Assembly (NCBI GenBank): GCA_024280435.1
Contig: JAJRQD010000216.1
Location: 1-43,847, forward strand
DNA length: 43,847 nucleotides
DNA from: an archaeon
GTDB lineage: Archaea > Asgardarchaeota > Heimdallarchaeia > Heimdallarchaeales > Kariarchaeaceae
Reading direction: 5' to 3'
A program made the translations under genes and the position numbers. The notes under the pieces are model-generated. The model did no database searches. It was not told the origin of the DNA and was given only the letters and a program-made list of their open reading frames with translations. Below are positions 1-43,847 of the stretch, piece after piece (the stretch's first letter is position 1; each line of letters starts with the position of its first letter).

Positions 1-2084
1 CCCTCTGATCTTCTTGTCATCACACCAGAATGCCAGTGATAGAGTGAACGACCAGTAGTCAGTACATATGGATACTCAGCATCTGGCATCTCATCAGCCG
101 GTACAAATTCACTAGCTATGAATTTACCCTTTCCTCTTGAGAAACCATTTGTATGCAGAATTTTTGTACCCTCATCTTCAAGTGTCCTGCAGGGCCATGC
201 CAATCCCACCTCATCAATACGTTCATATGTTATTCCACCATAGATTGGTGTACAGGCACGTATCTCCTCCATAATATCTGAAGGTGAATTGTATTTGATA
301 TTGAAACCAAATCTAATCAGAAGATCGTTTATTATCTGCCAATCTGCTCTGCTCTCTCCATTTGGAATAATAGCCTTTCTTACCCGTTGAATTCTTCTTT
401 CTGTATTTGTGAAGGTACCATCCTTCTCTGCAAAGCTCACAGCTGGAAGTAGCACATCTGCAAATTCAGCAGTCTCTGTCATGAACAGATCCTGTACAAT
501 AAGAAAATCAAGATTGGATAAGGCTTTCTTTACTTTGTTAATATCAGGATCTGTTAGAACTGGGTTCTCACCAACTATATACATAGATTTCACAGTACCA
601 TCATAAGCAGCATTCATCATCTCAGTCAGAGTAAGTCCGGGCTTGGAATTAAGACCCTCTACATTCCAGAATTTCTCGAATTTCGCCTTATTCTCAGCTA
701 GGTGAACTTTTTGATAGCCGGTATACACATCTGGCAGTCCACCGAGATCACATGCACCCTGTACATTATTCTGCCCTCTCAGTGGATTTACACCAGTACC
801 CGGCTTACCCACATTTCCAGTCATCATTGCAAGATTTGCCAATCCAGCCACATTGTAGGTACCAGTGAAATGCTGTGTGATACCCATTGCGTATACTATT
901 GCAGCAGTACCAGCCTTTGCATATAATCTTGCTGCATCTCTCACTTTATCCACTGTGACCCCTGCCAATTTACAGAGTAGTTCAATATCCTGATTTAACA
1001 GTGTATTCTTCAGCTCCGAGAAGCCCTCAGTCCTCTCATTGATGAATTCCTCATCGATAAGATGCTCCTCCAGTACTATCTTTAGCATTGCATTGATTAT
1101 TGCAAGGTCTGTGCCGGGTTTGTGCTGGATATATATCTCTGCATACTCTGATAATTCAATCTCTCTTGGATCTGCAACTATCAATTTGGTCTTTCCCTTG
1201 GTAACTGACTGTTTTATCTTTGCACCAATAACGGGATGTGCCTCGGTAGTATTTGAGCCGATTATAAAGATCACCTCTGCATCATTTGTAAGATCCTCAA
1301 TACTGTTGGTCATTGCACCCGAGCCAAAAGTCTTTACAAGACCTGTAACAGTCGATGCATGGCATAATCTAGCACAGTGATCGATATTATTTGTCTTGAA
1401 TACTCCACGAGCCAGTTTATTCATCAGATAATTCTCCTCATTGGTCATCTTTGCAGATGTCAAAAATGTCATGGCATCTCCACCGAATTCACTGTGGATT
1501 GATCTTAATCTACTCTCAATCAGATCATAGGCCTCATTCCATGATGCAGGTACCAATTCTCCATTTTTTCGGATATAAGGTGTGCTTATTCTATCATCAT
1601 GATGGATATAATCCCAGCCGAATTTACCCTTGACACAGGTCATTTTTCCATTAACTGCGGATGATTTCTTTGCATCCACATATACAATTCTGTTCTTATC
1701 CTCATCAACAACCAGCTCTAGTTGACAACCCACGCCACAGTAGGTACACACGGTCATTGTACGCTTCTCATTGTATTCTCTGCCAACATATGGTATCTGT
1801 GAATTTGGGATCAATGCATCTGTTGGACAGACGGTGATACAATTTCCACAGCCCACACAGCCTGCATCTTCAAAGCTGATTGCATTTTTCGGAATTGGAT
1901 ATGGAATGATAGAATTTCGATCAATGGTCATTGCATCACATAATTGTACCTGATCAACTGCCTTCACGCATTTTCCACAGCGTATACACAGATCATAATC
2001 CAATCTGAAGAATTCATTCTTTGTATCATTTGGCAATAATATCTCTACAATTTCTTTTCTTCGGTTTATCTCTCGCCGTCTCAT
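1..2084 (-). CDS. fdhA: Formate dehydrogenase alpha subunit, Cys-type (3' end cut by window)
   Basis: This is the molybdenum- or tungsten-pterin catalytic subunit that oxidises formate (or reduces CO2), passing electrons through Fe-S clusters. My reverse translation from ATG at 2084 gives 694 codons open at the left edge. A ferredoxin-type head (about residues 30-95) carries CIRCGKC and the complete CVGCGNCITVCP. The catalytic domain's own 4Fe-4S site starts CTYCGVGC, and the metal ligand is Cys241 in CARLCHAS, where some homologues have selenocysteine. The visible end, GVMTRRS, is typical of the family, so roughly 100-200 residues are missing. The first ferredoxin motif has Val where the fourth cysteine is expected. 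A TATA-like stretch (tattttatataat on the plus strand, 2099-2111) lies just upstream. The ORF track omits the gene because it has no stop inside the window. Family confidence is high; the electron partner is unknown because neighbouring subunits lie outside. Confidence 0.93.
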   Translation of the reverse strand, partial: MRRREINRRKEIVEILLPNDTKNEFFRLDYDLCIRCGKCVKAVDQVQLCDAMTIDRNSIIPYPIPKNAISFEDAGCVGCGNCITVCPTDALIPNSQIPYVGREYNEKRTMTVCTYCGVGCQLELVVDEDKNRIVYVDAKKSSAVNGKMTCVKGKFGWDYIHHDDRISTPYIRKNGELVPASWNEAYDLIESRLRSIHSEFGGDAMTFLTSAKMTNEENYLMNKLARGVFKTNNIDHCARLCHASTVTGLVKTFGSGAMTNSIEDLTNDAEVIFIIGSNTTEAHPVIGAKIKQSVTKGKTKLIVADPREIELSEYAEIYIQHKPGTDLAIINAMLKIVLEEHLIDEEFINERTEGFSELKNTLLNQDIELLCKLAGVTVDKVRDAARLYAKAGTAAIVYAMGITQHFTGTYNVAGLANLAMMTGNVGKPGTGVNPLRGQNNVQGACDLGGLPDVYTGYQKVHLAENKAKFEKFWNVEGLNSKPGLTLTEMMNAAYDGTVKSMYIVGENPVLTDPDINKVKKALSNLDFLIVQDLFMTETAEFADVLLPAVSFAEKDGTFTNTERRIQRVRKAIIPNGESRADWQIINDLLIRFGFNIKYNSPSDIMEEIRACTPIYGGITYERIDEVGLAWPCRTLEDEGTKILHTNGFSRGKGKFIASEFVPADEMPDAEYPYVLTTGRSLYHWHSGVMTRRSE

Positions 2085-2352
2085 TTATTCTATTCCTGTA
2101 TTTTATATAATTCTTATATAAATTTATCTTTTTTAAGAATATCCATTCAATGATAGAATTATAGGTTGTAATATTGTATAGAGCCATAATCTTTGAAATA
2201 CATTACAAATATCTAATCAGAATTGAAGTAGATTTTTTTTCTTTTAATGTTTTATGACGAACAAAAAACTAGAATTTATTGCAAATAAAATTTGAAATAA
2301 TTGTTATAAAGCAATTTGCAAAGATTGATAAATCTTATATTAATTCGGTTAT

Positions 2353-2857
2353 ATGAATAAAAAATCATTTATCAGAATAATAGAGCCTGAAGATGCAGAA
2401 GGTGTATTAAAAAGAGCATACAAAAGAGTGGGAGGATCAAGAGGTAACATTGCCAATGTACACCAATGTCAGAGCCTCAATCCAAAGGCAATGCTTGCGC
2501 ATCTAGATCTGTATATGTCTTTGATGTATGATAAATCAGAGCTCAGCAGGAAAGAGAGATAATTGCCACTGTGGTTAGTGAATAATTGTGAATATTGTAC
2601 ATCATTATGAAACTTTGAAAGCACATTGGAAGTCCAGGAGAAATTGTAGATGGCAGGTCTTTATCAAGAAGAGAGCTAGCAATTGTGTATCAGAAAGCTT
2701 GTTGTGAACAGAATTAATATGGAAGGTACTGCAGAACAATGGATTCACAGATAAGGGAATACTTGATCTAACAATGATAGTGAGCTACTTTGTGAACAGA
2801 TTGACTCTTGGAGAGCAAGGAACAACGGGATTACAAGTACTGACAATAAAGTATTAG
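2353..2857 (+). pseudogene. Decayed peroxidase-related AhpD/carboxymuconolactone decarboxylase-family gene
   Basis: The 69-residue ORF at 2353-2562 matches the start of alkylhydroperoxidase-like CMD proteins (VGGSRGNIANVHQCQSLNP, AHLDLYMSLMY, ELSRKER). Downstream the homology continues but in shifted frames. I can read REIIATVVSE, then NNCEYCTS, then HYETLKAHWKS, then RRELAIVYQKACCE, then DLTMIVSYF and VNRLTL, ending near a TAG at 2855-2857. The CxxC redox motif of the family is present in the remnant (CEYC) but separated from the N-terminus by a stop and frameshifts. At least three frame changes are needed, which is too many for sequencing error or programmed frameshifting. An intact CMD-family gene sits at 42317-42709 but is a different subfamily, so this is not a simple duplicate. 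Confidence 0.75.
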
Positions 2858-2876
2858 AATAGCTGAAAAAATCAAC

Positions 2877-4070
2877 TCACTTAATCTCAATCAATCTTAG
2901 AAAGCCAAATGCAAAAATAAATCTAATTATCGCAGATGCCATGAATAATTGATCATATCCAACACCAATATCAAGACTAATCAGATAATCAACAAGATTA
3001 CCAAAAATAATAGATCCTGAAAAAGTAGCAATACCAAGTGCCAATGCATGAGTACCAAGGAATAAGCCTCTCTGATCAATCCTGCCAAGTTGCTGGACAG
3101 TATCCAGTGCAATCTCCTTTTGCAATGTCTGATAGTAGCCAAATGTCAATCCCGCAATCATTCTTGCAGGTATCAGATGCACCCAACTAGTAGCAAATGC
3201 AAATGATAGAGGCACCAACCACATCAGATTTCTTGAGAAAAAGAATGACAAACGATATGAACCGATGAATTTCTTAATTCTACCCGTATATCTTGCGGAT
3301 ATACTGAAGCAGATAAATGTGATTGCCCACATGATAGTTACCTGTGATGTGGTGGCCAATTCATTTGTTCTCTTTGGAAATAATGGCCAAGAAGTTGACA
3401 TTGCAAAATTAAATAATGCATCATAGAATACAAATTTTCTGAAACTACTCACTTTCAAAGGTTCTAACAGACTGATCTTTCTCTTGACAACTCTTTTATG
3501 TATCTTGTCTCTTGTAATGAAATACAGAATAATAACTGCAATGGTGGCAAATAAAAAACTACTAGCTGCTGTGATGAATAAGAATTCATATGGATCTGCC
3601 AATGTATCACTTAATAATCCAACCACAAGAAATCCAATACCTCCTAGTAATCCCGAGGTTGCACCTACACGTCCAAGCATCTCTGCTCTCTGTAGATCTG
3701 AGAAAGTATCACCGATAAGTGCATTGAATGCAGGTTGAACTGCTGAGAAGCCAACACTGTAGAAGGCAAACACAACTATTATGAATACAGGTGTTATTGA
3801 TCTCAGAAACATGAAGGATGAGAATGCAGATAATAAAAATCCAAATAACAGTATAATTATTCTTCCGAACCTGTCTGATAATGATCCAAATACATTCTGT
3901 CCACCGAAACTCAGTAAATTTCTGAATGATAACAAGTATCCCTGATCTGATGATGTAGCACCCTGTTGATCTGCATATAGCTGTACAAAAGAGAACAGAA
4001 TTCTTTCTCCAAGTATTTTAAATGAGGAAATCATTGAATAATAACGATACAGGAATTTATCATCCTTCAT
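2877..4070 (-). CDS. Major facilitator superfamily transporter
   Basis: This is a secondary transporter of 397 residues with about 11-12 hydrophobic segments, the usual MFS size. The loop between helices 2 and 3 carries the MFS motif A (GSLSDRFGR, residues 62-70). The second helix group is rich in Gly (ATSGLLGGIGFLVVG), as in helix 5 of drug/sugar antiporter-like members. The substrate cannot be told. It is divergent from the giant surface protein; a TATA-like aataatatagttt element on the minus strand lies within the 70 bp upstream of ATG 4070, so the plus-strand ORF beginning at 4073 would have to share that region. The gene ends 20 bp from the CMD pseudogene, convergent with it. Confidence 0.85.
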   Translation of the reverse strand: MKDDKFLYRYYSMISSFKILGERILFSFVQLYADQQGATSSDQGYLLSFRNLLSFGGQNVFGSLSDRFGRIIILLFGFLLSAFSSFMFLRSITPVFIIVVFAFYSVGFSAVQPAFNALIGDTFSDLQRAEMLGRVGATSGLLGGIGFLVVGLLSDTLADPYEFLFITAASSFLFATIAVIILYFITRDKIHKRVVKRKISLLEPLKVSSFRKFVFYDALFNFAMSTSWPLFPKRTNELATTSQVTIMWAITFICFSISARYTGRIKKFIGSYRLSFFFSRNLMWLVPLSFAFATSWVHLIPARMIAGLTFGYYQTLQKEIALDTVQQLGRIDQRGLFLGTHALALGIATFSGSIIFGNLVDYLISLDIGVGYDQLFMASAIIRFIFAFGFLRLIEIK

Positions 4071-4204
4071 AATTGAATCTACAACAATCTTGTATTAAAC
4101 TATATTATTTGGATAATTCTCTTAATTTACATATTTTTTACTATTCTTTCAGAATTAATCATGAGATAACAGTACCAGAACTGGACTATAATCATTATTT
4201 ATCT

Positions 4205-7200
4205 ATGGATACAGGGCAAGATAATTTTGTCACTGCCGTTTCTAGCAGAGAGACTGCCTTCATACTTGAGGGACGAGGAATTAAATCATACAATTACTGG
4301 TGGAACAAGAGAAAAGCAAAGAGCACATACGATAAACAGGGGATCAAATGGGGTAAACAAATGAGAATTTTACAAATCAAACGATATAATGTCTTCAGAA
4401 ATTTCATTGCACATATGAATGATGCAGATGCCTACTCATTTGAGATAGATGAGGTTTCAAAAGAAACAATATTTCCAATTAATAACGGGATTTCTCTTGA
4501 TGCCACAGGTGATTTTTTTGAGACCGCAATTAGAATACCAATGAAGGATGCCTTACCTTACAGACGAGGATCAATCAATGTTGAATTGAATAATAGCGAT
4601 CCATTTTTATTTTTCAAATTCAATATAAATGAGACATCAGGTGTCAGAATAGTGATTAACAATACTGAATATATTAATTTCAATCAGTTTGTTATAAATA
4701 CAGAGACCTACAATCCTATGTGGGAACCGATTGAATATCTAGATACCTACATGATGCCAATGCCATTTGAGACATTCTTCCCAGTTCAGGAGACTGGCGA
4801 CTATTTTGTCACAGTCGGATTCTATGATGAGTTTGATTATGAAACAGTGGGCGATACTGTGAATCTAAATATCACAATAGAACATTTCAAGCCAGGTGAG
4901 GCCAGAGAGGGTGAGATCTCTGAGATTATCCAATCTGATGCATATAAGAGAATTGTAGAAACACAGCAATACCTTATAGATGCAGGCTATATCAATTACA
5001 CTGATAATACAGTGAATCTTGCAGAGCTTGATGAAAATGATCCAGACTTTGCAAAAGGAATTGGATTATCAATATACTCACTTCTAAAATCAGCAGAGTA
5101 TATTGCCAATGCAGGCAGTCCAGATCAACAACAAATTGATAGTATAATGACCAAATATGCTAATATTGCATATCAACTGATGCAGACAATAAATACTACC
5201 ATGTTAGAGCCAATTTCAAATTTATTCTATTATAGACCATCTGAATCTGGTAATGGAGATTATGTGGCATATCTATCAGATAACGTGTATGTACAGGTAG
5301 CTCTAGGTGAATTATACTGGATGGCGGAAACATATATTCTGGATAAATCAAATCTAATGTTCATTCCTCAGAATATACAGACACAGATGTTGAATTTGAA
5401 TAAAAGAATTCGGGATATGTTCATATACAATAATGAATATGTAGAAGTTATAAAAATATCAAATTATAGTGAAGATGGTGATAGCTCTTTGTTTAATAGT
5501 AATGATTATTCTTCAATCCAATTATCAAACTATGTTTCTCTTGATTCACTGGTACTTATGGCAGAATCTAATTATTGGGCAGGTGAAACTGTTAATATGG
5601 ATAGTATTGTCAGCTTCATCGATTCTAACATGAAAGTAACGAATATATCAGGCCTTACACTGTCAGCCGCAGGAATATATATCTCAGATGTTTACAACGA
5701 TGAGGTATTGATTGATTTTGCAAAATTGGATGATGGAGGTGTATTTACTGATTATACCGCTGAGGCAAAGGATCTAATTAATAATGATGTACAGTTATTG
5801 CCTGCATCACCTGCAATAAATGATGCATTTTATTTTGGTAAACTATCAAGATTTAAGGCGATTATAATTGAGGGTGGAACTAATTCAACAGGAAGTAGCC
5901 TTATTTGGGAATACTGGGATGGCTCAGCTTATCAATCCTTAGTTGTCAGAGATGCTTCACAATCATTCTCAATTGTAAATGATATAATCAGCTTTGATGC
6001 ACCTATAGATTGGCAACAGAATACAGTGGATGGACAGCAGGCCTACTGGGTGAGAGCAAGAGTATCTGTTGCAGGAGGTCAAGCATTGGCTAGTAGAATA
6101 CAGTTGAGAGATGTACTGTATACGCAGGTAAATACTGCAAATCTATTGGATAATGCACTGTATATCTCACATCTAAATACATATGCAAAAGAGAATTATG
6201 CACCAAATTCCATTGCATCAGATATAAGACTCACTCTTGAATTTGCCAGTGATATTGCTGAGAATATGCTTAGTGTATTCAGAGCAGACAATGCAATTGA
6301 TAATTTACTATATAGTAGTGTAGATATAACTGCTGCCAGTGAGAAATTAATCACTGCAATGGATAATGCCATGGCTATTTTTGCACTGAATAGATTAGCA
6401 CTAAATTGGGGTGTTATTGCTCCACTTGGCTCTGGATCCACTATTGTCAGAACATGGAAAATAAGATCAATCAACAGTTTAACTGCAATTAATAATTTAT
6501 TATTTGATCAGAGTACCAACAAATATTTTGCACAATATGATGATGAGACAAATAAATACAATATTGATGATAGTATAATTGCACAGAATCAGGTAGTGGC
6601 AAATCTAGTCATGGCTGCACCAATATCAGATGCATTTCCAGTACAACTTGCCAGTATTACTCAGAGAGATCTATCTGTATTCTCAGAGGGACAATTAACT
6701 ATCGGTCTATCGCAGGTTATTACTACTGGCACTTGGATATTCTTTGATCCATTCAAGCCATTCTCTGTGGATGCCAAGATCACTATAAGCGAGTTTGATT
6801 ATCAGGAAACATTAAATATAGATCTATTATCTAATTTTGGGGCTAATGATGTAATACTGCTAAATTTCTTCTATCCAGTTGAGAAACGAGGATCTTACAA
6901 TATTAAAATAGATCTGTCACTTGAGGGGAATATTCTATTATCAGAGACAATTGAATTAAGAGCATTAGGTAGGCCATTTACAGAGATTACAGAGAGTGAT
7001 CTTGTATTCAAAACAACAGATGACAAATTCACCGGTACATTCTCAGTATTCGATGAGATTGGATTACCATTATCCAGCCTCAGATTAGAAGGGGCTTTAG
7101 GCCAGGAGATTGAGGAATCAATTACAGATCATGGGCAGAAATATATCTCATCTGCAAGATCAGATAGTTCTGGTAAAGTATCAATTACCTATGATGTAAA

Positions 7201-8236
7201 AGATCTGATCAAAGATGGGCTCATAGATAATGATACAATCAATTCATTAGATGGTACATTTGATTTCATAGACACCTTTATGTATCTGAATATAACAAAT
7301 GCAGATTCATTTGATCTTCAGACTACTACCTTCAGAATTCCAGTGCGAATAAAATGGATGTATGCATTCATGAGAATAAGCCCAACTAATCTGGAGATGA
7401 CGCAGGGAACTACTGATAGTTTCACATTCACCGTCACTGCATTGAATCAGGAACAGGATCCTATAAGAAATGCAAGGATAACATACTCTGTACTTGAGAT
7501 CGCAAGTATATCCAATGAGGTATTTACAGATAATGATGGAGAGGCTACAATCACACTTAGAGATGCAGATCTTTTTGCATTGAGCAATCTAGCACTAAGA
7601 AACAATATATTGAATGATGGTGATCTGCAGAGAAGTACTGCCGTATTGTTATTCAATATGACTCATTCTGATTATCAGGATAAAGGAATTGCAAGAGTGT
7701 TGAATATCATACCAAATAATTTGAAAATCATTGCCAATCCAGTGCAGAGTGTTGTCAAGGAGAGAAATGCATTGCAATCTGAGATTGCACCTATTCAGAT
7801 AGAGGTAAGTGTGGAGGATCTATTCTCACGAGTAGTACCTGCATATGTGAATCTGGAATGGGCAAATGACAGTTCTTTTGCAAATCAATTCACAGATCTA
7901 AGCACTATTGGTACGCATGTATCTCCCTATACTTTTGATCTTGATCCTTCCAATCTTCCGGCAGGGGAGTATACCTTGCTTGTGATTGCACAGAAAGAGG
8001 GAATTACCAGCACTGTTGAGATTATCACAACCACAGAGGGCATTGGATTATCTCAGTTAGAATTGTCTATACCTGTTGTGGTACCAAGAACTATTATTGT
8101 GGAGACATCAACAACACAGGATGTACTTATTACTGCAAGCTCAATTTTTATAGCTCTGATGATTGCTCAATCTGGCAATATATTCTCATTTGCTATGAAG
8201 AAGATCAAACCAAAATCAGAAGTGGCCAAAGAGTGA
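4205..8236 (+). CDS. Giant surface-type protein with helical, beta-sandwich and Ig-like parts and a C-terminal membrane anchor
   Basis: No named function is recognised. The open frame runs from 4073 (1387 residues); I prefer ATG 4205 because 4073 is only 3 bp from the divergent MFS start. Numbering from 4073: residues about 280-530 and 690-870 are mostly helical (GLSIYSLLKSAEYIANAG, QNQVVANLVMAA). Between them lies a beta-rich insert with WEYWDGSAYQSL and QQAYWVRARVSVAGG. Around 1100-1190 is an Ig-like domain of the invasin/Big_1 style (TDNDGEATITL), followed by another beta domain (LDPSNLPAGEYTLLVIA). The last 40 residues hold one hydrophobic helix and a basic tail (MKKIKPKSEVAKE), the topology of an outward-facing anchored protein. 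No hydrophobic signal peptide is visible at either start, which is odd. A cell-surface structural or adhesive role is inference. Confidence 0.7.
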   Translation: MDTGQDNFVTAVSSRETAFILEGRGIKSYNYWWNKRKAKSTYDKQGIKWGKQMRILQIKRYNVFRNFIAHMNDADAYSFEIDEVSKETIFPINNGISLDATGDFFETAIRIPMKDALPYRRGSINVELNNSDPFLFFKFNINETSGVRIVINNTEYINFNQFVINTETYNPMWEPIEYLDTYMMPMPFETFFPVQETGDYFVTVGFYDEFDYETVGDTVNLNITIEHFKPGEAREGEISEIIQSDAYKRIVETQQYLIDAGYINYTDNTVNLAELDENDPDFAKGIGLSIYSLLKSAEYIANAGSPDQQQIDSIMTKYANIAYQLMQTINTTMLEPISNLFYYRPSESGNGDYVAYLSDNVYVQVALGELYWMAETYILDKSNLMFIPQNIQTQMLNLNKRIRDMFIYNNEYVEVIKISNYSEDGDSSLFNSNDYSSIQLSNYVSLDSLVLMAESNYWAGETVNMDSIVSFIDSNMKVTNISGLTLSAAGIYISDVYNDEVLIDFAKLDDGGVFTDYTAEAKDLINNDVQLLPASPAINDAFYFGKLSRFKAIIIEGGTNSTGSSLIWEYWDGSAYQSLVVRDASQSFSIVNDIISFDAPIDWQQNTVDGQQAYWVRARVSVAGGQALASRIQLRDVLYTQVNTANLLDNALYISHLNTYAKENYAPNSIASDIRLTLEFASDIAENMLSVFRADNAIDNLLYSSVDITAASEKLITAMDNAMAIFALNRLALNWGVIAPLGSGSTIVRTWKIRSINSLTAINNLLFDQSTNKYFAQYDDETNKYNIDDSIIAQNQVVANLVMAAPISDAFPVQLASITQRDLSVFSEGQLTIGLSQVITTGTWIFFDPFKPFSVDAKITISEFDYQETLNIDLLSNFGANDVILLNFFYPVEKRGSYNIKIDLSLEGNILLSETIELRALGRPFTEITESDLVFKTTDDKFTGTFSVFDEIGLPLSSLRLEGALGQEIEESITDHGQKYISSARSDSSGKVSITYDVKDLIKDGLIDNDTINSLDGTFDFIDTFMYLNITNADSFDLQTTTFRIPVRIKWMYAFMRISPTNLEMTQGTTDSFTFTVTALNQEQDPIRNARITYSVLEIASISNEVFTDNDGEATITLRDADLFALSNLALRNNILNDGDLQRSTAVLLFNMTHSDYQDKGIARVLNIIPNNLKIIANPVQSVVKERNALQSEIAPIQIEVSVEDLFSRVVPAYVNLEWANDSSFANQFTDLSTIGTHVSPYTFDLDPSNLPAGEYTLLVIAQKEGITSTVEIITTTEGIGLSQLELSIPVVVPRTIIVETSTTQDVLITASSIFIALMIAQSGNIFSFAMKKIKPKSEVAKE

Positions 8237-8382
8237 ATTAAACCAGTGATCACACAATATATAAAGTAGAGTATGGGAATAACATATTAAAATTGATGCA
8301 TAATATGAACAATGTTTATTTGAAATTTATTAAACCTATGACTGAGATAAGTAATTTTAATCAAAATAATATCAAGGTTAAA

Positions 8383-9309
8383 TCAGGATAGAAACAGTAT
8401 CTGTATAATATATAATTCAAGTGGTAGTATTGCCAATGCAATAAAAGTAAGAAATACAATAACCTGACTGGTTAGCTCTGTATCTAGATTGAATTTCTCT
8501 GCATACAGGCCATTATACACTGCTGGAGGTGCCACCATCTGAACCAGTATTGGAATTGCGATGATATAATTCAGATTGAATGGAAAGATCAGTAATAGTG
8601 CAAATAATAATGAGATCACGTATCTTGCCATACCTACTCTGAAAAATGATTGCAGATAATCAAAGTTTGGTTTCTTAAGAGAGAAGCCTATTGTCATCAA
8701 TGTTGCGAATATACCCAGCTGAAATATAAAATCAACCACTACCAGTTGAGTTACAGGAATGATTGCCTCTTGTAAAAATAAACGAGCAGGAATTCCAAGG
8801 ACGATTCCCCATATTGGTGGAAATTTGATTATAGACATCAATGCCTCTTTATCCATTTTTATGCCTGATAAATATAATCCCACTGTATTTCTCATGATTA
8901 TAGCAACTGCCAGGAATAAACCAGCAGCACCTAGGCCTTCGGGTGCCAGTGCAAATATCACGGGGAATGGAAAATTCAATCCATTTGAGAATGAGGAGGT
9001 ACATAATTCAGCTGGTTTTGGCGATGGTTGTTTGCTAATTTTTGCAATTACTTTTGGAGTGATAATTCCGATTATTGTAACTAGTAATGCTGCAATAATT
9101 GGAAAAGCCCAATCATTATCATTAAAATCGCCTATTTTCACAAATGATACAAATATAAGCATTGGTGTGAATATATTGATAGTAAAAGTGATAAATTGTT
9201 TTCTGTACTTATTCAATGGTGATTTGATGAATACAAACCCCAAAAATACACCAAGATAGATTATCAATGTTCTGTTAAATATTGCTAGAATTATTGCAAC
9301 GTTACTCAT
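8383..9309 (-). CDS. AEC-family (auxin efflux carrier-like) membrane transporter
   Basis: The 308-residue, very hydrophobic protein has about ten predicted membrane helices and the two-fold organisation of the AEC/Mem_trans family (PF03547). The conserved half-way signature is seen as SFSNGLNFPFPVIFAL (around residues 104-120), and the second half carries MVAPPAVYNGLYAEKF, the crossover region typical of these carriers. Family members move small organic acids such as malate or malonate, or auxin in plants; the substrate here is not evident. It stands alone, divergent from the SDR-repeat gene, with a TATA-like run (minus strand ttataatatataattt) about 15-30 bp upstream of the ATG at 9309. It is convergent with the giant surface protein, leaving a 146-bp gap. 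Confidence 0.85.
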   Translation of the reverse strand: MSNVAIILAIFNRTLIIYLGVFLGFVFIKSPLNKYRKQFITFTINIFTPMLIFVSFVKIGDFNDNDWAFPIIAALLVTIIGIITPKVIAKISKQPSPKPAELCTSSFSNGLNFPFPVIFALAPEGLGAAGLFLAVAIIMRNTVGLYLSGIKMDKEALMSIIKFPPIWGIVLGIPARLFLQEAIIPVTQLVVVDFIFQLGIFATLMTIGFSLKKPNFDYLQSFFRVGMARYVISLLFALLLIFPFNLNYIIAIPILVQMVAPPAVYNGLYAEKFNLDTELTSQVIVFLTFIALAILPLELYIIQILFLS

Positions 9310-9450
9310 AAATTCACTTCAAATTATATATTATAAGAAGTTACACCTCTAGGCTTTATAAAATCGGTATTTATCGTAATCATTGTTTCTAGTTATTTTC
9401 ATTGAAATTAAGCTAGTATAAAAACAGAATTATTATTTGGATGTAATTAA

Positions 9451-9483
9451 ATGAAAATCTTATTATTCAATGAAATTTTATAA
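9451..9483 (+). other. Possible 10-codon upstream ORF before the SDR-repeat gene
   Basis: ATG at 9451 opens MKILLFNEIL and stops at TAA 9481-9483, eight bases before the TTG start of the next gene. A TATA-like gtataaaaac sits at 9416-9425, the expected distance for a leaderless start at 9451. It may be a leader peptide or chance in AT-rich DNA. Confidence 0.2.
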
Positions 9484-9491
9484 GATAATCA

Positions 9492-11222
9492 TTGAGGCAC
9501 GTTATTCTTGGAGCTAATTCATTTGTTGGTACTTTTGTACTGAAATTGTTAGTAACTATCGGAGAGGGCATAAAAATTATAGCTGTCTCTCCAACAGGTA
9601 AAATTGATGATGAAATTATTCGGGACAATATTGTTATCAAGACTGGCGATATACTGAATTTAAAGGATTTATATGATGTTTTTGAGAAGGATGATATAAT
9701 TTATAATACTCAGGTAATATTTGATGAAACACATGATATTACAGAAGTAGAGCTTGTAAACTATGCAGGCCTCATTAATATACTTGGTATTGCTAGAATA
9801 ACCGGTGTAAGTAGAATTGTATCAGTACTACCACAATTTGAGGGATCTGATGAATTTAACACTGAATTTCATAAAATAACCAGGAAAACAACTAGGATTA
9901 TAGAAAATTATTTTGCAAGAAAAGAATTTGGATGGTCATCCAAAGCGATCAGGGTCTGGGCAAAAAAAAATATTACTGAATTCAAAATCCCGATTGAATT
10001 CTATGATGATGAATTTGAGGATATTGAGGAGGAAAGTGTGCAGGATACTACTTCTGGACCTCAAGGACCCAAACTAAGTGGACCTCAAGCACCCAATTCT
10101 GAGGGACCCAAACTAAGTGGACCTCAAGCACCCAATTCTGAGGGACCCAAACTAAGTGGACCTCAAGCACCCAATTCTGAGGGACCCAAACTAAGTGGAC
10201 CTCAAGCACCAGATTCTGAGGGACCAATGGCAACTTCAGGGCCTATTCCTCCAAAAAAAGATATAATAATTAGTAATAATCAAGAGAAAGATGAAATAAT
10301 TGAGGAGAATAAATCGGACAATGTAGATAATAAAAATGAAGCACATGAAGATAATAAAAATGAAGCACATGAAGACAATACAGATGAAGCACATGAAGAT
10401 AATAAAAATGGAGCACATGAAGACAATAAAAATGAAGCACATGAAGATAATAAAAATGAAGCACATGAAGATAATAAAAATGAAGCACATGAAGACAATA
10501 CAGATGAAGAGGAAATTACAAAAACAGATGATGAGATAGCATTGGATAAATTTTGGGAAAGACAAAACAAAGAAACTGAGAGAAGGAAGAGAACTAAACT
10601 AAAACTGGAGGAAGAAGCTAAAAAACAGGCTAAAATAAGAGAGAAAGAGAGAAAAATCAAAAAAGAACTGCGAAGAAGAGAATTACCAAAGGCAAAATTA
10701 GCAGTTGCACGACTTGGAAGAATATTTGGATCATACGATCATACAATCACTGTTGAGTACTGCGATGCTGTGAGAAGAGGTAAACTTACAGTTAATGGAG
10801 AGATTAATAAACAAATTTCATGGATCACTCCAATTGATATTGGACGTGCATTGATAATTCTTGGAGATAAAACAGTGCCCACTGGTGAGTATAACATGAA
10901 TTCATTCATTGCATCCCCATTGGAGATCATTAAACAACTGGATAAACAGAACCATTCAAAGACTTTAATTACACATCTGGACATTAAAAAAGAATTATGG
11001 AGGGTAAAAATAAATAATCTGCTGGCAGGATTTGGTATCGGGAAAATGAAAGAAACTGTATCTCTGTTCAAATACAATGTAGAACAGATATTTCCAGATA
11101 CAGAGGCAAGAAATAGATGGAAATGGTATCCAAGATATGATTTTCAAAAAGCAATAGAAGATGCATTTCTGTGGTATATTGAGGTCATGGTACCGATAAT
11201 ATACAATATAGAGATAAAATAG
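9492..11222 (+). CDS. SDR/NAD-dependent epimerase-like protein split by a large tandem-repeat, coiled-coil insert
   Basis: The first about 165 residues form a Rossmann NAD(P)-binding half of the extended SDR/NmrA type: HVILGANSFVGTF is the glycine motif, and HKITRKTTRIIENYF matches the helix that normally carries YxxxK, with the Tyr replaced. The C-terminal half (from about residue 400) resumes with LAVARLGRIFG, the strand preceding the substrate domain, and ITPIDIGRALIIL. Between them are about 230 residues that do not belong: a Gly/Pro-rich 13-residue repeat (residues 192-243), an acidic EAHEDNKN octad repeat (283-338) and a highly charged coiled coil (about 345-398). The start is TTG at 9492: an in-frame TAA at 9486-9488 rules out anything upstream, and the Rossmann strand begins at once. 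Because the catalytic Tyr is not visible, it may be a binding or scaffold protein rather than an enzyme (inference). Confidence 0.75.
   Translation: MRHVILGANSFVGTFVLKLLVTIGEGIKIIAVSPTGKIDDEIIRDNIVIKTGDILNLKDLYDVFEKDDIIYNTQVIFDETHDITEVELVNYAGLINILGIARITGVSRIVSVLPQFEGSDEFNTEFHKITRKTTRIIENYFARKEFGWSSKAIRVWAKKNITEFKIPIEFYDDEFEDIEEESVQDTTSGPQGPKLSGPQAPNSEGPKLSGPQAPNSEGPKLSGPQAPNSEGPKLSGPQAPDSEGPMATSGPIPPKKDIIISNNQEKDEIIEENKSDNVDNKNEAHEDNKNEAHEDNTDEAHEDNKNGAHEDNKNEAHEDNKNEAHEDNKNEAHEDNTDEEEITKTDDEIALDKFWERQNKETERRKRTKLKLEEEAKKQAKIREKERKIKKELRRRELPKAKLAVARLGRIFGSYDHTITVEYCDAVRRGKLTVNGEINKQISWITPIDIGRALIILGDKTVPTGEYNMNSFIASPLEIIKQLDKQNHSKTLITHLDIKKELWRVKINNLLAGFGIGKMKETVSLFKYNVEQIFPDTEARNRWKWYPRYDFQKAIEDAFLWYIEVMVPIIYNIEIK
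10065..10220 (+). repeat. 39-bp tandem repeat, four copies, inside the SDR-like gene
   Basis: Units begin at 10065, 10104, 10143 and 10182 with ggacccaaactaagtggacc and encode the 13-mer GPKLSGPQAPNSE. The copies are almost identical; the last differs at agattctgag. Near-identity at DNA level points to recent expansion by slippage or unequal recombination. Length is a whole number of codons, so copy changes keep the frame. Confidence 0.95.
10338..10505 (+). repeat. 24-bp tandem repeat, seven copies, inside the SDR-like gene
   Basis: Units of gaagcacatgaagataat plus aaaaat repeat at 24-bp steps from 10338 and encode EAHEDNKN, with EAHEDNTD variants where the unit reads gacaatacagat. The variants recur in a pattern (positions 2 and 7), which suggests blocks were copied together. 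The lack of stop codons in other frames creates several false ORFs here. Confidence 0.95.
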
Positions 11223-11228
11223 TTCAAA

Positions 11229-11816
11229 TTAATAACCCTGTAATTTCCTGGCTCTGATTGGTAACCAGTCATTTATTTTATTAACCAACTTTGTAAATGC
11301 ACTTTCAATATTTAATCCAGTCAGCACGGAAGTCTCAAGATACTCAACAATGAAATCGCCCTCATATTTCTCATTGAGCCCTTCAACAAAATCCTGTATC
11401 TCTTTGTTTGTAGCACATTGATTCATCTCTAGTGGAGCAAGATCTTTCTTGTTTCCAAGTAAAATTACTGGTATACCTTCTGTTTTTGTTGATTTCTCAA
11501 TCTCTTTGACCCATTGTGATAGGTCATCAAAACTCTCTCTTCTTGCTAGATCAAATACCAGTATCACACCATGAGCACCTTGATAATAAACATCTCTCAC
11601 AGTCTCAAATTTTGCCTCACCTGCAATATCCCAAATTAATAACTGATATGCTATATTATCAAGCTCTATCAATTTTAGTGAAAAGTCAGCACCAACAGTG
11701 GCAGTATACTTTCTTTTCATCCTCTGCCCCATGTAATGTCTTCTAAGACTTGTCTTCCCTGTACCAAATGATCCCACAAGAATTAACTTAAGAACGATCT
11801 TGGTATTTTCATCCAT
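11229..11816 (-). CDS. Ras/Rab-like small GTPase with Gln61-to-Glu change
   Basis: This is a 195-residue cytosolic GTP switch protein. All G boxes are visible, numbered from ATG 11816: P-loop GSFGTGKT (15-22), switch I Thr in YTATVG (Thr40), DIAG (63-66), NKKD (122-125) and ETS (161-163). The residue after DxxG, normally the catalytic Gln (Gln61 of Ras), is Glu67. The C-terminus RARKLQGY has no cysteine, so no prenylation signal. The track starts at 11876, but the Rossmann-like domain begins right after MDENTKIVLK, and a TATA-like ataaatatta lies 25-34 bp before 11816, favouring the shorter form. It follows the GAF-PAS-longin-like gene on the same strand after 108 bp, suggesting a functional pair. 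Expanded Ras-like GTPases are a known Asgard trait. Confidence 0.92.
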   Translation of the reverse strand: MDENTKIVLKLILVGSFGTGKTSLRRHYMGQRMKRKYTATVGADFSLKLIELDNIAYQLLIWDIAGEAKFETVRDVYYQGAHGVILVFDLARRESFDDLSQWVKEIEKSTKTEGIPVILLGNKKDLAPLEMNQCATNKEIQDFVEGLNEKYEGDFIVEYLETSVLTGLNIESAFTKLVNKINDWLPIRARKLQGY

Positions 11817-11840
11817 AATTTTTACTTTAATAATGAACAA

Positions 11841-11850
11841 ATAAATATTA
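11841..11850 (-). promoter_or_regulatory. TATA-like box of the small GTPase gene
   Basis: The plus strand reads ataaatatta, 25-34 bp upstream of ATG 11816 on the minus strand. This is the usual archaeal TATA position for a leaderless transcript and supports the start at 11816 rather than 11876. Confidence 0.45.
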
Positions 11851-11924
11851 TGCGTATAAAATGAAATAAGAGACAATGTTAATAAAAATGTTATAGAATA
11901 ATTTGTATATAAAAAATTATAATT

Positions 11925-13415
11925 CTAGGTGATAGTATGAGTGCCTAACAGCATGGTAGTGATATGCCTGAGATAATCAAGTGATTCATGAATCAGCGTG
12001 ATAGTCGAGAAATTTCTATCCCCATGATATTCAGTTGTGACAAAATCAGCCTCATCTTCATTAATTATAGAGATATAATCATTCATAGCCCCCATAAGTG
12101 AGCCGGATAAACTCTGTAACAATGCAGGTATTGCATTTATCAGAAACTGTTTGACCACAATTCCAACTAGATGTATCTCTATCTTACCTCTTGCCTCCTC
12201 ATTACTGATTGTGAAGGCAATCCAATGCAATTTACCCTGGGGAATAGACCAGGGAGTAGTGCCTGTGATGTACATCTGTTTCATCAACTGATCAATATTC
12301 AAACCTGCCATTAATTTGATAATCTCCTGGAAAATCTCATTCTTATCTGTGTTTGGAGATGACGAGATCAGAATAGGCCCACTCTCCTCATTCACTGCCA
12401 TAGCATATGCAGATGGGAAAAATGCAGATCTGAATTTATCAATTGCTATTTCCTGATTAAGAGTGAACATTCTTTTGAATTCATCTATCTGTGGTAAAAT
12501 ATAACTCTCCTGTGTTGTATTTGATCTAGTCTCAGTATCATTTATAGGTCTACCAGAGATTATGAATCTTACCTCATTATAATCTGATAGAATTTTTATA
12601 ATACTACATTGCAGTACCAATTCCTCAAAATCCTCGATTTTAATTGTAAATATCTCAACATCCACAATCTCATTGAATTCTATTGATTTTACAACTGAGT
12701 AGAATGTATCAATATTTGTCTGATTCACCAGTAAAGAAGTAAAATTTAGTTCTGTATTGACAAGTTTCTTACCGATATAGTTCATCATTCTATTATTAAT
12801 ATCCTGTATGAAATAATGATTATCAAGAACTAGTATATACTCATATGCATTAAGATAGTAATCCTTCCTGGATAATGCTTCTTCTTGTTTACGTGATTTG
12901 GTATAGGCAGCCTGAAATGTTAGAACCATCAATTCAGATAATGTATGCACATCTGCAATAAATTGGGGCGATAAAGTTATATTTTGTGAATAATATAGAT
13001 TAATTGATGCCAGACTTGCATCTGTTCCTAGAATAGGTACTGATAAAAATGATTTGATACCCAATTCCTTGGCAGAAGTTGAAGTACGCTCATCTGTTAT
13101 ATCATTGATTGAGAAAACATATTGATAATTTGTATCAAGAATTGTAGATGATCTCTTTGCAGTGATAATATTAAGATTATAACAGTAATCAATTGGTATT
13201 CTGTAAGAAGTCTGGTATCTGTTCTCCTTGAATGCTTGATTTTCAAATAAAAAGGAAATATATGAATAATCTGCCTTGAACATCTCTGTAAGATTTGCCA
13301 ATAATGTTGAGAAAATATCATCTATATGTTTATAATTTCCTCCCATTGATAATCCTGTCAATTTACCAAGAAAATCCATCAATTCTTTTTTTGCAGGAAT
13401 ATTTTCGCCATTCAA
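11925..13415 (-). CDS. GAF-PAS sensor protein with a longin-like C-terminal domain
   Basis: A 496-residue soluble protein without membrane helices. Residues about 20-175 look like a GAF domain (FSTLLANLTEMFKADYSYISF, IKSFLSVPIL). Residues about 185-290 look like a PAS domain starting YYLNAYEYILVLDNHYFIQ. The last 180 residues have no kinase or phosphatase motif; they show the alternating strands and helices of a longin or roadblock-like fold (GPILISSSP, LHWIAFTISNEEARGKIEIH, a long amphipathic C-terminal helix). Such folds regulate small GTPases in archaea, bacteria (MglB) and eukaryotes. The gene directly precedes the Ras-like GTPase on the same strand, so a sensor that tunes GTPase state is a reasonable inference. 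A TATA-like ttatatataatt lies 23-34 bp before the ATG. GAF/PAS assignment is moderate; longin-like is tentative. Confidence 0.65.
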   Translation of the reverse strand: MNGENIPAKKELMDFLGKLTGLSMGGNYKHIDDIFSTLLANLTEMFKADYSYISFLFENQAFKENRYQTSYRIPIDYCYNLNIITAKRSSTILDTNYQYVFSINDITDERTSTSAKELGIKSFLSVPILGTDASLASINLYYSQNITLSPQFIADVHTLSELMVLTFQAAYTKSRKQEEALSRKDYYLNAYEYILVLDNHYFIQDINNRMMNYIGKKLVNTELNFTSLLVNQTNIDTFYSVVKSIEFNEIVDVEIFTIKIEDFEELVLQCSIIKILSDYNEVRFIISGRPINDTETRSNTTQESYILPQIDEFKRMFTLNQEIAIDKFRSAFFPSAYAMAVNEESGPILISSSPNTDKNEIFQEIIKLMAGLNIDQLMKQMYITGTTPWSIPQGKLHWIAFTISNEEARGKIEIHLVGIVVKQFLINAIPALLQSLSGSLMGAMNDYISIINEDEADFVTTEYHGDRNFSTITLIHESLDYLRHITTMLLGTHTIT

Positions 13416-13500
13416 TTCAAATGATTGATAATTGAAAATTATATATAACTTATGTGTGATGTATTTTATTTTGTATTCTCTTACTTTAATTTTTGAATCT

Positions 13501-13818
13501 TCAGTATCTGTTGAATTTATGACCTTCTCTTAGATGCACCTCTGATAGCTTATCACCATCCAGCACTTCAAGTGAAGTACCAATTCCAACCCTCTCACCA
13601 GATGCCATCATAAATCCGGATTTACAAACAGATTCCGCCTGTCTAGATGCAGTTCTTCGTGTAATCAATCCAGCCTCTCCTGCAAACTTCAAGATGGCAA
13701 TACCTTTTTTACCATCAGGATTTATCTCTAGATGAGCTTCTGCTTCTGCTTTATGTCCTTCTATGAATGCACTGGATTTTTTATCAAAGGATAACATGAC
13801 TTTCTTATCTTTTACCAT
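13501..13818 (-). CDS. Small conserved-looking protein of unknown function
   Basis: I do not recognise a family with confidence. The protein is about 105 residues, rich in charged residues, with a beta-strand-like opening (KKVMLSFDKKSSAFIEGHK) and a helix then turn (TRRTASRQAESVCKSGFMM, GERVGIGTSLEVLD). It has no signal peptide or membrane segment and looks cytosolic. The track begins at 13836, but MVKDKK at 13818 is likelier because a TATA-like element (plus strand ctaataaaaag) then falls about 20-32 bp upstream. The neighbours on the same strand are a ribbon-helix-helix regulator upstream and the GAF-PAS protein downstream, separated by about 85 bp on each side, so an operon is possible but not shown. 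Confidence 0.6.
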   Translation of the reverse strand: MVKDKKVMLSFDKKSSAFIEGHKAEAEAHLEINPDGKKGIAILKFAGEAGLITRRTASRQAESVCKSGFMMASGERVGIGTSLEVLDGDKLSEVHLREGHKFNRY

Positions 13819-13906
13819 AAAATAATATATAAGCATCTTCTAATAAAAAGATAACGGGTGTGTTAAATCGTATTATTATAAAAGATAAACATTACTTCTC
13901 TTTATC

Positions 13907-14194
13907 TCATTTTTTGGGTTCTGGAATTTTCTTTTTACCCTCTAGTGTATTCAGATTATTATTTATCTCGGTGAATTGACGTTTCCATCCCTCTAACTGT
14001 GCAACTCTTGCTTGTATATCAAAAATAAATCTATTTATCCCCTCTTTAGATTTGTTTGGAGAATCTCCCAATTCTGTTTCCAGTAGCTCAACAATGAGTT
14101 GAGATCGTGGAATACCCTCTGTATCTGCTCTTTTTGTCAATTTATCTCGCAAATCAGCATCACATGAGAATGTGATCCTTACTTTATCGACCAT
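13907..14194 (-). CDS. Ribbon-helix-helix (CopG/MetJ-type) DNA-binding protein with coiled-coil tail
   Basis: A 95-residue putative transcription regulator. Residues 1-45 fit the ribbon-helix-helix fold: a short strand with alternating residues (KVRITFSCD), helix 1 (ADLRDKLTKRADTEG), a turn, and helix 2 (PRSQLIVELLETEL). Such proteins dimerise and insert the strand pair in the major groove. Residues about 50-85 form a hydrophilic helix with heptad-like spacing (FIFDIQARVAQLEGWKRQFTEINNNL), likely an oligomerisation coiled coil. There is no toxin partner next to it, so it is probably a chromosomal regulator and not an antitoxin. A TATA-like element (plus strand gatataaaat, 14215-14224) lies 21-30 bp before the ATG. 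Confidence 0.75.
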   Translation of the reverse strand: MVDKVRITFSCDADLRDKLTKRADTEGIPRSQLIVELLETELGDSPNKSKEGINRFIFDIQARVAQLEGWKRQFTEINNNLNTLEGKKKIPEPKK

Positions 14195-14214
14195 ATTTAT
14201 GTTTGAGAACTTCT

Positions 14215-14224
14215 GATATAAAAT
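14215..14224 (-). promoter_or_regulatory. TATA-like box of the ribbon-helix-helix gene
   Basis: The minus strand reads attttatatc, 21-30 bp before the ATG at 14194, fitting a leaderless archaeal promoter. No palindrome for autoregulation is obvious around it. Confidence 0.4.
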
Positions 14225-14454
14225 ATCTATTGTATTGATAGCATAAAAAGTTCTAATTCTTCAATATTTTTGATATACAAAAATTCACTGTATACTGATA
14301 CTTTAATTCATCAAAATAATCAAATTTCAGAGGGATCAAATACATTTTCAGAATCATCTTCCAAGAATACATATAAATTAATTTTACTGTGTTTCTAGTA
14401 ATTAGATATTGCCAATTCCTCAGTATTTTTAATAAATCAATATATATTACAACT

Positions 14455-15900
14455 ATGTCAGTTGATGAGATTGAACTTCTATCTGTGGGCCTTGACGTTG
14501 GCTCATCCACATCACATCTTGTATTTTCCAATTTATTACTAAGAAAAGACCCTCACAGTTCTTCAAGAAAATTTGAGGTTGTGGAGAGAGATATAATTTA
14601 TGAGGGTGAAATTATTGATACACCATTACTAGATAAGAATACAATAGATGTTGATACTCTGGTCAGATTTTTCAAGGAAGAATACAAAAAAGCAGGTATT
14701 GATGATCCAGAGAGGGTAAATACAGGGGCTGTGATAGTTACAGGAGAGACTGCAAAGAAAAGCAATGCAGCACAAATCGTTGAGATGTTATCAAATGATA
14801 CAGGAAAATTTATTGCAGCCACAGCAGGCCCTAATTTTGAATCCATGCTTGCAGCTCAGGGTTCTGGTGCAACAAATCGATCAAAAGAGAGGATGAACAC
14901 AGTATTGAGCTGTGATATTGGTGGAGGCACTTCAAACATGGCAATCTCTAGGAACGGAAGCGTGATTTCAACTGGCTGTATTAATGTTGGGGGAAGATTA
15001 CTTGCATTCGAGGAAGATGGAAAGATATGGAGAATTGATGAACCTGCACAGATAATTATGGAGGAATTTGGGATGAACTATCAGTTAGGTGATATTATTC
15101 CAGTTGAGGACATTAGAAAAATAGCTGCCAAATTTGCTGAGATACTAGTTGAGGTATTAATTGGACCAACGCACAGTAAGCTTGCAAAGCTGTTCATGAT
15201 GACTGGAGATCTTGATTTTGCACTTGATATAGATGAGATTATGTTTTCAGGAGGAGTTGGCGAGCTGATGTATGGTAAAAATGAACAATCATACAGAGAT
15301 ATTGGATTGATACTGGCAGAGGAAATTAATAAATTACAGCATAAGTTAAAAGGAAAGATAATAGAACCAGAGAACAAGATCAGAGCAACTGTAATCGGCG
15401 CGGGTGCCTATTCATTATCAATCTCCGGCTCTACTTGTTATTTTGATGAGAGTATTGAGTTCCCATTGAGAAATATACCTGTTTTACATGTAAATGCTAT
15501 CAGAGAGAAACTAAGTATCGAGCATATGAAAGCTGAGGTTGCAAAGGCATTCAAAAGATTTGATATTGAAGAGGGTACTGAGGTTGTTGCACTGTATTTC
15601 AAAGACCCTGTCAGAGTTGCATATGATAAGCTTAAATTATTTGCACAATCAATTGAGGCATCAATGCCAAACTCGGTCAAAGATAATAAGCCAATAATAC
15701 TGATTTTTGAGAAGGATGTTGGAAATTCAATAGGTAATGTGATCAGACGAGAGAGTGAGATAAAAGATAATCTGATGGCATTGGATGAGCTATTCCTGGA
15801 AGATGGAGATTTTATTGATGTGGGTGCACCACTAGTATCTGGGGAAGTATTTCCAATCACTGTGAAGAGCCTTGTATTCAACAAAAATATCAGAGATTAG
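14455..15900 (+). CDS. eutA: EutA-family ethanolamine ammonia-lyase reactivating factor
   Basis: EutA is an ATP-dependent chaperone-like protein of the actin/HSP70 fold that removes damaged cobalamin from ethanolamine ammonia-lyase (EutBC) so that fresh adenosylcobalamin can bind. The N-terminal phosphate loop is GLDVGSSTSHLVFSNL, followed by TGAVIVTGETAKK and ATAGPNFES, then the second loop CDIGGGTSNMA and INVGGRLL, all hallmark blocks of the family in order. The usual length (about 480 residues) is reached from ATG 14455 (481 residues); the track's 14389 start adds an unrelated 22-residue tail. TATA-like ttttaataaat lies about 18-29 bp upstream of 14455. The odd feature is context: no eutB, eutC, transporter or cobalamin gene is within the window, so its client must be elsewhere or different. 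Confidence 0.9.
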   Translation: MSVDEIELLSVGLDVGSSTSHLVFSNLLLRKDPHSSSRKFEVVERDIIYEGEIIDTPLLDKNTIDVDTLVRFFKEEYKKAGIDDPERVNTGAVIVTGETAKKSNAAQIVEMLSNDTGKFIAATAGPNFESMLAAQGSGATNRSKERMNTVLSCDIGGGTSNMAISRNGSVISTGCINVGGRLLAFEEDGKIWRIDEPAQIIMEEFGMNYQLGDIIPVEDIRKIAAKFAEILVEVLIGPTHSKLAKLFMMTGDLDFALDIDEIMFSGGVGELMYGKNEQSYRDIGLILAEEINKLQHKLKGKIIEPENKIRATVIGAGAYSLSISGSTCYFDESIEFPLRNIPVLHVNAIREKLSIEHMKAEVAKAFKRFDIEEGTEVVALYFKDPVRVAYDKLKLFAQSIEASMPNSVKDNKPIILIFEKDVGNSIGNVIRRESEIKDNLMALDELFLEDGDFIDVGAPLVSGEVFPITVKSLVFNKNIRD

Positions 15901-16045
15901 ATTATTATGAATTATTTATAGAATATATGAATAAACTACTTCAGATATAAATATAATTAATAATATTTAACTAGCAATAACTAGTGGATAAATAAGATAT
16001 TTTGAGAATAGAAGAGTTCAAAGTTAATCAATTGAAATTCAATAA

Positions 16046-16357
16046 TCACAGTAATTTATTGAAATTTACGGTGTTATGTTTAATATCCCATTCAGTGATC
16101 TCTATACCAACAATACCTTTACTGATCATAGGATCATTATTGAAGGTATTGAGCACTTCCTGTTCAGATGCTAGATTTGCAACTAACATTCCTTTTGCAA
16201 ATTCAGGTGCATTGATTACAGGCCCTCCGAATACGATGATATTCTTGCTTACAAGTTCTTCCACAAAATCATGGTGTACTTTGCCTGCTTCTTTCTTCTC
16301 TTCTGCTGGAATATCAACATCTGGGTTTGGTTTCAAACGAATTATATAAATCGGCAT
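16046..16357 (-). CDS. YCII-related (YciI-like) protein
   Basis: A 103-residue protein of the YCII dimeric alpha-beta barrel family. It has the typical opening strand IYIIRLKPNP, the helix with a His (GKVHHDFVEELV), the loop NIIVFGGPV, and the closing block KGMLVANLASEQEVLNTFNNDP followed by GIVGIEITEWDI. Family members include dehalogenase-like and muconolactone-isomerase-like enzymes that use a conserved His/Asp pair; the reaction here is unknown. It is transcribed in the same direction as iorAB, starting 57 bp after the iorB stop, so it could be the tail of that transcript. Confidence 0.8.
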   Translation of the reverse strand: MPIYIIRLKPNPDVDIPAEEKKEAGKVHHDFVEELVSKNIIVFGGPVINAPEFAKGMLVANLASEQEVLNTFNNDPMISKGIVGIEITEWDIKHNTVNFNKLL

Positions 16358-16413
16358 TATTATAATTTGACAGAATAACTTAAAATATTATTTATAAGGG
16401 AACATTTTTTGTA

Positions 16414-17004
16414 TCAATTTGTAATTTGCTCACTAAGGACATCATAGCCGGCATGAAGTGCTTTCAAATTATTCTCTGCAAATTTAGGCCATCTGTTGAT
16501 TATCATCTGCTCAACTGTATCTGCAGATACCTGGAATATTCCCAATTTCATGAATACACCCAGCAATACCAGATTCTCACCTCTAGGAATATCTAACCTT
16601 CTGATAATCTCTCCGGTATTGAGTGTATATAATTTGGCAGGCCATTCCTCAATAACTCTGTATATATCAAGAATATCTGGATAATTCATACCTAGTTGAA
16701 CTGCAACTGGAGAGAGTATAGTATGAGTATTAGTGATAACCACCCCATTTGGCTTGAGAAATTCAAGCACTCGCAATGCCTCCATTGGTTCTCCGGAGAT
16801 GATCACATCTGCCTGTCCCTTAGCAATCAGAGGTGATCTCTCATCCCCAATCTTCAGATGGAATATTACTGAACCACCTCTTTGTGACATGCCATGCGTC
16901 TCGGCTGCAATCATTCTCAAACCACTATTATGTGCTATATTTCCGATTAAATGACCAAGAGATACTGTGCCCTGTCCTCCTACACCGGTAATTATTATAT
17001 TCAT
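16414..17004 (-). CDS. iorB: Indolepyruvate:ferredoxin oxidoreductase, beta subunit
   Basis: This is the gamma-type pyruvate/ketoisovalerate oxidoreductase subunit that pairs with IorA to turn aryl pyruvates from Trp, Phe and Tyr into aryl-acetyl-CoA and CO2, reducing ferredoxin. The opening NIIITGVGGQGTVSLGHLIG is the family's nucleotide-like glycine motif, followed by ETHGMSQRGGSVIFHLKIG and ISGEPMEALR, both diagnostic. The length of 196 residues is standard. Its ATG overlaps the iorA stop by 4 bp, and a clear Shine-Dalgarno GAGGTGG sits 7 bases upstream inside iorA, so translation is probably coupled. Confidence 0.95.
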   Translation of the reverse strand: MNIIITGVGGQGTVSLGHLIGNIAHNSGLRMIAAETHGMSQRGGSVIFHLKIGDERSPLIAKGQADVIISGEPMEALRVLEFLKPNGVVITNTHTILSPVAVQLGMNYPDILDIYRVIEEWPAKLYTLNTGEIIRRLDIPRGENLVLLGVFMKLGIFQVSADTVEQMIINRWPKFAENNLKALHAGYDVLSEQITN

Positions 17005-18848
17005 CTTGATACCACCTCTATTGCATCTCTATTACAAAGTTTCTGACAAAATGTGCATCCATTGCATAGTTCGGGATCTACCTCTGCGATATTATCCTCA
17101 TTCAGACTGAGTGCAGGACATCCTAGTGGAGTGATACATAGTTTACATCCATTACAATTATCATTTATTGCAATCAATGGAAGTTTTACCTTCTTTATCT
17201 TGGCTTCCTTGACCACATTAAGTGCACAGGGCTCTCTTAGTATCAGTACTTTCACACCTTTGATTGCCTTTGCCTCATCAATCAATCTCTGTGTATCCTT
17301 GTACTCCATCGGATTGATTACTCTTACCCATGCACCCATACCTTTGCACGTCTCCTCTATACTTAGATCAACAAGAGAATCCTCTGGGTCTTTGTTTGCA
17401 GATGGATTTGGTTGATCTCCAGTCATTGCAGTTGCAAGATTATCAAGTACAATCACAAGTAAATTAGCACCCTTCCAGACTGCATTGGTAATGCCAGATA
17501 CTCCAGAATGCCAGAATGTGGAATCTCCAATCATTGCAACAGATGTATGTTCAGGCCTGCTTATTGCGATTGCAGTTGCCATGGGAATTGAGGCACCCAT
17601 AGCTACAAGAGTATCTGCGGTGTTATGTGGTGGTAGAAATCCCAATGCATAACAACCAATATCATTTGAGTATATTGGTTGATCTTTCCTCAGTGCTTTC
17701 TTTATTGCCACATATGAAGAACGATGGGGACATCCAGGACACAATACAGGAGGTCTTATCTTCAGTAATGCTTTCTGGTCAGCAGTCAATGTCTTGGGTA
17801 TCTCATGTTCAAGATTGAAATATCTGGCAAGATTCTCCATCAATATCTCACCTGTTATCTCACCCTCAATTGAGGTAATTCCCTGATCTTTGCCTATGAT
17901 ATTGATATTTAATTTATTCTTGTATGCAAGTATTGTGATTTTCTCCTCGATAAAAGGGTCTAATTCCTCAATTACAATCACATTCTCATAATCACTGCAT
18001 AGTTCAACAAATCTATTTGATGGAAATGGATTTATCAACCCCGGAACCAGTACATGTGCATTAAATCCAAAATAACTCAATGCATCATGTGCGAATGTAG
18101 AACTGGAGCCAGAAGTTATCACAAGATATTCATTTCCCTTTCCAATCTTATATTCTCTGTAATATTTTTTCTCCTGTACATATTCATCTATCTCTCTCTG
18201 TATCTTCATCATTCTTGATTTATTCTTCCTTGCATTTCCAGGAATTGATACAAATCTTGATGGATCTCTCTCATATGGCTCAATATCATTAACTACTGGT
18301 GGAGATAGTTCCAATTGTCCCATCTCATGTGAGATACGGGTTACTGATCTCAGGAATACAGGTATCTTGAACTTTCTTGAGAATTGAACTGCCTCTCTTG
18401 CAAAATCATAGCATTCCTGTATGGAAGATGGTTCAAACATTGGTATACCGCTGAACTTTGATATATTTCGGTTATCCTGTTCATTCTGAGAGGAGTGCAT
18501 TCCAGGGTCATCACCGACCACTATCACCATAGCAGAAGTCACACCCATTAATGCAAGTGTCATCAAAGGGTCCATTGCAACATTCAATCCAACTGATTTC
18601 ATCATTACTGCACTGTCTGTACCTGCAATTGCAGCAGCTGCCGCCTCTTCCATTGCAACCGCTTCATTTGATGCCCAGTCTGCATTCATTCTTGTTTTGA
18701 ATTTTTTTATTAGTGTCTCCATGATCTCTGTTGATGGAGTTCCAGGATATGCAGATGCGAATCTTACCCCACCATCTGCAAGACCATAAGCAATGGCTTC
18801 ATTTCCCAGAAGTGTGATTGTATTAGTTTTTTTCATTTGTTCAAGCAT
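17001..18848 (-). CDS. iorA: Indolepyruvate:ferredoxin oxidoreductase, alpha subunit
   Basis: The 615-residue catalytic subunit binds thiamine diphosphate and carries two C-terminal 4Fe-4S clusters. The pyrimidine-binding N-terminal domain starts with LLGNEAIAYGLADGGVRFASAYPGTPSTE, followed by the diagnostic DDPGMHSSQNEQDNR. The TPP/Mg site appears as MIGDSTFWHSGVSGI with VIVLDN about 20 residues on. The ferredoxin tail has CNGCKLCITPLGCPAL and CNGCTFCQKLCNRDAI. It catalyses oxidative decarboxylation of aryl pyruvates in peptide and amino acid fermentation, delivering reduced ferredoxin. It is the first gene of a minus-strand pair with iorB (4-bp overlap), perhaps followed by the YciI-like gene. 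Start alternatives are ATG 18848 and ATG 18836; the difference is four residues. Confidence 0.96.
   Translation of the reverse strand: MLEQMKKTNTITLLGNEAIAYGLADGGVRFASAYPGTPSTEIMETLIKKFKTRMNADWASNEAVAMEEAAAAAIAGTDSAVMMKSVGLNVAMDPLMTLALMGVTSAMVIVVGDDPGMHSSQNEQDNRNISKFSGIPMFEPSSIQECYDFAREAVQFSRKFKIPVFLRSVTRISHEMGQLELSPPVVNDIEPYERDPSRFVSIPGNARKNKSRMMKIQREIDEYVQEKKYYREYKIGKGNEYLVITSGSSSTFAHDALSYFGFNAHVLVPGLINPFPSNRFVELCSDYENVIVIEELDPFIEEKITILAYKNKLNINIIGKDQGITSIEGEITGEILMENLARYFNLEHEIPKTLTADQKALLKIRPPVLCPGCPHRSSYVAIKKALRKDQPIYSNDIGCYALGFLPPHNTADTLVAMGASIPMATAIAISRPEHTSVAMIGDSTFWHSGVSGITNAVWKGANLLVIVLDNLATAMTGDQPNPSANKDPEDSLVDLSIEETCKGMGAWVRVINPMEYKDTQRLIDEAKAIKGVKVLILREPCALNVVKEAKIKKVKLPLIAINDNCNGCKLCITPLGCPALSLNEDNIAEVDPELCNGCTFCQKLCNRDAIEVVSR
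17012..17018 (-). promoter_or_regulatory. Shine-Dalgarno site of iorB inside iorA
   Basis: The minus strand reads GAGGTGG, 7 bases before the iorB ATG. It stands out because most gene starts in this window have no such site and look leaderless; it fits an internal cistron. Confidence 0.75.
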
Positions 18849-19278
18849 TTATATCATTCCAAAAAGTAAACAAATATTCAACTAAATTGAATCTTTGCAA
18901 TAAAATTTCTACTATTAGATTTATACTTTAATTAAATAAACTGTTCGGAAACTCACTATAATTAATTAAAAAATTACTTCAAAATACAGCATAAAACGAC
19001 TTGAAAATGGATATTTAATTATTTAATTACTATACTATAGTTGTTATTATTACTACTTTACAATAAATCAATTCATCATAATATTTAATAAAAAAGAAAC
19101 ATATGTTCCAATCACAATATCAAATATGATATTTGAAAAACAGAATTATGTGTTTGAGTCATATGAATAGACAAACTCAATAATCTGTAATATATATCAA
19201 ATAATATATCTGTAAATTTTGCAAATAATTGATTTACTACAACAAGGATTATAGTTAGTCATAATTTACTAGCTTTAT
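18849..19278. other. 430-bp AT-rich divergent intergenic region (iorA / map)
   Basis: No ORF of note, no tRNA-like cloverleaf and no repeat family is seen. It separates the divergent iorA and map starts and must hold both promoters. One perfect 8-bp-arm palindrome with a single central base is present (19120-19136). The rest is AT-rich sequence. Confidence 0.6.
19120..19136. repeat. 17-bp palindrome upstream of map
   Basis: The sequence tcaaatatgatatttga has 8-base arms around one base. It is 142 bp before the map ATG and could be an operator, but such AT-only palindromes arise easily in this DNA. Confidence 0.3.
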
Positions 19279-20262
19279 ATGAGTATTCCCAGAACACACC
19301 CAGCCAGATTTCAGCCAAGTATACATCCTGGAGTCAAGTTGGAAAAAGAAGAGTATACCACCAAAGAGAGAGATGAGAAACTACATGAAGTAGGAAAGAT
19401 TGCAGCAAAGATACGAAATCATATTGCCAGTAAATCCAAACCCGGAGCATCTGTTTGGGATCTGTGCTATGAGGCAGATGAGATGATCCGAGATGCAGGT
19501 GCAACTCCAGCATTCCCAATAAATGTATCTATAAATCATGTGGCAGCTCATTACACAGCAGTACTTGATGATAAATTAACACTTCCTGATAAAGGCGTTG
19601 TTAAGATAGATACTGGCGTTGCAATGGATGGATGGATTGCAGATACAGCAGAGACTGTGGATCTTGATGGTTCTTATTCCAAGCTGATCAAATCAACTGT
19701 TGATGCAACTGAGACTGCAATTAAATTTATACGCCCTGGAACCAATACAGGTGATCTTGGTGGAATTATAGAGAAAGTTATCAAAGATGCAGGCTATGAA
19801 CCGGTGGCTGAATTATCTGGACATCTTGTCGAGAGATATGTGGTACATGCAGGAAAAACAATCCCATGTGTGAAATCTCCAAGAGGAGACACAGTTGAGA
19901 AGGGCGAGGTATATGCAATAGAAACATTCGCATCAAATGGCCAGGGGTCAATTCATGCAAATCTTCAGAAAATTACCATCTTCAGAGCATCTCCTATGAG
20001 AGTTAGACCAAGATCCAAATACGCCAGGAAAATAGTATCGGCTGCTATAAATGATTTCGGAGGAATGCCCTTCGCTGCAAGATGGCTTGAGAAACTAGGA
20101 TTGAGCAAGGCACAGATTGGTATGGGTATGCGAGAATTGCAGAACATAGGCGGTATTATTGAGTATCATGTGCTGAATGCCTCATCAGATACAATGATAT
20201 CCCAGCATGAGCACACTATGATCATCAACAAAGATGGTGCAGAGGTCACTACATATCTTTAA
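19279..20262 (+). CDS. map: Methionine aminopeptidase, type II (archaeal/eukaryotic MetAP2-like)
   Basis: A metalloenzyme that removes the initiator Met from new proteins in the cytosol. The pita-bread fold ligands are visible: Asp111 (VVKIDTG), Asp122 (IADTAET), His182 (LSGHLVERY), Glu215 (YAIETFAS) and Glu311 (QHEHTMII), with the substrate-binding His91 in INHVAAHYTA. The insertion between His182 and Glu215 and the segment around residues 235-295 are the extra helical part that defines type II. The protein is 327 residues, with about 30 N-terminal residues (MSIPRTHPARFQPS...) more than compact archaeal MetAPs of near 295 residues. ATG 19279 is the natural start; a TATA-like ataattta lies about 20 bp upstream. 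Confidence 0.95.
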   Translation: MSIPRTHPARFQPSIHPGVKLEKEEYTTKERDEKLHEVGKIAAKIRNHIASKSKPGASVWDLCYEADEMIRDAGATPAFPINVSINHVAAHYTAVLDDKLTLPDKGVVKIDTGVAMDGWIADTAETVDLDGSYSKLIKSTVDATETAIKFIRPGTNTGDLGGIIEKVIKDAGYEPVAELSGHLVERYVVHAGKTIPCVKSPRGDTVEKGEVYAIETFASNGQGSIHANLQKITIFRASPMRVRPRSKYARKIVSAAINDFGGMPFAARWLEKLGLSKAQIGMGMRELQNIGGIIEYHVLNASSDTMISQHEHTMIINKDGAEVTTYL

Positions 20263-20388
20263 TTAGCTATTCTCAAAAATCATATAGACGATTTATAAAA
20301 ATGAATAATTTAATTTTAATGACAAATGTATGCATGTAGCTTTAACAATAATAACTACTTATTTTGAATGGCCCTATTATATAACAAT

Positions 20389-20715
20389 TCATGTTTTCTT
20401 TATCAGATCAATACTATCCTTATCAAAACCCATTTTTTCCAATATTCCCATTATTCTGAACTCATGGTTTCCCTGAAGCTCAATATTAGAACCCTTTACA
20501 GTCCCTCCACAGGCTAATTTCGTGCGCAACTGCTTTGCCATTGATTTCAAATCAAATTCCTTGGGATCTAGACCTGTAATTATTGTATAGATCTTGCCCC
20601 ATTTTCGCTTCTCAAGCACTACTTTCATACGTGACTCTTGCATGGCCACTTCTTCACAGACGCACAACACGTCATCTAAACCGCATACTGAACAAACTAC
20701 GTCATCATCAAACAA
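20389..20715 (-). CDS. Translation initiation factor aIF1 (SUI1 family)
   Basis: This small factor binds the 30S subunit and guards start-codon selection, as eIF1 does in eukaryotes. The 108-residue protein has the archaeal zinc-knuckle head Cys8-x2-Cys11-x6-Cys18-x-Cys20 (CSVCGLDDVLCVC) followed by the SUI1 fold: strand MKVVLEKRKWGKIYTIITGL, helix SMAKQLRTKLACGG, strand GSNIELQGNH. The only start that keeps the knuckle is TTG at 20715; a stop lies in frame 3 codons upstream (TAA at 20727-20725), and a Shine-Dalgarno GAGGTAA is 9-15 bases before it. It is convergent with map. Confidence 0.93.
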   Translation of the reverse strand: MFDDDVVCSVCGLDDVLCVCEEVAMQESRMKVVLEKRKWGKIYTIITGLDPKEFDLKSMAKQLRTKLACGGTVKGSNIELQGNHEFRIMGILEKMGFDKDSIDLIKKT

Positions 20716-21185
20716 ACTATTAACTTACCTCGTTTTTCATATTGTACTTTTTTATCATAAGTACTATATTAGTAAGTTAATTGCAATCATATAAAGACTA
20801 CGCTACTACTTGATGAAAAATGTCTACAATTTAACAAACTATGATCTTAAAGGTTGATTTTATCGATAAATTGAGACATATTCACCTGAATACGTAATTT
20901 ATTGAACAGTTGCTAGTAAAATAGTACCGTGACTACTATCAAATCCAATATATCTGTTTCACAATTCTCCTGGAAATTGCCAATCCTTAACCTTCTTTAG
21001 TTGTGATGAATAGATGAAATATATTATCTCGAATATTTTGAGAATTACAGTTCCAATATCAATTATATAGTATTCACCACATTGTTATATGTTTCTTCAA
21101 TGAAATTAATAAAAATATCATTTTCCATATTAGAAAGATGTATTTACATTATTTTAATGTTTCATCATCAATTTATAAAATAATA
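20716..21185. other. 470-bp intergenic region without a recognised gene
   Basis: Between the two minus-strand genes aIF1 and the Ldh_2 dehydrogenase. No ORF, tRNA or repeat was recognised. On the minus strand around 20950-21000 a short open stretch reads VKDWQFPGEL, then stops; it could be a dead gene fragment but I cannot assign it. The aIF1 promoter must lie in the first 60 bp. Confidence 0.5.
20725..20731 (-). promoter_or_regulatory. Shine-Dalgarno site that fixes the TTG start of aIF1
   Basis: The minus strand reads GAGGTAA, 9 bases before TTG 20715. It supports initiation at TTG and not at the ATG 23 codons downstream, which would lose the zinc knuckle. Confidence 0.65.
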
Positions 21186-22352
21186 TTACTTATTGAAAAT
21201 CTCAGAAGGATATTCATGATTGCCTACTGATAGTAGATTGAACTCTATATTCACATGTTCTGCTGCTCTTCTCAGTGTATCTATCTGTGCTTCATTATAT
21301 GGAATACCATATTTTTCAGAGTAATTCAATGCCTCATTCGATCTATCACCAGGCCATCTGGATCTCTCTCCAAAATATGTCTCATAATCTCTCATCAGAT
21401 CACTCACTCTCTTTCTTGCATCTTCAGCAGTATATAGCATATCTATCACCTGTGCTTCAAATGTATGAGATATTCTTCTCCTATCATCAGTGCTACCAAG
21501 GGGTACTTTGTTAATTGGTCCTCCACCAAGTGAATTATCAATCTCAATGAACCTGAGCATTGCATCTCCCTTGTATCCAGAAAGTGTGGATCCCTGTGGA
21601 AATACAGACCCCTTCTCATCTCCAAGGGTATCCATCGAATCTGCAAAATCATGTGGGTCGAAGGAACTCTTGAAATTACTATCTGCTATGTATTCTGGAA
21701 TTTTCAGCATCTCACCTGATTTGAGATATTTAAGACAATAACTGACTGCCATTCTTACCCATGCAGTATCAAATGTAAGCACTCCATTCTCATGGGGAAA
21801 AGATATTGCAAGTGGATTTGTACCAATCCTGTTCATAGTACCAGCACCTCTGGTATAATCCAATCTTTCAGGGTCATCCCCCATTACACGGGCCACCGCA
21901 ACTGTTGTGCATGTACTGCTACCTTTGAGATCCTTATCCTCTGCAATTTTATTACTCCAAACTCCAGCAGCTCCATAATGATTAGCATTGTGGACGATAA
22001 CTTTACCATATCCATATTCTCTAGCCATCTCTTTGACCAGTTTTACAGCTATATCAGAGGAATAGTGCCCCGGTACTCCATTCGCATCAATAACTTTGAT
22101 AGTGGGATATTTTTGTTCTTGAATTATTATATCTGTATCCAATCTCACAGTGGCCGTGATACCACTTCTTTTCACAGATTCCTCTATTCCAGTACCTCCA
22201 GCAGTACCATGAGAGAATATACCCCTCTTATCTGCCTCTAACAATGCATATGCAGTTGATTTTGCCATTTCATCCCTATATCCAGCAGCTATCAACACAT
22301 CAACTGAGAATTGATAGATATCCTCAACTTTGAAATGCTCTCTATTATTCAT
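21186..22352 (-). CDS. Malate/L-lactate dehydrogenase-family oxidoreductase (Ldh_2)
   Basis: A 388-residue NAD(P)-dependent dehydrogenase of the Ldh_2 family (PF02615), which is unrelated in fold to classical LDH/MDH and includes malate, sulfolactate, ureidoglycolate and piperideine-2-carboxylate enzymes. The catalytic His48 lies in GIFSHGTAG, and the second signature VIVHNANHYGAAGVWSNKIA is present near residue 125. The block MNRIGTNPLAISFPH followed by FDTAW is the nucleotide-site region of the family. Length is slightly above the usual 330-360, with a longer helical C-terminus. The substrate cannot be chosen from sequence; a lactate permease is 8 kb away. Divergent from DUF423. Confidence 0.88.
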   Translation of the reverse strand: MNNREHFKVEDIYQFSVDVLIAAGYRDEMAKSTAYALLEADKRGIFSHGTAGGTGIEESVKRSGITATVRLDTDIIIQEQKYPTIKVIDANGVPGHYSSDIAVKLVKEMAREYGYGKVIVHNANHYGAAGVWSNKIAEDKDLKGSSTCTTVAVARVMGDDPERLDYTRGAGTMNRIGTNPLAISFPHENGVLTFDTAWVRMAVSYCLKYLKSGEMLKIPEYIADSNFKSSFDPHDFADSMDTLGDEKGSVFPQGSTLSGYKGDAMLRFIEIDNSLGGGPINKVPLGSTDDRRRISHTFEAQVIDMLYTAEDARKRVSDLMRDYETYFGERSRWPGDRSNEALNYSEKYGIPYNEAQIDTLRRAAEHVNIEFNLLSVGNHEYPSEIFNK

Positions 22353-22526
22353 AGTATATCTATTGTAGCCCCGTTTATCAAGGTTAATTGTTCAAGCCAT
22401 CAAAATACATAAAATAAATCAAATTCAGTGTATTTTGAGCTATTAACAATACTAAGTACTAATTATTAATAACATAAATTCTCAAGAAACAATAAGTTAT
22501 TATTAGTATACTATTTTGTAAAATAC

Positions 22527-22916
22527 ATGAAAGAACTTAATATTAAAGATTGGATTTTTCTAGCCGCAATTCTAGGTGGATTATCAGTTGCACTTGGTGC
22601 ATTTGGATCACATCTACTAGAGCCAATTCTAGATCCCAAGGATTATGATATTTTCAGAACTGGTGTGCGATACCAGATGTGGCATACTCTTGCAATATTC
22701 ATTGTTGCAGTACTTCAGAACTCTGTTAAACTGGATAAATTCAATTCAATACAATGGTCATTCCTAACAGGCATAATTATATTCAGTGGTAGCCTGTATG
22801 TACTGGTTCTTACACAACTCAGATGGTTTGGTGCAATCACACCTATTGGAGGAGTGGCATTCGTTCTTGGATGGTATTTACTTGCAAAATCAGCTATGAA
22901 AATCGATACGGAATAA
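22527..22916 (+). CDS. DUF423-family small membrane protein (YgdD-like)
   Basis: A 129-residue protein with four predicted membrane helices. The first helix carries the family's GLSVALGAFGSHLLEP, and the second region has FRTGVRYQMWHTLAIF, both near-invariant in DUF423 proteins; the end TPIGGVAFVLGWYLLA also fits. The biochemical role of the family is unknown. It stands alone between the divergent dehydrogenase and a zinc protein 56 bp downstream on the same strand. The family is widespread in bacteria and patchy in archaea, so past transfer is possible (inference). Confidence 0.88.
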   Translation: MKELNIKDWIFLAAILGGLSVALGAFGSHLLEPILDPKDYDIFRTGVRYQMWHTLAIFIVAVLQNSVKLDKFNSIQWSFLTGIIIFSGSLYVLVLTQLRWFGAITPIGGVAFVLGWYLLAKSAMKIDTE

Positions 22917-22972
22917 TAACTAGTTTGTATTGATTAAATATCTTTAAATCAAGTTAATTGAATATCTGTATA

Positions 22973-23491
22973 GTGAAATGTGATAAATGCGATAATGAGA
23001 TCGTAAATAAAAAAATAGGTGAAAAATCCCTACCGTATTGCGAGGAATGCAATCAGATAAAGATTGATGTGAAAATAGATGATTACAGAATAATTTTGAA
23101 AGAGAGAGGCATCAGAGCAATTGATCTGTGGAATGAAATCAAACCATTAGCTTATGATAAGAATAGAAGACATATTTACAATGAGATATCACTGGATGCC
23201 AAGAATCCAAGAATTAGAAGACAGGCTAGCAGATATGTGGAGGATAAAATTCTGTCCAAAATCGCAATGAAAGATCGTGTATTTGATAACAGAATACTTG
23301 CAATATCATTAATATCCGATGAGAAATATCTGGTTCATCTAGCATTAAATGCAAAAACTATTGATGAGAAATTACTTGCAGTAAGAATGGTTGAGCTGAG
23401 AAAATCATTGATTGCAATCTCTGATAAAACTGATAACAAAAGGATCAACAAAATTATTGATAGAAAATTCTCATCGTCAATCAAGTCTTGA
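22973..23491 (+). CDS. Zinc-finger protein with helical repeat-like domain, unknown function
   Basis: No family is recognised. Residues 2-30 hold a four-cysteine zinc site (KCDKC and YCEEC); the rest is a series of amphipathic helices with arginine/lysine-rich faces (NPRIRRQASRYVEDKILSK, DNRILAISLISDEKYLVHLALNAK), resembling a short HEAT/ARM-like array. It looks cytosolic. The track starts at TTG 22958; I prefer GTG 22973 (MKCDKCDNE), since TATA-like tctttaaatc then lies 24-33 bp upstream. A nucleic-acid or protein-binding role is inference. Confidence 0.6.
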   Translation: MKCDKCDNEIVNKKIGEKSLPYCEECNQIKIDVKIDDYRIILKERGIRAIDLWNEIKPLAYDKNRRHIYNEISLDAKNPRIRRQASRYVEDKILSKIAMKDRVFDNRILAISLISDEKYLVHLALNAKTIDEKLLAVRMVELRKSLIAISDKTDNKRINKIIDRKFSSSIKS

Positions 23492-23501
23492 ATTTTTTCA
23501 C

Positions 23502-23669
23502 ATGATGAATTCAGAAGACAAATACAATACTTACAATGAATTTCAGTATGATAATCATTTAATAATTGATAGAGAGACAGCTAATCCATCAGATGCTACA
23601 AATATAATATCTACTAATTTTGATTTACAATTATACAATTTTCATCTTTTTATGGATAAAATTTGTTAA
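23502..23669 (+). CDS. Possible 55-residue small protein
   Basis: ATG 23502 opens 55 codons (MMNSEDKYNTYNEFQ...) in the gap between two zinc-protein genes. It is acidic and shows no motif. Its ORF in the track extends further upstream only by overlapping the previous gene in another frame. It may be real or chance. Confidence 0.2.
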   Translation: MMNSEDKYNTYNEFQYDNHLIIDRETANPSDATNIISTNFDLQLYNFHLFMDKIC

Positions 23670-23702
23670 TGTTTATTAATAAAAGTCACAGAGACCAATA
23701 AT

Positions 23703-24224
23703 ATGACTTATGAACAGATCACATGCGTATTTCATCCCAATGTCATTGCAGGATTGAATTGTGAGAGATGCAGAAGACCTATTTGTCTCAATGATCAACG
23801 CACGTATGAGAAAAGAAGATCAAGAGGTTCGTCTAGACATAGAAGAACATATTATGAACGATATTATTATTGTCCAGATTGCAATATAAATGTATTAAGC
23901 AATGATATGGAATCTGCAAAAAGTATGGGAATAATTATGTCTATATTGATGGTTCTAATCGCCCTCATATCTGGATTTTCATTTTTATATATTATCCCAT
24001 TGATTTTTATCGCATCTTATCTTTCTAGTAAATCAAAATATGAAAATGCAGTCAAAATGGAACATCAAAATTCAGGTTCACCAAATACATACAATTATAG
24101 AAAAGAGACTTTCAGATTAAACTGCAATCAATGTGGATCTGTAATACATAGTAATCAGAGGTTCTGCAATACATGCGGTGACACAACAGAGGATGAACTG
24201 CGTGCACACAATAACTATATGTAG
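23703..24224 (+). CDS. Membrane protein with B-box-like zinc head and C-terminal zinc ribbon
   Basis: A 173-residue protein. The head (residues 8-31) spaces Cys and His as a B-box-type zinc finger: C8-x2-H11, C20-x2-C23, C28, then CPDC near residue 57. Arginine/tyrosine-rich residues 36-55 follow. Two membrane helices span about 72-105 (IIMSILMVLIALISGFSFLY and the next). The tail has a zinc ribbon, CNQCGSVIHSNQRFCNTCGD. Both zinc domains would face the same, probably cytoplasmic, side of a helical hairpin. B-box-like zinc domains with membrane helices occur in bacteria and archaea with unclear roles. It is preceded by another zinc protein on the same strand and may form an operon with it. 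Confidence 0.75.
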   Translation: MTYEQITCVFHPNVIAGLNCERCRRPICLNDQRTYEKRRSRGSSRHRRTYYERYYYCPDCNINVLSNDMESAKSMGIIMSILMVLIALISGFSFLYIIPLIFIASYLSSKSKYENAVKMEHQNSGSPNTYNYRKETFRLNCNQCGSVIHSNQRFCNTCGDTTEDELRAHNNYM

Positions 24225-24238
24225 AGTACAATAAAATT

Positions 24239-24805
24239 CTATTTCCTTGCAATCACAAAATATGTGGGACTTCTTGTCCAATCATTGTTTATAATCTCAA
24301 AACCAACTTCAGAGAATAAATTCATCAACTCTTCGGGTGTATAGAATACAGATCCCATCAATGCTAATTTCTCCATCCATCTGATAAATCTACCCCAGTT
24401 TGTTCTGGGATGTATCTCCTCCATTGCAATAAATCCATCTTTTTTCAGCACTCTATATGCCTCTTTCAAACCATCAAGCTGTTTGGACCAATGATGGAAT
24501 GCATCAGATACAATTACATAGTCAATGCTGTTATCATCAAATGGTAATTCCTCTGCATATCCTTTAATTGCCTCTATTTCAGGATAACTAATATGTATCT
24601 GCCTAAGCATTTTTTCAGCAGGTTCTATAATTATCACCTCATGTACTTTATCTAGAAAGTATGCTGCAAATCTACCTGTACCTCCACCAATTTCCAATAA
24701 CTTACCCTCACCATTGAAATCAAGGTTCTCCATCAACTCTTTTGGATACCTCTGCTTGATCAACCTGTTATATATCGGAGCTAATAGATTAAAATGAAAA
24801 TTCAT
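24239..24805 (-). CDS. Class I SAM-dependent methyltransferase
   Basis: A Rossmann-type methyltransferase of about 188 residues. Motif I is LLEIGGGTGRFAAYF; the acidic end of strand 2 is VIIIEPAEKML; motif IV is YVIVSDAFHHW; and VLKKDGFIAMEEIHP is the strand-5 region. This matches UbiE/Methyltransf_11-like enzymes; the substrate is unknown. The track starts at 24865, but ATG 24805 (MNFHFNLLAPIYNRLI) begins the usual N-terminal helix and has a TATA-like actatatatttt 22-33 bp upstream. The longer form would leave 18 bp to the divergent phosphatase gene, leaving no room for promoters. Confidence 0.85.
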   Translation of the reverse strand: MNFHFNLLAPIYNRLIKQRYPKELMENLDFNGEGKLLEIGGGTGRFAAYFLDKVHEVIIIEPAEKMLRQIHISYPEIEAIKGYAEELPFDDNSIDYVIVSDAFHHWSKQLDGLKEAYRVLKKDGFIAMEEIHPRTNWGRFIRWMEKLALMGSVFYTPEELMNLFSEVGFEIINNDWTRSPTYFVIARK

Positions 24806-24826
24806 ACAATTTAGCAAGAAATTATC

Positions 24827-24838
24827 AAAATATATAGT
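24827..24838 (-). promoter_or_regulatory. TATA-like box of the methyltransferase gene
   Basis: The minus strand reads actatatatttt, 22-33 bp before ATG 24805. It lies inside the longer ORF form and therefore argues for the shorter start. Confidence 0.45.
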
Positions 24839-24883
24839 TTGTCTCTGCAAATAATAATAATCCATATAATTTGTTATTCAATT

Positions 24884-25333
24884 ATGAAAGATATATTGAA
24901 AAGATGTGATACAATAATTTTCCTGTGTTCTGGAAATATAATAAGATCTGCATTCGCAGAATTATATGCAAGATATATACAGATAGACAGGATAATTGTA
25001 TCAGCAGGAACCACGTATTTCAACAGGTAGATAAGTACAGAAGCAAGAGATGAACTACAAAGATTGGGAGTATCAAACAGTATAATTGGAAAATTCACAC
25101 CAACACATATCTTTGAATTGGAATTGGGGAGATATTCTAATATTATTGTGATAGGTATGAAACAACATCACCTAGATGATTTCCAATATGCTAATATTCT
25201 GGGAAAATATCTATTATCAGAGATTGAGGGTATAAGAAAAGATATTGCAGATCCATACTTTGAAGGAGGGTTTGCAGAGGTATTCTCTGAAATTAGGAGG
25301 TATGTAGATAGAATCAAATTACTAGAAGATTAA
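24884..25333 (+). pseudogene. Low-molecular-weight protein tyrosine phosphatase-like gene with one in-frame TAG
   Basis: From ATG 24884 the frame encodes the LMW-PTP/arsenate reductase P-loop IIFLCSGNIIRSAFAELYAR (Cys15, Arg21), then VSAGTTYFNR, then TAG at 25028-25030 (codon 49). It then continues in the same frame with ISTEARDELQRLG and NIIVIGMKQHHL. The general-acid DPY is also in place near the end (ADPYFEGGFAEV), to TAA 25331-25333. Total length 149 codons fits the family. Only the single stop breaks it: there is no frameshift, and the stop falls in a variable loop. TAG is a common ordinary stop here, so recoding is unlikely; a recent nonsense mutation or strain-level variation is simplest. 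It is divergent from the methyltransferase. Confidence 0.75.
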
Positions 25334-26697
25334 TTTTTATGAAAATGATTTCTCTCAAAAAATAGATCTATTTTGGACCCATTAATTCTGAAATCAACTG
25401 GTATTTTTCCATTTGCTGCGTTCAGTACGAAGAAATTGACCGGTTCATTCTCTTCATAATTTTCAGGAATCAATGCAAATTCAAAATTGCTACGTGATAA
25501 ATACATCATCAGAGTACCTGCTTTTCTTGTAATCACAGCAGATGATGTATTTTTGTAAGTTGAGTACTCTCCAACAAGCTTATTCATATGATCACTGAAT
25601 TTATTCTCTAGTAAATCTTCAGCAGATCTATCAAGTAAATGTAACAATAATGCTTTGTTTATATCATTAGGGAGATCCTTGTGATTGATCATAACTACAA
25701 ATCCTCTGTTGATCTCAGGTATAAATGCGATATTTGCTGAAAAAATGCCCACAGAACCACTATGTGTGATAATTTGCTTACCAAGATAATTGTATATACT
25801 CCATCCAAATCCATAGGCTCTTGAGCCAAAATCCTTACTGGGTGCACCCAGAGACCTATCTCTGTATTGAGGAGAATGAGCCAGACCAAGCAGATCCTCT
25901 CTCACTATATTTTTATCCCCAAATTTACCTCTATTCATGTTCATAATCAGATAATTTGCCAGTTCATTCGTTGATGTGAGTAAACCTCCAGGTGCATTGA
26001 AAAATTCATGATCCACTGGCTTTTCCTCACGTACTTGTTTTTCCAGCATATATCCTTTGGAGTGATTATCATCCCTATAGAATTTATCAAGAGAATATGT
26101 TGATCTGTTCATATTCAATGGTTTGAGAATATAATTCGCTATATACTTTTCAAATGGCTCCTCAGATACAATCTCAACAATTTTTCCAAGTAATGTGAAT
26201 CCAGAGTTGAAATAGAAGAACCTCTCTCCAGGTGCCACTCCCTCATCTATCGCATCATTGATATGTCTTATAAGATCATCATAGGATGAAATTGGAATTA
26301 TTGGAGGATTACCCCTATTACAGAAAATATCTATCTGTACAGATAACACCTGCAAATCAGGTATTCCAGAAGAATGTGTCATTAAATGTCTAATGGTGAT
26401 TTTATCTGCTTGTTCAAGTGTTATAGGCAGGTATTTTGTAATTGGATCATCAATATTCAGTTCGCCAATCTCATGTAGTTGTAAGATGGCAAGACATGTG
26501 AATGATTTGGATACAGAACCAATTCCAAAAAGTGTATCTGGATCACATGCTATCTGCTTGTAGTAATCTCTTGAACCGATGGCATTTGCATGTATAATTT
26601 TACTTCCTTCTATCAGTGCATAGCTCAATCCAGGAACTTTGAATTTCTCCATAATTATGGAAAATTTACTCTCCAGCTTATTTATTGAAGACATCAT
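25330..26697 (-). CDS. Beta-lactamase-fold serine hydrolase (class C/esterase type)
   Basis: A 455-residue member of the serine beta-lactamase family (PF00144). The nucleophile motif SxxK is Ser61-Lys64 (GIGSVSKSF), the YxN motif is FFYFNSGFTLLG (about residue 160), and the third motif is ITHSGSVG. HLMTHSSGIPDL is another conserved block. Such proteins in archaea are esterases or peptidases rather than antibiotic-resistance enzymes. The last 100 residues form a separate beta-rich lipocalin-like tail, often seen in this group. No signal peptide is visible, so it is probably cytosolic. Its 3' end overlaps the broken phosphatase by 4 bp, tail to tail. Confidence 0.88.
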   Translation of the reverse strand: MMSSINKLESKFSIIMEKFKVPGLSYALIEGSKIIHANAIGSRDYYKQIACDPDTLFGIGSVSKSFTCLAILQLHEIGELNIDDPITKYLPITLEQADKITIRHLMTHSSGIPDLQVLSVQIDIFCNRGNPPIIPISSYDDLIRHINDAIDEGVAPGERFFYFNSGFTLLGKIVEIVSEEPFEKYIANYILKPLNMNRSTYSLDKFYRDDNHSKGYMLEKQVREEKPVDHEFFNAPGGLLTSTNELANYLIMNMNRGKFGDKNIVREDLLGLAHSPQYRDRSLGAPSKDFGSRAYGFGWSIYNYLGKQIITHSGSVGIFSANIAFIPEINRGFVVMINHKDLPNDINKALLLHLLDRSAEDLLENKFSDHMNKLVGEYSTYKNTSSAVITRKAGTLMMYLSRSNFEFALIPENYEENEPVNFFVLNAANGKIPVDFRINGSKIDLFFERNHFHKN

Positions 26698-26839
26698 TAT
26701 ATTCAGAATTACGGAGTTGTATAAATAATTATGTCATTAGGATTGATATAAGTCTAAATAATAAAATTATGATACAAATAATTGAATTTTTTAATGATTG
26801 CAACATAGATTAATTTAATGCAGATAATTCAATCATATT

Positions 26840-27823
26840 ATGAATAAAGAAACAATTTATTGTTTCTACTGTGAGGCATATCAGAGATTAATTATTGACT
26901 ATCCTGTCAATATTGGCGATAATAATATCCAGAATAATCAGACACCAAGATGTGAGATACATTTTCAGTACAGATGTGATATATGTGATAAAAATGTACA
27001 TTTTAATGGTATATCTTATTGTATTAACTGTAAAAAATTCACATGTATAGATTGTGGAGGGATAAACAAAATAGATAAAGAGTTTCTAACTTATAATTAT
27101 TACTATGATATAGCCTGTGCAGAATGCAAAAAATATAATTCTGCATTAGATTTTGCAGAGTTTGAACTTACTCATCCTATGCAGATAGGGGTTATAAGAC
27201 CCAATGGGAATATTTTACTGTGGGTACCAATGAATCCAGATTATCCAACAAATGCAGGATCAATATCTGGTGAGACCAGAATGTTTGTACATGCAACTGA
27301 AGGAATAGAACTTTCAAATAATCAAAAAATATATGATTATCTAGCAGAGCTTTTAGAAGCATCACAATCAGATACAATTCTTGAAATACATTGTGAAGAT
27401 GAAATAATTGATAAAGAAACCAGTATAGCTGATGAGTTATCAAAAAATACCATTGATTATAAAGCTAACTTGAATATCTTATATCATCATCTAGATCAAT
27501 CCCTCAGAGAATACGAACAGAAACAATTTGATAGAATATACTTTATTGATAACTGTAATATTGATTTACTAGAAATTCACAGAATACTGAAAGATGATGG
27601 TATATTTGTGTTCTCAATACCACATCCATGCCATACAGGACTTGAATTAAAAATACCTGTGGATAGTCACAGGATAGATGATAGAGTAAGATTATCTGAT
27701 AATTCAAATAATAAAATTAGTAAAAATATAAATAATCTGATTTCAGCAGGTTTTACTATTGTAAAGCTAGTAGAGTTGATGGAGGATAATCCAATCATGA
27801 TTTTCAAAGTAAAAAAATTATAA
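26840..27823 (+). CDS. Multi-zinc-site protein with a degenerate methyltransferase-like domain
   Basis: The N-terminal 115 residues contain at least four Cys pairs (YCFYC, RCDIC, YCINC, TCIDC, ACAEC), as in a treble-clef or RING-like array. Then a Rossmann-like domain follows: TILEIHCEDE stands where motif I (LEIGCGTG) should be; FDRIYFIDN and LLEIHRILKDDGIFVFSIPHP match later methyltransferase strands, including the VLKPGG-like turn. The glycine loop for SAM binding is lost, so catalysis is doubtful. It could be a scaffold or a nucleic-acid-binding relative. It is flanked by the divergent hydrolase and the TPR kinase and looks monocistronic. Confidence 0.55.
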   Translation: MNKETIYCFYCEAYQRLIIDYPVNIGDNNIQNNQTPRCEIHFQYRCDICDKNVHFNGISYCINCKKFTCIDCGGINKIDKEFLTYNYYYDIACAECKKYNSALDFAEFELTHPMQIGVIRPNGNILLWVPMNPDYPTNAGSISGETRMFVHATEGIELSNNQKIYDYLAELLEASQSDTILEIHCEDEIIDKETSIADELSKNTIDYKANLNILYHHLDQSLREYEQKQFDRIYFIDNCNIDLLEIHRILKDDGIFVFSIPHPCHTGLELKIPVDSHRIDDRVRLSDNSNNKISKNINNLISAGFTIVKLVELMEDNPIMIFKVKKL

Positions 27824-27988
27824 TATTGAATTTATAACATAATGTAAGATTAGATTAATTTATCATGTTCTATTATAGAATTCTATAAGTTTTACAATTA
27901 AAATTTATTATTATTTAGCTGAATACTCGAAATATAATTATACAGTGTTACTAATTAGAATACCTAGCTACTCGTGAGTGTAAAATGA

Positions 27989-30316
27989 ATGATTGATAAC
28001 TCTGGAATTATTACTGAATTGAAAAATAGAATTAGGTATGATAATCTAATAGAGTTACTAAAAGATGTTCAAGAATTAAATATATCTAATCCGTATTTAG
28101 AACTGTTAGAAGCTGAAATCCTTTTTAAAATAGGACTATTCATGGAGACAGAGAAGTTATTACTAAAAATAATATTAGAGGAAAATGGAGATATTGTTTC
28201 TGAGGCTAAAATATTACTTATTTACAATTATATAAGGCTAGGTGATATCAATGAGGTTGCTTCCGTATTTGATTCATTTGATATAGACAGTCTATCCAAT
28301 AATTCGATTTTAATCAAATTCTATAATTTATATGCTCATTATTATTCCTTCATTGGAAATACAACTGAACAAATGAATATATTTCAGAAATTAAATCACA
28401 TATTTGAGAAACTAAAGCATGAATATTATTTTGAATATATTGAATTTCTTTATAATAAAGCAGATCATTATCGATCTTCTAGTGAATTGGTTAAATCATT
28501 GAATATTGTTGAAACCTCACTTGACCTGTTGAAAATTAATTTGGATAAATATTTGTTAGGTAAAATATTATTGATCAAAGGTCATTGTTACAGCCAGATG
28601 GGAGAATACAACAGGGCATTATTGTTATTTGAAGAGGCAGAAAAATTGTACACACGTATTTCTAGTAGAATTGGTGAAAGTGCTGCATTAGGTAACATTG
28701 CAGGAATTTATCAGCTTCAAGGATACCATGATAAATCAATTGAACTGTATAATAAAAGCCTTGCACTTGATCCATATGAGTCTAGAAATGCAGGATTTGG
28801 CTATGAGGGATTGGGTTCAATATTCAGCTCTTATGGTGAGATTGCAATAGCTCTTGAATATCATCACAAAGCAATGAGGATAAGGGAAAAGATAAATAAT
28901 CCACAGGAATTAAGCTTCTCTTTCAAGGAAATTGGTATCTGTCATCATTTAATGGGTAATTATGAACTATCAAATGAATTTCTTGTAAAAAGTCTTAAAA
29001 TAAATATTGATACAAATAACATATATCATCAGGCTCAGATACTGTACCATCTTGTGAATACAAATATTGAGTATGAGAATATTGAGAAATTAAATTATTA
29101 TGCAGCTTTAGCAGAAAATATAAATGCAATGAACAATGATGTAATTATATTATATCAATTACTCACCAAAGCTATAACTTTGAAATCTATGAAAAGACCG
29201 AGCAAGATATTTGAGGCAAAACTATTACTTGAAGAGATCACCAACAAGTATAAATCAAACAAGGAACTATATGTGATATCTAAATTTAATATTTGTGAAA
29301 TACTGCTATATGAACTAGAATTGTATCCAAATGATGAGATTATGGATGAATTATCAATTCTAACAGATGAGACGATGATTTTATCAGAAGAGATCTCCTC
29401 ACAGAAATTAAGAGTAAAGATACATATACTGAAATCCAAATTAGCATTGTTGGAATTTAATTTTGAGGAAGCAATGATACAAATATCAAAGGCAGAAGAG
29501 TTAGTGATAGATAATAACCATGAAAGGTTGGCAATTTTTGTACTGTTACAAAAAGAGCTTTTGTTAAGTCAGAAGATTGAATGGAATGAGATGAAGAAAC
29601 AAAAAGCTAGTATGTCTGATAGACTTGAGAAATCAAATATCTCCTCATTTGTATCAAATCTCTCCATGCAGAACGAGGGAATTTCTATGCTGGTGCATGA
29701 TATAAATAATCTCGTGCAGTTAAATCAGAATTATGCAGGTTTATTATTATTGGAGGAATCAATTCCTAAAGATGTCAGAGAATATATAACAATTATTGAA
29801 AAGACATCCCAGAATATCAAAGACTTGACAACTAACCTTGTCTCACATAATTTACCAGAAATATTAGATATCAATATACTGGAATTAATAGTTGAGAGGA
29901 TAAAAATACTTACAAGTAAGGCAATGGATAAAAAAATGAGCTTTATCACTGATTTTCAAAGAGTGGATTTTTTTGTGAATTATACTGAGATGAACAGGGT
30001 TGTAGATAATCTGATTGGAAATGCAATTAAATTTGGTCCAGAGCATAGTGATATTATTATTCGGTTGTATAGTGAAAACAAATATCTGGTATTTGAAGTA
30101 CAGAATGATGGACCTGCAATCCCAAAAGATTTTCAATCGATAATATTCAATAAGTACAGCAGGATACACCGGGATATTCCCGGATCAGGCCTTGGCCTAG
30201 CAATATGCTCCCAAACTCTGATGCTGATGAATGGTAGAATTGTACTAGAATCACCTTTGAAAGGAAGGAAGGATGGAGTGCTTTTCAGAGTGTTTATTCC
30301 AAATCAACTACCGTAA
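27989..30316 (+). CDS. Cytosolic TPR-repeat sensor histidine kinase
   Basis: A 775-residue protein without membrane helices. Residues about 40-530 form TPR-like helical repeats (LIKGHCYSQMGEYNRALLLFEEAEKLY, GNIAGIYQLQGYHDKSIELYNKSLAL). The phosphoacceptor is His570 in SMLVHDINNLVQLNQ. The ATPase domain has the N box NLIGNAIKFG and the G box GSGLGLAIC (from residue 732) with KDGVLFRVFIP at the end. Peptides, proteins or partners bound by the TPR array probably control autophosphorylation, as in TPR-kinases of bacteria. No response regulator is adjacent; the only receiver domain in the window is on the hybrid kinase at 36.8-38.8 kb, which has a similar HDINN H-box. ATG 27989 is the chosen start. 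Confidence 0.85.
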   Translation: MIDNSGIITELKNRIRYDNLIELLKDVQELNISNPYLELLEAEILFKIGLFMETEKLLLKIILEENGDIVSEAKILLIYNYIRLGDINEVASVFDSFDIDSLSNNSILIKFYNLYAHYYSFIGNTTEQMNIFQKLNHIFEKLKHEYYFEYIEFLYNKADHYRSSSELVKSLNIVETSLDLLKINLDKYLLGKILLIKGHCYSQMGEYNRALLLFEEAEKLYTRISSRIGESAALGNIAGIYQLQGYHDKSIELYNKSLALDPYESRNAGFGYEGLGSIFSSYGEIAIALEYHHKAMRIREKINNPQELSFSFKEIGICHHLMGNYELSNEFLVKSLKINIDTNNIYHQAQILYHLVNTNIEYENIEKLNYYAALAENINAMNNDVIILYQLLTKAITLKSMKRPSKIFEAKLLLEEITNKYKSNKELYVISKFNICEILLYELELYPNDEIMDELSILTDETMILSEEISSQKLRVKIHILKSKLALLEFNFEEAMIQISKAEELVIDNNHERLAIFVLLQKELLLSQKIEWNEMKKQKASMSDRLEKSNISSFVSNLSMQNEGISMLVHDINNLVQLNQNYAGLLLLEESIPKDVREYITIIEKTSQNIKDLTTNLVSHNLPEILDINILELIVERIKILTSKAMDKKMSFITDFQRVDFFVNYTEMNRVVDNLIGNAIKFGPEHSDIIIRLYSENKYLVFEVQNDGPAIPKDFQSIIFNKYSRIHRDIPGSGLGLAICSQTLMLMNGRIVLESPLKGRKDGVLFRVFIPNQLP

Positions 30317-30378
30317 TTCTCGTTAGATTGCAAAATTTTATACAATAAGTAATGGACTTACTTTCTGCACATAAATTC

Positions 30379-32088
30379 TTAATCATATAATCTAGACCTT
30401 ATTTTAACTGATATAAGCACAATTATCACAAAAACAGTAACACTACCTACAAGTCCAGTGATCAGTAACGTTGTATCTTTAGTGGTGAAAATAAATGTCA
30501 TCAGTGATACAAGCCATACTAGTATCAATGCAATCGGAGCTGTTTTCTTTATCACCTCACCCTCTATTCCAGGACTATCTACAACAGCAGCTGCATTTGC
30601 GATTTTAGCAGGAGATAGTACAGAAGCAAGACCTCCTCCAATACCATTGGCAGCTCCAACTATCACAGGATCAACACCAATAATTGCAGAGGTTTCCTGA
30701 TGATAACGTGTTAACATTGCAATTGAAGAAGTTTCAGAACCCGTTACAAATCCACCAAAAAGGCCAATAAATGGAACCACCAGCGCATAGTAATTACCAG
30801 TAAGGTCTTTGGTGATATTTGCCAGTACATAAATCATATTGTTGACATCATCTAATGCAGGATCTGATGTGGCAGCCACCCACAATCCATCTATAATAAT
30901 AGTTCCACTATGATTAAGAACATATGCCACAGCAAAGAAAATAGCTGCTGCCAACATAGGTCTGAGTGCTCTGTCACCTCCTATCCTTATTGTATCTCTC
31001 ACAGTAGTTTTATCACTTTTTAAAAATAACATTGATAAGATTGTGGAGATAAAAACCCATAGATATGCTTGCCACAGTATTCTGGTCCGTATTACAATTG
31101 CGGGTACAATTTCTCCATCCAGTAATTTAGAGCCCACGTTAACTGGGAATGTATAATCTGAGAAAAGTATTGTCAGTAGCGGATCAATATTGGTTATTAC
31201 TGCAAGAGATATCAGAATAATCCACGGACTAAGAGCTCGTATAAGTGAGAAGTTGCTTGCAAACTCAATCTCTTCCCTGGATAGACTTGATTTATCAATA
31301 ATATCATAACCCAGTATTTTTGTTAGTAATATTGTCACTATCATTACTGATAGACCTGAAAATACTCCAGTCAGTGTAGTTAAACCTGCATAATTTATTA
31401 ATATAGTCATACCACCTGCTGTTAACCCAGAAACTGAGGCATAGAGTATAGATTCTTTATTTTTTAACTCTTTCTTACCACCTGCAATAAATAACATACC
31501 AAAAGCAATTCCAGTGGTTATCACAGGCATAAACCATGAGAATACAATCCCAGCCTGTTGCAATGGTATTCCCATAATATCTGCAAAAACTACTGCTGGA
31601 ATGCTTAACAATGCAAATGTAGTCAATGGATCATATCCAAGTGCAGGTAATGCAACTGCAACAAAGGATGAGTAGCCCAAGGCTAACATTATTGGTGGTA
31701 ATATGGAAATTGGAGTGGCACCTATTGAAACTAGAAATGTACCGAGTCCAAGATTAAGAAACATAATCTGAAAACCTTTTGAACCACCACCACCCAGTGT
31801 TTTGAAAAAAATAATAATTCTTTTGAGAGCACCTGTTTGTTGCATGTAGGTAATCATAACTATACTTGCACCCACCATTAATGATATTGGAAAAGAAGCA
31901 ATAATTCCTGCAAATGATGCAAGAAATATAATTTTAAGATCTGTTTGGAAAACAATAAAAGCAATAATTGATAATATTGTCCATGTTGCATATCCAGTTG
32001 TATCTGCTCTCCATTTATATTTTAATAACAATACTATGGCAAGAATAAATGGTATCATGATAAAAAGAAAAGATAAGTACAAGTTCAT
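30379..32088 (-). CDS. lctP: L-lactate permease family transporter
   Basis: A 569-residue membrane protein with about 13-14 hydrophobic helices, the size of LctP/LldP (PF02652), a proton symporter for lactate and glycolate. Family blocks seen: the first helices with KYKWRADTTGYATW, GIIASFPISLMVGASIV, LGTFLVSIGATPISILPP, PLTTFALLSIPAVVFADI, GGFVTGSETSSIAML, and near the end ASVLSPAKIANAAAVVDSPGIEGEV, the most conserved motif. It could import lactate as carbon source or export it. It is single and convergent with the TPR kinase; an Ldh_2 dehydrogenase is at 21.2 kb. Confidence 0.9.
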   Translation of the reverse strand: MNLYLSFLFIMIPFILAIVLLLKYKWRADTTGYATWTILSIIAFIVFQTDLKIIFLASFAGIIASFPISLMVGASIVMITYMQQTGALKRIIIFFKTLGGGGSKGFQIMFLNLGLGTFLVSIGATPISILPPIMLALGYSSFVAVALPALGYDPLTTFALLSIPAVVFADIMGIPLQQAGIVFSWFMPVITTGIAFGMLFIAGGKKELKNKESILYASVSGLTAGGMTILINYAGLTTLTGVFSGLSVMIVTILLTKILGYDIIDKSSLSREEIEFASNFSLIRALSPWIILISLAVITNIDPLLTILFSDYTFPVNVGSKLLDGEIVPAIVIRTRILWQAYLWVFISTILSMLFLKSDKTTVRDTIRIGGDRALRPMLAAAIFFAVAYVLNHSGTIIIDGLWVAATSDPALDDVNNMIYVLANITKDLTGNYYALVVPFIGLFGGFVTGSETSSIAMLTRYHQETSAIIGVDPVIVGAANGIGGGLASVLSPAKIANAAAVVDSPGIEGEVIKKTAPIALILVWLVSLMTFIFTTKDTTLLITGLVGSVTVFVIIVLISVKIRSRLYD

Positions 32089-32473
32089 TCATGCGGGGTA
32101 AATTCATTAATAATAAAAAATTGCCCATTATAATTTGATTTGATCGAGTATATAATTAAAAATAAAACATTTTCTTATTCGGCGGTACAAAAAAGCATTT
32201 TATTTTTAAAAATACTAAATTGTATTATCATAACTTAGAGAATAAAACCCCAATATTGAATAATTAAGCATATACTCTCTGGTAATGGGATAAAATATGA
32301 TAATCTTACATTTATAAGTTGAATTATTGATGGATAATTGTTTTAACAATCAAATACTAGGAAAGAATACACATTTATTGAATGGATAATCTAGATAACA
32401 CTTAAAAAGCAAAATTAAAGAATTCGAGTTAACAAAAAAGCAAATTGCTTTTAAAAATAAAGGATGTTATAAC
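32089..32473. other. 385-bp divergent intergenic region (lctP / secreted nuclease)
   Basis: AT-rich and without ORFs. It holds the promoters of lctP and the nuclease gene. The right end has a perfect 17-bp palindrome (32436-32452) and a TATA-like ttttaaaaataa (32449-32460). A related string, aaaaaagcattttatttttaaaaat, lies near 32190. No RNA gene was seen. Confidence 0.6.
32436..32452. repeat. 17-bp palindrome overlapping the promoter of the nuclease gene
   Basis: The sequence aaaagcaaattgctttt has 8-base arms and one central base. It abuts the TATA-like box, a good place for a repressor or activator site. A half-like copy aaaagcaaaatt starts at 32405. Confidence 0.4.
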
Positions 32474-32488
32474 ATTAAACTACTAAAA

Positions 32489-35458
32489 TTGTTAATTCTT
32501 ATTATATTATTGACCAGTGTTCTGCAAAGTACTGCAAACACTGCGGGAACAAATATAATTATTACCGAGGTATTGTATGATGCACCAAATTCAGATGCAA
32601 CTGAAGAATGGATTGAGCTATACAATCCAACATCATCTGCAATTGATGTGACTGGGTGGTCAGTATCAGATAATGCAGGTACATTCACCATCTCTGGAGT
32701 GATCGCAGCCAATGGATATCTAGTTATTGCAAGGGATGCCAATGCATTCTCTGCACTCTATGGATATGCACCAGATATCTCAGGATCAAATCTTGCATTA
32801 TCAAATTCGGGAGATAAGATCAGTCTGAAAAATAATATAGGAACTGAAGTTGATTTCATGGCATATGAGAATTATGTGTCAGGATGGACTGTCTCTGCGA
32901 AAGATCTATCTGTCAGAAGAGCCTCTGCAACTGATACGGATACTGGTATTGATTGGGAAAACTCTAATAGTCTAGGAGATCCAGGATTTGGTAATTATGC
33001 ACCAAGTACTCCTGATACCACTCCACCAGTGGTCACAATCACAAATCCAACTGCATCCACTATTTCTGGTTCCGTAATTATAAGTATGAGTGTTACAGAT
33101 GCCAGTGCAATTGTTCAGAATGAGATATATATAGATAATACATTAAGAGCAAGTTCACCATCCTATAATTGGGATACCACTCTTGAGCTTGATACAGCAT
33201 ACACAATTAAAGCACGTGCTATGGATAGTTCCAATAACTGGGGAGAGGCAATATTCTCAGTTACTGTTGATAACACAAATTATGTGCCTCCCACACTATC
33301 AGAGATGAAGATAATGGCATACAATGTTGAACAATCTGGTCTCAATCCAGATTGGAAACAGGTGGTTAAGGAAGAGAATGCAGATATTGCCATATTTATC
33401 GAGACTGGTGATTGGGATACTAATGGAGTATTTGAATCATACATATCTGAATTCAATACTTATTTCACAACAGAAGACCCATACTATGGTGCACAAACTA
33501 CTGGAATAGCATTTTCTACATCTGGAGAAGCAATAATGTCAAGATACCCCATTGTATCTGTGACACAGATACCACTTGTAACACTAGATGATGGTAGTAG
33601 TTTTGATCCCTCACATGATTTTCTATCAGTCGAACTTGATATTCCTGGTACTAATATGTATGTTGTTGCATCACATCTCAAATGTTGTTCTGGTGCAACT
33701 AATGAGAACAAACGAGAGAGAGCACAAGAAGGCATTATCAATTATATTGATGGTCTAGGAGATGTTCCAGTTGTATATGCAGGTGATCTGAATTCATTCT
33801 CTCCAGAAGATGTTGGTCCACTTGCACCAAATGGAGATCTGAATTATGGTCCAATGTCAATGATGTTAAAGGATGACACATTTGGTGCATATTCTCAGTA
33901 TGGATCAACTGTGCATACATTTGTTGATTCCTTCAGAACTATGAATCCGAATGATCCAGGTTATACTTATGGACATCAAAACCCTACTTTCACATCTAGA
34001 ATTGATTTTCTCACATTAAACCAGCATTTGTATGATAAGATGATCTCTGCCACTGTTGGTGATACACCCACTGCAAATACGGGCTCTGATCATTATTCAA
34101 CTGATGTGACACTGAATTTTGCCACTACAAATGACACCACAGCACCTACACAGGTAACCGGTCTAGTTACAACAACAGTCAGCAATACACAGATTGATCT
34201 GACATGGTCTGTTGCAACTGATGATACAGCAGTTATAGGATATAATATCTACAGAGATGGCGTATTATTGACCTCCACAACAGGGACAAGCTATTCTGAT
34301 ACTGGACTATCAAGTCTCACTACATATTCTTATCAGATATCTGCATCTGATGCAGCAGGTAATGAAGGGATTAGGTCAATCAGCAGTTCAAGTACTACAC
34401 TTGCTGATCCAGATACTACACCTCCAACTCAGGTTACAGGTCTTTCCACAACTGTTATTGGAACAACACAGATTGATCTAACATGGAGTGCTTCTACTGA
34501 TAATATTGCAGTTGCAGGGTATAATATATACAGAGATGGTGTATTCATAACCTCTACCCCAACTACTAGCTACTCTGATACGGGTGTGACTGAAGCCAGT
34601 ACTTATTCATATCAGATATCTGCATTTGATGCTGCGGGTAACGAGGGTTTAGCATCAAATTCTGTGAGTGTATCCACTCCTGATATTTCAGCACCTACAC
34701 AGGTAACAGGTCTAGTTGCAACAACAATCAGTGATACACAGATTGATCTACTGTGGAGTGCTTCTACTGATAATCTAGCTGTTGCAGGATATAATATATA
34801 CAGAGATGGAGTATTATTGACCTCCACAACAGGGACAAGCTATTCTGATATGGGATTATCAAGTCTCACCACATATTCTTATCAGATATCTGCATTTGAT
34901 ACAGCTGGAAATGAGGGACTTCTATCCAATTCTGTATCCAGTACGACTAATGCACCACCTAGTGGAAATTCAATACTGATCTATGAAGTTTACTATGATA
35001 CAATTGGAAGAGATAGCATTGAAGAATGGATTGAATTGTATAACTATGGAAATACAGCAGTTGACCTTTCTGGATGGACTATTTCTGATAATTCAGGTAC
35101 ATACACTATTGCTCAGGGAGTAATACTACAACCAGGAAAATATCTGGTAATTGCAAGAGACAACAATGGTTTCTTCAGCCTATATGGATTTAATCCAGAT
35201 ATAGCAGATCTATCACTTGCACTTGGAAACAAGGGAGATATGCTAACATTAAAGGATACTGCATCTCAGATTATTGATTTTGTAGCTTGGGAAAATTATG
35301 TTTCAGGTTGGAATATAGTAGCAAAAAGAGGTCAGACAATATCAAGAACATCAATAGTAGATACAGATACAGTTACTGATTGGATTGTAAAGCTAAATAA
35401 TGGTACTCCGATTAATAATCTAAATATTGCAATGATACCCATTTCAACAAAGAATTGA
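32489..35458 (+). CDS. Secreted nuclease: LTD - Ig-like - endonuclease/exonuclease/phosphatase - FN3 x3 - LTD
   Basis: A 989-residue exported protein. A hydrophobic signal segment (LILIILLTSVLQSTANT) is followed by a lamin-tail domain (IIITEVLYDAPNSDATEEWIE, to about residue 130) and an Ig-like domain (about 178-265). An EEP-type nuclease domain spans about 273-545, with KIMAYNVEQ, ASHLKCC, YAGDLNS and GSDHYSTDV as the catalytic landmarks. Three fibronectin III domains (about 551-820) and a second lamin-tail domain (about 829-945) follow. The layout resembles bacterial extracellular DNases such as ExeM. No anchor is visible, so it is released or held by its LTD/FN3 parts. TTG 32489 is the only canonical start; ATT 32474 would add KLLK and give a better signal peptide. 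Likely use: breakdown of external DNA for phosphate or nucleosides. Confidence 0.85.
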   Translation: MLILIILLTSVLQSTANTAGTNIIITEVLYDAPNSDATEEWIELYNPTSSAIDVTGWSVSDNAGTFTISGVIAANGYLVIARDANAFSALYGYAPDISGSNLALSNSGDKISLKNNIGTEVDFMAYENYVSGWTVSAKDLSVRRASATDTDTGIDWENSNSLGDPGFGNYAPSTPDTTPPVVTITNPTASTISGSVIISMSVTDASAIVQNEIYIDNTLRASSPSYNWDTTLELDTAYTIKARAMDSSNNWGEAIFSVTVDNTNYVPPTLSEMKIMAYNVEQSGLNPDWKQVVKEENADIAIFIETGDWDTNGVFESYISEFNTYFTTEDPYYGAQTTGIAFSTSGEAIMSRYPIVSVTQIPLVTLDDGSSFDPSHDFLSVELDIPGTNMYVVASHLKCCSGATNENKRERAQEGIINYIDGLGDVPVVYAGDLNSFSPEDVGPLAPNGDLNYGPMSMMLKDDTFGAYSQYGSTVHTFVDSFRTMNPNDPGYTYGHQNPTFTSRIDFLTLNQHLYDKMISATVGDTPTANTGSDHYSTDVTLNFATTNDTTAPTQVTGLVTTTVSNTQIDLTWSVATDDTAVIGYNIYRDGVLLTSTTGTSYSDTGLSSLTTYSYQISASDAAGNEGIRSISSSSTTLADPDTTPPTQVTGLSTTVIGTTQIDLTWSASTDNIAVAGYNIYRDGVFITSTPTTSYSDTGVTEASTYSYQISAFDAAGNEGLASNSVSVSTPDISAPTQVTGLVATTISDTQIDLLWSASTDNLAVAGYNIYRDGVLLTSTTGTSYSDMGLSSLTTYSYQISAFDTAGNEGLLSNSVSSTTNAPPSGNSILIYEVYYDTIGRDSIEEWIELYNYGNTAVDLSGWTISDNSGTYTIAQGVILQPGKYLVIARDNNGFFSLYGFNPDIADLSLALGNKGDMLTLKDTASQIIDFVAWENYVSGWNIVAKRGQTISRTSIVDTDTVTDWIVKLNNGTPINNLNIAMIPISTKN
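34142..34957 (+). repeat. Three tandem FN3-coding repeats with DNA-level similarity
   Basis: Units start near 34142, 34421 and 34691. The first and third share long identical runs such as acctccacaacagggacaag and open with gcacctacacaggtaac, 549 bp apart (183 codons). The conserved protein core is QVTGL...QIDL.WS..TD...GYNIYRDG. Recent internal duplication is the likely cause. Confidence 0.85.
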
Positions 35459-35541
35459 ATATTAGTAATTTTAGAATAAAATACAGGATTTAATTCTGTA
35501 ATATACAAAAAAAGATTATTAGAATAATTTATTCAAGAATA

Positions 35542-36063
35542 ATGATGCCAAAATGCCCTTTCTGTGGATCTTCTCAGAGTAATGGTGAAAAACTCAGCAT
35601 ACATCTGTACTCCAAACACAGAGACCAGGAACATATTTTTGAGCGAACTGCAACTGTCAGGCACACAAGCAGGAAAAGATCAAAAATAAAATATGTGGTA
35701 CTTGATGGTAATAATATCGCTTATGCAAATGGTAATCCACCACAGGCAAGATTGATTAAATCCGCACGTAATTATATTAAAAAGAGAGGATATGAACCGA
35801 TAATCATCATCTCAGCTGCTTTGAGACACAAAGTTGAGGACCAGCTTGAATTGATCAGAATGATCAATATAAGCTGGGTGATAGAGGCAGAGCCACATTC
35901 TGATGATGATAGACTCGTGATTGATACTGCACTGAACAAACATTGCAAAATAATAACCAATGATAGGTTCCTTGACCATCTTGAATATTATAATGAAAGC
36001 TCTGTTGATATCAGAACTATGCTTGTTAAATTCAAAATTATAGATAATAAATTCTCATTATAA
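35542..36063 (+). CDS. C2H2 zinc finger fused to an NYN/Zc3h12a-like ribonuclease domain
   Basis: A 173-residue protein. The head is a C2H2 finger: Cys5-x2-Cys8-x12-His21-x4-His26. After a basic linker (RHTSRKRSKIK) comes a PIN-like NYN domain: VVLDGNN (Asp55), PIIIISAALRHKVEDQLEL, an acidic cluster HSDDDRLV (Asp121-123) and IITNDRFLDHL (Asp141). These four acidic positions form the metal site of MCPIP1/Regnase-like RNases, which cleave single-stranded or stem-loop RNA. Predicted to be an RNA-directed endonuclease with the finger as RNA binder. It is followed 64 bp later by a HAD phosphatase on the same strand. Start is ATG 35542 (or 35545). Confidence 0.82.
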   Translation: MMPKCPFCGSSQSNGEKLSIHLYSKHRDQEHIFERTATVRHTSRKRSKIKYVVLDGNNIAYANGNPPQARLIKSARNYIKKRGYEPIIIISAALRHKVEDQLELIRMINISWVIEAEPHSDDDRLVIDTALNKHCKIITNDRFLDHLEYYNESSVDIRTMLVKFKIIDNKFSL

Positions 36064-36127
36064 ATCATAATACTATTTTATACTGAGCAATGAAACAGTT
36101 TATCTTAAATATATCCCATCATCATTT

Positions 36128-36775
36128 ATGATGACTTTTATCCTAGACTTTGACCATACAATCTCATTGAATGATATTATCACACAGATCCTGGATGAGA
36201 CTGGTATCCATGAATGGAGAGATATAGAGAACAGAGCAGATCTTGGAGAATTAACTCTGAGAGAATGCCTGCAATGGGAACTAGATCATATTAATATCAC
36301 AAAATCTGAATACATTAAATTTATAGAGAACAATCTGAGGATTGATTATGGAGCAAAAGAACTGTTTGAATGGATAAAAAATAATGATTATCCAGTATAT
36401 ATAGTCTCAGATGGATTAAAAGAAGTCATTATCTATGCATTGAATGAGATTGGAGCAAATGAGACACCTATATTTGCACATCAATTGCTATGGGATGGAG
36501 AGAAAAAAATAGGTATCAAAATGGCAAATGATAATTGTGAACATAACTGTGCTAATTGTAAAATATCAAGAGTTAATACAATTAAGGAAAAACATCCAGA
36601 TAATGAATTAATATATATTGGAGATGGATTCACTGATATTCAGGCAGCACCTCTTGCAGATATTATATTCGCAAGAAATAACTATTCATTATCAAAATAT
36701 CTGATAAAAGAAGGTATAGTGCATCATACCTACAATACACTGTTGGAGATTAAAGAAAGACTAGAGAATGATTAG
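36128..36775 (+). CDS. HAD-superfamily phosphatase (MtnX/phosphoserine phosphatase-like)
   Basis: A 215-residue cytosolic phosphohydrolase. HAD motif I is ILDFDHTIS (Asp7 nucleophile, Asp9 acid/base), motif II is IVSDGLKE, and motif IV is YIGDGFTDIQAA. A cysteine-rich CEHNCANCKISR lies before motif III, as in the MtnX/2-hydroxy-3-keto-methylthiopentenyl phosphatase group, where it precedes the catalytic Lys. The substrate is not decided; methionine salvage, phosphoserine and phosphocholine-type activities are known in related proteins. It lies 64 bp after the RNase gene on the same strand and 18 bp from the convergent hybrid kinase. Confidence 0.85.
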   Translation: MMTFILDFDHTISLNDIITQILDETGIHEWRDIENRADLGELTLRECLQWELDHINITKSEYIKFIENNLRIDYGAKELFEWIKNNDYPVYIVSDGLKEVIIYALNEIGANETPIFAHQLLWDGEKKIGIKMANDNCEHNCANCKISRVNTIKEKHPDNELIYIGDGFTDIQAAPLADIIFARNNYSLSKYLIKEGIVHHTYNTLLEIKERLEND

Positions 36776-36793
36776 ATATATTTTACAGAAATA

Positions 36794-38839
36794 TCAATTA
36801 CAGCCATCACAGATCAGATACATCATATCTTTAATTGTGTGTATATCAAATGGTTTTGAGATTAACGGAATGTTCATCATATCTTGGCTTAATATTTCCT
36901 CACCAAAACCTGTGATAAAAAGTATTCTCTGCTCATGATTTATTTCCAATATTCTTCTAGTAAGTTCGATACCATCAAGATTAGGTATTTTTATATCAGT
37001 GATCACAAGATCTATATCTTTACTCATGGATTTATAGTATTCAAGTGCTTCCAATGGATTATTTTTAATTTCCACTTTTATATTCATCTTAGTGAGAATT
37101 TTAGCAAGAATTAATGAAATCTGCACCTCATCATCTACAATCAATATTTTTTTATTATCTAGTAAGTGCACATGATTCTCCTCATATGAGGTTTTCTCAA
37201 TTTCTTCTGATACTTTTGGTATAACTATTCTGAATGTAGAACCAAGTCCTTCTTTGGAATCAAATATCAATTCACCACCATTATTTTTAACAACATTATA
37301 AGAGGTATATAGACCCAATCCAGATCCTTCTGGTTTAGAACTGATAAAAGGCTCGAAGATATTGGCTCTTATATCTTCTGATATTCCTGTACCTGTATCA
37401 GATACTATTATCTCAACACTATCATCAGAGATTTTTGTCTCTAACACTACTTTTCCCGTATCCACAATAGAATCCTTGGCATTGATTATGAGATTTATGA
37501 TTACCTGGCTGATCTGATCCTTCTCAACTGATATATATCCACAATTCTTGTCTTTTTTTACCTCAAATGATATCTTATCATTGAAAATAACCACTTTTGA
37601 GAATGAATGTAACTCTTCAATAAATGTGTTTACACAGAATGTTTCCACTGATTTTTTAGTCCTCTTTCCATAGCTTAATAATCTCCTAGAAGTGGATGTA
37701 GCTCTCTCAGTTGCTTTTTTTATCTCTATCAAATAATCTTTATAATCAATTGTATTATCAATATTATCAATCAGTATATCTGAATATCCATTGATTATTG
37801 CAAGAGAATTATTAATATCATGAGTTATCTGACTTGTGATCTTGCCAATAGTCTCTAATTTATGATTATGCCATTTTACATCTTCCAATTGTTTTAGGTA
37901 CAATTCCTGTTTTCTAACTGCTGTAATATCATTCACTATCGCCATAATATATTTTATTTCTGTATTTTTATCGATTATAGGTGCACCAGTTATCTCTACA
38001 ATAACAGTATCTCCATTTTTCCTGATATATCTTTTCTCTATTTTTATAGATGATATCTCCATATTTACTATTTTTTTGAATATTTCTTTATTCCACGTTC
38101 TGTCATCAGTATGTGTAAATTTCATGAAATGATTGTTCACTATCTCATCAAATGAATATCCGAGTATAGATGTATAATTTGAGTTGCAATCAACCACCAT
38201 TCCTTGTAGATCAAATACTGCGATACCATTCGGTGTATTCTCAAAAATTGATAATAAATAAGATCGTATATTATTTGAAACTTTTATCTCATTTTTTAGA
38301 AATGTGGTATTTATCTCTATAAATATTGTCAATATGATTGCGAAGATTATCATCGCAGGAATGAAAATGAAAAATACCCTTTCAGGCACAATATTTGACA
38401 TATAAGGAATAAATAGAACAAATATACCTATATCAACAATAAAAATAGTCATTGAAACAATTACATTAAGAAAATATAGAGAGAAGAATAGTGTGATTAG
38501 AATAAAAAAAATACTCCCAGGTACTCCAAGAAATCCTGCCTGTATCACATGATAAATAAGAAATAAATTTATTGTCAATAGAGCAGGAATCACAATCTCA
38601 TTGAATTTATTGATTTTTACAAGATAAATATAAATCAGTATCAATGAAAGATATATAATATCAAAGATTAATTCTATCAAAAGATTAATTCTTGTATTGA
38701 AAAGATAAATAAAAAGTACTGAGTAAAAAAATGAGATACCAAACGCAACAATTAACATTGTATACAGAAAATTTTTCTTTTTTATCATCTCTGCATCAAT
38801 TAAATGAGCCAATGTTTGAGAGAAGGATTGTTCAGACAT
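36794..38839 (-). CDS. Membrane hybrid histidine kinase: 6-7 TM - PAS - HisKA - HATPase - receiver
   Basis: A 681-residue sensor. Residues 25-185 contain six or seven hydrophobic helices. A PAS domain follows (about 190-320: ENTPNGIAVFDLQGMVVDCN, ending MAIVNDITAVRKQE). The phosphoacceptor is His340 in ITHDINNSLAIINGYSDIL. The ATPase domain shows NLIINAKDSI, VSDTGTGISEDI and GSGLGLYTSYNVV. A C-terminal receiver domain has the phosphorylation Asp615 in LVITDIKIPNLDG, with the conserved Lys in PLISKPFD. The intramolecular relay is complete, but no DNA-binding output is attached, so downstream phosphotransfer partners are elsewhere. It is divergent from the ferredoxin-type gene. Confidence 0.92.
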   Translation of the reverse strand: MSEQSFSQTLAHLIDAEMIKKKNFLYTMLIVAFGISFFYSVLFIYLFNTRINLLIELIFDIIYLSLILIYIYLVKINKFNEIVIPALLTINLFLIYHVIQAGFLGVPGSIFFILITLFFSLYFLNVIVSMTIFIVDIGIFVLFIPYMSNIVPERVFFIFIPAMIIFAIILTIFIEINTTFLKNEIKVSNNIRSYLLSIFENTPNGIAVFDLQGMVVDCNSNYTSILGYSFDEIVNNHFMKFTHTDDRTWNKEIFKKIVNMEISSIKIEKRYIRKNGDTVIVEITGAPIIDKNTEIKYIMAIVNDITAVRKQELYLKQLEDVKWHNHKLETIGKITSQITHDINNSLAIINGYSDILIDNIDNTIDYKDYLIEIKKATERATSTSRRLLSYGKRTKKSVETFCVNTFIEELHSFSKVVIFNDKISFEVKKDKNCGYISVEKDQISQVIINLIINAKDSIVDTGKVVLETKISDDSVEIIVSDTGTGISEDIRANIFEPFISSKPEGSGLGLYTSYNVVKNNGGELIFDSKEGLGSTFRIVIPKVSEEIEKTSYEENHVHLLDNKKILIVDDEVQISLILAKILTKMNIKVEIKNNPLEALEYYKSMSKDIDLVITDIKIPNLDGIELTRRILEINHEQRILFITGFGEEILSQDMMNIPLISKPFDIHTIKDMMYLICDGCN

Positions 38840-38993
38840 TTTTATTTTTTAAGTTTATTTATAAAAAATATAAGAACATTTAGAATTAGGAAACTAGATT
38901 AGTCAAAAAAATAAATATTTAACAACATCAATTTTTTAATACCGAAATATTCGTGTTTAAACTATTCAATTTATATTATAGTTATGGTTCAAA

Positions 38994-39003
38994 CTTTAAT
39001 AAG
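38994..39003 (+). promoter_or_regulatory. TATA-like box of the wHTH/ferredoxin gene
   Basis: The string ctttaataag lies 21-30 bp before ATG 39024, preceded by AA-rich BRE-like bases. It is consistent with a leaderless transcript. Confidence 0.45.
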
Positions 39004-39023
39004 CACATTATTTTTGATAATAT

Positions 39024-40091
39024 ATGAAAGAGGCCTATCAGTTACTTGCAGAAACATTACATAGAATTCCACAGGGATTTAATATGGATGAGGGTGGTTT
39101 GTATTTGAAAGTATTAAAATGGATTTTTACAGAAGAAGAGGCAACAATTGCATATCAGATGAAATTGATTCCAGAAACACCTGAAAAGATAGCCAAAAGA
39201 ACTAAAATGAATATTGAATATATTAATAAAATGTTACCAATAATGGATAAGAAAGGCCAGATCATCTCATATCGTGGAAAAACAAAATATGGATTGATGC
39301 CATTTGTTGTGGGTATATATGAGGAACAGCTTGATAGAATGGATGCAGAGTTTGCCAAATTAACAGAGGAATATTTCAAAGAAAGTAAATTCACAGAATT
39401 ATTTGGTAGCAAACCTGAGATATTCAAAATTATTCCAGTGAATAAAGTAATATCAACTGAAATATCTATATTTCCATATCAAGATGCAGAGGAGATCGTT
39501 AATAATGCCAACTCATGGGGAGTTAGAGAATGTATTTGCAAAAAACAGCAGGAATTACTGGAAAATGGATGTGAATACTCAAAAAATGTTTGTATCAGTC
39601 TTAGCCGTAAGAATAATGCCTTCACTGATGAAACAATATCCAAGCCTATTTCAAAGGAGAGAGCAGTATTATTGTTGAGAGAAGCTGAGGAAGAGGGACT
39701 TATTCATTCAACTATGAATGTAGAGACAGGGCATGGTTATATTTGCAACTGCTGTTCATGCTGTTGTGGTGTACTCAGAGGTCTAACCGAATATGATCAA
39801 CCAAATGCTTTTGTCAATTCAGATTATATAATTGAGGTAACAAATGATGATTGTATTGCCTGTGAGATTTGTGTGGACAGATGTCAGTTCGAAGCATTGA
39901 CAGTGAATGATTTCTGTGAGGTTGATCTTGGTAAATGCGTAGGTTGTGGAGTATGTGCAGTAACCTGTGATGAGGGGGCATTGATGTTAATTCCAAGAGA
40001 TAAAATTAAGAAACCATCCAAGAATATGTTAACATGGATGCTGAAGAAATCATGGAAAAGAAGAGTTAATCCAAGAAAAGCATTCAAATAG
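39024..40091 (+). CDS. Winged-helix-like protein with cysteine-rich motif and two 4Fe-4S ferredoxin motifs
   Basis: A 355-residue soluble Fe-S protein. Residues about 35-105 look like a winged helix (PETPEKIAKRTKMNIEYINKMLPIMDKKGQI). The middle has ECICKKQQ with further cysteines at ENGCEYSKNVC, and then YICNCCSCCCGVLRG, a dense cysteine cluster. The C-terminal ferredoxin domain has CIACEICVDRCQFEAL and CVGCGVCAVTCDEGAL, two complete CxxCxxCxxxC sites. This layout is known from many anaerobes (4Fe-4S proteins with a degraded HTH head), usually unassigned. Electron transfer or redox-controlled regulation are both possible. It is followed by a PAS protein with its own cysteine cluster. Confidence 0.82.
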   Translation: MKEAYQLLAETLHRIPQGFNMDEGGLYLKVLKWIFTEEEATIAYQMKLIPETPEKIAKRTKMNIEYINKMLPIMDKKGQIISYRGKTKYGLMPFVVGIYEEQLDRMDAEFAKLTEEYFKESKFTELFGSKPEIFKIIPVNKVISTEISIFPYQDAEEIVNNANSWGVRECICKKQQELLENGCEYSKNVCISLSRKNNAFTDETISKPISKERAVLLLREAEEEGLIHSTMNVETGHGYICNCCSCCCGVLRGLTEYDQPNAFVNSDYIIEVTNDDCIACEICVDRCQFEALTVNDFCEVDLGKCVGCGVCAVTCDEGALMLIPRDKIKKPSKNMLTWMLKKSWKRRVNPRKAFK

Positions 40092-40189
40092 TTTTTAAAA
40101 ATTTATACTATCAAATAAATATGATTTATCTAGCAATATTCCATAAGAACCGGGATATATTTTTTTTATTAAGCCGAATTTATATATTC

Positions 40190-41032
40190 ATGGTAGATAT
40201 AAAAGCAATACCACAGGAAATACTAGATAATCTACCAATGGCCATCTCAGTTCAGACAAATCATAGAGAGGTTATTTACGAGAATTCAGCAATGAAAAAT
40301 ATTTTTGGAGATCATACAGGTAGAAAATGCTATCAAAGATGGGATTATCTTGTACCTGAAGGTATTCCAGATATATGCATAGATTGTCCTGGAAAAATAT
40401 CTCTTGAAGATCAGAAAGAGCATTCTATACTGAGAAAGACAAAGGATAAAGATGGTAATGATTTATTTATTAAGATAACTCATATTCCATTAACAGATCA
40501 AAATGATGAAGTTACACGATTTATTGAAGTAGTACATAATATGACAATCGAGGAAAAGAAAATTATTGCTTTGAAACAAATGGATAAAATAGATGATATA
40601 CATCTCACATTGACTAGATTTGGCAAATTGGGAGGTGAGACAATATCATACACTGATAATAATATTCTTGATAGTAATTTGAAGCGTATTCAATTAACTG
40701 TATTCTGGTTTGCATCAATAGGCCAGGGAAATAATTTCAATCATGGTTTTTTCGGACCCCTTCCATTATTAGATGAGATGAGCCATATCTCATATGCATA
40801 CTCTTTCTCAATGAATTGTGATAATGGTGACCCTAGATTTAAAGGTAAAGAGATATTGCTTTTATTAATAGCAACAGATAGGTATAATGACAAGCTATTT
40901 AACAAAAGAGAAATTATATTTGAATATCTTAACAAGTATTTTGAGAGTTACAACAGAGTTGAGGAGATCAAATATTCTGATATGAATGATTTCAAAAATC
41001 AGTTCATTGAATTTTTAAAATACAAAAATTAA
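40190..41032 (+). CDS. PAS-domain protein with three-cysteine motif and longin-like C-terminal domain
   Basis: About 280 residues from ATG 40190. The PAS domain (about 8-125) begins IPQEILDNLPMAISVQTN and carries Cys47 in GRKCYQRW and Cys63/Cys66 in DICIDCPGK, the pattern of PAS domains thought to bind a metal or Fe-S centre. A short coiled-coil linker leads to a domain with strands QLTVFWFASI, SYAYSFSMN and EILLLLIATD and a final helix. Its strand pattern resembles the C-terminal end of the GAF-PAS protein at 11.9-13.4 kb, so a longin-like fold is suspected. The track starts at 40121; 40190 is preferred because a TATA-like gatatattttttt lies 22-36 bp before it and the PAS fold starts there. 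No kinase output. Confidence 0.6.
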   Translation: MVDIKAIPQEILDNLPMAISVQTNHREVIYENSAMKNIFGDHTGRKCYQRWDYLVPEGIPDICIDCPGKISLEDQKEHSILRKTKDKDGNDLFIKITHIPLTDQNDEVTRFIEVVHNMTIEEKKIIALKQMDKIDDIHLTLTRFGKLGGETISYTDNNILDSNLKRIQLTVFWFASIGQGNNFNHGFFGPLPLLDEMSHISYAYSFSMNCDNGDPRFKGKEILLLLIATDRYNDKLFNKREIIFEYLNKYFESYNRVEEIKYSDMNDFKNQFIEFLKYKN

Positions 41033-41091
41033 ATTCTGAAATAATAATGTTTACAGTCAAAATTTATAAAGAAATACTCTGTTATGTAATT

Positions 41092-41892
41092 GTGACAATT
41101 AAAAGACGCACTTTACTCAAAGTGTATCAAAGAGAGATATTTATACGGCTCAAAGCATTCAGAATATTCTTTCTTATGTTTTTTTCTCTGATTTTCATTG
41201 GTGCAGGTGTGCTAAGTGATAGAATGAACTTGCCATTTGTATATGCGATGTATGAGATATTTGCTATGTTTTTCTTTGCAACAGATCTGAACTATCCATT
41301 TAATGATCCATTATTACAACTATTATGGTTTATATTTCCATTTTTTGGATTAATGATACTGGTAGATGGATTATCAAGCCTTGGTACCGCATTGAAATTC
41401 AGTGATCAATTGTCTAGTGAGTGGAATATTGAAATGGCAAATTTAATGAATAATCATATTATTATTGTTGGAATAGGAAACGTAGGCTTCAAATTATTGA
41501 AGCAATTGAAAGATTATGATGTGGTTGCAATTGATAAATTCGATGAAAAAGGAAGGGATGAGGAAGTATTTGAATACAAAACAATAAATCATCTACCTTT
41601 TATCAGAGGTGATGCAACCAGAACCAAAATACTTGAGGATGCAGGAATAGATAAAGCCAGTGCAATAATTATTTTGATAGATAATGATTTGCTTAATATC
41701 AAGATTGCATTATTAGCCAAAAAACTTAATCCAGAGATAAAAACTATTGTAAGAATGTTCGATATTGAATTTGGAAGGGATATCAAGGATAAAATGGAGA
41801 TAGATGCAGTTATATCAACCTCAAGTATCTCAATACCTTATTTCATTGACGCAATAAATGAAAATATTAAATTAGAAAAAAGTTCAGAATAG
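41092..41892 (+). CDS. Two-helix membrane protein with RCK/TrkA-N domain, non-canonical pore
   Basis: The C-terminal 150 residues are a TrkA-N/RCK domain: HIIIVGIGNVGFKLLKQL (GxGxxG), VVAIDKFD at strand 2 and FIRGDATRTKILEDAGIDKAS, which bind NAD(H) or nucleotide and gate K+ channels. Before it are two membrane helices as in channels, but the loop between them reads YEIFAMFFFATDLNYPFND where a TxGYGD filter is expected. Similar filterless RCK proteins exist in other prokaryotes, with ion specificity unknown. The track begins at ATG 41047; GTG 41092 is preferred because TATA-like ttataaa sits 22-28 bp upstream, but ATG 41047 is possible. It is followed 34 bp later by aIF2-beta on the same strand. 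Confidence 0.8.
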   Translation: MTIKRRTLLKVYQREIFIRLKAFRIFFLMFFSLIFIGAGVLSDRMNLPFVYAMYEIFAMFFFATDLNYPFNDPLLQLLWFIFPFFGLMILVDGLSSLGTALKFSDQLSSEWNIEMANLMNNHIIIVGIGNVGFKLLKQLKDYDVVAIDKFDEKGRDEEVFEYKTINHLPFIRGDATRTKILEDAGIDKASAIIILIDNDLLNIKIALLAKKLNPEIKTIVRMFDIEFGRDIKDKMEIDAVISTSSISIPYFIDAINENIKLEKSSE

Positions 41893-41926
41893 TAACTCTC
41901 AAATCGGAGTATTGAAATATGGAATT

Positions 41927-42322
41927 ATGAGCGATTGGAACAGCATAGATACACCATATGATGAGATCTTGAATGATTTACCAGAGGACATGCGAGATAA
42001 TTTCCCTGATGTTGATATTATTGTACAGAGTGGAGAAACTATAATTCTGAATTTTAACTCTATCATAACACAAATAAAAAGGGAGAGTAACCATTTAAAA
42101 AAATTTATATCCTCTGAACTTGGTGTTAAAACCAGTATTAAAGGTACTCAGCTTGTGATCAAATCCAAATTGGATAAAAATAGGATCACTCAAACACTTA
42201 AGATTTATATTGATAAATTTATTATTTGTGATAATTGTGGAAAGCCAGATACAATACTTAAAGGAAATAAGAAAAATATGAAAATTACATGTGCAGCTTG
42301 TGGATATTCAAAAAATCTATGA
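41927..42322 (+). CDS. Translation initiation factor aIF2, beta subunit
   Basis: One of three subunits of the archaeal factor that brings initiator Met-tRNA to the small ribosomal subunit. The core alpha-beta domain is seen in QSGETIILNFNSIITQIKRES and ISSELGVKTSIKGTQLVIK, and the C-terminal zinc ribbon in FIICDNCGKPDT and CAACGY. The 131-residue length is typical. ATG 41927 is chosen; TTG 41912 in the track would add five residues. The last six bases overlap the convergent CMD gene. Co-transcription with the RCK protein is possible but functionally unexpected. Confidence 0.92.
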   Translation: MSDWNSIDTPYDEILNDLPEDMRDNFPDVDIIVQSGETIILNFNSIITQIKRESNHLKKFISSELGVKTSIKGTQLVIKSKLDKNRITQTLKIYIDKFIICDNCGKPDTILKGNKKNMKITCAACGYSKNL

Positions 42323-42709
42323 TTTGCTATCAAGATACTCAAATACGTCATGTGCCACTTTCAACGCATCAAGTGCAAGTGGATATCCGATATACATTGC
42401 CAGGTGTAGGATTAGTTCTTTTATCTCTGTTCGTGTCAAGCCTACTTTAATACCTGCAAGAATATGTGATTTTAACTGGGGCTTCAAATTCAGCTGTGCA
42501 AGAACACTGATTGCAGCGATCTCTCTTGATTTAATATCCAATCCTTTTCTTGGATAGACAGAGCCATATGGTATTTCCTTCACAAAAGATGCAAATACGG
42601 GATCCATTTTATCAATACCTGTAATTATACTCTGCCAATTTTTTCCATACATTATCTCTCCGATCTCATTTGATTGCGTGATTCTATTTTCATGATCTGG
42701 AATATTCAT
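42317..42709 (-). CDS. Carboxymuconolactone decarboxylase-family (AhpD-fold) protein
   Basis: A 130-residue all-helical protein of PF02627. The family pattern is clear: DPVFASFVKEI, GLDIKSREIAAISVLAQLN, HILAGIKVGLTRTEIKELILHLAMYIGYPLAL. The catalytic CxxC of AhpD peroxidases is missing, so it belongs to the gamma-carboxymuconolactone decarboxylase-like branch, whose archaeal roles are mostly unknown. The track starts at 42730; ATG 42709 has a TATA-like ttatatttt 28-36 bp upstream and is slightly preferred. Its 3' end overlaps aIF2-beta by 6 bp. Confidence 0.85.
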   Translation of the reverse strand: MNIPDHENRITQSNEIGEIMYGKNWQSIITGIDKMDPVFASFVKEIPYGSVYPRKGLDIKSREIAAISVLAQLNLKPQLKSHILAGIKVGLTRTEIKELILHLAMYIGYPLALDALKVAHDVFEYLDSKS

Positions 42710-42888
42710 AATACTAAAATTTATAGTCATTTCTAAAATATAATGCTATTAACTATTATTACATATATCTGTTTAATTAAATTTGTTGTATTAATTCAAT
42801 TCTATCCTTTTTCTAGCATCATTGAAATCGTATTGAAGTAATAAATTTTTATGATTTCATTCTAATTTAGAATTAACAAAAAAATCAA

Positions 42889-42900
42889 TTTTTATATAAT
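42889..42900 (+). promoter_or_regulatory. TATA box of the gelsolin-like gene
   Basis: The string tttttatataat, preceded by the A-rich aaaaaaatcaa (BRE-like), lies 27-38 bp before ATG 42927. It is the clearest archaeal promoter in the window. Confidence 0.6.
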
Positions 42901-42926
42901 ACTATATTAACATCAATAGAAATATT

Positions 42927-43847
42927 ATGAAAGTCTTACATGTAGTTGGCAAGAAGATTGAGGAACAAAAGCCAAATGGTGATATTTATACTTTTATAGA
43001 CGGAGATGTTTATGTCGTCGATAACGGTATGGAAATTTATATCTGGTTGGGAAAAGATTGCTCAGTTGATGAAAAAACAGTTGGTGCATGGATTGCAAAT
43101 AAACTGGATAACACTGAAAGAGGTGGAGAGCCCAAGGTTGTCACAGTTCTTGAGGGAAAGGAGACTGCGGAATTCAAATCACTACTAAATTTCAAGGTAA
43201 TTGATGATGACACCCCTGGATTTTTGAGAGCAGCTGAACTAGATATGGTTGAATATAAATTATTCAGAATATATACCAAAGAAGAGACTGTATCATTTGA
43301 TGAGGCATTTATGGAGGAAGTAACTCTTGATAAAGCTAGTTTGAAATCAGAGGATGCCTTTGTTCTCGATGGCAATGAAGCTGTTTACCTGTGGATTGGT
43401 AAAAATGCCAATAGGGAGGAAAGGATCGAGGGACAGAAAGTATTACAAAAAATAGATGCTTCAAGAAATTATTTACCATTACAATACACAATTTATGAGG
43501 ATGAAGGTTCAAAATCTGAGAAAGCATTTTATGAATTTTTATCAAAAGCAAAATCATCAGGGCCTGTGGTCTCTGTAGAAGATCAAAGGGAGCTTGAGTA
43601 TCGACCAGAAGAGGCTCAAACTGCCGATGAACACAAAGCTGAAGTAGACAAGAGTTTTGATAATGCAGATCCAAATGATCCACGTGCAAGAGAAATAGTC
43701 AAAACAGTTGATTCAGTTCCACAAGAAAAAAGGGATGCAATAAATATGTCAGAAGAAGATAAATCAGAATTAACAGCAGCACCAGTTGCAAATATAGATG
43801 CTGCAAAAAAAGCCGAAGAAGAGAAATTAGCTGCTGAGGAAGCAAGA
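42927..43847 (+). CDS. Two-domain gelsolin-like protein with acidic C-terminal extension (3' end cut)
   Basis: My translation from ATG 42927 gives 307 codons open at the right edge; the track missed it because no stop lies inside. Two gelsolin-homology domains are visible: the first (about 1-95) with VYVVDNGMEIYIWLGKD and WIANKLDN; the second (about 100-210) with EYKLFRIY, AFVLDGNEAVYLWIGKNA and FYEFLSKAK. The LDxxxxxYxWxG core in each is the family signature. Two-domain gelsolins are known in Asgard archaea, where they cap, sever or bundle actin under Ca2+ control. After residue about 215 the chain is Glu/Lys/Ala-rich and looks disordered (AAKKAEEEKLAAEEA), turning into a likely coiled coil at the cut end. 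This tail is absent from the short characterised forms. Confidence 0.88.
   Translation, partial: MKVLHVVGKKIEEQKPNGDIYTFIDGDVYVVDNGMEIYIWLGKDCSVDEKTVGAWIANKLDNTERGGEPKVVTVLEGKETAEFKSLLNFKVIDDDTPGFLRAAELDMVEYKLFRIYTKEETVSFDEAFMEEVTLDKASLKSEDAFVLDGNEAVYLWIGKNANREERIEGQKVLQKIDASRNYLPLQYTIYEDEGSKSEKAFYEFLSKAKSSGPVVSVEDQRELEYRPEEAQTADEHKAEVDKSFDNADPNDPRAREIVKTVDSVPQEKRDAINMSEEDKSELTAAPVANIDAAKKAEEEKLAAEEAR

Follow-up and report, generated by a model that had tools for sequence, protein, structure and literature searches.

In humans, the longin-type GTPase-activating proteins (GAPs) FLCN, SMCR8, and NPRL2 are central to nutrient signalling and disease, and tumour-suppressor complexes use an arginine of the longin to turn small GTPases off. 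The known longin GAPs mostly work as longin-DENN heterodimers. The catalytic or proposed catalytic residues of the eukaryotic longin GAPs are Arg164 in FLCN, Arg147 in SMCR8, and Arg78 in NPRL2 (PMC7464330, PMC8213707). In a 2026 preprint, the arginine finger of monomeric DENN GAPs is located between β4 and β5 (PMC12803157). Fusions of longin and roadblock domains to GTPases have already been published from Lokiarchaeota and MK-D1 (PMC4917890, PMC10933270). According to the latter source, a GTPase of MK-D1 and its regulator do not, as a rule, share an operon, and the matching of Asgard GTPases to regulators is called difficult because the two are rarely in operons.

The locus described here lies in a window (the whole stretch of DNA that was analysed, 43,847 nucleotides) from the genome assembly of a Heimdall-group Asgard archaeon (4.03 Mb in 342 contigs). 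A gene for a protein with sensory domains and a longin domain, hereafter the sensor, is followed downstream by the gene of a small GTPase:

11925..13415, minus strand: sensor GAF-PAS-longin, 496 residues, TTG start
12936..13325, minus strand: GAF domain, residues 31-160 (Pfam PF01590, E=1.9e-5)
12546..12860, minus strand: PAS-like domain, about residues 186-290 (Pfam PAS matches in the ortholog of genome G002)
11928..12428, minus strand: predicted longin output domain, about residues 330-496 (AF2, Foldseek, family alignments)
12375..12380, minus strand: Gly346-Pro347 in the β1-β2 hairpin, invariant in 34 Asgard longins
12189..12191, minus strand: Arg409 in the β4-β5 loop, candidate arginine finger (AF2 and alignments)
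11817..11924, minus strand: intergenic gap between sensor and GTPase, 108 bp, AT-rich
11229..11816, minus strand: Ras/Rab-like small GTPase, 195 residues, ATG start (Pfam Ras, E=8.8e-39)
11766..11768, minus strand: Phe17 of the GTPase, at the position of Ras Gly12; aromatic in 7/7 sensor-linked GTPases
11616..11618, minus strand: Glu67 of the GTPase, at the position of Ras Gln61; Glu in 7/7 sensor-linked GTPases

These coordinates agree with the earlier note, which had reported two same-strand neighbours 108 bp apart. An in-frame ATG at 13379, 12 codons inside the TTG start, is an alternative start of the sensor. The plus strand of the window carries an NAD(P)-binding-like protein (9492-11222), interrupted by the simple repeats SGPQAPNSEGPKL and NEAHEDNK, and a strong match to EutA, the ethanolamine ammonia-lyase reactivating factor (14389-15900, 477 bits).

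The output end of the sensor had been described as longin/roadblock-like. In the AF2 model, based on a 20-sequence alignment, the last approximately 165 residues have pLDDT values mostly above 90, and the order β1-β2-α1-β3-β4-β5-α2-α3 is that of a longin. A roadblock/MglB domain has an N-terminal helix before β1 and one C-terminal helix. The sensor domain ends in two helices (residues 432-454 and 469-495), and Foldseek places it closest to 8yqg, which is the longin part of a Roadblock-Longin protein from Lokiarchaeota (target TM-score 0.67); a roadblock/MglB identity was rejected on these two grounds. As modelled, the domain is a longin and not a roadblock, so that only the longin half of the description stands, and folding did not yield a domain unrelated to both. 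The window longin had no match in Pfam, and a contig scan across genomes with it found no relatives; a second contig scan gave only three related records. Neither of two longin profiles recovered any longin GAP among PDB sequences, the matches being mostly helical and coiled-coil noise. The sensor ends after the longin, and a DENN domain is absent.

On the input side, the GAF domain scores 25.6 bits against PF01590, above the curated cut-off of 22.4, and is also detected in sensor orthologs. It resembles phytochrome GAF domains in Foldseek, the input part matching bacteriophytochromes. The earlier note had proposed both GAF and PAS domains; the GAF assignment holds, whereas PAS was matched by Pfam mainly in the G002 ortholog, weakly and at the same place (PAS_9, 1.9e-4; PAS, 7.2e-4), and not in the window sensor itself. 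The PAS region follows a long linker helix (residues 150-190) and was modelled poorly by AF2 (pLDDT about 40-50). No HisKA/HATPase or other output domain was found in the sensor with Pfam and NCBIfam, in agreement with the claim that it lacks a kinase or other known output. A kinase or cyclase as the output was ruled out by the same family scans.

The full-length sensor was found in seven genomes of the order. The GTPase gene directly follows it on the same strand in 4/4 family-level genomes (G000, G001, G002, and G003), as expected if the pair is conserved side by side, and the flanking genes differ where they are readable. The GTPase gene adjoins the sensor gene divergently in G011, lies about 3 kb away in G013, and is on another, short contig in G010. 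With about 47 Ras-family matches in roughly 3,600 genes, the chance that the next gene encodes a Ras-family GTPase is about 1%; the four cases of adjacency are not independent, the genomes being of shared ancestry. A GTPase subclass with Phe, Tyr, or Trp at position 12 and Glu at position 61 (Ras numbering) is present in 7/7 sensor-bearing genomes. It was absent among the best-scoring GTPases of nine sampled relatives without the sensor, which are incomplete genomes, so that absence is not proof; the only Glu61 case among the other GTPases, in sensor-less G005, has no aromatic residue at position 12. The Fisher value for the co-occurrence is 1e-9, which overstates the association because the trait arose once on the tree.

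Searching its own genome with the sensor gave four further loci, each through the longin. Three encode fusions of an N-terminal Ras-like GTPase to a C-terminal longin (L006:3769-4899, L007:1-1035, and L007:1114-2175), and the fourth protein has a different N-terminal domain and no GTPase. More GTPase-longin fusions were found in relatives (L014, L018, L019, L020, L022, L026, and L027). The fusion at L006:3769-4899 has Gln61, Pro12, and the longin arginine. In the structure model of a fusion (per-domain pLDDT 90.7, pTM 0.64), only Rab/Ras proteins appeared among the best 50 matches listed. The sensor longins are nested in the clade of fused longins in the longin tree (support 98/91), their union into a single group being weakly supported (77/47). 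In the tree of the GTPases, those linked to a sensor are united in one clade (86/82), whose sister group is made up of the fusion G domains (85/89). From the two trees we conclude that both members of the pair come from the same GTPase-longin lineage; whether fusion or split came first is not settled.

Since the same genome encodes proteins in which homologs of the sensor longin are joined to Ras-like GTPases, the link between sensor and GTPase is not due to chance. Judging from sequence comparison and without a co-folded complex, we consider it highly probable that the two proteins are coupled physically and functionally. The proposal of a regulator wired to a GTPase is thus supported by the fusions, the adjacency, and the co-occurrence; ligand sensing and action on the GTPase are inferred. 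It is very improbable, in our estimation, that the adjacency has other causes and that the sensor longin has a different GTPase or a different partner as its target. The about 47 Ras-family matches do provide other possible partners, and the GTPase gene is displaced in G010 and G013, but against this reading stand the adjacency of the genes among flanks that differ, the agreement of the two phylogenies, the fusions that occur naturally, and the co-occurrence in 7/7 genomes.

What the longin may do to the GTPase is suggested by one residue. Arg409 sits between strands 394-404 and 412-421 of the AF2 model and is kept in 7/7 sensors. Together with Gly346 and Pro347, it is the sole invariant residue (sensor numbering) across 34 diverse Asgard longins with 27% mean identity; the set leaves out three related fused longins without the arginine, and the invariance holds for that selection. 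The Gly-Pro of β1-β2 is common to the sensor longin and the eukaryotic longin GAPs (HGP, VGP, and LGP). The arginine contexts on PDB chains are SLARGF in FLCN, LEARGF in SMCR8, and YSRNAL in NPRL2, and that of the sensor is NEEARGKIEI. Arg409 thus occupies the position of the catalytic arginine in longin GAPs; the match is one of position, and catalysis is inferred from it.

A blind Pfam scan of the 34 Asgard longins with 24,736 families gave matches to Folliculin in 8/34 (best 6.1e-6), to C9orf72-like in two, and to Afi1 in one, and no family beyond these recurred. One full protein, L049 of genome G037, was above the curated Folliculin cut-off. In hhalign, the Asgard longin profile did not score above shuffled controls with single FLCN, NPRL2, and C9orf72 sequences and was marginal with a single SMCR8 sequence (20.7 vs a shuffle maximum of 19.1). 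Homology of the Asgard longins to the eukaryotic GAPs therefore appears likely and is unproven; for the window longin, it would be indirect, through its relatives.

Several other longin proteins were observed in the course of the comparison. The arginine is lost in the tandem fusions L007:1-1035 and L007:1114-2175 (contig C148 of the same genome), where Glu and Gly are found, and is replaced with Met in L026:3-434, a truncated first gene 17 bp before the arginine-bearing L026:452-1561. The arginine-less tandem fusions are reminiscent of the FLCN-FNIP and SMCR8-C9orf72 pairs, in which one partner is non-catalytic. The protein L049:622-1905 (428 residues) has an N-terminal longin of the GP...ARG type and a C-terminal half that is DENN-like by eye; with a Folliculin score of 25.2 bits (cut-off 23.3) and a weak C9orf72-like match (0.0065), it is a candidate archaeal Folliculin relative by sequence. 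In L044:1471-2925 and L048:1450-2880, an ARG longin is fused to a Rag-type GTPase and a further C-terminal region (for L044, Gtr1_RagA 8.1e-25 and Folliculin 8.7e-5 in Pfam). FLCN is a Rag GAP, and these two proteins are possibly Rag GTPases with a built-in GAP domain. A longin of the GP...ARG type also stands at the C-terminus, or close to it, in very long frames (L046, L047, L050, L051, and L056), one of 8,821 residues and some with weak Ig-like matches; a domain resembling a GTPase regulator is thus found on giant and possibly surface-located proteins. In four relatives, genes that share an N-terminal sequence type are located no more than a few kb from the sensor (L059:7929-8909, L060:2571-3560, L063:5196-6191, and L064:9021-10040), that of L060 encoding a Peptidase_M24 (methionine aminopeptidase-like) protein. 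Further longin proteins begin with a domain that is PAS-like or of another kind, which by eye resembles GAF (L066:6860-7837, L006:585-1577, L074:722-1828, L075:302-1420, and L071:5526-6572); no small GTPase was found beside other GAF-longin or PAS-longin genes. In this lineage, sensors may use the ARG longin as a general output module.

The partner GTPase, whose nearest solved chains are those of Rab1 (PDB), has the motifs GSFGTGKT (G1), DIAGE (G3), NKKD (G4), and ETSV (G5). It had been called a complete Ras-like GTPase, and G1, G3, NKxD, and TSx are indeed present, but the residues at Ras positions 12 and 61 are Phe and Glu. Changes at these two positions of Ras usually impair GAP-stimulated hydrolysis. 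The equivalent of the catalytic Gln61 is missing from the partner, as it is from all seven sensor-linked GTPases. Among 84 other GTPases examined, Glu61 was found in one and an aromatic residue at position 12 in none, and Gln61 is present in 72/74 other GTPases and 10/10 fusions. The G domains of the fused relatives retain Gln61 and have Gly, Pro, or Ala at position 12, indicating that the change of the active site belongs to the sensor pair. Arf1 and RagC, which are substrates of known longin GAPs, likewise lack Gly at position 12. The intrinsic GTP hydrolysis rate of Ras Q61E has been reported to be raised (PMC2987813) and, in conflict with this, to be reduced (PMC6813200). The sensor pair has either a co-adapted active site with regulator-dependent hydrolysis or a long-lived GTP state that is read by the longin. 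We favour the former because the arginine is kept in all seven sensors.

If the latter were true, the sensor would be an effector: the GTPase would be mostly GTP-bound, and its GTP form would dock on the longin and control or localise the GAF-PAS protein without a GAP step. The alteration of both catalytic hot-spots in 7/7 GTPases speaks for this, and GTPases fused to related longins, with Q61 and G/P/A at position 12, do not share it. On the other hand, a mere docking domain would have no need of Arg409, and the lack of Gly12 in Arf1 and RagC has not kept them from being substrates of longin GAPs. We regard an effector role as unlikely. As a further alternative, the longin could be an exchange factor (GEF), as Mon1-Ccz1 and TRAPP are through their longin platforms, and load the GTPase upon ligand binding. 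GEF function is common among platforms of the longin and roadblock type (PMC10933270), and for a GTPase with altered hydrolysis nucleotide exchange would be the easiest point of regulation. This seems quite improbable to us, given that the most conserved residue is an arginine at the GAP position and that the likeness in Pfam is to Folliculin and C9orf72-like, which are GAP subunits, and not to Mon1, Ccz1, or TRAPP.

Our best reading, held with no more than even confidence and without a GAP assay, is a ligand-gated longin GAP acting on the adjoining GTPase, that is, a one-component switch free of phosphorylation. A small molecule or some other cue would bind to the GAF and PAS domains, and the long helix (residues 150-190) would relay the change to the C-terminal longin. 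The longin would bind the Ras-like GTPase encoded next door, a step strongly supported by comparison, and may offer Arg409 to the nucleotide of the GTPase, as FLCN, SMCR8, and NPRL2 do, completing the active site. The GTP state would then be ended in a ligand-dependent manner. The pair shares its lineage of origin with the one-piece GTPase-longin proteins of these archaea, the sensor version being made of two genes with the sensory domains on the regulator. The arginine-finger direction itself is inferred, with neither a GAP assay nor a co-fold, and the case for it is evenly balanced. The partner lacks Gln61 and has an aromatic residue at position 12, which leaves room for a role of the sensor as effector or for chemistry of another kind. 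In addition, a DENN domain is absent from the sensor, the arginine has been lost from three related fused longins, and the window longin has no Pfam match. Beyond what the earlier note had described, then, the sensor has the arginine of the FLCN/SMCR8/NPRL2-type longin GAPs, and the unusual active site of its partner complicates a simple GAP cycle.

In the open-access literature searched (subscription journals were outside the scope), no description was found of Asgard longins that form a family bearing the GAP arginine, or of a sensor of the GAF-PAS-longin type encoded next to its GTPase, and no arginine-finger family was found in the accessible part of PMC10933270. Asgard genomes encode dozens of small GTPases. 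One of them can here be assigned a named regulator that has a sensory input and a residue predicted to be catalytic, and two proteins and a single point mutant would be enough to test how Asgard GTPases are controlled. Should the arginine prove to be a true finger, GAPs of the FLCN/SMCR8/NPRL2 type would have archaeal roots. We tentatively propose, with somewhat more doubt than belief, that the Asgard GP...ARG longins are ancient true arginine-finger GAPs and the source of FLCN, SMCR8, and NPRL2, wired in cis to Ras/Rag GTPases and here to GAF-PAS sensors; metabolite-gated control by longin GAPs, as in mTORC1 nutrient sensing, would then be older than eukaryotes.

The pair shares features with four known systems. 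Bacterial MglA-MglB likewise combines a small Ras-like GTPase with a regulator of the roadblock/longin class, but MglB, a roadblock protein, lacks a sensory part and serves as GAP/GEF in cell polarity. GAF/PAS one- and two-component sensors have the same kind of input with a long linking helix, whereas the output of the sensor is a longin and not a kinase, cyclase, or DNA-binding domain. The GTPase-longin and GTPase-roadblock fusions of Loki and MK-D1 represent the same kind of domain combination, and the sensor longin falls within the GTPase-fused lineage; the sensor pair differs in being split into two adjoining genes and in having sensory domains on the regulator. With FLCN (R164), SMCR8 (R147), NPRL2 (R78), and DENN GAPs such as Avl9, the sensor has in common a longin fold wired to small GTPases, the Gly-Pro of β1-β2, and the β4-β5 arginine, which lies in ARG in FLCN and SMCR8 and in SRN in NPRL2. 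In contrast to these GAPs, the sensor is prokaryotic, has neither a DENN domain nor a known longin partner, and carries GAF-PAS, and its partner is a Rab/Ras-like GTPase with Glu61.
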